Shown here piece by piece: positions 1 to 64,000 of a DNA stretch of 64,000 bases. Numbering within the stretch: the stretch's first letter is position 1; every line of letters begins with the position of its first letter. The notes beneath the pieces were generated by a model. That model was given only the letters and a program-made list of their open reading frames with translations. It was not told the origin of the DNA and ran no database searches. The stretch is from Dactylonectria macrodidyma (Eukaryota; Ascomycota; Sordariomycetes; Hypocreales; Nectriaceae). The stretch is from the NCBI GenBank assembly GCA_020744425.1, contig JAGMUV010000014.1:1426001-1490000 (forward strand), read 5' to 3'. The translations under genes and the position numbers were made by a program.

Positions 1-410
1 GGCTTTCTTGGTCCCGGTGCAGCCATAAGTCCGTGAACGGGGCGGGGCGGGACAAATGGGAATCGAGCATGTGAGACTATTGCAAGTGATGTACGTTCCT
101 TTTTAGTTCAGGTCGCACGGCTTGGTGGTCGAGTCGTAGCTTGTCTGCTTACTGCTGTTGGTGTTGTTGTTCTGGGTTGGCTTGTACTCTTTTGACCGCC
201 CAACTGTATGAGCGAGCATATCATAATCCACTATCCTCGACATCAGGTTGGATGATGCGGCAATAGTGCAACCACATGCCATATTCTTGAACGCCTGAAA
301 GCTAGAAATACTGCGCAACAGACGGTCTTCTCCAATGGAGGACTCAACATCGACTCACCTCTCTCACACCGAATCCTACAGAAAGCACACACACACACAC
401 ATTATCCAAC
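1..410. other. Left edge and 5' leader of the first gene
   Basis: No supported gene is seen in these 410 bases. A short AC-dinucleotide run lies about 15 bases before the ATG at 411, in a C/A-rich stretch typical of a fungal 5' untranslated leader. The short minus-strand frame at 103-318 has no recognisable motif. Confidence 0.5.
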
Positions 411-1794
411 ATGGCCATGCAATGCATTGACTCTCCTCTTTCCGGCCTTTGGGCACCCCAGAGCCATCTCAAGCACCTGTATTACGGAGCGGGATGCGTC
501 GAGAAGCACCTCATCAGCATCTTGCCCTCGTCGTCGTCAAAGGTCTTCATCATCACTGGCTCGTCTCTGTCGACTAAGACGCCGTTGATCCGGCGACTTG
601 AGGCTCTGCTGGGCGATTTCCACGCCGGAACCTATGACGGAATCAAGCAGCACGGCCAAGAAGACGGAGTCTACGAGGCCACAGAGCTTGTGATGAGCCG
701 TCTCGAGGTAGTGGACACTATCCTGTCTGTGGGCGGCGGCTCGCCCATCGACTCGGCCAAGACGGTCGTCTTCCGCATACACGAACAGAAGGGTAAGGAG
801 CTGGTTCATGTCACGATCCCGACGACGCTCAGCGCGGCGGAATGTACGGCGGGCGGGGGTTTCACCCGTCGCGATGGCACTAAGGCCGGGTTCATGGATC
901 CCTCGATGGGCATCGCGGCCATCCTCTACGACGCCACGTTTGCTCGGCTCACGCCCCCGCGGCTATGGCTTTCCACGGGCATGCGGGCGCTCGATCACGC
1001 AGTCGAGACAATGTACCATCCGAATGCCTCGGAGATGCCCTGGAAAGCCCTGGCGCTGTGGTCTGCCGCCGGGCTCGCCGAGGGTCTGCCGCAGGCCAAG
1101 ATGGTCCACGGATCCGACGACGATATTAGCTACAATGTCACCACTAAGCTGCAGCTCGCGGCCTTTGCCAGCTCGGGACTACGCGGTTCCAATTTTAGAG
1201 CCCCCATGGGTCTCTCTCATTCCCTGGGCCATGCCCTCGGAAGCCCGTACGGCATACCGCGTGAGTCAGATAGTCCATGTTTCCTTTGTACGCCCTGTCT
1301 CTGATTCCCCGTGAGCGTGGGCAATATTTCACCCTGCCTCCCCTTCCGCAAACAAGGCTGAGTTGTACCTGTTACCCTGTCACTCAGAGATAAGCCTGGA
1401 GCTGTTCTGTTCTACCTGCAACGACGAGGAACCTCACTATACACCGACATTTTGCTGACGAGACCGACTGAACCGTGTAGATGGTGAAACGAGCTGTCTC
1501 ACGCTGGCTCCTGTCATCCGTCACAAAGCAGAGAATAGCACAGTGGCCGCCACGCAGATTGCCCGCCTGCTGCCCGCCATGGGAGGTCAGCGGCGACACG
1601 GGAGTGACTTGGCTGACGCCCTGCAAGTCGCACAGCGTGTGGAGGATTTGGTCGTGGAGCTCGACCTCGCACAGCCAAACCTGAAGGCTCGAGGCGTCCA
1701 CAGAGACCAGGCCACTGTCATCGCCGCAAAAGTCTCTAAACAAGGGCAAGAGAGCCAGGACGAGATTCTCGGATTGGTCGAGGCACTGTTCTGA
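411..1794 (+). CDS. Maleylacetate reductase-like iron-type alcohol dehydrogenase
   Basis: Two exons (411-1260 and 1481-1794) flank a 220-nt GTGAGT...TAG intron and give 387 residues. The join restores the diagnostic HGETSCLTLAPVI motif: the His codon is split C|AT across the intron. This motif is the signature of maleylacetate reductases within the Fe-ADH superfamily. N-terminal landmarks also fit: a YYGAG segment near residue 25, the nucleotide-binding GGGSPIDSAK at about residues 108-117, and TIPTTLSAAE near residue 135. Family enzymes reduce maleylacetate to 3-oxoadipate with NAD(P)H, the last step of hydroxyquinol and resorcinol breakdown in the cytosol. No hydroxyquinol dioxygenase lies in the window, so the substrate is inferred from family only. 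The length is slightly above the usual ~355 residues, mostly in the N-terminus. Confidence 0.88.
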
Positions 1795-1818
1795 GCGTCG
1801 GGAGCCGAGACAAAGGGC

Positions 1819-1839
1819 CTGTCTGTCTGTCTGTCTGTC
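1819..1839. repeat. CTGT tetranucleotide microsatellite
   Basis: About five tandem CTGT units lie just after the stop codon of the maleylacetate reductase-like gene, in its presumed 3' untranslated region. No function is implied. Confidence 0.8.
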
Positions 1840-2960
1840 GGAGTGAGAGCCAATACGGCCTTATGGGCAAAGAGGTCAGAACTCTAAGCAGATGCAATAT
1901 CATGCGTGTATACGAACTATTGCATGGATGTCGAGTGGCTGAAAAACAACTGGCTCATCTGCAGATGACTTGCCGCCTCCCGACTCGCACTCGCATAATC
2001 TAGTGGAATTCTAACGTCGGGTATCGGCGCCTCATTTACCTTGATCTGCGTCATTGTTCGGAAGGTAGGGCGTTCATCTGGTTATCTTATTCGCTGCCAT
2101 GCCCTTCTCTCAAGGGCGCATGACGTGCCGACGTCTGGCCGCTCGACAAAGGATTCATACGAGGCATTGCATTTGCATTGCATCCATGATGTTATTCTGG
2201 CTAGTCCCACCAACGAGTAAACCGTGGCGGCCTCATCGTGCATGTGCATGCAATTAGGCTTCACGTTATGCTCGGCTGCAAGTCACCCGTGGTCACATCT
2301 CCCCGCAGCAAGTATTGCCAATTTAGCTTCCCGAGAAGCATTTAGGCTATCTGCAGGACAGTAGATCCGAAGAGCGTCGGTCCAAGAATGACGCCATGGC
2401 ACACAATACCCATCGAGGTGGCGTGGTCAAAGGGATTCGCTTGTGGGAGCCCTATGGGCGAACCTACATCCAGTTCAAGACTAGGCCCTCGCATCCTTGG
2501 ACAGATTCGTCCATGTGAAGCGAGGATTCTGTGTTTAGCTTGACATCAGCTTACCTCGTTCCTTGCGGCGGGTCGGTCCGCTGCTGTTACCTGGACATAA
2601 GGTCAACGCCACTTGCTGACGTTTGTGAGCCAAACGGTAATGTGGCTGATCCGGAGATATCGGTTGCCTGTCTGGGGCATGACTCGAACCTAGATCTAAC
2701 GAACAGCGGCCCGTAATTACGGCTTCTTGAATGGAGTTGAAATAAACTCTGACTAGAGATTGACACTGGCGTCTTGGACATTCGGAGTGGCTGATATCCG
2801 TGGACGAACAAGGCAATAAACTAGGCACGAAATAGAGACTAACAGATGATACTCCATATCGGTTTAGTTGATATTGCTAAGAAAGTTTATCCAGTGTAGA
2901 CTATCTGAGGCAATCAACATGTGTGGCTTTGAGGCGTGCATGCTCAACAACACCCCTGGA
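1840..2960. other. Intergenic region without a supported gene
   Basis: This is a 1.1-kb gap between the maleylacetate reductase-like gene (plus) and the EthD gene (minus), which converge here. Only short frames without motifs occur. A minus-strand tRNA-like T-loop at about 2680-2690 does not fold and is listed under rejected observations. Confidence 0.5.
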
Positions 2961-3431
2961 CTAGACAGCTTCGCCATCCGCCACATGGAACTCGAACCAG
3001 CCCGTCACAAACTTGGTCCTGGTCGAGTCGGCGAAGACATCGTGATCCGGGTTCACCACCAACTTGTACTTTTCTTCATTCTTGACTTTGACATAGTCCT
3101 CAATGTCCCGAAAGACAATCTGCACAATGCAGTCACAATCCTCAGTCTTTTTAGACGAGATGCCGGGGAAAATGTTGTTGAGAAGCGATCTCCCCTCAGT
3201 GGAGTTGTGTTGCTTCGAGGGCTTAGCACTTTGCACACTGGGCCATGATTCGGCAATGCTGGGCCGTGAACTCACCATATGATACGACACAATCCTGTTC
3301 TTGATGAGAAGGTCCTTTAGGTGGTTGGCATGTGTCTGGCTGACATAGTTGTGGTAAAAGTCCTCGTCCATGCCGGGCTTCCTGTACCCGAAGATGGTAA
3401 CGGCAAACAGCTTCTCGGTTCTGATAGACAT
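2961..3431 (-). CDS. EthD-domain protein next to the polyketide synthase
   Basis: Two exons (3276-3431 and 2961-3212) flank a 63-nt GTGAGT...AAG intron at 3213-3275 and give 135 residues. The protein is one EthD-like ferredoxin-fold (dimeric alpha-beta barrel) domain. Its landmarks are an N-terminal strand with FGYRKPGMDEDFYHNY, a DCDCIVQIVFRD strand, and a C-terminal NPDHDVFAD...GWFEF segment. Fungal EthD proteins often sit beside non-reducing polyketide synthases and are thought to act on the nascent aromatic product. The start was put at the ATG at 3431 because the EthD fold begins directly after it; an in-frame upstream ATG at 3518 would add 29 unrelated residues. The gene is divergent from the synthase with 528 bp between start codons, so co-regulation is likely. 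The exact reaction is unknown. Confidence 0.82.
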   Translation of the reverse strand: MSIRTEKLFAVTIFGYRKPGMDEDFYHNYVSQTHANHLKDLLIKNRIVSYHMVSSRPSIAESWPSVQSAKPSKQHNSTEGRSLLNNIFPGISSKKTEDCDCIVQIVFRDIEDYVKVKNEEKYKLVVNPDHDVFADSTRTKFVTGWFEFHVADGEAV

Positions 3432-3959
3432 GGTTGCGGATAGCATAGACTTGTGATGCTTGTTGATTACGAGCGACAACTTTTTGAAGGTAATGAACGA
3501 GGAAAGCCTATCTATCATGCGCTAGACCTATCTTTTATCTTCACTATGTCCGGGGACGCCGGTGCCCTAACTCCCCATGCCAATCAACATTTTGCAACAA
3601 GATGCCTCTCGACATCGAAGACTTCGGACAATTACAACCGGGGGGCGAGTCGGGCGCCGAGCACCGCCTCTCGCCGCTTCCGATGTAGATGCAACCGGGT
3701 GCGCGCATAGAGCCCAGGGCAAGGCATCACTATGGGCAACGGTCCTCCCCATAGCCTCAATCAAGCTGACAGTAAGCATGGATGAACGGTGATGCTTGTC
3801 GAATTTCGGAGACTGTGCGCAATAGCGTGCTGTATGCCAAGATTAGACTTTGAGAGGAGAGGAAGAGAACGGCCGACGGGGCCTGTGGGAAGAACCATAT
3901 AGTCCGTTGGTTCGGCAGGTAGCCGGCCCTGCTCTTGCTTTTTCCTGCCGCATCCCGAC
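3432..3959. promoter_or_regulatory. Shared divergent promoter of EthD and PKS genes
   Basis: This 528-bp interval separates the two divergent start codons (EthD at 3431, PKS at 3960). It holds no conserved frame, and both genes must take their proximal promoter from it. I see no unmistakable TATA box. Its role is inferred from gene arrangement only. Confidence 0.5.
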
Positions 3960-6900
3960 ATGCATTCTTCTGAAACCAAGATGAGATCCTGCAGAGTGAT
4001 CCTGTTCGGGGATTTGTCCGTTGCATTCGAGGACAATCTCCGGGCGCTCCTGCACGTCCGAGACAACCCTCTGCTGTCTTCGTTCCTCGAGCAGGTTGGT
4101 GCCAGGATCCGAGACGAGATCGGCGGTCTCGGTACCCAAAGGCAACTCCTATTTCCTCACTTCACGACGCTCATCGACCTTGTTTCTAAACTGGGCGAGA
4201 CGGAGGGTACACATGTCCTCAGGTTCTGTCTTTTGTCTATTTGTCAAGTCGGGCAGTTTCTTGAGTATGCTCATCTATCCCTTCAAGCTAGATACATACC
4301 CTAACATTCATCTAGTTACTTCAGTCGGAATGGCCGACAGTATCCAACACCGCAAGACACATATTGCCTTGGCATATGCGCAGGATCCTTTGCTGCAGCC
4401 GCCATCAGCTGTTCTCGATCACTTACTGAGCTGATCGATACAGCTATTAAAGCGGTGATCGTTGCCTTTCGAACGTCGCTTTGTTCTTTGATTATTGGTA
4501 ATGATATTAGTAATGAGAAAACCCTTCAGACCTGGTCTGCTGTTGTGTCTGGAGACACGACCAGCTTGCAGCAGAAGATCCAAGACTACGCATTTTCAGA
4601 GGTGAGTATCTATCCAGCGCGATGCCATCTTCGAGCACTAACATCCACAGCATCTCCATCAACCATGGATACCATACATCAGCGCAGTCACTCCTCCTCA
4701 CCTCACCCTCACGGGTCCGCCCAGTTCGCTCTCAGCTTTTATCTCTGCGACGAAACTTATAAGCCACAAGCTGAACGTCAACTCACCGTATCATGCCGCC
4801 CACCTTTTCGACGACCTTGCGGTGGAGAAGATCGTCGACAGTCAATCTTGGGACCATCTCGAAGCCAAAACTGGATTCTTAACAACGTTGTCCCCCTCAA
4901 CTGGTCAGCTCGACACTACGGGCAACTTTGGCACACTGTTGAGATCTGCAGTTCAGGACAGTTTGCGTGAGCAAATCCGATGGGACCGCATTATACCCAC
5001 CATCACCGAGTTATTCCTCTCCAATGACCTCCAGCACTGCAACCTCATTCCCGTTAGTACCAATGCGGCTCAACTCTTATCTAGTGCCTTGTGCCGCGCA
5101 AACATTGAAGTGCAGGTGGAAGAATTTTTTTTACCTTCCAAAGAGTCTCCTCCCCAACATGGCCACTTCTCAGACTCCAAGATTGCAATCATCGGATACT
5201 CTGGCAGGTTCCCCGAGTCTGCATCCAACGAAGAGTTCTGGGATTTGTTGAAGGCAGGCAGGGATGTGCATCGCGAAGTTCCCGAAGACCGCTTCAATTG
5301 GAGGACTCATTACGATCCGACCGGGAAGACAAAAAATACCAGTCGCGTAAAGTATGGATGCTGGATTAAGGAACCCGGGGTCTTTGATGCCCGCTTCTTC
5401 AATATTTCTCCACGAGAGGCGGAGAATACGGACCCTGCTCAGAGACTTGCCATCACAACAGTCTATGAAGCAATGGAAATGGCTGGCATGGTGCCTAACC
5501 GAACGCCATCTACCCAGCAAGACCGCATTGGCGTCTTCTTTGGCACCACAAGTGACGACTGGAGAGAGGTCAACAGTGGCCAAGACGTGGACACTTATTT
5601 CATCCCTGGTGGGAATCGAGCCTTTGTACCTGGAAGAATCAGGTGAGTGGGTGCCTTTGATACGGGGAATCGACGCTAACACTGCTATTCAGCTACTTTT
5701 TCCGATTTTCTGGTCCAAGTCTGAGTATGGACACGGCTTGTTCTTCTAGTTCCGCCGCTATCCAGACTGCCTGCGCCTACCTTTGGAGAGGGGAATGCGA
5801 CACGGCCGTGGCGGGTGGCACTAATATCCTCACCAACCCAGACAACTTTGTGGGACTAGACAGAGGCCATTTCTTGTCTACTACGGGCAAGTATGGGGTG
5901 ATTCCAAGGTGAATAAGACTGACAGAAATTTTAGGTAATTGCAACGCGTTTGACGATGGGGCTAGTGGCTACTGTAGAGCAGACGCAGTTGGGTCTGTCA
6001 TTCTCAAACGACTTGAGGATGCTGAAAGGGACAATGATCCTATATTTGGCATCATCTCTGGGGCAACTACAAATCACTGCGGCCAGACAGACAGCATCAC
6101 ACGGCCTCATGAAGGTGATCAGACTTCAGTATTCAAGCGCATCATTCGACATGCTGGCGTCAACGCCCTAGACATCAGCTATGTTGAGATGCACGGCACA
6201 GGAACTCAAGCTGGCGACGCAACAGAAATGAACTCGGTGCTCTCCGTGTTTGTGCCTGAGCGTCAGCGAATGCCAAACCACCCTCTCTATCTTGGCTCAG
6301 CAAAGGCAAACATAGGACACTCTGAATCTGCGTCTGGCGTGTCGTCGCTCATCAAAGTCCTCATGATGATGAAACATAGTGAGATTCCGCCGCACTGTGG
6401 CATCAAGACCAAGATTAACCACAACTACCCCCTCAACTTGAAAGAGAGAAACGTCAACATTGCCTTTAAGCCGACGCCGTGGTTGCGAGAGGATACGCCG
6501 TGCGGCAAGCGGTTTGCGTTCCTGAACAACTTCAGCGCCGCAGGGGGGAACACGGCGGTTCTTCTGGAAGATGCTCCTCTTCGAGACGCTGAGCCACTCA
6601 ACGATCCTCGGACCTTTCATCTTGTCACAGTGTCTTCGAAGACTGCAAAGTCACTTAAAGGCAATATAGAATCTCTCATCACTCACTTAGAGGCTCATAC
6701 AGAGATTTCAGCTTCTGACCTGTCCTACACAACTACTGCAAGGCGGACACAGCACCCATATCGAGTTGTTGCTATCGGAACTGATGCATCCTCTATTGCC
6801 GAATCTTTGAGATCGAAATTGGCTACGATTGAGCCAAAGACAATTCCACCAGCTGCGAGGGTCCCAAATGTGGCATTCATGTTCACTGGGCAAGGGTCGT

Positions 6901-9900
6901 TCTATTGTGGGCTCGGTAAGGAATTGTATAGGCTTTTGTCCTCTTTCAGGGAAGACATTGATCGATTCAACAACATTTCCCTACAACATCAGTTCCCAAG
7001 CATTCTGGATGTCATTCAGAACAGTGAGTTGGCAGATACCCAAGACCCTGTCGTCACGCAACTTGCAATCGCCTGCACGCAGATGGCACTGAGCCGACTG
7101 TGGGTGTCATGGGGAGTCAAACCCAGCCTTACGATCGGACACAGTCTTGGAGAATATGCTGCGCTCTTTGCTGCGGATGTCTTATCGGCCAACGATACTA
7201 TTTTTTTGGTCGGCACTCGAGCCCAATTGCTGAAGAAGCACTGCAAGCCCGGCACGCACTCTATGCTTGCTGTCAAAGCCCTCGTGGACCAAGTAAACCC
7301 GTTGATTGCGAACTTCGACAGTGACATCGCGTGCATAAATCAGCCGACTGGGACTGTCGTGAGCGGGCCAGTGGAGGATATTGAGCGCCTCAAAGACATA
7401 TTCGAGGATGCTGGACACAAGACCACCTTTCTTGGCGTGCCTTTCGCCTTTCATTCATCACAGGTGGGTCCGATACTGGAGGAATTTGAATCCGCAACAC
7501 GGCAGGTGAAGTTTCGAACTCCATCAGTTCCTTATGTCTCGCCCTTGCTTTGCGAGGTCCTGTCTGAGAAAAACCCCGTGGATCATTCGTACCTGGTCAA
7601 GGCATGTCGACAAGTCGTCAACTTTCAAGGTGCTCTCGAAGAGGCGACCACAGCTGGTATTGTCACTGATAAGACCATATGGCTCGAGATCGGATCGCAC
7701 CCTGCTTGTTCGGGGATGGTGAAGGGGACATTGGGTAGCAAATCCAACACGGCGGCGACTTTGCGCAAAGACACCGACACGTGGAGGGTTTTAACCACAA
7801 CTCTCGAGATGCTTTACCTCAGTGGCATTGAGATAGATTGGAATGAGTACCACAGAGACTTTGAGCAATTCAACAGCGTTGTGGAACTTCCACGGTACAG
7901 CTGGGATCTGAAGAACTATTGGATCATGTACCGCAACGACTTTTGCTTGACCAAGGGCGAGGGGACACAGCCGGTTCAGCATACGCCCATCAAAGCGTCC
8001 CCAGCTTACAAGTATATCTCTCCGTCTCTGCAGCGGGTCATTGAAGAATCGCACGAAAATGGCCAATCGGCTCTCCTGGTTGAGTCAGACGTCCACGACA
8101 GCAGACTTTCGCCAATATTTACTGGCCACAGAGTGAATGGGGCGGAATTATGTCCCTCGGTACGCATTTGAGCCCAAGAATTACTATTCAGATGTGCAAC
8201 TAACACGGAGCTAGTCATTGTGGGGAGACATTGCGTTGAATATCACCACTTACTTGATGGAGCAGCAATCAATGCCCACGGAGGACATGGGGATGGATGT
8301 ATGCTGCATGCGGATCCAGAAACCGTTGGTACTCAACGTCAACATGCAAACACAACGATTCAGAATCTCGGCTGTCGCCAACTGGGCTGAGAACTGTGTC
8401 AAGGTTGCCATCTTCAGCGTCAACGACCAAGGTTCCAAGCTTATAGACCACGCAACATGCAGTGTTGAGCTGGTGCCGGTGCAAACTTGGACGAAGGAGT
8501 GGAACCGAAGCGCGTATCTCGTTCTAAGCAGAATTGAGGACCTACGCCGCGCGGCTAACGAGGGAAATACCCACCGCTTGAAGAAAGACATCGTCTACAG
8601 GCTTTTTTCCAACATTGTTGACTATAGCCCTCAGTATCAAGGCATGCGGGAAGTCATCATGGACAGCAAACAGCTCGAAGCAGTGTCGACGGTGCAGTTC
8701 CAGGTCGATGATCAAGGATTCTACTTCAACCCCCAATGGATGGACAGTGTGGGCGGGGTTGCTGGCTTCATCATGAATGGCAACGACAGCCCACACCCCA
8801 AGGCAGAAGTGTTCATCAACCATGGATGGGACAACATGAAATGCACCGCCAGACTACAACAGGGTAAGACTTATCACTGCTATAACAGGATGCAGCTGTT
8901 CGAAGGTGCCTGGTATACAGGCGACACGTACATTTTCGACGGGGGTGAGATTGTTGCTATCATCCAACAAATCAAGGTGAGCGAGTTATCCCTGAATCTC
9001 CAAGACTCTGAACTAATTTAATTAGTTTCTGGGTGTTTTACGCAAAGCCTTGGATGGCTTGCGCCCGGTCGGTCCCAGTGTAGCTCAAAGAACCACGACA
9101 GCAAGTACTACAACCGCATCAACGAAACCGGGGCAGCCAACAGCACGACCGACGAAAGAGACCAATGTTCCACCACCCAAATTGTTGAATCCAGTCCTGG
9201 AAGCTTCGGGGAGAGTCTGGCTCGCCATTATTGTCATCATTGCCGAGGAAGTTTGCCTTGACATCAAGGATCTGAATCCCGACACCGAGTTCGCTGACTT
9301 GGGTCTGGACTCTCTCCTCTCGTTGACAATCACTAGCCGCATACGCGAAGAGTTAGATCTGGACCTTCCATCATCGATATTCGTGGAGTGCCCCACAGTA
9401 AAGGATCTTCAGAAACTTCACGGAAACAGCGGTGGCGAGCTGTCTGTCACCAACACCGATTGTTCCAGCACGGGAAGAGAGACGGGCACTTCGACGCCAG
9501 ATACGTCCCTCACATCTGAGAGAGGAAATCTGGATTACATCCAGATATTGCGGTCCGTCATTTCTGAAGAGACCGGTATCAAGGAAAAAGACCTTTCTCC
9601 AACTACTCGTCTTGATGAAATTGGCGTCGACTCGCTTCTCGCCCTCACGACCATGGGAAGACTGAGTGAGACATTGGAAATGGAGCTACCATCATCCCTC
9701 TTTTCCGAAAGCGAGACTTTGCTCGAGGTGGAAGAGGGAATCACTGCAGCCTTGGGTGTCGACGTGAAGCCGTTTGCACCTTTCACAGCACCGGTGATCC
9801 AGCAACCAAGAATCTCAGAAGATGCAGTTGTGCGAAACGAACCACACTCAACGTCAGTGTTGCTTCAAGGTTCCCCAAAGACGGCCGCCTCTGTTGTCTT

Positions 9901-10639
9901 TATGTTTCCTGATGGCTCAGGCTCGGCGTCCTCTTATGCTACGTTGTCAAGAATGGGGCCGAACGTGGCAGTGTACGGTCTCAATTGCCCTTGGCGTACT
10001 ACTCCCCAAGAGATGGCTCGATCCAAATGCAGCCTCAGCCAACTCTCAGCGAAGTTTATCAATGAACTTCAACGACGACAGCCAAAGGGACCTTACCATC
10101 TGGGGGGATGGAGCGCTGGAGGTATCTGTGCCTTTGAAGCCGCTAGGCAACTTGTCGCAGGTGGGGAGGTTGTGGAATCCCTCATCCTGTTCGACTCCCC
10201 CAACCCAATCGGCCTACAAAACCCACCTGCACGCATGTACGATTTTTTCCAGCAGTTGGGCATCTTTGGCACAGGTGCAGGGATCCCGAACTGGCTGCGC
10301 CCGCACTTTGACGCCTTCATCGGCATGCTGGATGACTACGAGCCGGTCCCATGGCCACAGACCCTGGGTCAGGCCCCAAAGACGCTCATGGTGTATGCTG
10401 CAGACGGCGTTTGCAAAGATCCCAATGGCCCGAGACCGGAGATCCGACCTGACGATCCGCGAGAGATGATTTGGCTGATCAACAATCGCACCGATTTCAC
10501 GGCTGATGGCTGGGCATCGCTCATTGGACGAGATAGGCTGAGGGTTGAGGTTCTTGAAGGTGTCCATCACTTCAGCATGATGGAACCCGGGCCTCAGATG
10601 GACAAGATGGGTGAGCATATGAGAGATTTTTTGGCCTGA
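3960..10639 (+). CDS. Non-reducing polyketide synthase, SAT-KS-MAT-PT-ACP-ACP-TE
   Basis: Seven exons (3960-4264, 4316-4601, 4651-5642, 5693-5886, 5935-8159, 8215-8976, 9026-10639) encode 2125 residues. Domains in order: starter-unit acyltransferase, about 10-350, with Cys123 in GICAGS and His245 in PYHAAH; ketosynthase, about 374-800, with Cys544 in DTACSSS, His679 in HGTGTQ and His721 in NIGHSES; malonyl transferase, about 905-1220, with Ser996 in GHSLGEYA; product template, about 1285-1590, with His1324 in GHRVNG and Asp1511 in WMDSVGG; two acyl carrier domains with phosphopantetheine serines near 1684 and 1791; and a C-terminal thioesterase/Claisen cyclase with Ser1951 in GWSAGG and a distal His near 2103. 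All catalytic residues are present. The layout matches wA/melanin-type synthases making aromatic polyketides such as pigments. The neighbouring EthD gene suggests a pigment-type cluster. The product is not predictable here. The fourth intron has a GC donor. Confidence 0.95.
5887..5934 (+). other. GC-AG intron inside the ketosynthase domain
   Basis: The donor is GCAAGT and the acceptor TTTTAG (48 nt). Using it joins ...STTG to NCNAFDDG in the conserved ketosynthase sequence. The only nearby GT donor (5891) and the one at 5911 both lead to an in-frame stop or a wrong frame after the acceptor. Confidence 0.85.
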
Positions 10640-10983
10640 TGTATGCTGTTTGATCGGGGAAGATGTTCAGACTCATATTGTAAGAAGTGAGGGGCTATAC
10701 TCCATCATTCTCTTGAACTGCCAGGCTTGGTTATGTTTTTCTTTATCAGATTTGGGTTTGCATAGAGTTGTTGATTGGGTCCATTGGATGGGGAAGAAAT
10801 GAGAAGACACGGCCACAAGACTGTATTGCCTATGGAAGATGTTGAATTTAGAATGAGGGTCACAATCTGTTTATTACTTCAAGTCATCGTCCTTCGCGTG
10901 CTCATTTCATCATTCGCCGCAAAGTATTAGTCACTCACCTAGTCTTTTCTTCATTCTGATGGTGCTCTCGCAGCATTCCCCAC

Positions 10984-13050
10984 TCAAAGAAGGACAAATT
11001 CGTTAGGATTCTCGTTCCACCACCGCCCATGAGGATGTGGACTCTTCAAAGGGTCTTTTTCCGTCTTTCCAAACACCTCTCTAGGAGACTCGCCATACAT
11101 CCATCCGTCGAGATAGCATTGGCAGATGGCTTCGTATTCATCTTCACGATCCCCTACCTTTCTCAAGACAACAGGTGCCTTTGACCCATGCAGGATAGCC
11201 ACGACATCTCCCTCCTTGGCCGCCTTGCTAACCAACCCCAGCTGGAGATGCTCGGTGAAAAAAATGTTCTTGTGTTGCGCAATCAGCACCAAATCTTCCA
11301 ACCGCTCATAGTTCGATATCAGTTGCTCTTGCTCATCCGTCAAGCTTGTACGATCGTGCCGCCACTTCCTGATGTCGTCTCCACTCTTCATAGCTTGCAC
11401 GAATTTGTCAATTCTTCGAACACGTTCGGATCCAAGTGCACCATCCGCGATCAAAGTCCGCATCAAATCCCTTTCCATGTTGCTCTTCTTGATATCCAGG
11501 TAGTTCCCTAGCCGTTTCCAGACCTCGGGCGTATACAGGTGCCGGGTAGCATCCTGTAAGGTGCAAGCCCAGCTGAGGAAAGATGAGACACTGAGGCCTT
11601 TTAAAGAATTCGTTTGGAATAGAGAATACACCGTCTTGATTGCGTCGATGATCTTCCCCGTCACACGAAGTTTGCGTGGATTCTCGGCTTGGCGCCATTC
11701 ATGGGCAATGCTTCGGCAGGCATTGAAGCGAGAAAGTGGCGTGGCGATTGGACGACCATAGGGAAAGCAGTTTGACCAGTCTGGGACCCAAGATGGCCGG
11801 CCTTCTGAGATATCCCTCCCCCCAGACAAAGCCGCAAATATGTCGAGGCTTCCAGATGCTTCAATAATCCGCTGCGATGCCATTCTCCAGACATCCGACA
11901 CAGCATCTTGGTACGCAGACCCACTCGAAACGATGCCTTGGCCTTGTTGGAAGGCAAGAAAGGCAAAGATTCGGTCCCTTTGGTCACCACACTCCACTCT
12001 CCTCAATACCTGAAGCAGTTTACAAAGGAAAATCTGGTTGTGTGGCTGAGATTGAGACTCTCGTCGAGTGTGTGCAATGAGCTTCATCATCTCATAGCCG
12101 GGCGTCGAGGTCGCGAGGTTCCCCATCCAATTCTCTTGATGAAGGCCAAGTTCAATCTGGGCTCGGTGTATAGCATCACAGACATTCTTCAAGTCATCAA
12201 AACTCATCTCGGCACTTCCAAACTGAACACATAGCCGCTTGGCAAGACTGGCTTCCTGGAACACCCACGCTCTCTGGAACCACGGGCGGGATAGCAACTC
12301 GTATACGGCCCTCAGCCTTCTCATCTTGACGTTTTCGAAGTGATAAGTAGGACGAAAGTCAATTAGACTCGTCACACGCCCCACTAAATCCGCTATTTGA
12401 GATGTCGATGCGAGTTCTCTGATCAAATCGAGCAGGTGACTTGAGTCAGCTTCATAGACAGTATCGATAGAATTGGTGACAAGCCGCGTGAAATCCTCTC
12501 CCAAGTAAATAATCGTACAACTTGCAGATCTGTAAATGTTCCCCATAAGCTGCACTTGGGAACCTCTTTCTTCCACATTCTCCTGGTCGATGCAAAGCTG
12601 ATCTATCCATAGAAGCCGAGGAGTAGATGGCAGCCTCAGCCGACGCAGGGCCATGAGTAGTTGCGGCGTAGCAAGGAGTGCCTCCTCAGTCTCGTTGCTA
12701 TCAGAGTCCGTCCCGAGAATCGATACAGGCAGATGCCGATCCATCTGGCCCCAGGTGTATGACAGCGCCTCATATTCCGGCGCTTCTAGAAGCCGGTGAA
12801 CTTCTATCCTGCATTCAATCGGCTCTTTGCTCTGTTCGGGACTCGAAGGCCCTTCTGCTGGTAGAAGTGATATGAGTCGGATCTGAGAATCGGCATCAAT
12901 TCGGGGATGTCTGAAGAGGGGTAACGCATCATCAGGGAGAACATGCGGCAAGTATGTCGTCGGCGCGGCTGACTGAGTCGTTTGGAAGTATTCGGGAAGT
13001 GTGGATTTCGTATAAAACCCATACACATCTTGATCCGCCATGTAGGACAT
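10984..13050 (-). CDS. HET-domain (heterokaryon incompatibility-type) protein
   Basis: A single uninterrupted frame of 688 residues. The HET domain begins at about residue 94 with EALSYTWG, followed by LLWIDQLCIDQ, the YRSASCTIIYLGED strand and RAWVFQEASLA near residue 265, the standard motif order of PF06985. HET domains act in fungal allorecognition and regulated cell death. The roughly 400-residue C-terminus matches no domain I recognise, as is usual for this family, whose effector or recognition parts vary. The gene converges on the polyketide synthase with 344 bp between stops and is probably unrelated to it. No ankyrin, TPR or WD repeats are visible. Confidence 0.9.
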   Translation of the reverse strand: MSYMADQDVYGFYTKSTLPEYFQTTQSAAPTTYLPHVLPDDALPLFRHPRIDADSQIRLISLLPAEGPSSPEQSKEPIECRIEVHRLLEAPEYEALSYTWGQMDRHLPVSILGTDSDSNETEEALLATPQLLMALRRLRLPSTPRLLWIDQLCIDQENVEERGSQVQLMGNIYRSASCTIIYLGEDFTRLVTNSIDTVYEADSSHLLDLIRELASTSQIADLVGRVTSLIDFRPTYHFENVKMRRLRAVYELLSRPWFQRAWVFQEASLAKRLCVQFGSAEMSFDDLKNVCDAIHRAQIELGLHQENWMGNLATSTPGYEMMKLIAHTRRESQSQPHNQIFLCKLLQVLRRVECGDQRDRIFAFLAFQQGQGIVSSGSAYQDAVSDVWRMASQRIIEASGSLDIFAALSGGRDISEGRPSWVPDWSNCFPYGRPIATPLSRFNACRSIAHEWRQAENPRKLRVTGKIIDAIKTVYSLFQTNSLKGLSVSSFLSWACTLQDATRHLYTPEVWKRLGNYLDIKKSNMERDLMRTLIADGALGSERVRRIDKFVQAMKSGDDIRKWRHDRTSLTDEQEQLISNYERLEDLVLIAQHKNIFFTEHLQLGLVSKAAKEGDVVAILHGSKAPVVLRKVGDREDEYEAICQCYLDGWMYGESPREVFGKTEKDPLKSPHPHGRWWNENPNEFVLL

Positions 13051-13875
13051 ATTGAGAAAGGTGAAGGTGGATACTCCAATCTAGAAATCAATGAGAAGAG
13101 TCCCGCTATGCTTTTGATTGCGAGGTCGACTAATAATGTGACGTCATTGTTACAACGAGCGCTAGAAGTGATCTAATTGCGCCACGCGCGTGGTTGATTC
13201 CTAGGCCAGGTTGTAGAAGTTCGATCAGTACGGGTCCAACCTACACAATGTCGCCCATGCAACATTGAGTTGGAAAAATGAGGAACCGAGGAATCTAGGC
13301 CACAAAGGTACCAAGGCTCATTCTTAAGCATCCTTTTGCCTTGTTCTCTATTTTCATCGTCGTGGCGTGATGTTTCGAAGCCTGAGGCTGTTACCACATG
13401 GTGATCTCAACCCCGATTTACATGAGAGCCATGGTAATGACACAGAGGAGAAAATTGGGTCTTAAATCAGTTGGCAGACTTCGTCTCTTAAGTACCTACG
13501 TCTTATGATGAAGCTCGGGTATAAGTTTCTGCAAGACCTGTTCCAGGGTAGCGCCGTCGAACCCGAAAAGCTTGTCGAGGTGGCATTCCCGGACATAACG
13601 TACCGCTACCCTTTGGACGAGCCTATAGGGGTTCTGAAAGGGTCTGCTTATAATACCCACTTGCGCAACGGCTTGAGTTTGAACCATTGAAGGGGGCTTA
13701 GGGCAATTCTTCACACAATTTGAGATTGTCGATAAGGCAAGGCTATGAAAAAAAGGAGCTAGTGCTATATTGACATAATGGGATACTTGTACGCGCAACC
13801 TTGATGAAACTTAGCGGTCTTATTTGAACAGCAATGATTTTCGCTTCCCATGCCAGGCTGCTAGGCACCGTTTAC
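13051..13875. other. Intergenic region without a supported gene
   Basis: The sequence upstream of the HET gene and downstream of the FAD oxidoreductase gene contains only short frames on both strands (for example 13505-13690), none with a recognisable motif. Confidence 0.5.
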
Positions 13876-15626
13876 TCAAGACCAGTCTTCCAGACTAGGA
13901 GGAACCTCATGATAGCCGTTGAAATAGCCTTGGGGATCATAAGAGCTCTTGAGCTTACTGAGACGCTGGTGTCGCCACTGTGTGTGTCCATATAAGGCCG
14001 ACTTTGGCTCATCGCCGTGAGCGTAATTCTGGTATACGTGCATGTCGTCGTAACCGGATATCTCTGGCTCAGCCATCCGGTCGCGCCACTGACGACCCCA
14101 AGCATCCGCAACCTCGGCGACTTCGTCATCTGTGTAACTCATTGAGAAGACTATGGCGTTGTGGAATGCATTCCGGTGAGGAAAAGCTGAGTAGCTATCG
14201 GGTAACGTCTGAACACCCTGTTGGCCAAATGTTTCAATGAAGATGAGGCTCGTCCTGGCAGCCGGGTTGTCCTGTACAAAAGCGCCGTACGATTCGTATA
14301 TATCGAGTAACGTCTTCTTGTCTAGCGTCCTAGTCAAGACGCTGTGTTGGTTGTGCCGTCTGCCAGGAACACATGCTCGGTCGATCAATCCGCCGAGGGC
14401 GACGGACGTTAGGTTGGTCCACGGAACCATTTGTCCGGTGACACTGACACTCAGCTCGGAGTAGCGTGAAACGACAGCCCGAGCGGCATCTTGGGGCCCA
14501 GCATAGACTATGTTCATAAGAATGATAGTCTGAGAAAGTACCGTCGGTTAGCTCATTTCACTCGATCGCGGTCACGTTCATAAGCGGGTAATCATTGAGA
14601 CTCACATCGAGCGACACAGGGTCGGAACCGTAGACGACCATGATGGCTAGAGCAGGATCCACTTCAGTCTCCAGGAGGTCGTTGGTAACATCTATCAATG
14701 CCTCCAGGTTGTCTCTGGTAAAGGTTAGATCGGCGTTGTACTGTAATCCGTTGTTGGCGGCTGGCCAAGTCGCAAAGGTCACCTCTGCAACAACTCCAAA
14801 GTTCTGCCCAGCGCCTCTCAGGCCCCAGAAGAGATCTGGGTTGACTTTTTCGGATGCCTTAACAATAGTACCATTCCAGAGAACAACTGTGGCTGAGACC
14901 ATAGCGTCACTGGTCAGCCCATACAAACCTTGGAGGCGGCCAAGTCCACCACCCAATGTAGCACCCATAACACCAACACATGCGCATGCTCCAACAGCTA
15001 TAGACGGTCAGTATCATCGTTATTTGTTAAGTTCAGCGGCACAGGGGCAACGCCTTTTCCCCGGGCGCTACAGCCGCTACAGCACTCACTAAGTTCTCTA
15101 CCAGCATTGCCAACCGTGTTGACCAGATCGCGGAATTCCGCTCCAGAGCCTACGGTGACTGTGAGGTCCGAGTTCATGGTAACGGAGTCGAATTTCTCCA
15201 TGTTAATCATGACGGCATCTTGAATGATAGCAAGGGTCGGGGAGTAGCCGTGGCCACCGGATTTGGCAAGCCAGATCTTGTCCGTGCTTGACAAGTATTG
15301 AAGCTACCATTCATGGCATTAACATAGTCTACCAACCCCCCAAGTAGGTCCTTTTGCTAATGAGATCTAAAACTTACTCCTAGAGATAGGTCCTTGATTG
15401 TCTCAGGGAGGAAGACTTCGTTGAAAGTCGGGGCCTCAAAAGTAGACCATCGGGTAGTCTTGTTGACAAAACCGGGCCATGAAGAGTCAAAGGCGAGGTG
15501 AGCGATCTGGATGGGCCATGACTGATTGCCGTATTTGCCATATATGACCTTTGGAGCGCCTAAAGCCTCCCCAATGAGAATCAAGGAAAACAGCAGGGCA
15601 TGCACAAAACCAGATCGACCGGACAT
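13876..15626 (-). CDS. Secreted FAD-linked (berberine bridge enzyme-like) oxidoreductase
   Basis: Four exons (15378-15626, 15090-15303, 14606-14997, 13876-14529) encode 502 residues. An N-terminal signal peptide (about residues 1-23, hydrophobic core ALLFSLILIGEALG) predicts secretion. The PCMH-type FAD domain shows SGGHGYSP, with His101 the likely 8-alpha-histidyl FAD attachment site, and GACACVGVMG, where Cys159 aligns with the 6-S-cysteinyl site of bicovalent flavoenzymes. GGGLGRLQGLYG and FWGLRGAGQNFG are further family motifs, and the C-terminal YFNGYHEVPP segment resembles the BBE domain end. Such enzymes oxidise sugars, alcohols or alkaloid-type substrates using O2; the substrate cannot be read from sequence. 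A TATA box lies about 130 bp upstream of the start. Membership in the polyketide cluster is possible but unsupported, because the HET gene lies between them. Confidence 0.9.
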
Positions 15627-15755
15627 TTCAACACAGGAAAGACTCTCAAGGGATTGAAGTGAAGGTTGGCCGTTTGATGAGAAATGTCCTAGCGGTGGAG
15701 GATATCGAGTTTTTAGAGATGATAAAACGAGTTCCTTATTCAAGACCTGATCGGA

Positions 15756-15763
15756 TTTATATA
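15756..15763 (-). promoter_or_regulatory. TATA box of the FAD oxidoreductase gene
   Basis: TATATAAA on the minus strand, about 130 bp upstream of the ATG at 15626. Spacing and sequence fit a core promoter element. Confidence 0.6.
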
Positions 15764-16354
15764 CTGTAATCTGGCTATTGTTTCCATAGTGTCTCATTCG
15801 CATAGCACCGCCACCGCCCCTTATTCCGAGTCAGGGCCGCCATAGTCAATGGACTTTGGCCCGAGATCCTTCGCCCAGCACTCAACAGCCACGGCGCGGT
15901 GGCGGGTCATTTACTTTCATGGGCTTCGATAGTCTGATTAGTTCCCGGATTGCACATGTTAGTCCATTGGATTTAGAGACAATAGTTCCTATTTAGCTTT
16001 AATACTAGTTTTCGCCAAGTGAAACACGACATCTCCTCTCACCTCAGAACTAATAATAGTTCCAGTGCATGACTCGGTAGGCTTAATTATTTGATAGATG
16101 GTCTCTTCTTACCCGACAATAAGGCGTTCTAAGCGGGATGAGCAAGGTGAGGCTTAAGCCATAGAGGTGTGCGTTGAGAGGGAATGCGATAATACGAGAG
16201 ACCAACGGCAGCTTAGAGAAGGCTTCTAAAAATTTTTATTAACAAGTAGTGTACGTTTTGTTGTTTTTGGGGGGAAGCTAGAAACGCCAGAGGTCTAGCG
16301 AAGTTCCAGATGGCCCCGGATGCCGTGACGTCTGAGATATATGATACCATGCTC
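15764..16354. other. Intergenic region before the transposon
   Basis: AT-rich sequence with no supported gene, between the FAD oxidoreductase promoter and the left target-site duplication of the hAT element. Confidence 0.5.
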
Positions 16355-16362
16355 CAACTACT
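16355..16362. repeat. Left target-site duplication of the hAT element
   Basis: CAACTACT directly precedes the left terminus. The identical 8-mer directly follows the right terminus at 19160-19167. Eight bases is the standard hAT duplication length. Confidence 0.93.
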
Positions 16363-16382
16363 CAGGCTTTCTATCCATACTC
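16363..16382 (+). repeat. Left terminal inverted repeat (hAT)
   Basis: Begins CAGGCTTTCTATCC. It is identical over 20 bases to the reverse complement of 19140-19159. Confidence 0.92.
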
Positions 16383-16580
16383 CATACTCCATACAGACCC
16401 GTATGGAATATGGAATATGGAATGCACCTCGTATGGAAGCTTATTCCATACGTATGGAATACAAAAAATGACGTCATCTCACACTACCACTATCGTAAAG
16501 AATCAGTTTTGGGAGCTCTGCAATTCAGTAATTGTACAGTGATTTACCTGCCATCGGCTGCAGACAGCGCTGACATTGAA

Positions 16581-16722
16581 ACAGTCTTTCTATCCATATT
16601 CTATATTCCATACAGGCCCGTATGGATTATGGATTATGGAATGTGCTCCGTATGGAATACACAAAATGACGTCATTCATTAAGTTATTATTTTTCAGTCT
16701 TAAAGAGAATCAGGTGTTGAGC
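16581..16722 (+). repeat. Diverged internal copy of the hAT left end
   Basis: The sequence from 16581 (CAGTCTTTCTATCC) repeats the left end at 16363-16528 in the same orientation. It contains the same CCATA-type subterminal motifs, the same TATGGAATACA-AAAATGACGTCA block and an AAAG-AATCAG block. Differences include C-to-T type changes such as CCATACTCC versus CCATATTCT. It lies 218 bp inside the element. Confidence 0.8.
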
Positions 16723-18926
16723 CCCGCCACCTTTCCATACTACCACCTTCCTCCTCATTCTCCCCCTCTTCGACCAAGTCGACCGGAATTCCCTGGGTGA
16801 TGCCGCTCTTAATCCAGCTCTTCATGCACTCTCCTCTATCAATTGTACGACTTCCCAGCCGACATCGATCCCATGATATTGTGCGTCATGCGCTAGAAAA
16901 GACGCGCTCTGGCTCGGCCGACATAGCGGGTATTGAGAGGATATCGACGGCCATTTTGGATAGACGGGGGTATCGTTATTGCTGCTCCTCTCTAAGCCAC
17001 TAAGCAAGCGGGGAACAGTCGATGGCGACAGGAGTTTCCGCGGTGAAGGACTTGTATTCGTCGAGATCACTCATCGCTGGGCTAACGACATCGAGCTCTC
17101 GAGCAAGCAGGTCATACTCGTCGAGTGGCTGTAGGCTATCTCGTAGCTCAGGCGTTGTGGTGGTAATCGGTAACCCCTGGTAGTAATCCTCCCAATACTT
17201 CTTCACGCTATCGATAACTGGTTTGTACTACGATTTGGGCCAGTTCTTCTTAATATAGGCCATACGCTGCGACGGATGAAGTATCATGGCTGCGCCATAG
17301 GCAGGGCTCTCATCTGTAAGCTGGTAATACTTGTCAAATATAGCCCATGAGGCTGCAATGCAACTTCTGAGGGCATGATTGTCGGATTGCTTTTGGAAGG
17401 CTTGTGTGTAATGCTTGTGAAGAACGTCCATAGTAAAGAGCGTGCGGTCTAGAGTGGTATAGCGGCCCTCCGTGAGTTAAGTAATCTTCCAGAAGGGTTG
17501 AAGGAAAGCGCGTGTTTCCCATAGGACTCGCCACTCATTAGGGGTGAGATAATCGTCCTGCGTGTCCTTATAGTACTTCCTCTGATACCACTCCACGTGC
17601 TCCTGGAGATCAAGGACAACGTCTAGAAGAAGGAACCATGAGTTCCAGCGCGTATCATTGTCAAGGCCCAACGACCTTCCAGCGCGCTTCTTAAATAGAT
17701 TCCACCGATAATCATTCTCGCACATGTGCACTGAGATATTGTGGACTTTGCCAAGTGGCCCCAGTCGACGCCAACCAAGCGCTTTTTGCACCTTGACCCG
17801 TTCAGAAAAGTCACTGCCAAACGCAACTTCGTCATCGCCCTCAATCTGTTCCAGAGCTGCTCGTGCGGCTTCTTTGGAGTCCATGAAGAGGAAGGCTTGA
17901 ACAGCGAGGTTGATGACATGGCCATGGCATCGAATCCTCTGCTTCTTTGCCTCCCAGTTGATGCCTTTCCCCTGAAGATGTTTGCCCAGCAAACGGCAGA
18001 GCTTGTCGTTTGAACCATGGTTATCACCGGTATAGAAGCCGATCTTATTCCAGATATTATAGTCTTCGAGGACATGCTGGAGAAGCTTCCACTGCTCAGC
18101 TCCGCCATGGCTACCCGGCCCATCGAGGCCCGGTAGTTCTGATAGAGCAAGCAGCGCTTGCAGTGTCTCCTTAGCGTCCGTGTCGACAAATTTGACGCAA
18201 ATTCCAAGGAAGGCTTTGTGATTCGGAGCCGACCAAACATCTACAGAGAGATGGAGCTTCGACGACGAGGATTGCAGTTTTCTCCGTAGGACATCCTTAT
18301 GCACACAATAAGAATTAGAGACAAGCTTTTGAATAGAGCCGTGGGAGAGGCTAATTAGATCCTCTGCAGTGTAGTTCACCGCGCAAATAAGCGCGTGTAA
18401 TTCTGGCCAAGAGCTGCAGTTGTAGGAGAGATTGCGGACGGTGACGAGCTGCACCAGGGCCTCAAGTGCGGCCTTCCGATTGACTGCAGCTCTAAGAGTT
18501 TCCCTCTTGCCTCGCCAATTGCTTCGTAGTATTCGCCTCACCAGCCTTGGCGAAAGCATCCTGAATAAGGTTGTCGCGTTGTTTCTTGATCGGATGGTCG
18601 TGGGCAACTAACTCAATTCCGTGGATTTTGAGCAAATGGCGGCGAAACGTGGTTGAGACAGTGGTGGAATAGGTCGGATCTCTGCAGTGCATACAATAAT
18701 AGATCTTCTCATTTTTCCGAGGGCAGCGCGCAGGCTCTGAGTTCTGAGGCTCACGGGCATGTGCCCAAGTATTTGCAGTTGACTTGCGTTTTCGAGTCCT
18801 GCGGCCGCTGGTGTCGGATGGATCTTGCCGAGTAGAACTTGGAGATGAGCGAAGCCCAGTGGTGGACGAGGCCGACCCCGCACGGTCAGTGGAATGATTT
18901 GAAGCGAGGGAGGACGGTTGGAACAT
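16700..18926 (-). pseudogene. Degenerate hAT transposase
   Basis: A BED-type zinc finger lies near the N-terminus (YYCMHC...HLLKIH, about 18625-18700). A frameshift near 18500-18530 leads into the main catalytic frame at 17477-18607, which contains the hAT landmarks SVDVWSAPNHKAFLG, CHGHVINLAVQAFL and LDNDTRWNSWFLLLD. Further frame changes and a TAG near 17230 separate the next parts (17228-17431 and 17000-17206). The C-terminal dimerisation region is still readable around 16800-16960 (AMSAEPERVFS and ECMKSWI), again in other frames. At least four lesions make this a clear pseudogene. The start is placed at the ATG at 18926; the exact original start is uncertain. Confidence 0.9.
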
Positions 18927-19139
18927 TTCCGGGCCGATCGCACCACGACGCGCCTTCTCGTTGCTGATGTTGAAGCGGAAACCTGATGAAAGTGCCTTGT
19001 AATTACAGAGCCCCTGAATTTGCTGCGGCTGGATTAATATTCTTCCGGCCTTATTCCATACGTATGGAATACGGACGGCCCGTATGGAATATGGAGTATG
19101 GAGTATGGAATATTCCATACTCCATCACTTATTCCATAC

Positions 19140-19159
19140 GAGTATGGATAGAAAGCCTG
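19140..19159 (-). repeat. Right terminal inverted repeat (hAT)
   Basis: The reverse complement reads CAGGCTTTCTATCC at its outer end and matches the left repeat over 20 bases. Confidence 0.92.
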
Positions 19160-19167
19160 CAACTACT
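19160..19167. repeat. Right target-site duplication of the hAT element
   Basis: CAACTACT, identical to 16355-16362. Confidence 0.93.
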
Positions 19168-19876
19168 GAGTGGTTGGCCTGATACCGCAAATTTTCTTTG
19201 ATATCTGCGACGTTGTGCAGCCTGCTGGGAGCTGGGAGTCGTGACCGCTAACAACAATTACGCAACATCAAATCGGCAATTTCAAAGCGGCCGTCATATC
19301 AGGGAAGTTCTGCCGTCCTATGATGCCTAGACTACGCCACTACCGTCATAACTTGCGCGATAATCAGTCAGCTGATCTCGTGTTAAAACGAAGCACATGC
19401 GAGCGGCCCTACCTTGCACGACACCACGACAGGGCTTGCGGAATGACAGTGTACCACCACGGCCTTAGTTATCACTGATGACTCAAGCCCACCATGTCAT
19501 GTCGGAATCGTTGCCCAGTTTGAACTGATAGGATCAAATCAGTCACTAAGGTTGACGCCCGCGTAGCCCTCTAGTCAAGCGAAGGAGTTGTTTCTCGCCG
19601 AGAGTGCGATGGTAAGCAGCAGGCGAACTAGCCTCAAGCCCTTTGAGGCGAGGACGTCCTTGTCAACACTGTAAATAATTCGCTGGTCTAGAAGGCTATG
19701 GTGGAGCCCAGTTGGGCGGGGAATTGGAATCTGGCTCTCTAGACCCAGATAAGATAGAACGGGATATAGATATGTATTAAAGCAGGGTCCTAGATGTCTG
19801 TGTAACTTTCAAGATCAACCGAGTGTTGCTTAGAGGCAACAAAAACTCGACATATTCTCTTTGTCCGTCAATAATG
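19168..19876. other. Intergenic region after the transposon
   Basis: About 700 bp with no supported gene on either strand, between the hAT right end and the 3' end of the SDR gene. Confidence 0.5.
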
Positions 19877-20936
19877 CTAGCGCAGGAAACTGATGGATTC
19901 CAGCTGCTTTGAATCGCCGAGGCCAACACTAACGTCCTTGAACTCTTCCAGATCCTTCTTGATATTCTCGAGGTCCGCGAACAGCATACCCCAGGCGTCC
20001 GGTCCGAGAGGAACACGGATGGGCACTCGCGTTCCGCGACTGACAACAGTGTACATGGCTGCCGCGAGATCCTTGGGCTCTGTCCAAGTACTCCGCCCTT
20101 GCTCACTCATCATGTAGCCTAGGACGGCGTTGGTGGGGGAGCTGGGATCCGAGTACGCTGGATGGCGCTTTTCCATCATCTTCAAGGAAGAGGTGGCGTA
20201 GTTGGTCTTGACACCACCGGGTTCGATGACGGACAGATGAACTAGTAGTGCACATATGTCAGGAATTGGTATTGGGATATCGAATACCGTACTGCATAAA
20301 TGGCCGATACTTACTGTTCCATGCACTTGGCAATTCCTTGGCCACGGACTCAGTCCACCCTTCCATGGCGAACTTGCTAGCATGGTAGAATGACTGTCCC
20401 GGGAAACCGGTCCAGCCGCCGAGGGAGCTGACGTTCAAAATGACGCCACCCTGCTGGCCACTCTTGGGGTTCTCGTCCCTCATGATGCCGAGGGCCTTCT
20501 TGGTGATATCTACCATGCCCCAGAAGTTGGTGTCCATGACGGCACGAGCCTCTGCGTCTCCGGCGCCTTCGGTATCACCGGCGAGCGTGTAACCCGCATT
20601 GTTTACGACAACGTCAATGCGACCCCACTGCTTGAGCGTAGCGGCGAGCGCAGCCTCAATAGAGGCGTTGGAGGACACGTCGAGCTTCAGCTTGAGGACG
20701 TTGTCGCCGTCTGGGATCTCCGTAAGTGACGCAGGGTTTCGGGCAGTGGCGGCGATGCGATTGGTGGTTTCGGCGATGAGTTGAGCCAGGGACTGTCCAA
20801 TGCCAGAAGAACAGCCGGATACTGTATATGTGAGCGTTAACGAGGCGTGTAATGAGATGCAATTGCAGGGGGGAACCCTACCGAACCAAACTGCATCGGA
20901 TGGGAGGTTATAGGGCTTGGTGTTGGGGGCTTCCAT
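19877..20936 (-). CDS. Classical short-chain dehydrogenase/reductase
   Basis: Three exons (20882-20936, 20315-20821, 19877-20241) encode 308 residues. The cofactor motif SGCSSGIG, a variant of TGxxxGIG, sits at about residues 20-27 and is completed only after splicing the first 60-nt intron. NNAG follows near residue 95, and the catalytic triad comes from NVSS and YHASK at about 145-163. The C-terminal half (IEPGGVKTNYA) is typical of the family with a WF-V-x-GCSSG start, which reduces or oxidises lipophilic or secondary-metabolite ketones and alcohols with NAD(P)H. The substrate is unknown. It lies 1.65 kb from the dehydratase of the anhydrofructose locus on the same strand, with a P450 relic between, so a pathway link is only a possibility. 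Confidence 0.9.
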
Positions 20937-21530
20937 GATGAATGCTTGGTGATGAATGCTGGGTAATAATAGATGCTAGCTGGTTGAATGGATGCTTTGT
21001 AGATATGTCTGGATCCGAACCACTTTGGTGCGATCTCAGGCCTTTTATGGGATTTACAAATAATTCCATCTACCTCTCCCCATGTCCCTTTCCCCATGAC
21101 GTACGAATAGTGTCGGAGATACACATTTTGAGTGCATAAAATCCTATAAGAGACGTGAGGCTACGGAGACAACTTAAGCCTCTAGGATTTAGCGGATGCT
21201 GTCGGAGGTCCATGTTAAGTCCGGCAAGCCGCATAAAACCTAATGAACGCGTCCTCTGGGGCTACTAAGTATCGGTCCGTTAAGCTGTATGCAGTCTAGC
21301 GGGATATGGCGTCGGAAATGATGCTTACTCTCTTGGCATAATAGCTCTGCGCTCCTCATTTGTTATCATTCAGCGCCATCGAGGCGGAGCCGAAGTGACA
21401 CAAAGCTGACTCGCTTCGCTCGACCGCCACCATTCGCTCAGTCAGCAATGGTGTTGGACGAAGAGGCATTGTGAAACAATAAGATGGGATCCCATTTCGC
21501 AAGAATTTACCTGTGTATCACCTCGCTCCC

Positions 21531-22090
21531 TCACAGGCAGCACAGAACTTCTTCTCCAGACAAAGCATGACCCAAATGGAGTCCAGAATCCACCACGAAG
21601 CGAGGAGCCTCGACGAGAAGCTACAGAACTTAAAGGGCACCGGGCAAGTCATCTCGCTCGACCACGCATTTTCTTGCGACTGAACCACATCACCCACAGA
21701 CACCGGTCGGGATGCATATCTGCCACATGCACATGGATCCAGATGTGTACCCTGAACCGTACAGGTTGAAGCCAGAACGTTGGCTTGGTGATTACGACCC
21801 ACGAATGAACCGCAACCTCGTCCCCTTTGTTAGGGGATCCCGAAACTGCCTTGGTTCGAAGTAAGAACTCGTCCCCCATACGGTCCGCGACGAATGGAAG
21901 CTTGATGGTTGACTTTTATCTTGCAAGCCTTGCGTGGGCGGAGATGTACGTGTTCCTAGGCATTCTCTTTCGCCCAGGTGCAAATACGATGGCTTTAGAG
22001 TGCGATGAGTTTGATACTGTTCCTGTTCGCGACAGCGATGTCGGGTATCCCAAACATGGCGCTAAAGGTCTTCGCGTGCACATCCATTGA
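21531..22090 (+). pseudogene. Cytochrome P450 relic with its middle deleted
   Basis: Two P450 pieces lie side by side. Piece one (about 21535-21685) encodes an N-terminal half segment (QNFFSRQSMTQMESRI...LKGTGQVISLDHAF) and ends in a TGA. Piece two (about 21710-22090, other frame) encodes the heme-binding region (DPDVYPEPYRLKPERWL...PFVRGSRNCLGS). A normal intron at 21861-21930 then leads to an LAWAEMYVFLGILF tail ending at the TGA at 22088. The I-helix, the ExxR motif and everything else between helix C/D and the meander are missing, so no active enzyme can be made. The sequence resembles benzoate-hydroxylase or trichothecene-type fungal P450s; finer assignment is not possible. Confidence 0.85.
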
Positions 22091-22588
22091 GACAGTCTAA
22101 CGAGGGCTTGCGCGACTTGAGTATCGGAATGGTAGAGAGAGTCGGAGGATTCTTGTGACTACTTTCTCACAGCACTTAAATAGATTTCCGCAACAGCATC
22201 TAACAATAGTGTTGGGCATTGCACAAACATCAAGATAATACACAACCGTAAAATTGCAGGTTAGACAAGATTGGGACTATGTTTCGCGTCCTCAAGCATG
22301 TTGCACAGAGATAAGCCTCTATCTGCTAAGCTGTGAGCCATACGAGCTGAACATAAAAAATCACATTTGACGATACAAAATTGACAAGCCATAAACCGTA
22401 GACAAAGGAAAATTTAATTAGTACCTAATTGGCTTTGAGGTAGTGAGACGTGTGTTAAGTATCCTGATAGTGTTGCCATGCCTGCCGCTGCTCGTAGCGA
22501 CCCGGGTATTATTATAATACCGGTGTTGTGCTCGCCTACTATCAAGATCATTCCGAACATTCCTGTCCAGACTGAACGAATCTCCAGC
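22091..22588. other. Intergenic region, 3' of the dehydratase gene
   Basis: About 500 bp of AT-rich sequence with no supported gene. It probably includes the 3' untranslated region of the minus-strand dehydratase gene. Confidence 0.5.
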
Positions 22589-25539
22589 TCACAAATCCTG
22601 ATCGGGGTTGAACTCAATGGCAAGCCAGACATCGACATCGGGCCCGCTGCCGGCCTGCCACTTGTGCCAGGGGTACGAGACGACGTTGTTCTTGCCGCGG
22701 ATCGACTTGGAGTAAGAGTCGCGGTACCAAAGGCCTCCGTGTTCATAAAGGCGAGGAAGAGTTACATGCTGGAAGGACTGGTCGCCGCTCTCGGCCACCT
22801 TGCATGGGCCCGGAGCTGTGGGCGTCTCGAGGAGGCGAGACATGCCGCCGTCACGGGTGCCAGCAGAGAGGCAGATGTGAAGCTCCTCGAAGATATCGCC
22901 GCTGTGGTTGTGCAGTCCGCAGTCAACGTTGGTTCCTGATATAGTTATTAGTGATGCTCTCCGTGAAGATGTTCTGCTCATGTGGCAAAGCACCGGGAGC
23001 GAACGCCACGTAACGTACCAGCAGTCCAGAACTGGATGTGCGCAATCTGCGACTTGTCGTCCATGAAGCGGAAGTAGAAGCCTGAAAGGTTGTAGAAGTC
23101 CTTGCCCTTGAAGTCCCCACCCCACCAGAGGTCCTCGACCTTGCGGAACTTGAGCTCCGGCGCCTCGAGGCCAAGCTTGCTCGTGTCCATGGTCATCCTC
23201 ACGGGGACATCCTCAGCTCTCTGCCACTCGCTAGGCTCGCCGAGCGGGAGCAGGCGAAGTACGATGGCGCCCTTTTGCTCGTCTGCCGTGAAGATGTTCT
23301 CCTGGCTGGTGACAGGAGTAATGGAAGGGAAGGGGGCGGACCCAAGAGGTCGGCGCTTGCTGCTGTTGTCCGAGATGGACCCGTAGAGGACCTTGATGCC
23401 CTCGCCCTGCTGCAGGGTAATCTTGTCACCCTTGGGGTAGATCTCGACGCTGACTGCGTAGCCGGCAACTTCAATGAGATTCATGCGATGGGCAGCCTTG
23501 ACCTCATTGGGGCGGGTGAGATAGACCATGCCTTCATCGTCCCAGACGGTGGGAACGATTGGGGCCGCCGAAGGGGCCTCGCTAGCCGTGACCGTCTTAT
23601 TCAGGTGGAGAGTCGTGACTGGCTTGGGCTCCTCGTAGTAGAGCGCCACGTTGTAACCGATGGAAATGAGGTCGAGCTTCCCAGCTCCGCCAAAGTTGCT
23701 ACGGGTAGTGTTAGAGGGACAGAGATATCACTTTGGTGGCGGGAGTGAGCTCACCCAACGGCAATGCGAGCCGACGACTCTTCGGCGATCCTCCACTTGG
23801 CAAACAGGCCCCGTTCGATGTCAATGGCCTTGTAATACATGATGCCCTAGTGTCAGGTCAGTACATGATTCTGATGATGTTACTTTTGATACAAGTTGGC
23901 TGGGTTACCTTGTTGGGGTTGCGACCAGGTTTCGGCTAGGTAGGACACTGTCAGTATTACATATGGTGAAGGTGAAGTGGGCAACGAACCGGGATAGAGT
24001 TGTCCTTATCATCTCGGTCCAAGGGGCCAAAGAGGGCGAGGAGGAACTCGTCATCTCCGTCTCCTATGACACAGTTAGAAACTTCTGTAAACGGCAACAA
24101 TGACATGGTACGGCTTGCCATCGAAGTCACCACACACAATGTAGTGGCCTGGTCCGTCTCCCGTCTTCTGGAGCTGGTTCGGAGTTCCGTACACGTCGAG
24201 AATGTGCCTCTTCCACTCGGCATTCTTCATTCCTCGACTCGTCTTGGTGTAGACGCAGGCGGCAATGCCGTGGAAGGGATCAAGAGTAGCGATGTAGGCG
24301 AACGGGTCGTCGCCAAGCTTGCCGACGTCGGCACACCCAGTGCCCCAATGATCGCCAGAGCCAGGTGACTCGGAAGTGGGAGATTGTCTAGCTTCCTTGG
24401 GCTCGCCGATGCCGATGAGCTCACGCTTCCAGGCACCATCTTCATAGTACAGCCAAGTGGTTCCCTCTCGCGAAGAAATGAGCATGGAATCAAGGCCATC
24501 GGGGCCATTGAATCTGATAATACTGTCAGGAATCGATATCATGTGTTTCTTAGAACAGCTCGACTTACTTCTTTTGGGTAACTTCGTGGATGACAGTGAA
24601 GTTCTCGTCATCAATGACTTCACGCTGCCACTCGGTCCTAGAGAGACTTAGAGAAAGTAATAAATTGACAGAGAGGACTTGCTTACGCCTCCAATACGTT
24701 CTCCGGCGCCTGGAAGCGGATAATCGGGATGGGAGTTGTCTGATGCATTGTTAGGCTCACATAACGGATCAATGGAACACGGACAGACCTTGTCATGCTC
24801 GCCGTAGACGACAGACGCGGCAACAACTTCGAGGAAGGACCTGCTACTGTTAACCTTTGTCCGCGGTGGATTCGATATCGCGGCAGCCAGCTCACTTTTG
24901 GGTAAAGTGTCCTGCCTTCATGCGGTGCATGGCGGGCCATCTACCGATCTTGCGCTCCTTCCAGTGGCCATCGCCCAGCTTGTCGCGGCCGGGGTTCTCG
25001 AGCCAACTGACCCAGCCTCCTTGCATGTTGCATTGGAGCATGAACGGGCCGTAGTCGTGGCAGATGACCAAGTCCATCAGGCCGTTCTTTGTAATGTCGC
25101 AAGCCACCACCGCGACGGGAGAGTCGAATGTTCCGATAGTGTACTTCTTCCAAGCTGGGCCGCATGATTAGAATTCAGCACGAAGATCCTGCCTAACACT
25201 GGCATAGGAAAGGAATGCTCACGCGAAGTGACATCAGCGGTGGTCTGCCCGCTAGTGGTGCCGTCCTTGTTAGCGGCTCGGGCCGCTGCGATAGGGTTGT
25301 CTATGAACTCAATGATGCCCGAGACCAGGCCCGATCTAGTCCGGAGTCAGCGGATGCCCCTGGGTATGACAGCGAACTTACGTGATAATGCCGGGGACAG
25401 GGTCTTTCTCGCTGAAGTGGAAGGTTTCGACCCAGTATCCATCTTTGCGCTGGTCTTCGATGACATCGCTGCCGAATAATGGGACAGCCACATCATCGGG
25501 CGCACTGGCAGTGTCGGTGGTCTTTGCGGGAAGTTGCAT
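22589..25539 (-). CDS. Aldos-2-ulose / 1,5-anhydro-D-fructose dehydratase
   Basis: Twelve exons encode 775 residues: 25382-25539, 25223-25335, 24896-25154, 24789-24840, 24687-24739, 24569-24637, 24119-24522, 23990-24063, 23909-23935, 23755-23846, 23019-23698 and 22589-22935. The product resembles Phanerochaete aldos-2-ulose dehydratase/isomerase throughout: RKDGYWVETF near the N-terminus, DITKNGLMDLVI, GGWVSWLENPG, MHRMKAGHFT, ADVGKLGDDPFAYI, EWKRHILDVYG and DGDDEFLLAL in the beta-propeller half. HIQFWTAG, a cupin motif HNHSGDIFEELH and YPWHKWQAG follow in the metal-binding half. Family enzymes dehydrate 1,5-anhydrofructose to ascopyrone M and isomerise it to microthecin, or convert glucosone to cortalcerone. 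The C-terminal lectin-like domain of the ~900-residue basidiomycete enzyme is absent. There is no signal peptide, so it is probably cytosolic. The gene is divergent from the glucan lyase, which makes the substrate. The acceptor of intron 6 could be 9 nt further downstream; intron 7 has a GC donor. Confidence 0.9.
24064..24118 (-). other. GC-AG intron in the dehydratase gene
   Basis: On the minus strand the donor is GCAAGC, with a TTCTAAC branch-type sequence and a CATAG acceptor (55 nt). It restores DFDGDGDDEF, the conserved propeller calcium-binding-like loop. GT donors nearby give the wrong frame. Confidence 0.8.
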
Positions 25540-25638
25540 GTTGAGCTTTGTGACGTTGTATGATAGGTGAGAGTGGTAGCAATTAATGTGCTTGTGCTGT
25601 AGATAGGGAGAGAGAAGCATCAGGGGGGTTTTCTGCGT

Positions 25639-25645
25639 TTATATA
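25639..25645 (-). promoter_or_regulatory. TATA box of the dehydratase gene
   Basis: TATATAA on the minus strand, 100 bp upstream of the ATG at 25539. Confidence 0.6.
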
Positions 25646-26599
25646 ATTATCACACAGTACAGTGCAATAGTGTCTGCTGCCGACCGGCCGAGGCATGTGT
25701 CTACAGACTTGAAAGACATTTGCAACACTCTGACATGTTCGTATGATGCTCATTTGCGTCTACGTGTTATCTTACGCTCGGCATTCCTCAACATCTTACC
25801 AAGTCAGCCGCTCCTGAATGCCGATACGACACCGCATGCAGTCGGATCAGGTATGCCTCCTCAGCGAGAATGGCATGTAAATGTCCTAGAAACAGTCATA
25901 TGCTTTGCAGCGGCATATCTGAGGAAGCCATATGGACCCATGGCTTGAAGGCAATCATGCTGGACCTATGGGTGTTTTCGTTCTCCTATGCTTCACCGAC
26001 GAATGCGTGGACATGTCCCTTTGGCCAATTGGGACTCACGGGCGAGAGTCAACATTGAAGATCATTGCCCAAAGGACACAGCGGCACACATTGGGCGCTC
26101 AAAGGCGAAATTGTGTTTGGTTTTGATGCCCGGCAGCGACTCCGATTCATCACAAGGCCAGATATTCAAGCTTCCGCAACCTTACAAGGGCGGAATAGAA
26201 GTCTCACTGTGGATGCGAGGCTAATAAGACTTCTTAGTGGACGGAACTCGCGAGGGTGCCGACAAGCCCTGCTTAGGGGCTGCAGGCGGACTATTCGGGC
26301 CTGTGGCTGACGCATCCGCACATTGAGGATAGACACGCAAATATGTGACAGGCTGGCAATTTCTCAATGTTACAGTGCACATCACTGTGGCTTGGGAGAA
26401 ATGAATGCGTTGTCAAAAGCGGAGAGCTGCTTCGTGTGTAACATTTCCCCCTCACTTTTGGAATGAGAGACCTTCCCGTCATTCCATCCCCAGATTTCCC
26501 CCGCTTGTTCTATGCAACGCTTGACAGCCAAGGTCGGTATGCTGACTTGAAGGAATCGACGTCTCGTCTTTGTCGTGAAAGGTGTGACGGCGAAATAGA

Positions 26600-26605
26600 T
26601 ATAAG
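26600..26605 (+). promoter_or_regulatory. TATA box of the glucan lyase gene
   Basis: TATAAG within a GATATAAGAGCC context, about 95 bp upstream of the ATG at 26699. A C/A-rich leader with CTCACT repeats follows, usual for highly expressed fungal genes. Confidence 0.6.
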
Positions 26606-26698
26606 AGCCGCCCTTTCGACAGAAATTTGCTCGAATCAAACACTCTCACTCTCACTCACCCTTCCCTACAACACCAACCAATACAACAACAACTCACC

Positions 26699-29600
26699 AT
26701 GGGCGGCTACGAAGACATCAAGCTCCGAGACCCCTACATCTTCATCAAGGCCGATGATTTCTTCCAGGGCCTCGACAACCCCAACGCCGGCGATGTCAAG
26801 CAGCCCGCCACCATCTCCTACAAGCCGGATGACCAGCTGCTGGCGGATGGCAGCAAGAATCCAGCTTGCAGCCATGGAAACGTCTTTCGCTTCAATGACG
26901 GTTCGCTCCTCCTGATTCAGTTCATGAGGCCTCGGGTTTGGAGGATTCGCTTTGACCCCAACAACGACAAAGGGTCTGACTTCACCGACTTCAACACGTA
27001 AGTCCTCCAAGAAAGTTTCACAGTCGAGCAGGATAGCTGACGCGTATTGTTTCAGTCGAACCATCATCCAGGATACTCTCAGCCAGCTCATCACCACCCT
27101 GGATGCTGCCGAAGAACTCAAGTGGGCTGTTGAGCTCATCGAGGACCCGATGTACTACATCCTGCAGTCCGTCACGAATCCCGACACGCCACAGAGAAAG
27201 GTCGAAGTCCAGCTCTGGGTGCAGAGGGACCCCTTCCAGATCACGGCTGTCCGCGTCCTGCAGAGCCAGGGCCCGGCGGAACAAGTGCCCGTCCAGCAGA
27301 GCCTGGACGTCAGCACCATTGACAAGCTGAGCCTTGTGACGCAGAAGGGTGCCGAAGCTGCCATTATCTGGAAGACGAAGCCTAGGGGTCTCCAGTATAG
27401 AGGCAACGCGACCATCCTCTCCATTGAGAAGTCGGTAACAGCTGATTACATGGGCTTTGGTGAACAAGGAGGAAAGAATCTCTTCAAGAAGAAGACATAC
27501 ATGAACTACTTCAGTAGGTGATTCATCGAACAACAACACCCGTTACTAATGGCTTTAGACTTTGACAACATGAGGTATCAGAATGTCTATGGCAAGGGAC
27601 CGCTAGATGACCGCGAGCCCCTGTACCATTCCGAGCCGTTCTGGGTCGAGGTTGACTCGCACCCTGGATACAGATCCCAGACCGCCACTTTCATCGACAA
27701 TTACTCGCACATTTGCCTCGATGTTGGCATGAAGGATGAGAACTCCATCAGAATGGCGACCCGGTTCAACAGCTTCCACTGTATCGTCACCGCCGGCGAT
27801 AGCATGCAGGAGCTCATCCAGCTGTACACTTCGGTTGTCGGCAAGCCCAGGCTCAAGCCCAGATATGTTCTAGGCTACCATCAAGGTATGTAACTGCTCA
27901 AGTCACGCATATGGTTGCTAATTTTCCAAGGTTGCTATGGCTATGACAACCAGGAGATGGTGGTTGAGGCTGTTGACGAGTACCGGAAGGTCAACTTTCC
28001 CATCGACGGCATGCATGTCGACGTAGACATGCAAGACGACTATCGGACCTTTACTATTGACAAGAGAGACAAGCACTTTCCCGATCCGGTCAACATGTTC
28101 AAGACACTCAGGGAGAAGGGCATTAAATGTTCTACCAACATCACGCCCTACATCAACAACATTGATAACCCCAACTACACCACCCTCAACGAAGGACTGC
28201 AGAATGGATACTTTCTTGAGGACGAGCGAGACATAGACCCTTCCGCTCCTCACGCTCACGAAGTGCGCTATCTTGAGTACGGCACTGGCTCAACGTACTT
28301 CCAGGCACCCTCCCGAGACAAGCCCGACTACTTTGAGAAGGATGAATACGACTTTGCGCAGGTGTACAACACGAAGAAGCCCTTCCACGGAGGCGTTTAC
28401 TACGGCTGGGGAAATGGACACCCTGGACATTATCCGCGTCTCAACAATAAGGAGGTCCGACTTTGGTGGGGGAAGCAATATCAGTATCTCTTCGAGTGTG
28501 GCCTTGACTTTGTCTGGCAGGACATGACGTCGCCCTGCATCGCGGAGCAGTATGGCGACATGAAGTCGTACGTCATCTATGTGAACCTTCACATCAGGCC
28601 TCAACATCTAGTGCTAATCAACTCATAGTATCCCCTTCCGACTCCTGATGGAGTCAGATGGCTGGTCCGGTAACCCCAAGGGCGAGGAGAAGAAGAAGGC
28701 TATTGAGATTTGGTCGTTGTACAGCTACAACCTGCACAAAGCCACGTTCCACGGCCTTGAGAACATCTCCAAGCTCAGCCCCGAGCTCAAGTGGCGCGAA
28801 AACCGGCGCAACTTCATCATTGGCAGGGGAAGCTTCGTCGGCAGCCATCGCTACGCCGGTCTCTGGACGGGCGACAATGCCTCAACCTGGGACTTCCTTG
28901 ACATCTCCGTGGCGCAGGTGCTCGCCCTCGGCATGTCCGGTATCACCATCTCCGGACAGGATGTAGGCGGATTCGAGTTCATCGATTCCGAGCGCGCCTA
29001 CGCTAACCCAGAGCTCATCATCCGATGGTACTGCGCGTATTCGCTTCTTCCGTGGTTCCGGTAAGACCCCTCTGCCTCATGACCCTCTGTCGTATATGAT
29101 GACCTCGTCCCTATCATAATCAACTGACCATGCCCAGCAACCATTACACCAAGAGGCGCAACTGGGTAGACGGACCCCGAGAGAATACAATGCGAAAGGA
29201 CGGCAAGGACTTCCAGGAGCCCTACGCCTACCAGCAGCACTATGAGCAGAATGCAGATAAGTACCACGGCAGAGAGGCTACCATCTACCGCGCCGTGCTT
29301 CCGGTGTGCCGATACTACGTTCGCCTCCGCTACAGCCTGATGCAGCTCTTGTATGATGCCATGTTTGAGAACATCATCACTGGACTGCCCATTGCCCGAG
29401 CCATGGTAAGTTTGTTTTGTGGAAGGTTTTGATAAACCAGAGATGGCCTCTTCTCTGCACATATTCCTTTATACTTGTCCACACCGGCTGGAATCTCGTA
29501 CAGTAACTCAAACTCACTCCTTGACAGGTCATCACCGATGATGTTGACAGAACTCTCTTCTCTGCCGATGTAAGTCATCCCTCCATAGACATGCATACAT

Positions 29601-30614
29601 GGCAAAGGCAATATCTAACCAATGCAGAATCAACGCTTCACCCGCAGCCAGTACATGGTCCGAAACGACCTCCTCGTCGCGCCGGCTCTGCTGCCCGAGA
29701 GCAAGCGCCAGACTCGCAAGCTCTACCTCCCCTACGCCAGCCGCTGGTATTCCATGAACCTGCGCCCCGACGAGCCCATCGGAGCCGCCCTCTCGCCCGC
29801 CGTGGAAGGTGGAAGCCGGATTGAGTACAACTGCCTCATCAGCGATCAGGACTCCCAGCTCCCGTACATCACTCCCATGTACATCCGCGAGGGTAAGTAC
29901 TACGCCATCCGCATTTATATACATGTAGCTCGCTAACACACACGCACAGGTGCCATCATTCCCAAGATCCAGGTCAGGGACTACATCCCAGATCCCTCGC
30001 TTCCCGCGCAGGACCCCAACCCAATTACTCTCCACGTCTATCCCGGAAGAACCGGCGTAAGCATCTCAAGACTCCCTATACCCCCAAGACGCGTGGCTAA
30101 CAGCCGACAGTCCTACAGCATGTACCTTGACGATGGAATCTCCCGCGAGAGCGCCCCGTCCTCGCACGTCCCCGACTTCGACTGCGATTTTGGCCAGGTG
30201 AATCACGTCACTGGCGACTGCAAGGCTGCTGACAAGTACTGCCATGTGCTCATTGAGCAGGTTAGTTGACTAACAAGAGCCTCGAATGTTCTGGTCGTAC
30301 TAATCTGGATGCTATAGAAGACCTCCAAGGTCGTCGCCGAGGGTGGTCCCGTTGGCCACGTCCGCAACGTTACCATCAAGACTCCTTGGAACGGATACGG
30401 GGACTTGTCGGCCATCATTGGCACCCAATACACGGTTGTCTTTTGGCACGACCCCGCCACGACGCTCAGCTCCGTCAAGGTCTCGTCGTCCAACCCCAAT
30501 GTCTCTTCCAGCACAAATGTTGGATACAAGGCCACCATCGTCACTCTTCCCGTTGCTGATGCTCACACTGAGGATGGAGTGACTATCCAACTGACGCACG
30601 ACAACGTCAACTGA
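26699..30614 (+). CDS. Alpha-1,4-glucan lyase (GH31)
   Basis: Eleven exons encode 1093 residues: 26699-26997, 27056-27513, 27559-27885, 27931-28567, 28629-29060, 29138-29405, 29528-29569, 29628-29892, 29950-30056, 30111-30260 and 30318-30614. This is close to the ~1066 residues of Morchella lyases. The GH31 barrel carries the nucleophile motif as VWQDMTSP (Asp559). Lyases have WQDMT here, whereas glucosidases have WIDMNE. The acid/base motif is LWTGDNASTW (Asp656), and LGMSGITISGQDVGGF follows. The enzyme removes non-reducing-end glucose from starch or glycogen as 1,5-anhydro-D-fructose by elimination instead of hydrolysis. There is no signal peptide, so it acts inside the cell, probably on glycogen. 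The divergent neighbour encodes the dehydratase family that consumes anhydrofructose. The start is set by MGGYEDIKLRDPY after a TATA box; an upstream in-frame ATG at 26627 would add 24 low-complexity residues. Confidence 0.93.
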
Positions 30615-31602
30615 ACGCCGCGCGAAGGAAGGCGATAGGCGTTTCTCGCCGGGGTGGAAACCCTCACACTCTTTATTCTGGTTGCTAGTCCGGACATCAC
30701 TGCCCCCCTGCCCCCCAAATTGGATTTTCTTTCATCACATCATGTATTCCGAACCCTAATTCTACTTCATAGTCAGCATGACTCTCATTTATAATATACA
30801 CTCTCTTTATTCTTGGCTCATGGGGTGCACTCATACTCGGACCGATGTGTTCGTACAAGCCCGTGGGGCTGCTTGGGCCGATTTACTTGCTGATTGCAAC
30901 AGACTTCCTCGTTTCAGTGTGCCTCATACCATGCAGAGACTCTGAGCAGTGAGGCAGAGGAGCAGGTCTGAGAATGCCACTGCTGCCTACTCGCAGGATA
31001 CACATCCTACAAAGTCTTTTGTACTCTTTTGTACTACTCATGAGACAGCATTGGCTCAACCTCGTCCCGATTTCTTGAGGTCGCACTAATGGAAGGAGAG
31101 TCAGCCCTAGTTACACATTATTCCACGCTTGAATGCCGACACTCTCGCACAATCCCACTAGACAATAGGGTAATAAGCTTGTCACACTCGGTCACGATTA
31201 TTTTCTCGGACTTCAGTCGTAGATGAGACTGAGGTCGTACGTAAAAATGAGATAAGTGACCAGTTGATGTGAGGATGATACACTTTCTCAATGTTAGATA
31301 ACTCAGTGATAGCGCCTCACACTGTTCATGCTGTCTGTTCCGCATAATGCATGGCTAGGCATTAACGGATTATTGAAGATTTAGATTTTAAAAACGAAGA
31401 CTTCATGAATCGGTGAGGTCAAAGTGCTCAAATTTGTAAAGTCTATGATGTTCTTGTCTAATTAAGAAGGAATGTAGTCTACATGTCTAAACAATGCTGA
31501 GGTCTAATGTAAATGCAATACAACAGTAAGGAATGTCCAAAAACCAAAACTCCGTCGCAATGCCCAAAACCACAATAAGATGAAGCGCAGAGCCCGACTC
31601 TC
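30615..31602. other. Intergenic region without a supported gene
   Basis: This gap lies between the 3' ends of the glucan lyase (plus) and the repeat protein gene (minus), which converge. It is AT-rich in the second half, and no frame or RNA gene is supported. Confidence 0.5.
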
Positions 31603-32853
31603 TTAGTTCTCAGGGTGGTACTTACCATCATCATAAGGGGTACCCTCGCCCTCGTACTTGCCAGGGCACCAAGTTCCATCATCCTCTCTCTTGGCCTTCT
31701 CCTCGGGGTGGTACTTTCCATCATCGTAAGGGGTGCCCTCGCCCTCGTACTTGCCGGGGTACCACTTTCCATCATCCGATCGCTTCACCTTCTCCTCGGG
31801 GTGGTACTGTCCATCGTCGTAGGGAGTACCCTCACCCTCATACTTTCCAGGGTACCATTTGCCATCATCCTCCCTCTTGACTGGCTCAGTGGGGTGGTAC
31901 TGTCCATCGTCGTAGGGAGTGCCCTCACCCTCATACTTTCCAGGGTGGTACTTCCCGTCATCGTAAGGAGTATCATCACCCTCGTACTTTCCAGGGTACC
32001 ACTTTCCGTCATCGTTCCGCTTCACCTTATCCTCAGGGTGGTACTGTCCATCGTCGTAGGGAGTGCCCTCACCCTCATATTTACCAGGGTACCACTTTCC
32101 ATCGTCCTCCCTCTTAGCTGGCTCGGTGGGGTGGTACTTTCCATCATCATATGGAGTGCCCTCTCCCTCGTACTTTCCAGGGTACCACTTCCCATCGTCT
32201 TCGCGCTTGGTGTTGGCGTCGGTGGGGTGGTACTTTCCATCGTCATAAGGAGTTCCCTCGCCCTCGTACTTGCCGGGGTACCATTTGCCATCATCAGATC
32301 GCTTAGCCTTTGCGGGCTCAGTAGGATGGTACTTTCCATCGTCGTAAGGAGTACCCTCACCCTCGTACTTTCCAGGGTACCACTTGCCATCGTCGTATCG
32401 CTTGGCCTTAGCCGGCTCAGTAGGGTGGTACTTTCCATCATCGTACGGAGTGCCCTCTCCCTCATATTTGCCGGGGTACCACTTTCCGTCATCAGATCGC
32501 TTGGCCTTGTCGTTCTCCGTTGGGTGCCACTTCCCGTCATCGTAAGGGGTGCCTTCACCCTCGTACTTTCCAGGATACCACTTTCCATCGTCCTCACGCT
32601 TGGCCTTGTTGGCGTCGGTAGGGTGCCACTTTCCGTCATCGTAGGGAGTGCCCTCGCCCTCGTACTTTCCGGGGTACCACTTTCCGTCGTCTTCCCTCTT
32701 AGCCGGCTCAGTGGGGTGCCATTTGCCGTCGTCGAAAGGGGTACCTTCGCCCTCGTACTTGCCGGGTGCCCAAGAGCCGTCGTCGGCAGCCTTGGGGGTA
32801 GGGAGAGCCAGAACCGTGACGGCGAAGGCGAGAAGAGTGAATGAGTAACGCAT
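31603..32853 (-). CDS. Secreted Kex2-processed repeat protein (RiPP-precursor-like)
   Basis: An intronless gene of 416 residues. An N-terminal signal peptide (about residues 1-16, LLAFAVTVLA) precedes 12 tandem units of about 31-33 residues from residue 24. Each unit reads roughly DDGKWYPGKYEGEGTPYDDG then K/Q, Y/W and HP, plus a variable spacer ending in Lys-Arg. The Lys-Arg pairs are standard Kex2 sites, so the precursor would be cut into about a dozen near-identical Trp/Tyr-rich peptides. This is the design of fungal Kex2-processed repetitive proteins, which include ustiloxin/phomopsin-type cyclic-peptide precursors, pheromone precursors and surface peptides such as Ustilago Rep1. No UstY-type (DUF3328) oxidase, tyrosinase or methyltransferase gene lies nearby, so a cyclic-peptide product is not supported. 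Alpha-pheromone identity is unlikely because the unit lacks the short W-C...C-W type core. A TATA box lies 217 bp upstream. Confidence 0.88.
   Translation of the reverse strand: MRYSFTLLAFAVTVLALPTPKAADDGSWAPGKYEGEGTPFDDGKWHPTEPAKREDDGKWYPGKYEGEGTPYDDGKWHPTDANKAKREDDGKWYPGKYEGEGTPYDDGKWHPTENDKAKRSDDGKWYPGKYEGEGTPYDDGKYHPTEPAKAKRYDDGKWYPGKYEGEGTPYDDGKYHPTEPAKAKRSDDGKWYPGKYEGEGTPYDDGKYHPTDANTKREDDGKWYPGKYEGEGTPYDDGKYHPTEPAKREDDGKWYPGKYEGEGTPYDDGQYHPEDKVKRNDDGKWYPGKYEGDDTPYDDGKYHPGKYEGEGTPYDDGQYHPTEPVKREDDGKWYPGKYEGEGTPYDDGQYHPEEKVKRSDDGKWYPGKYEGEGTPYDDGKYHPEEKAKREDDGTWCPGKYEGEGTPYDDGKYHPEN
31606..32784 (-). repeat. Coding tandem repeat array, about 12.5 units of 93-99 bp
   Basis: The units encode almost identical peptides, but their third codon positions vary: the Gly-Lys-Trp-Tyr-Pro stretch is spelled several ways, and the first bases of spacers differ. 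Unit 9 contains an extra half unit (HPGKYEGEGTPYDDGQ) without a Lys-Arg in front of it. Unit 12, the C-terminal one, has TWCPGK in place of KWYPGK and no terminal Lys-Arg. Confidence 0.9.
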
Positions 32854-33068
32854 TGTGTGAGGTTGTGCTTGAATGACCTAGGAAATAGTAGGAAAATGAA
32901 AAAGGAAAATCGAAGAAGATTGGTTGATCAAGTTGTGCTGTGCTTGGTGGATTAGATAGCGATTGTGAGAGAGTTGCTGGTGTTGAGTAAGAGTGTTGAT
33001 GAGAAGACTCAGAAGATGTTGATGATGGTGATGATAAAAACAATTCCAGATGTTGAGGCCATTGGCAT

Positions 33069-33076
33069 CTTATATA
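33069..33076 (-). promoter_or_regulatory. TATA box of the repeat protein gene
   Basis: TATATAAG on the minus strand, about 217 bp upstream of the ATG at 32853. This leaves room for a long 5' leader. Confidence 0.5.
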
Positions 33077-36000
33077 TCTCTCAAATCTGCGTTCAACCTG
33101 GTCATCTTTTTGGAGTTGCTATTCTTGCCAAGTTCCCCGAAGGTGAGATGGTGGACGGCGCAGCTAGCGAGGCTCAAAGCCTTGCAGCAAATGTTCGATA
33201 ATCTCACTATGATTCCCAACGTAGGTAGGCGATCTAGACAGAAACGGCGCCCCCAGATCCCCGCGCCCATGTGGTGGTACTATTTTCAGCCTGGTCGTGT
33301 CAGCGGCCAAGCTCGGCTCCAGGGTCGAGTCCAGGTAGGGCACGCCTGCGCGATCCTCCAACCATATCCAGGTGGGCTAAATGATAACTTGCTTGGGAAA
33401 ATCAGCGCTAGGTGCTGCGCAGTATCACTGACGTGATGGTGGTTAATTCTAGTCTATGTCTGGGGTGGCTGTGCTAAAGCTGACCCGGGAATGCTGGCTA
33501 GCAGCGCCACCATACAGACCTCGAGATCGCCGGTTAGCGTGGTGAGATCCCGAAAGGTGTATTCAGCCACACAGGAATGCAATTGGCTTCCAACATTAGG
33601 AATCGCCGTATTGTACTCGGGGAGGCGATTTTGCCTTGTCTGACTGTACGGGCAAAGTTGAGGCAATTTTCTCGTGTTGTTAACCATAATTACTATGATT
33701 ATCCAAACCAGCCAATGGGCGCAAGAATCTTCATTGCTCCCCTTGGTCATTTCAGGTCAGCGATGTTTGCGTTGCAACGCCCAGAGCGGCAACGTTACCT
33801 GTGGGTCTGAGTCTGGTGTTAGCTGCCAAGATATACGGAGGATATTTTTGCGTTGAGATGCGGAGGATCTTGCTCGTGTCTAAATGAGGTATCGCAAGCA
33901 GGCAACAGGCTCGTGCCTGAGCGAATTCTATGACCTCGTTGTAGTCGAGGCGTCCGCACAGTCCAAGAAGAAGGGCAAGTGACCGAGTTTGGTGTCATGC
34001 GGCGCCCGGATATGTCGTCGGCGCTGACCAAGCTCACTTAACTGCAAGCCTAGTAGGCGACGGCGAGGCCGCAAGGCGGGGGCGATGCAGGCTGTAAGCT
34101 ACAACGGGCGCGATTACACATGCAGGTGCTGCGATAATTTGAAATAACATTCTGCAGCAAAATCTCCCCAAATTCAAGCATAACTAGACATCCAAGATGC
34201 TACAAAAATCGGTCGTGTGAAGCAAGTTGCTACATTGATTGAGTCTCGAATATTCGAGGGGAAACATCAACTACGTCTGTTCAAACGTTTTCATTAGGCC
34301 TGCAAGGGCAAGAGTCGGTTGTGGCAGCATTTGGGAACTGAGATTCTTATTGAGTTTTTTATGCAGATAAAATCGGTATACATCGCCTATGTTATTGACT
34401 TCCTCTAGCATATTGTCTTCTCGAAGCCGTTCATGTAGTTCTACCTGATGCATGTTTTCGAGTTGTGACTTTGTTCACAGTTAGTTCAACGAAAAACGTC
34501 TCGTGTCCAAGACAGAGAGATTACTGAGGACATTCCTGCGGGAACGATACCACCAACATAATCAAACTGAGCGCACTACCATTTGGTACGACAGTAAGTG
34601 CATGAATTGTGCCTCGGTGATCCAGCCAGAAACCGGGACTTCGTTGCACCACGACAACCGAGTTGTGGTCGTCGGAAGTACACTGCCCGGGCGGCTTCAT
34701 GGCTCTCGGCCGGTAGAGACTTGACTGCTCTGCATTTCGGCAATCGGACAAGCCGCCGGAGAGTATCCACTTCCGGGGAAATGTCTACCGGTTTACAGAT
34801 GGCGGGGTTCAAGACGTTCTCGGGCTTGTGGCTGTAAGAGTGTCAGTTTGTCAGGCCCCGGTGAAGAACTAGAAGGTCGCCGACCAGAGTCTCGTGGAGG
34901 GCGATAGCATTTGTTGCCGTTCCAACTTGGAGGCCGATGAGCAAGTGGAGAACAAAACTTGTCGGGCGGATAGAAGTAAGACTCGGCGGGCAGCGTTTTA
35001 CGGCGGTGGCAGTCGCCCGGATCTCGTGTTGGTGTATGTCAACCCTGCAAGCCACCTTTTGTTTTACGGTGAAAGGCTTATGAGCCCATCAACAGAACCG
35101 CATGTTGGCGCCGGGTCTGTGGTCTCAGTTTTTTTGCCATCGACCGATGATCACGAGAAACAAGAGGAAGCAAAGGGCCGCATACGGGAAGCCTAGTAGC
35201 ATTTCAATGACATCATGCTGGGCGTGGCCAAGAAATATTCGTAACTACCTAACCTTGATGACGCCGTGAGATGGATGGCATCGAGTAAACAAGCTTAAAA
35301 CAGGTTTGCGGATGCGCAATCTTGTCGGGGATCGCTGGGAAGCCGTCCTGTGCCGTGTTGGCGTGGAGCCGTTTAGCCGTACAGATAAGGACAACCATCA
35401 ACGGGGTCTGAATTGAACGCTGGGTGCTTAAAAAGTGGTGCCCGAAGCCGCAGATATGAAAGACGAGTGGGCTGTCATTGTTCCCCGAGACAGGTCAGGT
35501 AGTCGGGGAACAGATTCAATACCGGCTCGGGGGATGAACAAGGGATGGAGAAGCGGTGGGCGTGTGCGACGTTGAAGCCGGCGCATCGAGACCGACCAGG
35601 CGGCTTTCGGCCCGGCCCAGGCGGCATCAACGGTGATTTCAGCGTGTGGAGCCGGCCGAGCTGTGGGGCCAAATTGGCGCCGCGACAGCGGGTGGCACCT
35701 ACCACCTCCGACTTCCGCGGCTCTCGCCCGGGAGAAATTTGCCTAAGCCCACACAGGGGCGGACTGACGCCGTCATCCATTTTGACAGCCGTGACAGATT
35801 GTCATGCAAACTACGACAGTCCCATATCATGAACATGCTTAGTTCTTTGGACTTCCCCATGCTGCTTGCCCCATGGACCCAGTCCGGGATGCCCCGCCAG
35901 CCAGTCGCGGAAGGCTAGCCTTCCCGTTATGTTCCCCTAACCCTTCGCGTCCCGTTATCGCGGCCGACTCCCGCGCTTCAGTCGCACAAATCAGACTTTT

Positions 36001-36361
36001 CCAACGGCCTGTCCACGGCTCACACCGAAGCTCACGGCCCACCAGCGGCTCTGCGATGCCCCGGACGGCTCGCTGCTCCTTGTCGTCTGGTCGCCGATCT
36101 GGTTTGAGTCTTCGGTCGTCCGCTTCTTATCCGCCTGGTCGTTTCTCCAGGACAATCTTTGCCGTCCCTGGGTTCCACCGGCGGCCCGTCGCTCGCCGCC
36201 CGACATCTCGTATATCATGCTGCCGAGACGCCTTCTTTTCCTGATCCAGTTCTTCTATCGAACCTCGTCTTCATCATTCCATTCACCGCCTGCAGAGACA
36301 CTCGAGCCCTAGCCTTTCATGCCATCTTCGTCCACCGGTCTCCTCTCCTGCACCGACCTCC
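33077..36361. other. 3.3-kb intergenic region
   Basis: I see no supported gene. Short frames (for example 34894-35196 and 35545-35832) lack motifs or family resemblance. The last ~350 bp are C/T-rich and are probably the promoter and leader of the sulfate permease gene. Confidence 0.5.
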
Positions 36362-38997
36362 ATGATGGCGTCTCACAAGGTCTCCCACTTCATCACCAGC
36401 ACCGTCCTCGGCATTGACGTCAACGAACGCTACTCCCACTTGCCCCAGAATCTTAACGAGCGAGCGAAACAGGCTATTGCCCCCGCCGACATCTATCTCG
36501 AGGATGAGCCGTCCGTCTCCGAGTGGTTCAAGGAGCTGGCTCCCACCAGGCACGGCGTTGCCCAATATGTCCAAGAGTTATTCCCGTTCGCTACATGGAT
36601 CACCAGATATGGGTTCAACTGGCTGTTGGGCGATGTGATTGCTGGTAAGTTTTCTGCCTAGTTTCCCCTGACCACCTAATTTTCTACCCCGGACCCAAAC
36701 TGACTCCTTCCTCTCCCAGGCATCACTATTGGTTTGGTCGTCGTCCCTCAGGCCATGGCCTATGCTCTCCTCGCTCAGCTCACCCCTGCCCACGGCCTCT
36801 ACACCTCTTTCACGGGTGCCGTCCTGTACTGGGTCTTCGGCACGTCTAAGGACATCGTCATTGGCGTATGGACCCGCATCCATCCCACTTAACTAAAACT
36901 GTACTAACAATTGGCAACAGACAACTGCCGTCGGATCCCTTCTCGTCGGTCAAGTCATTAGCCACGTCGAGGATGTATCGCCAGGACAATACACCAATGA
37001 AGAAATCGCCCATGCCCTGAGTATGATGTCGGGAGCTGTGCTGCTGTTCTTCGGACTCTTTCGACTGGGATGGATCATCGAGTTTATCCCTTACATCCCT
37101 ATCTCAGCCTTCATTACCGCTGCAAGCATCACCATCATGTCGACCCAAGTACCCACCGCGCTCGGCATCACTGGGATCAACACCCGGGAGTCCCCTTACA
37201 AGATCATCATCAATACCCTCTCCTCTTTGCCCGACGCCAAACTAGATGCTGCCATCGGCATCACGACGATAGTGTTGTTGTTTGTCATTCGAGACCTGTG
37301 CACTTTCATGGAAGCCCGACACCCTCAGATGAAGCGGACCTGGTCTTATGTCTCTTCTTTGAGGTTGACCTTTGTCATGGTGCTCTTTACCCTGGTCAGC
37401 TTTCTTATCAACAGGGGCCGGTCTTTCGAAGAGTCCAAGTTTAGAATCGTCGGCAAAATTGAACCCGGTATGTCCCCTTTCATTCATGCCGAGCTCATCC
37501 ACTAACTTGCGACAAGGCTTCCAACGTGCTAGTGTGCCCATGCCCAGCACTGACTTGATTGGCACCATCATGCCCCAATTGCCGGCCGTCGCCATCATTT
37601 TGGTCATTGAGCATATTGCCATTGCGAAGGCAATGGGCCGGCAATTCAACTACACAGTTAACCCCTCGCAGGAGATTGTCGCCCTTGGTGCCGCCAACAT
37701 CTTCAGCCCCTTCATGGGAGGCTATGTGTGCACAGGCTCTTTTGGAGCATCTGCCGTCCTTTCCAAGGCTGGTGTCAAGACTCCCATAGCAGGTGTCTTT
37801 AGCGCCCTAGTTCTTGTCTTGGCCCTATATGTCTTGACTGCAGTCTTTTACTACATCCCCAAAGCCGCCTTGGCCGGTTTGATCATTCACGCCGTGTACA
37901 ACCTCATCGCTCCGCCGAAAAAGCTGTACACTTACTGGCAACTCTCACCTCTTGAGACATGCATTTGGTTGGTTGGCGTTATCGTCGCTATCTTTGAGTC
38001 GCTAGAGGTCTCCATCTACGTGGGCACCGGTCTCTCGGCTGCACTTTTGCTTTTCCGTCTCGCTCGCACAAGGGGTACCTTTCTTGGACGAGTCAAAGCG
38101 CAGCGAGCTATCGATGAAAAGGACCACGCCCATCCCCTAAGCCGAAGGTCAAGCCACACGACGCTCCTCGATGAGAGGGAATCTCGCGATGTGTTCTTGC
38201 CTCTCGATCGAAAGGATGCTTCCAACCCTGATGTTGGTGTCGAGTCGCCGTACCCTGGAGTTTTCATTTATCGCTTCAATGAGGGCTACAACTACACCAA
38301 TCAAGCCTATCACATTGATACGCTAGTCCACCACATCACAGATAAGACGTGCCGCATGTCAGAGGAGCATTACGACAAGGAGTCTGATCGACCCTGGAAT
38401 GATCCTGGCCCGAAAAAGCACAAGAGCCCAGTCGATAACCTGCCCTACCTTCGAGCCGTTGTCCTCGACTTTTCGTCCGTCAACAACCTTGACATCACAT
38501 GCATCCAAGGCCTCGTCGATATGCGAACCTCGCTCGACAAGTACTCCGCCCCAGACGCGGTCGAGTGGCATTTCGCCAGCGTCCACAACCGTTGGGCTCG
38601 TCGAGCTCTTGCCGCCGCGGGCTTCGGATTCCCAACGTCTCGAAACCCCGAGGCTCTTAGTAGCTGGATCCCAGCTTACTCAATTGCGCCTGTTTTGACG
38701 GAGGATCGAGCAAGCGTCAGCCAGGTGTCGGACATCGAGGCGGTGGCAGTCTGCATCCCGGAACCCGTGCATGAACAATCATCAAAGACAGAAGAGGAGG
38801 AGAAAGCGGCCAACGCGGCGGGTGGAGTCAGCGGTAAGGCAAAGGACGTCCTGAACTCTCCTCCATCAGGAAACCATCAGCCAATGGCAGCAATCTTTGG
38901 TGTTGATCGGCCTTTTTTCCACATCGACTTGGTGGATGCGGTGGCGGTTGCCGTGAAGGATGCTAAGAACAAGGACGAGAAGCTTGGACACTGTTGA
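36362..38997 (+). CDS. Sulfate permease, SulP/SLC26 family with STAS domain
   Basis: Four exons (36362-36644, 36720-36865, 36921-37467, 37517-38997) encode 818 residues. The transporter core shows the SulP signature GLVVVPQAMAYALLAQLTPAHG at about residues 100-120, split from the previous exon by the first intron. Repeated hydrophobic segments run to about residue 510. A hydrophilic linker rich in Ser/Arg follows, then a STAS domain (NLPYLRAVVLDFSSVNNLD, about residues 640-710) interrupted by a long acidic insertion near the end. The layout matches fungal high-affinity sulfate/proton symporters of the plasma membrane (yeast SUL1/SUL2, Neurospora CYS-14). Transcriptional control by sulfur limitation is usual in the family; I did not identify a certain binding site upstream. 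Confidence 0.94.
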
Positions 38998-40142
38998 ATG
39001 TGTCTCAAATACCCCCCTCAACGATGACATGACTTTGCTTTTGATGCGCCGGCGTTTGGGTTCACTGGCGGGAAGAAGGATTGGTCACTCCATAATTAGA
39101 GTAGAACAGATTATAATTAAATTCAACAGCATTATTGTAATGGATACTTTAATCTCCTTATGGGCAGACTGTGACATGTGGATTTTTGCACTCTTGGTCC
39201 CGTTTCTGCGAATTATCTCATTATGTAGTCAATGGGAGGCGTCAGGTGGACAGCCCAAAAGAGTGTCGGGTCCGTCGCCCCATGCATTCCAGCCATATCC
39301 AAGCCTTTTCGCCTCTAAAATGTAACCTCGCCCTCAGATAGAATCGAGATTATGGCGATGTAGTATGAACTTCGACATCATATTTATCCAATAGCACTTA
39401 GCTCAATCATGCACCAAGAAATGTGACCTGATCTCCAGCAATAATCGTGTAGAGCTACCCTAGACCTAGACAATTCCGGAAGAGACTTTCGCAGTGAGCG
39501 TATCATGCCACGGACTCTTAAGAATCATCAAGTTATCATGAGGCTGTCTCATTGTGTGGTGCCTTTCAGAGGGCTTCGGCTGTCGTAGCAGGTGGGTTAC
39601 TGCCTCTGAATGTTTGCTCTGCTTTATGGCAATAGATTCTTTGGTCAAGGCTTGATGATTCTTCTGATTTGTGTCATGTAAGCTAAAAATAGAAGAGTGG
39701 AAGAGTTACCAGCTACGAATTCAGTGTTGGTTAGAGTCAGTTATTGCATCGTTTCAAGTCCGAAGATACCCGCGCAGACTTCTTTTGCGAACCATCATGT
39801 TCAAAGCATTCAGTTCGCAACGTTTTGGGGCGGTGTAAGCCTGGTCGTGACAAATTTCAGCTAGTAGATACCTCAATGCAGCATAGTATTCGCTTGCGGA
39901 TTAGTATCTGCTTAACCTGGAGAAGTTCCGATCTGCCCCACAATCATTTCCCTCCTTGATGCTTGGACACCATCTGGCTGTTGGCTGCACGTTGAGCTTC
40001 AGCCGCAGTTCAACGAAGCAACCAATTAACCTGCTCTGTAAGATCCGGCCATTCATCATTCTACCCCCCTCTCCCCCCTCTCCCCCACACTTTTTCAAAC
40101 CTCACCGACTTTCACCGCATTTAAGAGAAGAGAGCCATTAGC
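38998..40142. other. Intergenic region without a supported gene
   Basis: This is the 3' region of the sulfate permease and the promoter side of the NLR locus. A pyrimidine-rich tract of C and T blocks lies at about 40062-40090, roughly 55-80 bp before the NLR start. Confidence 0.5.
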
Positions 40143-42864
40143 ATGACAGCCATGGATCTACGCGATGCGACACGGGCCGCTCGTAGCAGTGATGACCTGG
40201 AACCAGGAGCCGCTCGCCCAGCCAAGAAGCAGCGCAAAGTCAACAAGACTTTTCGTGTCTTGGGCATTCCTCTGGATTGGGATGTCAAATGCCTGCAAAC
40301 CTTCCTCGCAGAGGCTGAGACTTCGAGCGAACCGATCATCAAATCCTTCAGCCGCGAGGCTCATGAGCGCTCCAGTACGGCAACTGTGATCTTTGACAAT
40401 GTTCCAAGACAGCTACAGGTTGGACTGCCCTGGTCGATACTACTTCCGAAGTCAATCGAGGACCAGATTCAAAGAAAGAGGCGGAAACCACATGTGGCTG
40501 CGAGACGCCCTTCCATATGACCTCACCTCCGAAGACACCGAAAGTCCGATTGCGCGAACGATGACGTATGGCTACGAATCAACAGTCGCCGAGAGCGAGA
40601 ATATACAGAATTTGGAGGACCTTGCTACATCATTTCACAATAGCCTTCTTGAATTGGCTATCAGTCTAGAGGTGCGGCCGATTGTCCTCGTTGCACATAG
40701 CTTAGGGGGATTGATTGTCAAGCAGGTCGGTTTGCTAGCATTACAATGTCACTGTCATGGTCTCTAACATGAAAAGTAGACCCTGCTGTCGTTGTCGAAG
40801 TCACAAAGAGAAGACGATAAGAGGCTCCTTCAAGCGGTCTATGGCATCGTCTTCTTTGGAGTCCCCCATGAAGGCATGGATATCAGTTCACTTATCCCCA
40901 TGGTACAGGATGGGCCAAATAGATTTTTGATCGAATCTATCAGCTACGTCAGCTCTCAGATTCTCAGCATTCAACAACGGGAGTTCCACAATGTGTTGGG
41001 TGGAGAAGGTTTATCTGAAATCGTCTGCTTTTACGAAACAGTTAAGTCACCGACAGCAAAGAAGGTACATTATCTATTTTATTCAGGTTCTAGTTCTAAC
41101 AATGGTAAGGATAATGACGGAAATTGGAAGGTGGATGGCCCAACTGCCATGCTAGTCACCAAGTCTTCGGCCACCCATTGCCGTTCGTGGGAAGATGGCC
41201 CGGAGCACATTTGTGCTATCGCACGCACACACTCCAATATGGTCAAGTTCGGGCCGAACGACGATGAGTACTCAAGAGCCCGTATCAGGCTGACAGGTCT
41301 TACTCGCCGGGCCCTGACGGCGAGAAAGCGTATTCATGCCTCAAATGCAAAGTGTACGTAATGTAGGCATTTTATCGTCATTACTAAGAATTGATTCAGT
41401 CATCGTACCATACACCGCAAACCCAGACTTCGTTGGAAGGGCTGGAATTCTGCAAGACATCCACCGTAGACTTGGCCTGGGCAAGCAGGTGAAACCACGC
41501 AAAAGGGTGTCACTCCATGGTCTTGGTGGTGTCGGGTATGTTGGTCTAATACCATGGTGAAGTCTCATCTGACATTGCGTAGGAAAACGCAGATCGCAAT
41601 TGCCTATGTCTACTGGCTGCAAGAAAATTGCTGCGATGTGTCGGTGTTCTGGGTGCATGCTAGCAACAAAGAGCGATTCCGTGATGCATATGCTTCGATC
41701 GCTCGAGAATGCAACATTCCTGGGCATGATGGCCCAAAGTGTGACATCCTGTTGCTTGTAAAGACGTGGCTCGAGAAGCAGTACAATAACCAGTGGCTCA
41801 TGGTCCTCGATAATGCCGACGATACCGAGCTATTCTTTGGGTCAGAGCAACACTTGGATGAAGCTACAACATCTGCTACAACGAACAATTCTGAACGAGT
41901 GCTGGGACGCTATTTGCCAGAGTGCAGCCATGGATCGCTTCTTATCACGACTAGAAATAAGCAAGCGGGATTGAGGCTGAGTGCCGGCAAGCCTCCGATC
42001 GAAATCAGTAAGATGAGCGATGTAGAAGCACATCTGATGATCCGCAAAATTCTAGAGGATGACGATATCTCCATGCAGGAAACATCCTCGCTCGCTTTGA
42101 GGCTTGAATATCTTCCCCTTGCGTTAGCGCAGGCAGCATCATTCGTCCAAGAAAACAGCATCACGATTCAGAAATACATCCAACTTCTGGATGAGAGTGA
42201 CACAGGGCTTGTCGAACGCCTGAGCGAACCTTTCGAAACTGTTGGACGAGACTCAGAGACACCGCATGCAGTCACAGCAACCTGGATCATTTCATTTGAG
42301 AAGATTGAACGACAAAACAAATTGACTAGCAATGTACTATCTCTCCTGAGCTTATTCGATTGCCAAGCTATTCCACGAGCATTTATCGAGAACTACTGGG
42401 ACCGAACGGTACTTACAGATAAAAAGAGAAGTAAATCTGCAGAGATTACGAAGATCCTGGGGGTCCTTCAAGCGTTCTCTTTCATCTCAAGTGGAAAGGA
42501 TGAGAGCTTTGACATGCACCGGTTGGTTCAACTGGCAACTCGCAAATGGCTTGTGAATAAGGGGAGGCTAGTCGATTTCGCACAGGATGCACTTCTGGCG
42601 TTATCAGACATTTACCCTGTTGGCAAATATGAAAGCCTAGAGGTTTGCCTTCGGTACCTACCACATGTTTATTATGTGCTGAAAAATAATGTTATAGACG
42701 CAATAAATGAACCCGTCATGCAAAGAATCATGTTGAACAACCTGGTAGCCTACTATCGATATATAGGGCAGTTGAAAGTTGCGGAGCAGTATCAAATCCA
42801 AGTAGTAACCCAAGCAGCAAAAATAATGAATGACGTATGGGTGATGATCACTCCGGGACTCTAG
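40143..42864 (+). pseudogene. Damaged NLR: alpha/beta-hydrolase effector plus NB-ARC
   Basis: An N-terminal piece (40143 to about 40450; FRVLGIPLDWDVKCLQTFLAE) and the following piece (to 40725) are in different frames. Four further exons follow cleanly: 40780-41064, 41110-41353, 41400-41535 and 41583-42864. The hydrolase part has HMWLRDALPYDL, the nucleophile elbow LVAHSLGGLIVKQ and FFGVPHEGMD. The linker VPYTANPDFVGR leads to an NB-ARC domain whose P-loop GLGGVGKTQIAIAY is split by an intron, as is common in fungal NLRs, followed by LMVLDNADD (Walker B-like) and SLLITTRNK. The segment normally before KERGG-HMWLRD, which carries the first hydrolase strand, is missing, and a frame change lies at that point. 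The C-terminal TPR repeats end after half a repeat. Fungal NLRs of this type act in nonself recognition; this copy is probably non-functional. Confidence 0.82.
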
Positions 42865-42975
42865 ATAGTCTGTTGAACTTTGTATTTATAACCAACGAGG
42901 CTGATTCAAGGAACTAGAGGAGCTTAACATGCAAGTAATGGAGAGAAGGCAGAGCTATCAGGCGAGGGACAGTCG
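42842..42975 (+). pseudogene. Decayed TPR repeat after the NLR stop
   Basis: In a frame shifted from the NLR end, the sequence reads DDHSGTLDSLLNF and further on resembles EELNMQVMERR in another frame, with stops between. This matches the HPDTL...EELxVQVMExR pattern of fungal kinesin-light-chain-type TPR units. The TPR array therefore once extended past the present stop codon. Confidence 0.65.
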
Positions 42976-43248
42976 GATGTCTGGCTAGAACCGAGAGCGG
43001 GTAATGCATTGAGCGTCCTAGGTTGTGCATAATCTAGGGATCCTGTCAATAGAGAGGGTCGTGAACAAGCTGTTGGAAATGATGTGGTAGATTTAGGAGA
43101 TCGATAATGCACGGGTATAGAAAAAGGTCAAATAACTTGTGTTGCTTCCTTAGACCCAGACGGACACGCCAAAATATGGGAGATGCGATTGGTATTTGTA
43201 GACTGGTGCATCATAGCCTGACCGGACCCGACCTTGAATTGTGCTGAT
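42976..43248. other. Short intergenic gap
   Basis: Nothing is recognised between the decayed TPR and the stop of the minus-strand SDR gene. Confidence 0.5.
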
Positions 43249-44387
43249 TTATGTTCTCACGCCGCTTGTCTCAAGTTGCTTCCACAATTTCTCCTCTTCC
43301 ACCAGTATGTTCTTGCCACTAAAGTCGCCACTAAAGTCAAGATCCGGCAACAGTTTCTGGTATGGTACGACTCGCACCCGAACATCCGACGTGGTGGTGC
43401 CAAATTGCATGGCTTCCACGATCTGTCCATCTCCATATTGGGCTTCGGTCACAATGCTCAGCATCACTTTGGCACACTCAGTAGCCGTCATGTTCATATC
43501 AACCTCCCTGACCTTGTCTTTGCAGTACTCTTGCGTAACGACAGGGGTGAAAGTAGTAGCTGGACAAATGGTAGCAACTCGAATACCGAGCCGGGCTTTC
43601 ATTTGCCCCAGGCTCAGAGTGAAAGAAGTCAGGGCTCCCTTAGTGGAGTTGTACAAGGGTGTCCCAATGGTAGGCAAGTAGGCGCTGAGAGAAGAAACAA
43701 AGAGCAAGTTTCCAGCGATCTTGTTCTGCATCCAGTAGTCCAGAGCGATCTGAGCAAATCGGATAGGTCCCATCGCATTGACAGCGAAGATCTTGTAGAC
43801 ACCAATCGCAGCCTCAGGGTTATCCTCGGATAAAGCTGAAATACCCGGGGGGTTCCAAAAGTTGCTGTTTGGCGGTTCCCTACGTTTAAGTTTATAGTTA
43901 GTTTCTACCACATGATGAAGATTCGTATAAGAGTGCTCATGGCGGCGTCATATAGTGGGTGGCGAATGACGCAACGTCGCAAACAGATGGACTTGGGGAA
44001 CAACAAGGATGTGGAAGCACGAACCAGATTCCTGCCCCTGGACAGAGCAGGTCAACCCTGCCAAATATCTCTAGGGCAAAGGCCCAGGTGGTAGAGATGT
44101 GAGACCAGTTGGATTGGTCCACATGGCGAAAGACGGCAGAAGGAGCTCCATCCGTAGGTGGATGAGGAAATTTGGCAACTGTGGCCTCGGCTTCAGGGCG
44201 AAGAGCGATGTCGGCGAAGATGACTGAACATCCAGCATTGAGGAGCTGTTCTGCAAAGGAATGGTTGATACCTATGAGGTATTATGATGAGCTGTCCGTA
44301 ATGAATAGCTTATTACACGCGATGGCACGCACCACTACCAGAGCCAGTGACAATGGCAAATTTGCCCTTCACATCCCACACAGACAT
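43249..44387 (-). CDS. Short-chain dehydrogenase, NAD-dependent type
   Basis: Three exons (44333-44387, 44025-44271, 43249-43879) encode 310 residues. Splicing restores the cofactor site TGSGSGIN at about residues 14-21, split by the first intron as GSG|G. An acidic residue after the second strand (IFADIAL) suggests NAD(H) over NADP(H). CPGAGIW replaces NNAG, the catalytic Ser lies in FVSSLSAY, and the YNSTK pair is near residue 175. The pattern resembles the 15-hydroxyprostaglandin dehydrogenase-like fungal SDR group; the substrate is unknown. The second intron is 145 nt, long for this window. The gene converges on the damaged NLR and diverges from no clear partner. Confidence 0.9.
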
Positions 44388-45634
44388 TTTGGCGGCTAGG
44401 GTTGTTGAGAATGATCGAAAACAATTGAGACGTGACTCTTCGGTTGAATTGAAACTGAATGCTAATATCGGAGGAAATATGGATGTTTTGGCCAGAGATC
44501 AGGCACGAGAAGAATACGTGCGAACCAACTTAGTATCATAGGAATTGGTGAACGGGGCCTGGAACAGAACCGGGGTGCGTCTTGCATCTCCTACCCTGGC
44601 CTTGGTGATCCATGCTGGGAACTGGGATGAGAACCAACACTCTGACGCTAGATATGCTCGAAAAGGGGGCAAACCCATGTTCCAACAGAACGCATGGGAG
44701 CATCGTCTGAAATGTGCCTCTCTAGAGTTAAGGAGCCACATGAGGTTGCATCCGCCCCATACCCGTGGTATCTGGGCTGGGTAACCGTTGCGTGATGTGT
44801 GGATCTTATGTATGCGATACATGATGAAAGGGAAAAGATGAACACGCAACTGTTGGTTCCGTGGATCTAAGCCCCAGTATGGTCGTAGAAAGCGGACCCG
44901 AATGCCTTGAGCAACTTCTTTGTTGGATCCTTATCTAGGATCGTTTGATCAATACTCTTACGACATTACCTAACTAGACCCGAGTCGGAATAGCGGCAGC
45001 AGTTATGAACTCAACAGGGGTTACGTATTCGATGGATCCTTCTTGCATGCTCCCAAACAACCCATCCATTCTGCATCACGGGAGTGAGTGGTTTTCGTAT
45101 CCATCTTGCCCGCCCCCCCGCGAAGCGATATTGTAGATTCAACCAGAATAGTGGTCCCGCAATGCTCAGCATCGCATCGACAACTCTATATGCAGATGCA
45201 GCTATCGCACTATGCATCTTTAATGCAGGGAAACACGATTTGTGTGGCCACCGTCGCGCTGCATTGGCCTCATATGGTCCTATTGGCTGCACATGGGAGA
45301 CAAAAGCACTGGCTTGACTTTCAATAGCAAGACAATTACCGCATCCTCATAAAACAAGTCTATCCAAGCTGGCGTGTGGGCCATTGCAATCACATTTTGA
45401 AATCGAAGAGTGCCGAGCGAGACAACCTTGCACCAGCCACCCCGGATGCTTGGTTAGTACATGGATATGATGCCGAAAAGTTTGAACCAACTGCCCCATA
45501 AGGGAGACATCATGTTACAGGTATATCCTCTTATCATTTCGAACTAACGCCAGGCAGCAGAGACTTCGTTTCTCAAACCACATGTTCGACGACGTGGATT
45601 CTTTGTCCTGTTCTCTTCGTCAGTGTCTGCTCAG
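44388..45634. other. Intergenic region without a supported gene
   Basis: About 1.25 kb between the SDR start (minus) and the 7TM gene start (plus). It contains only short unrelated frames and would hold both promoters. Confidence 0.5.
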
Positions 45635-46857
45635 ATGGCGCCCCCTGGTTGGCACGCCATCGAGCCAACTGGACTCGCGCGGGCTATTCTAGGAGTCACT
45701 TTGACGTTTTCTATCCTGTCCATTGTCGTCATTACGCTGCGAGTGGGAGTTCGACTCCGGCTCGGTAGGTTTGCGACTGAAGATGGACTCATGTGCGTGG
45801 GATTTGTAGGTATCACGGGAACTTCACCAGTTCAAAAGCTGACCAGTTCGTAGGTCATCAACATGGTGCACAACTCCGTCATATGCTACGGCACATTCAC
45901 TGGGCTTGGTAGCCCTGACTCCAAAATCCCAGGAGGCACTACTGGCGTCATATACATGGAAGGCATCAAGGTATGTTTGTCTTTGTAATGCGTATTGTTG
46001 CTAGAAGACTAACATCACCAGTCAATTTTCCTCTGGCAAATCTTTTTTCTCAGCGGATTTGTGTTTATTAAGTGCAGCATTTGCTTGACCTTACTCCGCA
46101 TCGCCTTCATCAAATGGCACAAGGTCACTCTCTGGACGCTCATCGCGATCACGATTGTCTCCACTATCGTCGTCGACATCTACATCCTCATCCAGTGCCG
46201 GCCGATCTCGAGAACATGGGGCGAAACCGAAGGGACTTGTCTTCCAAGCACGATTACTGTGGTCATCACCTTTGTGATTTCAGGTTTCAACCTGGTCACC
46301 GATATGACTACGGCAGTTTTGCCTTTCCTCATGTTGAAGGGTTTACAAATGTCTCAGAAGCGCAAGACCGCCATTACCGTGGTTCTATTACTTGGTGTTT
46401 TAGCCTCTATTGCCACGATAGCTCGTCTCCCATTTGGAAAAGCGTATTTCGCGGCAGAGAATTACCTAGGTCAGTTTGCTTCCACATTCATCCTGCCTTT
46501 CGCAAGCCTTTTTCTCGCTTTTACACCTCAACAGTTGGAATTGGTCACATAATCTTATGGACGGTGATAGAATGCGATCTCGCACTCATTGCCGGATCAC
46601 TTCCCATGCTTCACGCCTTGGTCAAGGGTTTGGGCCAAGGATCAAGCAGCGGTGGCTACGTTCAATCCACGGAATTGGTAACCATCGGACGCAAAGGCTA
46701 TCGACTGCACAACGATGCTGCATTGACGAAGAATGAAGCCGCCAGTGAGAGCACCCAAGGCATTGCTGTCCAAAACGATCGCAACATTCTTCATGAAGAT
46801 CCGACTTTGGACAGACAAGATTGCGAATCCCCACACCATGCAAGGACCTATGTCTAG
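45635..46857 (+). CDS. Rhodopsin-like (PTH11-type) seven-transmembrane protein
   Basis: Four exons (45635-45805, 45854-45970, 46022-46469, 46535-46857) encode 352 residues. Seven hydrophobic segments follow the fungal rhodopsin-domain order: TM1 with GVTLTFSILSIVVITLRVGVR, TM3 with FIKCSICLTLLRIAF, an ILIQCRPISRTWG loop holding the conserved Cys and Trp, TM5 with VISGFNLVTDMTTAVLPF, and TM7 with IILWTVIECDLALIAGSLPML. A soluble tail of about 90 residues ends the protein. These plasma-membrane proteins are related to Pth11 receptors but lack the CFEM domain here; the ligand is unknown. The ATG at 45635 was chosen because it directly precedes the TM1-type N-terminus. Confidence 0.88.
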
Positions 46858-47934
46858 GCTTAATAACAGTGTAGACGATGGCAGGTGGCATTCACCCTTG
46901 GAGATGGCGTGGAGTGGAACTTGTGAGAGACAAACCAGAACAATAACTCGTTTGGAACATGTTCCCTGGTCGAGTGAGTCCTGTGTTGCAACATTGATCC
47001 AGGTCAAAATACAACCAACATCATAATTGATTTCTACCAACAGCTCGCCGGAACCGCACACCAGCTTCCGCCAATGGTTCTCATTGGACTGTTGGCTTGC
47101 AGATTTCATGCGCAGGGACACAAAACGGTGAACCCTGCCAAAAGCTAGGATCTGACAACCAACAGCACCGGACCACGAGCCGGTGATCATTCGCCCCATC
47201 CTGCACCTGGCCCTTGTCTTGAGCCATGTCAGTCACGCCGGGGAAGATGTCGAGCTTTGCTAAAGTATGCGCTGTCGCCATTCTGATTGTCCGTTAATTT
47301 GCTACCAACACATGTGGAACCTTGATAGGGTTTTGAGGACAATGACAAGGGGCGCGGTGAAGAACCCCTGACAGCTAGCATTCGATTTCTGAGATTTTAT
47401 CCATCACCGTTAGGGCCAACAAATGTGACGTGACGAGGAATAATGTCGCTCAAAAGGCGAACATGAAGTCCTTGCAGTCTCTATTATGTCGTTGGGCCTG
47501 AGTAGGAGTCGCTTCGTAGCCCTAACTGCTGAGATATGATGGTGTCAAGTTGTAGCTCGACTTGTTCATAAATACCACAATTACTCACACCTAGGGTGTA
47601 ACTTAAGTTTCGCAGAAAGATCCGTGTTGCCCCTACTAAATACCCTCGGTCAAATAAAGAGGATTGAAGTCTCCATAACCTTGCGGTTAAAACTAGGCTC
47701 AGCTTGCATCGACTTCGCTTGTTTGACTCAAGTTCAACTGAAGTAAGAGGGTGATCCAACTCTGACCTTGGCGTTCCTCACTGAACTTTCACATGCCTTT
47801 GTACGATGCTTATTCCATGCTGTTCATATATTATGAATTCGTTACTAATCTAGCGACCGTTGTCTAGCATGATGGCTTCTCTTCAGCACACGCAAATACT
47901 GATCTAACACCTTCTCCATTATCTCCAGACAAAC
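46858..47934. other. Intergenic region without a supported gene
   Basis: 1.1 kb between the 3' ends of the 7TM gene and the minus-strand 7TM relic. No supported frame. Confidence 0.5.
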
Positions 47935-48799
47935 TTACAATCCATCTCTAGCGGTGTCGCAATTATGCTTTATTTTCCACACATGCATTTCCTCCGCTAT
48001 ATCCACTTCACTTTCATTGTTCTCCCTTCCGTCAGTCTGGCCTCCACCATCCACTCCAGCAGTCCGAGGCCTCCTGCTAGGATAAGACCCGATCATCAGA
48101 GGAGCCTTGGACCCTCCGCCTGGTTCCTTGAAACTCTCCCTGCACTTGTTGCTCAGCTTCTTCGGATTAAAGTCTGGTCTTAGTAACGGCAAACACGCAA
48201 TAACAAGGCTGACATTACAGTCCAGGATGGTCCATAGAGCTAAGCCCCAAAGCTGGCAGTAATATGCGATGGTTAACCACAGAAGAATTCTCCGTTTACG
48301 CATAAAATCGGGGAAGATTTGAAGATACAGCACAAGCAGCGTCAGCTTGTTCAAAGTCAAGTTTGCCCAGACTGGTATGTTTCAATACCAGAACAGCTAA
48401 GAGTTGACGGATTTTGTCAGCTCTTGTACTGTGTGGACCCTGTTCAGACAGCCAATTACCTTGAACACTTGGTGGATGATGTTCTCATCTCCGTGGTAAA
48501 ACTTCATGGAAGTGTCTACCGTTGGACCGAGGGCGCCGAGACTGTTCAGAAGGCCTGTGAATATTGTCGCCGCCAGGGCAGAAAGCCAGGCCATGAACAT
48601 GAAGAAATCACTCGCCAGTAAACCTCGCTTCTGGATCTTTAGGCGGAGGTAGACCCGGACAACGATGGCGACGGTGGCAATCGCGATGAACGTCCATCCT
48701 GAAACCTACAAAGATATATCGTGTCAGAGAGTGAAGGCAAGAACATCGTCTGGGGTATCGTACAAGAATTGCCACTAGTCCTGGCCCAATATCCGTCAT
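47935..48799 (-). pseudogene. Rhodopsin-like 7TM relic lacking TM4-TM6
   Basis: The piece at 48764-48799 (MTDIGPGLVAIL) splices over a 58-nt intron to 48460-48705 (SGWTFIAIATVAIVVRVYLRL...DFFMFMAWLSALAATIF), giving TM1 and TM2. The next piece (47935-48371) has NLTLNKLTLLVLYLQIFPDF (TM3), then KRRILLWLTIAYYC joined directly to LWTILDCNVSLVIACLPLLRPDF (TM7). Roughly 100 residues covering TM4-TM6 are missing, and no acceptor keeps the frame between the second and third pieces. It is a truncated relative of the intact 7TM gene 1.1 kb away. Confidence 0.72.
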
Positions 48800-51700
48800 T
48801 GCCAAGACCTAGGTTACCATGAATCAAGATATTCACTGGTGCAGCAAGCGAAGGTAGTGTTTTCGGTGAAAGGTGAGACGGCGGTGGAGGACGGATCTCC
48901 CAGAGGGAAGGGGCCTTTCCAATCTGCCCGCATTCAGGCGATGCTTCAATGGAATGCTCAGCGTTGATAGTTTAGCCGTAGGCATCTGGAACTTAACGTG
49001 GCTTGCCAAGGAGATATCCGGTCCACTGGGATGAGAGATTGCTCCAGCAACCTTAATCATGGTTCAGACGGCCTGGTCTAGACTCAATTGAGATACCCAG
49101 TATTTTAAGCCTCCCGTGCAATTTTCTCTCGCGCTACGCCCTAAGCAGGTGTGGCGATGATACAAGCCCGAATCAGAAGATGGTGCGCGCCTGTCAGCTT
49201 GGCGGTGGCTTTTTGATGTTGATGCTTGTCAGATCACGGCTCTCAGGATTGGCTCGGCTACTACGCGTATGCCCCCTCATCTAATTGCCGTGAAGACTTC
49301 GCTATCATCACTGTGCTATTGGCCGCTGGTATGAAGGCGGACGCCATGTCTCACCATGTGAGGCTTGGCCTACCGCTATCTGTATCCCTTGTGCCAGCAC
49401 TTTTCTTGAAGACTAAGCCTCTCCTATACTCTTTACTTCACCTCCCTCATTTTTTGGTTCCCGGGTATTCGGGTTATCTGGGGTTGATGCCTCTTTTGTA
49501 TGTCTCGAGTATGGTGGGAAAGGGCCCTACCATCAGGTGCACCTGCAAGTCCGCACTTCATTCACTGCCCTCTAAATATCTTCTTGATTATTCATCACCA
49601 TCACTCTAGACCCACTTCGAAACTAGACTCATTCTTTATCTTGTGGCGCCTAGCTGCATCGTTGACTTGTCGCCTTATGAGATTCCATCGCCACCTACTG
49701 CATTTGGCGGGTTTCGTACTGAATAGGGCGAACCATCGAATGAGATGACTTGCACTAGTCTTCAAAATACGTATGGCTCATCTACCTAGGGCGCCCACAT
49801 CATCGCGATCTCGATTCAAAATGAGATCTTCCCGCCGGGAGATGAATGCGGTTGTACGGCTGTGTGAGGCGTCTGCCCGCCTACCACGGCCTCGACCCAT
49901 CATCAGCCTCGCCGCCACATATCACTACGCATTTTTGGGCGAGTATCTCCTGCTGCTGTGCATTCCTACTTTGACTTGCTCAAGAAGTCTGGGTTGCGTC
50001 ATGTAGTTTCAAAGAATGTCACCCTCATTCTTCCATACTCCATGTTGAGCCGATGTCTCAGACATCGAACACTTAGTATCAGCCTCAAAGACACCATGGC
50101 AAATGGCTAGCTTGAACCATTCTCTTAGTGTTTCAAATATGGCCTCTATTTCTTTCGTGTCTACATGATACTGAAATTGGACCTCTCCCATGACAGTCCA
50201 GGCGCCATTCATCTATATACTTTCTCATGTATTCCATAAGTGTCAGACAAAGAATATCCCAGTATTTAGTGACTAACGTTGATTTTACCTCGTGCACTAT
50301 GTAACCGAGCGACACGCCTTAGAAGTCCATAACCAGTAAGTCGGTTTTCTCGGTCGCTTCAATCAAATTCACAATCTTACACCTGACATGATGTCGATTT
50401 ATCTTAAATCATACATTGAATCAGACCTTGATCTTTTGCTCTATTAGTATGTGAAAGGATTCACTGGTAGTAACTGTATCCAAGGGGGGTTCTGGGCTCA
50501 GAATGGTGAGTGAGTTAATTACCTACATCGATGAGGCACCAGCTTTGGTCGTATAGAGCCCGAAGAGAAGGTCGGCGATGAGTCGCTGATAAAATGATAA
50601 AATGATGTGAACGGTATGGAGAAACCCTACGCGTCAATTATGTGGGATGAAGAAATTTTGTTCCTTGGCCCCTAGGCCGAATGAGAGCTTCATTGTTGAA
50701 GTTGGCCAAAGTTGAGGGCTGGTTCTATTTCAAAGATGATATGAGAGCCAATCATTTAGACCAAATGGGAGAGGTTATTGTTAGCATAGGCGTTCTAGCA
50801 GGTTGTCATGATGAAGCCAACTACTCAAATTTTGTGTAAAATGATGTTGCTCCGCTCTTCAACGAGTAGACGTAAACGTTAATTGCAGACTACGCTCAGA
50901 GTAAGATCACGTCTTTGGTCATCGGAGCGGTGCCACAGCGACGGACCATGCTCATGAATGAGTCGATAATTGAACCTCATGGGCTCAGACCTACATGATC
51001 AACGCATATTTCAACTCTTTGTATATCATGAAAAACGATTTACCGTTTTTCTTATTTTTGTGAGAATTAAATCATTAGAAGCATTTGAATGTGTTCACCA
51101 TGAGCGATCCAAGGTCATCTACCTAAAACTCTATGGTGATGGTAAAAGGTAATGGCCATTGGACCGGGTGTTGCTACTTTTTAGACAGAGGCCATGCCAA
51201 CTTTATATTAATTTCATATCTTGTTCAAGTCTGGGATCGTACGACATTTAAGCTAAGTTCATGTCGCCGCGCATCTATCTCATTGAGAAAGTCCTATGAT
51301 GTCATTCGTTTTTGGCGGGCAGACGTCGATGGTATAAATTGGCACTAAGCCCAGGATCCGAATGTCTAAATTACCTCGGCAATAATAGACCATAGACGAA
51401 ACATGTAAGTTCACTGACGGAGCACTCTCAACAAACCAGTGTTGGAGGCCTCATCGGCCATGTTGAGTTGGCTTCACTCCAAGACAAGTGGTCTAAGTCA
51501 GATAATTGCCTCACACCACCGAAATTGAGGCCCGTGAATGAGAGACGGACAGCATCAGAGCCAGCAGCCACCCCACACACCAAGGCGCCGAGACACTGCC
51601 GACGGGCCATAACCGAGAAATAAGATTCCAGACCGCATCGACTCCAACACATTGTATGGGTCGCTAGAAGCCGAGGCGAGGTGGCTACGGGATCCAACCC

Positions 51701-52728
51701 CCCTGGGCCACTGCAACCATACTCCGCTCTCTCCGCTCTCCCCGCTATGCGACGCTAACGGGGGGGCGGAACAAGCCAGCAAGCCTCCCTTGAGAGGTGG
51801 CGTCATGAGGAGGGCGCCTCTGGGAGTGGATGCTTCTCCAGGATCGCAATGAGGCTAGCCAGCTTTCCCCTCTTGTTACTGATTCATTCGCGTGCCTCGT
51901 GGGGGGAGCCCGATGCTATTTGTCGTAAACGACGACATAATAACGTCAGTTCTCCAAAGTGGTGTTGCTGCAGATCTTTATTTCTAGGGCCCCGTCTCGT
52001 GGAACATGTCAGATCGGGAGGCGCTAGATGGATGCTTTGTAGAAGGGTGCCAATTCATCATAGGCTTACGGGCGAGCTGTATAGTAATCAATCGCTCCCT
52101 CCACCCCTATATCTCAAGTCTCGTTATATCCTCCCGTCATGGCTGTCGCATAATTGGCGCCGACTATCTACCTTGCTTGCTGTCACTCGCGTTTCACACG
52201 TACATATGACGAACGTGCAACAGGGATGAACATGGGGATGTTGCCAATCATGAAGGCTCAGGTGGCGCCGGTCTTTCTTCACCGCTCACCTAGCCAATGA
52301 GCACTACACTACTCCATTCTGCAGCTAGTATCTCGTCCAAGTGCCATGCTTCCCACGCGTCATGCCGTTTGGGTCCAGAACATTACTCAAAGCTTCCCGC
52401 CAGTTGCGTGCAGAATCGCAGAGCTCCCCAACAATAACCCCGCATCATCACATTCCCCTTCGGAGCACTACCAAACGAAGTGCCTCCGACATCTCGATAA
52501 CATTTTGTCTTCTGCATTACGGGGTTGAGGTGCCTTGTCCAGCAAAGTGTCCTCCTCCCAACCCCAAATAGGCCGAAAATGCCCGGTAATCAATCCCTCC
52601 CATTCTTCTCAACAAAATTCCCAAAAATTGGTGAATCAAAAAAGCGTCATAAATCGTTTCCAGCTTGTCTATGTTGGTAAGTGAAGCATGAAAAAAGGTG
52701 ATGCAAAGGGTGTCTCACTACCAAGACT
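48800..52728. other. 3.9-kb gene-poor region
   Basis: No supported gene. The stretch 50300-51400 is notably AT-rich with only short frames. A short minus-strand frame at 50009-50212 (EIEAIFETLREWF) vaguely recalls transposase N-termini but is too weak to call. Confidence 0.45.
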
Positions 52729-52956
52729 TCATTCTCCCTTGTCGCGTTTCAAGCGACAACATGAATCCTTACAGCCTGTGTGAGCCGCCAGAATATCCTT
52801 GAGATATTGAATTTCGCTTTGGAGCTCGCCGATACTGTCCAGCAGTTCATTATTCTCCTGCGTATATCGATCCGAATGAGCGAGTAGATCGTCGTAGTCT
52901 AGTGATGGTGTAGGCAAGTTTTTGGTATTATCGGATTCGACTTGATCTATCGCCAT
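52729..52956 (-). CDS. Small coiled-coil protein, possibly a bZIP remnant
   Basis: A 75-residue frame from ATG 52956. After a 30-residue acidic N-terminus comes a heptad-like stretch (ENNELLDSIGELQSEIQYLKDIL), then a short Cys-rich basic tail (GCKDSCCRLKRDKGE). The zipper plus a tail with GC and basic residues recalls the end of fungal bZIP factors, but no basic DNA-binding region is found upstream on this strand. It could be an independent small protein, the last exon of a decayed gene, or a chance frame. Confidence 0.35.
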   Translation of the reverse strand: MAIDQVESDNTKNLPTPSLDYDDLLAHSDRYTQENNELLDSIGELQSEIQYLKDILAAHTGCKDSCCRLKRDKGE

Positions 52957-55900
52957 GGTGCCAGTTCTGCCGTTCCCGGAACCTGCAGCTGGGTAGGTGT
53001 GAGTGAAGTAATGACGGATACACTGGTAAACACCAGAAATGCCTGCCTTCGATATGGACGGCCTATTCGAGAAGCTGAAGCTGAATCACAGGTGCTAATG
53101 TCACCTGAAGAAGAGATGACCTGCCCTCTTTTTTGTACTCCTCTGAAACACCAGCTTGGTCTCTAATGTAGCAACACGAATCGTCCAAATTTAGCACGTG
53201 CATACAGTCGTCGCAATCTTGCCTCACTGCAGCATCGAACCAACTGACTAGAACCGGCATCAGACATGACTCGTCCAGCCAACCAGGGACCAGTGAGCAA
53301 GTCTACTCCCAAAGTCAAGCCTCAGCCCCCTCCCTGAGGCCCCCCCTGATCGTCACACCGCCTAAGTGCCGTGCTCCTCTCATATGCCGGCCACGGCGTC
53401 GGTACTTTCCAGCATGACTAGTAATTGCGTGCACTAGCTAGTAGCTAGAAGACCGAGTGATCCCTAGCTCTATCACTTCTCTCGCTTTGACGCGAGTGAT
53501 ACATGTGATTACGATTCAGCTTGATCGTGAGCATCGTGTTCATCGAACCGCTCAGAGTCACACTGCACTGTGCTGCACCGAAACGTGGCAGATGGCGAAA
53601 TGCTAGCCTGAATGAACCTACAGGCATTCGTGCCTGATGCGCTGTACAGTTGCTTGATTCGGTCAAGCTCAAGGCAAGCTGGCCTGGTGAGGCTTATTCT
53701 TATTCCTGCGCGTTGCCGCATGCCGTGCAACGTCAACGGGCTTTGACGCATAAGCTTGTTTGCCCGTGATTGGAACGACGTCTTTAATGTCTCACCACTT
53801 CATAGGCGTGGCACTGACTGCATCATTTGGGGCCTTTAAAGACGGTGCCTATCAATCAAAACCCCGGTCGCGGGTTGCACTAGTTCGAGAGTCCAGAACA
53901 AAGTCCCCAACGGCTGGACTGTCTCCACGCGGACATCATAGTTCGCATCATCTGCCATCACTAAGTGTCAAGTGACAGCCCTGCCCTTAGTCCTCCGATG
54001 CGTCGGCTGTCATACCGTCCCCTGTCCACCCACCCGGCGCATTGCCACAGACCAATAGTAGATCGCGCGACAAATCCGCCAATCACCAGGCCTGTCACGG
54101 ATGGCCTTTCTGGAGAGAAAGGGCATCTGAAGAGTGCATTTCTTACTCAAACGCCATTTCCACATCATCGTTAATTACAATTTCGATCATTTTAACACAT
54201 AATGACGGTATATGGAGTCGATATGTCCTCTGCTCTATTGTGATGCGTCCTCTCCACTGCTAGGATGCCTCGTCGACGCCGTGTCAGACGGCCGCCCTTA
54301 ACTTTCATACCATCGCAATCGTGACAGCTCACTCTTTGATCAATTATTCTGTGGCGCTTATGGGGCGCTGATCAAATTAAAATTCATAATGAACGATTGG
54401 AGAGATGAATCAGGTCAGTTCTGACAGATTACATCAGTCCTTCTAGTGGGGACTGATTTCCAGCTGCATTCCTGCACGTGTGAGGCACATTCAGCAATTC
54501 CATGCGAGCAGGATTGTGAGCTTGTAATAAGGAGTCTGGGCACCTTGTTTGAGGCTCTTTTTCTCTTAAAATGTCTAGCTCCCCTCCGGCTTCTATGCTC
54601 AGTTTCGTTCCCCGCGGCGACAGCCAAGCCATGCAGATTCCGGTCAACTGCAAGAACACTGATGATGCCCTTCTCGTGTTTCGCCAAAAACATCATCTCC
54701 AAAAGTTGCCTAGATATAATTCAATCAATGACGCCTCTCAATATCAACGACAAAAGAGACGCACATGGTGAACAAATGGTGAACAAATGCTGATGCCACA
54801 GTTTGTTGAGGAAGTAGTGTCTTCCAACTCTCATCGCATAACCTCGTCAAATTCAAGTATCCCCGAGCAACGATTGGGTAACGAAGAGATTTTCCGATCA
54901 TCCTGACTAGCTCAAGTGTCTTGCTTGGCCGGGCTGAAAAAAGAAACGACTCCATTCATTCTCGGCGAGTGCTCCGGCTCCCCTAGTGTTAGTGATCTCA
55001 GCCCAGCGTTTCAACTCTAACCTCACCGCTTGCCTCTCCGACTAGGGCAATGATACAAAAAAAGAAAAAAATAATAATAATAAAGGTGCTTTTACATTTC
55101 TATTCAGCGTTGGAAGAAAAAAATTGAAAAAATGAAGAAATACTACGGAAGTAGCCGCCCTCTGAATGAAAGAATTTGCACGCTGTAGGGTAGCGGAACG
55201 TCAGATCTCTCGACATTAACTGGGGGATGAAATCTGACTCTTTTTCTTCCTCTGCTTATTTCTCTGCTTTGAAAACTAGCTGGATCATCTTTCTGGTGAG
55301 TTCTGAACCTTTAAACTTCCATTTGACCAAAAATGAAGTCGCAACTAGTAAGCGCCGCATAATAGGAATGAACATTAGAATGTCATGTCCCCTTATGATC
55401 GTAGAAAGTGACTAGAACGTGACATTACAAATGCACACAAACATGATAGTTAGGTCATAAAGAACATTCCAACCTAAGTAGCGTTGCAGTATCGGCTTAT
55501 CGACTCGTCGTTAGACATGCGCCTTCCAAGAACATGGTATTCCAGCGGCTTTCGGAGACATTTATCTACGTCTGGCCATCATTCCATTCTCAAGACGCAT
55601 TATATGTTAAGGAGGCAGCGTTCGAGCTCGGCCATTAACACAAAGTCTTTAAAGTGGTTGTGGTTCTAACTGCCAATTTGCAATGGAGAATAAATGCAAA
55701 AGAACACGGCGCATTTATTTACGGCGATCGGTGCGGGACACGTTCAATCAAGTCGTGTTGGCAAGCCAGAACCGGGATTTTGCGCCGGGATTTGACCCGG
55801 GTTTGGCGTGTTATGAGAAGGCGTCTTTATGCATACATTATCTGCTGCCGATAACGCCATGCACTAACATTGGTAGATTGCATCCCGGTCCGGCCGGGCT

Positions 55901-56113
55901 GGCGCCTAAACACGGCTTAGTAGATGAACGACTCTACGCCCTTGGCATGTAGATGTCTTTCGCGGTATAGATCACCGTCGATGTCAAGGTGACGGGTTGA
56001 TGTATTTAAATGGATTGATGAACCGGCCAAATTGACATGGCAGACTGCATCGTGCAAATTATCAATCCTGTGATCATCAACTCCAGCATTTACTCAACAC
56101 CATTTTCTACACA
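52957..56113. other. 3.2-kb gene-poor region
   Basis: No supported gene. An A-rich low-complexity tract with AAT repeats lies at about 55055-55085. The ~110 bp before 56114 are the presumed leader of the dehalogenase-like gene. Confidence 0.45.
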
Positions 56114-56839
56114 ATGGATCGCCTATCAAACTTCCGCCTCTTGTCGTTCGACGTCTACGGCACCCTCATCGACTGGGAATCAGGCGTTTTGCAAGGTTTG
56201 CAGCCTTTGCTGGACTCCAATGGAGCTAAGTTCTCGAGAGAGCATCTCTTGACCGTGTACAACGAACTTGAGCGTACGCAGCAGGCTAAGACACCTGCCA
56301 TGAAATACTCTGAGCTGCTCACCACTATTCATCCCGAGGTGGCAGCTCGCCTGGGTCTCCCCAAGCCATCAAGCGAACAAGACAAAGCCTTTGGCGACAC
56401 TGTGGGAAAGTGGCCCGCTTTTCCCGATACTGTGGACGCGTTGCGCCGTCTCGGAAAGCACTACAAACTCGTGGTCCTCTCCAACGTCGACATAACCTCC
56501 TTCACTGCGACAAACGCCGGCCCGCTGGCCGGGGTGCCGTTCGACCTCGTCATCACGGCGCAGGATGCCGGCAGCTACAAGCCCGACCTGCGGAACTTTG
56601 AGCACATGCTGCGCGAGGTCGAGGCCAAGTTTGGGGTCAAGAAGGCCGAGGTGCTGCAGACGGCCCAGAGCCAGTTCCACGACCATCAGCCGGCTAAGAA
56701 TATGGGGATCCGGTCGAGTTGGATTGAGAGGCCAGGTGCGATCATGGGGAACACGGAGGATCCGGTCTTTGATTGGAAGTTTGATACGCTGAAGGATATG
56801 GCCGATGCGTTGGACAAGGAACTCGAAGACAGCAAGTGA
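56114..56839 (+). CDS. HAD-superfamily 2-haloacid dehalogenase-like hydrolase
   Basis: A single exon of 241 residues. Motif I is SFDVYGTLIDWE, with the nucleophile Asp13. Motif II is VLSNVD, with Ser123. Lys156 sits in GSYKPD, and a QSQFHDHQPAK motif follows near residue 195. Length and motif order match type II L-2-haloacid dehalogenases, which hydrolyse the carbon-halogen bond of short haloacids through an aspartyl ester. Many fungal members are named haloacid dehalogenases without a known substrate, so the activity is a family inference. The protein is probably cytosolic; no signal peptide is visible. It converges on the transcription factor gene downstream. Confidence 0.92.
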   Translation: MDRLSNFRLLSFDVYGTLIDWESGVLQGLQPLLDSNGAKFSREHLLTVYNELERTQQAKTPAMKYSELLTTIHPEVAARLGLPKPSSEQDKAFGDTVGKWPAFPDTVDALRRLGKHYKLVVLSNVDITSFTATNAGPLAGVPFDLVITAQDAGSYKPDLRNFEHMLREVEAKFGVKKAEVLQTAQSQFHDHQPAKNMGIRSSWIERPGAIMGNTEDPVFDWKFDTLKDMADALDKELEDSK

Positions 56840-57644
56840 AGCAGGATTCCACGATGTATGTAGCTGAGTGGCATTCAATCTAGACCGCGAGTTCACATGT
56901 AGTTGTCGTGTTGGTTACTCTGCAAAGACTTGAGGTCATTCCAATTACTGCCGGGAGCCCGGCTTGACTTTGCCTGGGAAAGCATGTGAGCGGAACGTCA
57001 AAAAGTTAATTGGTGCATTCTCCAGCGTTTGACAACCTATCACCCAACCCCGGGTACTCACTTGTCACCCTCAAACAGTGTGCGATATGAAAAAAAAATG
57101 ATTCAATTCTTCTCTAGGATGATCTGATCCAGGAGGCTAAATCTTCCTTCATCTAATGCAAGATCTTGCAGGCCCCCGCCCCGCAGTGGATGAGAGGTGG
57201 ACCAGTTCGCATATGCTGTGTAGCTCGAATGTCGATGCTAGCTGTGGCTTTCTATTTTTATTTCCAATATTCCGTTTCTGGATGTCCCCTTGCCTTGACC
57301 CATGTCTGAGTGGGTATCGTGGCGGAACTACGTCTTTTCTATTTGAGCCGGATGTCCGGTATGGGTTCATCTCCTCCCGGTCTTGTCAGCCGGTTGTTAA
57401 AGAACTAGGGTTGAATCACTAGCTCAAACACGTGTTAGATATCCGGTCACCTACGGAACCCTTAGGCCCAATGATAGAGTGACAAGCGGAGAAACAAGGC
57501 CGAAGCAAGCTGGACCTTCGTCCGGGTAAGCTGAGGCCGAGACAGAGAAAGCGCCGATTCTTGATGGCAAATTGGACTTTATTACGTGATTTCTGTCATT
57601 AACTAATCATAATCATCTGCTCGCTCAAACAAGGCTCGACCATA
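56840..57644. other. Intergenic region between convergent genes
   Basis: About 800 bp without a supported gene, between the dehalogenase-like gene and the stop of the first transcription factor gene. Confidence 0.5.
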
Positions 57645-60167
57645 CTATGGAAAACCACCGACAAACCACTCGTCTAAGCCTGGCAACGAGCCAAGCTCAC
57701 CTAGCGTCGACACATTGAAGCTGGAGATGTTATTCGCGCTTCGGCTCGCCACCGTAGGCGCCCTTGAGTTATCCCCTGTACCGCCGCTAATCAACGGGAG
57801 ATTATGGTCCTGCCTCGGCAGCATGGGCATTTCCGTGGGCACAAGTTGCTGAAGCGCTACCCAGTTTCGAAACTCCGCGTACCCATTGCCGCTCGGCGCC
57901 GCCGTTGTATTCTCTCGACCCTTCTCGTCGAGTTTCTGCACCGCCATTTCCAGGAGTTCCAAGCCGCGCTTCTCGCTGCTTTTGGAGAAGATACCCACCG
58001 ACATGTGCTTCAGCAGCTCGAGGCCTCTCCTGCTGGCGTCCTCCAGCTTCGGGCTCGTTGTGAAGATTCGCTTGCCTACGATGGCAAGGACGGCGGCGTA
58101 ACAGCTCGTGAACTCGGTGTACGACGATTTGGAAAGTCCGCCCTCGTCGTAGAGTAGCTGGCAGAGGTCGATTGTGGTGATTGCGCTTTGTACGCAATCT
58201 TCGATGAGCTCGTCGCGGGCGGCGGCCCAGCTTGCTGTGCCGGAGTCGCCGGATCTGAGTCCGGTTTCGTTGAAGATGAATGAGCGACCGATGAATATGC
58301 GGGCGAGGTGATATGTTAGGGCGAGATGAATGTTGGAGCGGAATAGCGGTTTCCCTGGAGTCATGTCCCGGCAATACAAATCTTCAGGGAGACTGTTCCA
58401 ATATCTTCCGAGCTTGTCTTTCACGCTCAGTAAGAGCTGCGACAGACGGGTGTGTTGGCTCTTCTCTGAATTTCGGAGCGCCAATCTAAGCCATCGGTTA
58501 GTCGATTTCGCGAGTGAAAACAGGGGATTCGTACATCTTGTCCCGGGCTTCCTCCATCATATCCGTGAACATCATAACGGCTACATTATTCTGAAACCTG
58601 TTTGTTCTTCCGAGAGGCGCGAGTTCGGGAACATCAGTTGGGAAGTACGCATTGATATCCAATCGCGCAATTGAAACTGGTCGGCCATTTAGGATGCAAA
58701 TGCGTCTGCTTTGTGTCAGTGCCGAATTGGGATCTGACGGATTGGTGGAACAACGCACCTCTCTAGTATGTATGCAGTCCACCAGATTCGTTTTCGGAAC
58801 TCAATCTCTGCAACGGAAAGATTTCCCTGATGCCGTTGATGCATGCCGTTCTGCGTGGCAACTTTGATGGCGATTCCAAACATGTTACAAGCCAGCCCAG
58901 CAGGGTCGAATGGGAGTGTATAGACCCCAAACAAGAGAAAGGCTTGTACGCTCTCTAGAGAAGCTATCGCTAGTACATCTGGCATTAGGTTGCATGCCTT
59001 GCGATAAAACAGTGATGCTAATGTGTCGTCAATGGCCAGGCTGACAAGGCGCGCTTCGAGACCAGCTCGTTGCCGCTCCAGAAACCGAGACGAGCTCGAT
59101 GTCAAGTGTGCAAACTGAGTGCCGACAGCTAAGATCATCAGGGCAGTGCAAACCCAAGGCGCGTCTCCAATTTCTAGCCGGGTAGGCGATGTATAGAAGT
59201 GGGAGAGCTGTTGACGTAGGGCGTCCTCGTTGACGTAGAAATAATTGGTTTGGGCGAATTCGAAGAAGAGGTCAACGAGGGTGAGCGTGGTTTCTGCATG
59301 GGGGAAGACAGAAACAGCGTCGTATACGACGGAATCCCGCGAGAGCAAGTGTTCCATTGGTACCGGCCCTTCTGCGATTGAATATGATTCGCTTGCCTGT
59401 AAAATCGCCATTCTCGTTAGCCTGGTCTCGTACAAAACATCAAAGGCATCGGGTGCTCATACCGCCATCGGAGACCGATCATGATAGCTCTCTACTTTCT
59501 GCTGAATCCGGCGAGAGAATTCTAAATGTGAAAACTCACCAACCGCTTCACGCATGTTAGCTTGACTGTTGCCAATGAGGTTGTTCAGTACATACGCGAT
59601 TCTCCACTGACTGTAGTCGTCGGGACAGATTCCATGACAATAATCTCATTCGCAGTATCCTGCTCGTCGTCCTTTGCTGGCTGGTTCTGAGGCGACTTTT
59701 GCGGGGCTGGCCCTTCTGACTGCAAGGTGGCCATTACCTCATGAAGATTGGTCTTGCTGCAATCTTCGATACCAGTGAAGTACTGCACAATGTGTTCCAG
59801 AATGTGAATTCTTTCCACCTCGAAAAAAGTCACGGGCTCGATGCGTTGAGCTGGTTGCTTTGCAGAGGCCTGCTCATTCGATGCAGGGCGGACCCGCGTC
59901 CTTTTGAATGCATCGCTGAACTTGCACTCCCCACGCGATTTCCTGCATCGATCACAGGGCGTACCGCCGATGCATTTTTCCTTTAGTCGCCGGCAGCCAT
60001 CGCATCTAGAAATAATTAGCGACCGGCGTTTCGATGACATTTGCCTCTTACGCTCGCGTTGCTCGCCGTGTGCTTGTAGTGGCATCTCGTGGCCTTGAAT
60101 GCGATGGTCGAGAAGGGGACAGGAGGTGATCATCAGAAGGAGACTGGGTCTTGGTGTGGCCGTCCAT
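57645..60167 (-). CDS. Zn2Cys6 transcription factor with fungal-specific domain
   Basis: Six exons (60052-60167, 59596-60005, 59463-59521, 58759-59396, 58535-58705, 57645-58485) encode 744 residues. The 46-nt first intron joins TTSTRRATRA to CDGCRRLKEKC. This gives a complete binuclear cluster, Cys40-x2-Cys43-x6-Cys50-x5-Cys56-x2-Cys59-x6-Cys66, preceded by the usual basic stretch. The fungal_trans middle homology region spans about 230-480 (LVDLFFEFAQTNYFYVNEDAL, RKRIWWTAYILER, LNGRPVSIARLDINAYFP). The start at 60167 (MDGHTKTQ) was chosen because it is in frame with the cluster after splicing; the longer unspliced frame starting at 60292 would use a different reading. It is a nuclear DNA-binding regulator. 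Its target genes are unknown; neighbours such as the dehalogenase-like gene are candidates only by position. Confidence 0.9.
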
Positions 60168-61646
60168 GGCTCAATCTCTGACTTGTGCTCTTTCGGGGGT
60201 TGAGCCTCAGCAGTCTTGGGCAGTGTAAGGCGGTGCCAACAGGGTCGTGAGGTTGATGGTAATGCAACATGCACAATCCCATGGTCTTTCATGATAGCTG
60301 ATATGAGCGTCGGTACTTAATTGCCGGGAGTCCGGGTGGCCCGGTATTGGAGAATGCGACACGGGGAGGCACATGACCGAATTAGTTCCCTAATGAGTGG
60401 CTTGCTCATCGTTAACTGCCCTAATAATCAGTGGTGAATGGTTCCCGCTAATGATACCCCGCCTCATCGGCCCGGGGCTTGGCCTTGCTCCGGAATCTAG
60501 GCCGGGTCGGTTTTGGTGTTGAGACTGACGAACCATTAGATATGACAAGGCCACATTGAGAAGACGTGACAGCTGCTAATAAGTCATCCTTGTCTTTTGC
60601 GGGGTTGGCCATCTCCGGATGAACTTCCATTTTACTGACACTGTTGCTTAACGCGGGTTGGGCGTACGCCCTTTCCTCATCATATTGGCAGTCTCCCGGA
60701 CCGGACATCGTCACCTACGGGATGCAGCGGCTTGCTATTTACAGACGATCAGATAATGGGCGAAACACTTTCCTTTTCAAGCCAAAGGTCCGTGATTTGC
60801 AACGCATTCCATGCGCGCGCACGTCCAGGTTTTGGCGGCTTTCTCTCGTCATGCCGCATGCGCCCTTGAGAGGTGAGATCTGTATCCAAAATCGCGGATC
60901 TGCGGATTCATTCCCCAGCTTCATGAGCTTAGACAGAAACATGTAGATCAGCGCAACTATGACTGCAGGTTGTAGAAAGAACACTGCTGGAGACTCGAGG
61001 ACCGTGGCAGAATGGCTATTTTCGTCTTGCGAGAATTGGCCCAAGGCTAGGTAGGTCATTTTGACCGTCAATCAATGCCAGTTTGTACGGGATTTCCTGT
61101 GACAAAAGGTATTGATTGTCCGGTGACGTTTTCTGGCATAGGTGAAGCTTGAAAATGCAACCCTGCTTCGGTCGCATCACCGGCTCACCTTGCCCCACCG
61201 GCACGCAAATGTGCCGGTAGATAATGCATCTCCCCGGTCACCGGCAACTATCTGTTTCACCCATATGTGTCCTATCTACAATGCCAAACATGTAATGATG
61301 CTCGCTCAGAATCAGATTATCAACTCTAGTGGTGCATTAAATCCGGCTTGGGGGACAAGGCTGGGATGACATGAATCTCATCAAATGACAACCCTGTCTA
61401 TGCTGGAACCTCGGCGCAGCCTATTTCTATAATCTTCGGATTGAGAACTAGTGCCCTTGATGTAGGCAAACGCTGGCAGTTTTTTTTAACGACTAGCTTG
61501 GTAGTTGAGGTTTCACTGGGCTTGGCCGTGTAGAACTATGTAGCCTTGAAATAATGCATGCAGTCGCTTAGTAGTGGGGACAGAAGGAAGAAAAAAGGGA
61601 TGACCTCTTTAATTCTCTTGGCTGTTTATGAAACTCGGATATCTCC
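60168..61646. other. Intergenic region between two transcription factor genes
   Basis: 1.5 kb with no certain gene. A minus-strand frame at 60448-60714 (88 residues, Pro/Ser/Lys-rich, DEERAYAQPALSNSVSK) has no recognisable domain and is not called. Confidence 0.45.
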
Positions 61647-64000
61647 TTAATCCTCGAAGAATATACTTGGCGATAAGGTAGGGATATACAAGTCAGTTTC
61701 TGCATTCTCATTTGAAAGCGGAACAAAGTCCTCTCTCGCCAGATCGTCACTCATCGGTACTTCCAACGGCATACCTGTCGCAGTCTGCATCGTCGCACCA
61801 GAGCCAGTCGGTGATAGTGAGGTGGAATTAGTTGACAACCTCGTGCTTCCTGTGTCGAGGACAAACTGAGACAATGCATGGTCAAGAGAATGGGCTGCCT
61901 CTGCCACGGTAGACAGGCTGGGCCCAACCATTCCAGAGTCTGAAGGGGCCAGTACCGCAGGATTGTCAATTCCCTCGTTGACGACTGAATCCCGGAGAGA
62001 GGGTGGAAAGTCTCCCTCTTTCGGCAAGCGACCTTGGCTAAGGCAAAGATCCATCGTCATGGCTAGTCGTAGATAATAGGTAGGATATGAGACGACAATT
62101 TCTTCCCAATAATCCGTTCGATCAGATGTAGTCCCGGTGATAGCTTCGATCAAGCCGGCGATTTGTTTCTGTTCTAACATCACTTGTATCGTCTTGGCGA
62201 TCCAGTCAACCCCCTCATAAAGAGATTCATGCAGCTTGATAGCTTTGATGAGTGGGCTTGGGCTGTTGCTTGGTAGTGTTGTACTGATCCTGCAGTCGAT
62301 TAAATGCAACGCGAGCGGTAAAGCTGTACATGGAACGCTATGAAAGGTCTCAGCTAAGACCCAAGAACAGTAGCGGGATTTCTCACTTACATGCTGACAG
62401 GCAAAAATCGAACTAATTGTAGGTCTGAAAGTTTTTGCATACACTCGTTGATACGACGTGTTGACTTTTGGATGTCGCTGTGACAGGCTGCTTCGTCCCA
62501 TACAGCAGAATTCGGTGTCTCGGCAAGGACAAGCATCCGCCTGTTTGCCAATGCAATCTTTAAGCAGCTATAATTGTCCTTCGTTAGATTGTGTTCCCGT
62601 CGCGGAACAGTAACTTACGAGTAGTATACCTCTGTAAGACCGTCAAATAGAGCAATTGAAGGGTGTAACGCTTCCTTAGTCTTCGACACGTTCACACCCA
62701 TACCACCATTACCTGAGAGCTTTGCAGTCGATTCCTTATGCCACTCAGAAATCGCGACATAAAAGCTCTCCATCTTTACTCTAGCTTCAGGTGGAAGGGC
62801 AAATCTTCTCTCCGACCCCAATTCGTATGGAAACAGTATTGAAGACACTCTGTTTAGCTGCACGCAAACAAGGCCGAGGCGCAGAAATGATGTGAGCAGA
62901 TGGACTTTCGTAGCAGGGTCATATACCTTAGACCGGTGAATCTCAGGCGCAAGGTCGACGAATGTGAGAATGAATCCTGAATCTGGATCGATATTGTCCT
63001 GCGAGATTCGGCAATTTCGCCTCGAAGAGAGAGCAAGCAAGCTGTCGCGGATAATGCAGCACCCCCATAATCGCTTGAGAGACGTCTGGATCTGTTCATC
63101 ATCAGGCTCCTCAGTGGTCACAAGCACACGCTGACTCTGATGAGATTTCACACTTCTGGCATTTTCGATGGCAATTGCCAGCCACACTGTGTTTGGCCTG
63201 CTCGCTGCTTTTGCGATGGATGGAGACCAGTATGACAGTAACAGTGCAGCTTGTGCGACATGAAGTCTCGAGGATTCAGTCTCCAAGTCGTAAAGTGACT
63301 TGGCTCGATTGTAAAGACTCTTCCGAGCAGCCCTGATGTTTGGATAGCCTAGTAACTCAAGCGTCTTTGGTGAAACGAAGGCGCTTGCCGAGAACAACAT
63401 CGCTTGAAGAACGATGAGTGGTATTCGCACACCCCATAGACTGGCCGACTCGCTCTCGCATTGATACATGTCCCAAAAGACTGCTTCGTTGAGAACTGGA
63501 AGCAAGGGGTGAACGTAGCGGAAGTATTGTTGCACAAACTCGTCCAACAGAGGCCTCGCAGGTACCGTGAAGCACCTCTTGAAATCGAGGTAGTCGATAT
63601 CCTCGGCAGGCAGGTACGACAGGTTTGAGATCGCAATAAACGAATAGGTCTGGTATGACACCTCAGACTTGAATGGAATTTGCTGATAATAAAGGTGGGG
63701 GTGATCTGAGGGCATAGTCGGCGCGACATAGCCATCCAGTACCTCATTTGGTAGGGGACGCGATGAGATTTGATCTTCAACGTGTCCGAACCCCGCAGTT
63801 TCAGCCTCGGCGTTGCCCGACGCATTCTTAGTTGAAGTGATTGTATCTTCGCCGCTTTGCGAGTGAGCCTTTGTCGGCTTGCAATATGAGGGCCTTCTAT
63901 TCATAGCGGTGTCCTCTGCAAGTGGAATTTCCAAGCCATCTCGCTCATTCAAGCTGGACTGGCTTGCGGTTGTGGACTTTGGGGTAGGAGCCTTCTCTTC
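61647..64000 (-). CDS. Fungal-specific transcription factor, 5' part outside window
   Basis: Three exons are visible: 62619 to the window end, 62391-62567 and 61647-62337, joined by introns of 51 and 53 nt. The frame is still open at base 64000, so the N-terminus, which should hold the Zn2Cys6 cluster, lies beyond the window. The visible part is a fungal_trans middle homology domain: LLDEFVQQYFRYVHPLLPVLNEAVFW, AQAALLLSYWSP, a WLAIAIENARS segment, and RRLWG-like LKRLWGCCIIRDS with RRNCRI. This layout resembles cutinase-factor (CTF1)-type regulators. A Ser/Thr-rich tail of about 130 residues ends the protein. Function is inferred from the family. Confidence 0.85.

Follow-up and report, generated by a model that had tools for sequence, protein, structure and literature searches.

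Gene content of the locus

The window, a 64,000-nucleotide stretch of Dactylonectria macrodidyma contig JAGMUV010000014.1, contains two divergent genes separated by 1,159 bp: a minus-strand gene for an aldos-2-ulose dehydratase/isomerase (AUDH) homologue and a plus-strand gene for an alpha-1,4-glucan lyase-type GH31 protein. The first-pass annotation had described the same arrangement, and we find both genes where it placed them, the limits it gave for the locus coinciding with the stop codons of AUDH and lyase. The features are as follows:

22589..25539, minus strand: AUDH gene, 12 exons, 772 aa, with N-terminal propeller and C-terminal cupins
22664..22675, minus strand: AUDH cupin motif YPWH (745-748), matching residues 706-709 of the Phanerochaete enzyme
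22877..22912, minus strand: AUDH cupin motif HNHSGDIFEELH (H666-H677), matching HNH at 630 of the Phanerochaete enzyme
25540..26698, no strand: divergent intergenic region, 1,159 bp, from the sequence
26699..30614, plus strand: alpha-1,4-glucan lyase-type GH31 gene, 11 exons, 1,093 aa, from the spliced frame, PDB match and tree
28137..28139, plus strand: codon of the TNIT asparagine, counterpart of lyase N459 by alignment to 2x2h (numbering offset 11 residues)
28515..28532, plus strand: WQDMTS motif, aligned to 2x2h
28873..28875, plus strand: Asp codon of GDN, equivalent to D665 by alignment to 2x2h

Introns of both genes were picked by hand using splice signals and homology. The AUDH exons join into one unbroken and complete frame from the ATG at 25539 to the stop at 22589, with one GC-AG intron (24118-24064), and the GH31 exons into another, from the ATG at 26699 to the stop at 30614. 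A search for a common promoter repeat found no direct or inverted repeat of at least 11 bp in the intergenic region. A Pfam search of 20 open frames of the window for a third pathway gene found no link to the pathway: the only frame close enough to consider is a short-chain dehydrogenase (19880-20975, minus strand), and the nearest recognised transporter, encoded about 6 kb downstream, is a sulfate permease with no evident link.

The GH31 protein is of the lyase type

The earlier assignment of the GH31 protein to the glucan lyases, made from its WQDMT motif, is borne out by its PDB match and phylogeny. Its top PDB match is the Gracilariopsis alpha-1,4-glucan lyase (2x2h, E=2.4e-52), and the HMMER alignment to this structure reveals that D553, D665 and N459 of the lyase are all conserved, the Asp of WQDM corresponding to the catalytic nucleophile D553. 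D665 of the Gracilariopsis enzyme is the acid catalyst. In GH31 hydrolases the nucleophile motif is followed by Asn-Glu, where Glu is the water-activating residue. In the window protein this position is occupied by Thr-Ser (WQDMTS) and the Glu is absent, while two other GH31 genes of the same genome read WNDMNE and WIDMNE. Among the best 120 of 425 GH31 matches, 113 contain WQDM[TA]xP, with S, T, G or Q at the place of the Glu, a place that this pattern leaves unresolved in the other seven. According to PMC12441222, N459 helps proton abstraction.

In a tree of 29 proteins the window protein falls into a fungal clade together with the Morchella lyase Q9UVZ1 (support 99/100, ~43% identity), a biochemically characterised enzyme. 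Family membership and the WQDMT, TNIT and GDN motifs are common to this enzyme, the window protein and 2x2h (not in the tree), and the residue following WQDMT is Ser in the window protein and Val in 2x2h. Five other GH31 proteins of the same genome lie outside the lyase clade on very long branches (4.8-9.9), which set them apart from the lyases but leave their mutual order unresolved; these are five of eight own-genome loci, since L004, L007 and L008, with open frames shorter than 600 aa, were omitted.

The neighbouring gene encodes a two-domain AUDH

The divergent neighbour had been described as resembling aldos-2-ulose dehydratase, and its sequence makes it a complete homologue of that enzyme. 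Its sole PDB match at E<=0.001 is the Phanerochaete chrysosporium AUDH 4a7k (E=5.5e-114), and Pfam detects both domains, AUDH_Cupin (E=1.5e-106) and AUDH_beta_propeller (E=2.1e-76), with beta-propeller and cupin scores (PF22301, PF18637) well above cut-off. The domain order is that of the Phanerochaete enzyme (4a7k/4a7y/4a7z), and the two proteins are 34% identical across 97% of the query; the alignment covers residues 16-731 of the 900-aa Phanerochaete protein, without its last ~170 residues. Unlike that of Phanerochaete, the window AUDH is paired with a lyase gene. The 4a7k fold is also matched by the predicted structure of P0001, a near-identical stand-in for the window protein. The propeller of AUDH is seven-bladed, as described in PMC8023676.

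Both cupin motifs of the Phanerochaete enzyme, HNH...ExH and YPWH, are kept in the window AUDH, consistent with metal binding, and the residues of the H666-H677 motif are probable metal ligands, as judged from sequence. The H-N-x-H...ExH motif is also retained in bacterial stand-alone cupins, and YPWH is invariant across 32 aligned bacterial cupins. One AUDH was found in the window's genome. For both predicted gene identities, the sequence evidence is far beyond chance.

Lyase and AUDH are linked in other fungi

The lyase-AUDH pair is a conserved cluster, with linkage beyond chance in fungi and bacteria. A lyase match, among the best 120 of 425, lies on the same contig for 20 of 76 AUDH clusters, D. 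macrodidyma (probably the window's own species) included; the 20 represent 19 genomes, as Tricladium appears twice. The remaining 56 share no contig with a lyase among these best 120 of 425 matches, partly because of this selection and because one contig was recorded per cluster. On contigs of 20-200 kb, nine of 21 AUDH clusters are linked to a lyase, against ~0.05-0.15 expected; on contigs above 1 Mb the count is eight of 27 (D. macrodidyma pair included), which is uninformative alone against 2.2-6.5 expected, and below 20 kb none of 12 are linked. Strict adjacency was seen only in the window itself and, judging from locus tags, in two genomes. Trees of AUDH and lyase from the 20 linked pairs agree in 12 of 17 splits, two contradicting the species tree, and so the two genes seem to move together as one unit.

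The pairing is thus not unique to this genome, and its recurrence elsewhere favours the dedicated pathway that the first-pass annotation had proposed. The annotation also knew of no described ascomycete locus with both genes back to back; the linkage recurs across fungi and is no ascomycete peculiarity, since a split form of it occurs in some bacteria.

Bacterial operons with the same three parts

Bacterial genomes were scanned with two exact peptide patterns, one containing WQDMT, so finding this motif in the bacterial loci adds no independent evidence. The scan gave 57 lyase-type loci, several of them cut at contig ends and two (L043 and L058) from one genome. The remote loci L060-L067 (25-43% identity) and the WQDMTD loci L047, L048, L056, L057 and L059 may not be glucan lyases; all were kept in the denominator. 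An AUDH-propeller gene adjoins in 12 of these loci and a separate cupin in 34, of which five (L060, L061, L064, L065, L066) are distant matches. All three parts are present in L012, L013, L014, L026, L034, L042, L046, L051 and L053; L017 and L030 also hold them, but are cut or have an uncalled cupin frame. In the operons the propeller is ~430 aa long and the cupin ~240 aa, and the genes are co-directional with gaps of -29 to 276 bp. Profile and predicted-fold comparison matched the bacterial cupin family, annotated as 'hypothetical protein', to the C-terminal part of AUDH; the stand-alone family has 195 matches, and NCBIfam returned no names for six bacterial proteins tried. Some bacteria hold a lyase-propeller-cupin set as an operon, with the same three adjacent parts as in the fungus but with AUDH split in two and the genes co-directional. 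This is new in our analysis, and a literature search found no description of such operons. Since the bacterial propeller and cupin match the two parts of AUDH, the fungal enzyme corresponds to a fusion of two operon genes. A metagenomic protein (P0111) resembles a bacterial-type propeller-cupin fusion; it is a single cluster and we do not rely on it.

No propeller gene lies alongside the lyase in 45 of the 57 loci, nor in 23 of the 34 that have a cupin. A search for an unlinked propeller in 22 whole genomes, drawn from the 45 loci without a full propeller, found none (0/22), with a positive control of 10/10. Propeller sampling of 395 genomes of one phylum returned the centre genome as a strong match and four others as weak ones; in 386 genomes of a second phylum, the centre genome and G785 were strong and one further match was weak, below cut-off. 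Apart from the centre genomes, G785 alone gave a strong propeller in these two samples, and it has no lyase, which goes against strict pairing; a GMC sugar dehydrogenase is found 5 kb from its propeller, on the same strand with four called genes between. Many cyanobacteria have lyase and cupin without propeller.

On balance we lean slightly towards a trans-domain anhydrofructose cluster. The lyase-dehydratase-cupin operon of cyanobacteria, Paenibacillus, Bacteroidota, Vibrio and others would have its fungal form in an AUDH made of the last two genes fused, beside the same lyase; the pair would then have passed between fungal classes as a unit, and the cupin, to judge from the cyanobacteria that lack a propeller, would have an undescribed reaction on anhydrofructose of its own.

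Proposed pathway and alternatives

We consider it probable that the gene pair constitutes a compact anhydrofructose pathway from glycogen to microthecin, whose activity, product, co-regulation and location are predictions. The GH31 protein would act on glycogen or malto-oligosaccharides and split off terminal alpha-1,4-glucosyl units in an elimination reaction, the WQDM aspartate forming a covalent glucosyl-enzyme and then removing the C2 proton, to yield 1,5-anhydro-D-fructose. The AUDH beta-propeller would dehydrate this sugar to ascopyrone M, which the cupin part would rearrange to microthecin; with dehydratase-type and isomerase-type domains both in AUDH, these two genes could suffice for every step to microthecin. 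Neither predicted N-terminus is signal-peptide-like by eye, so that the substrate is probably intracellular glycogen, and the common 1.16-kb divergent promoter probably co-regulates the two genes. Yu et al. reportedly described in 2004, from purified activities, a pathway of lyase, anhydrofructose dehydratase and ascopyrone tautomerase in Anthracobia melaloma, also an ascomycete. Substrate, intermediate and enzyme types are alike, whereas here the genes are adjacent and the dehydratase and isomerase parts are in one protein; either ascopyrone P or microthecin would fit the sequence as end product.

Phanerochaete AUDH is usually supplied by pyranose oxidase and takes both glucosone and anhydrofructose as substrates. 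The window AUDH could likewise serve mainly the oxidase route, from glucosone to cortalcerone, with the lyase as a neighbour with a separate role. A pyranose-oxidase-like gene on contig 9 of the same genome (top exon E=4.9e-104, none reaching the whole-protein cut-off) could feed it, and the lyase-less G785 with its nearby dehydrogenase fits such a route. However, the oxidase gene sits on another contig, while the AUDH-lyase linkage and common tree splits recur in fungi and the operon in bacteria, and we regard this reading as unlikely. That the two genes are neighbours by accident of this genome is extremely improbable, as recurrence in fungi and bacteria and the agreement of tree splits speak against it and nothing was found in its favour; chance adjacency is rejected by the linked clusters on 20-200 kb contigs.

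The anhydrofructose pathway itself is compatible with a different purpose, catabolic or regulatory, in which glycogen carbon is turned into a sugar unusable by others or into an internal signal and not into a secreted antimicrobial. The nearest recognised transporter is only the sulfate permease, the 23 bacterial cupin loci without propeller would not be expected to make microthecin, and carbon sequestration is suggested as a reason for such pathways in PMC12441222. The same paper, on the other hand, cites antibacterial reports for ascopyrone and microthecin, and AUDH here has both domains; we hold this purpose to be possible, if somewhat doubtful.

Implications

The bacterial operons represent small, intron-free versions of each pathway step, give the stand-alone cupin family a likely function and suggest an origin for the bifunctional fungal AUDH. 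A further pointer they give is to cyanobacteria that derive pyranones from glycogen, of which our literature search found no description. In the fungus, the anhydrofructose pathway would be an alternative way of spending glycogen, and the compact gene pair makes its physiological role testable.

The lyase and dehydratase genes

The first-pass annotation had proposed a lyase-type GH31 protein encoded divergently from an aldos-2-ulose dehydratase (AUDH) homologue, and the gene models bear out this arrangement: two spliced genes lie head to head, with 1,159 bp between their start codons.

Features of the window
25539 down to 22589, minus strand: AUDH gene (propeller plus cupin parts), 12 exons, 772 residues
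26699-30614, plus strand: GH31 lyase-type gene, 11 exons, 1,093 residues
4642-10636, plus strand: polyketide synthase in several frames, with SAT, ketoacyl synthase, acyl transferase, dehydratase, ACP and thioesterase domains
10987-13080, minus strand: protein with a HET (heterokaryon incompatibility) domain
19880-20975, minus strand: short-chain dehydrogenase lying past the 3' end of AUDH
31606-32877, minus strand: 424-aa open frame adjoining the lyase

The last frame carries many repeats like DDGKWYPGKYEGEGTPYDDGKYHPTE, with KR between units, behind a putative signal peptide (judged by eye), and looks like a processed repeat-peptide precursor. In homologue searches the lyase matches a protein of Dactylonectria macrodidyma at 99% identity, and AUDH has a match from that species at 98% across 91% of its length.

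In the glucan lyase D665 is reportedly the acid, and a change from Glu to Val is said to be the switch to lyase activity. D553 is the nucleophile and N459 the assisting residue according to PMC12441222. All three residues are retained in the window protein, as aligned to its best solved-structure match, the red-algal Gracilariopsis lyase 2x2h (E=2.4e-52; chain positions are offset by 11 from the published numbers). WQDM[TA]xP is found in 113 relatives among the 120 matches listed of 425 found. Elsewhere in this genome, two GH31 genes have the hydrolase form WNDMNE or WIDMNE, and the pattern used matched no such motif in six further ones. A 29-protein tree groups the window protein with fungal sequences that include the Morchella lyase entry Q9UVZ1 (clade support 99/100), and five other GH31 proteins of its own genome stand outside. 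Judged by its sequence, the plus-strand protein is thus of glucan lyase type, as had been claimed, and the phylogeny agrees.

Linkage and probable joint inheritance in fungi

Comparison of two homologue listings revealed that the pairing is not confined to the window genome: 20 of 76 AUDH clusters share a contig with a GH31 lyase match, in 19 genomes including D. macrodidyma, which is probably the window's own species. Others are from Fusarium, Thelonectria, Colletotrichum, Tricladium (two pairs), Monosporascus, Cercophora, Macrophomina, Diplodia, Lepidopterella, Tuber, Choiromyces and Kalaharituber, genera that span Sordariomycetes, Leotiomycetes, Dothideomycetes and Pezizomycetes. A shared contig means equal contig size in both listings (the 76 AUDH contigs all differ in size); 102 lyase matches entered, and those left out add no further pair. 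Since one contig is recorded per cluster, the counts are lower bounds. The expected numbers assume a genome of 40 Mb in which one lyase (or three) is randomly placed: 9 of 21 contigs of 20–200 kb were linked against 0.05 (0.15) expected, 3 of 16 contigs of 0.2–1 Mb against 0.17–0.5, 8 of 27 contigs above 1 Mb against 2.2–6.5, and none of 12 below 20 kb, so that a shared contig is strong evidence on small contigs only. Serial locus tags link the genes in three genomes (DL765_009768/009769, OQA88_11656/11655, SLS58_009886/009884); among fungi, orientation was read in the window only.

The lyase and AUDH seem to have been inherited together. Over the 20 linked pairs their distances correlate with r=0.85, against at best 0.47 in 2000 label shuffles, a null that takes no account of common species history. 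Their FastTree trees agree on 12 of 17 splits. Two groupings common to both trees cut across fungal classes: one Tricladium pair groups with Hypocreales and Monosporascus (local support 0.93 and 1.00), and the other with Lepidopterella (0.85 in both trees), Tricladium being a leotiomycete and Lepidopterella a dothideomycete. Such groupings are not expected from species history alone, and therefore the pair likely moved by transfer, or was anciently duplicated, as one unit.

The split bacterial form

In contrast to the fungal AUDH, which is one protein, some bacteria carry propeller and cupin as separate genes beside the lyase. A lyase-profile scan of 84,980 GTDB species genomes, in which a match required one of two exact peptide patterns, gave 57 bacterial lyase-type loci. 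Propeller homologues were detected by tblastn at 14 of these (at L027 and L029 they are short remnants, and at L017 the gene runs off the contig) and called as open frames by profile at 12, leaving 45 without a full propeller gene alongside. The second neighbour, a cupin of ~240 residues, is present at 34 loci (29 strong, 5 distant, the latter with 370–400 residues where called). The order is lyase-propeller-cupin at L012, L051 and L053, propeller-cupin-lyase at L014, L017, L026, L034, L042 and L046 (the last with a SnoaL-like gene between propeller and cupin), and cupin-propeller-lyase at L013, always on one strand with gaps of -29 to 276 bp. At L030 the cupin lies within the 671-bp propeller-lyase gap and overlaps the called lyase start; the L052 locus stops shortly after the propeller.

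Some results sit awkwardly with a fixed pairing. A propeller elsewhere in the genome was found in none of 22 propeller-less lyase genomes searched (positive control 10/10). Of the 34 cupin loci, 23 lack a propeller gene, the two remnant loci included. The lyase is thus accompanied more constantly by the cupin than by the propeller, and the cupin may act directly on anhydrofructose. The remnants lie directly ahead of the cupin gene (L027:9082-9162, L029:9069-9164), which suggests that the dehydratase was lost there while cupin and lyase were kept.

Conversely, the sampled bacterial genome G785 has a propeller but no lyase. Some 5 kb ahead of this propeller, on its strand and separated from it by four called genes, is the gene of a GMC protein that comes closest to glucose and fructose dehydrogenases, an arrangement reminiscent of the known use of AUDH on oxidised sugars. 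The G785 propeller was the only strong one beyond the centre genomes, around which the two phylum samples (395 and 386 genomes) were taken. At L080:7009-8514, in a lyase-less genome of the cyanobacterial sample, an AUDH propeller has upstream of it genes for a GMC sugar dehydrogenase and for ferritin-like, SnoaL-like, pentapeptide-repeat and xylose-isomerase-like proteins. In the window genome a pyranose-oxidase-like gene sits on another contig than the pair. At seven loci (L060-L066), in alphaproteobacteria and others, the GH31 protein is a remote one and carries WQDMT[TV]P[SAD]; five have distant cupin relatives and several carry genes of the aldo-keto reductase, SDR and DUF993 families, perhaps representing another anhydro-sugar pathway.

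In the open PMC literature we found no description of the gene pair or of the bacterial operon, and earlier mention is possible in the specialist work of Yu (2004, 2008), Claesson (2012) and Rozeboom (2013). Genes and families give good support to the proposed interpretation, a lyase that would release 1,5-anhydro-D-fructose from glycogen or starch and a dehydratase that would convert it to ascopyrone M and microthecin. Both the enzymes and the pathway are already known; what appears to be new is that the two genes are linked across fungi and inherited together, and that bacteria have a split counterpart.
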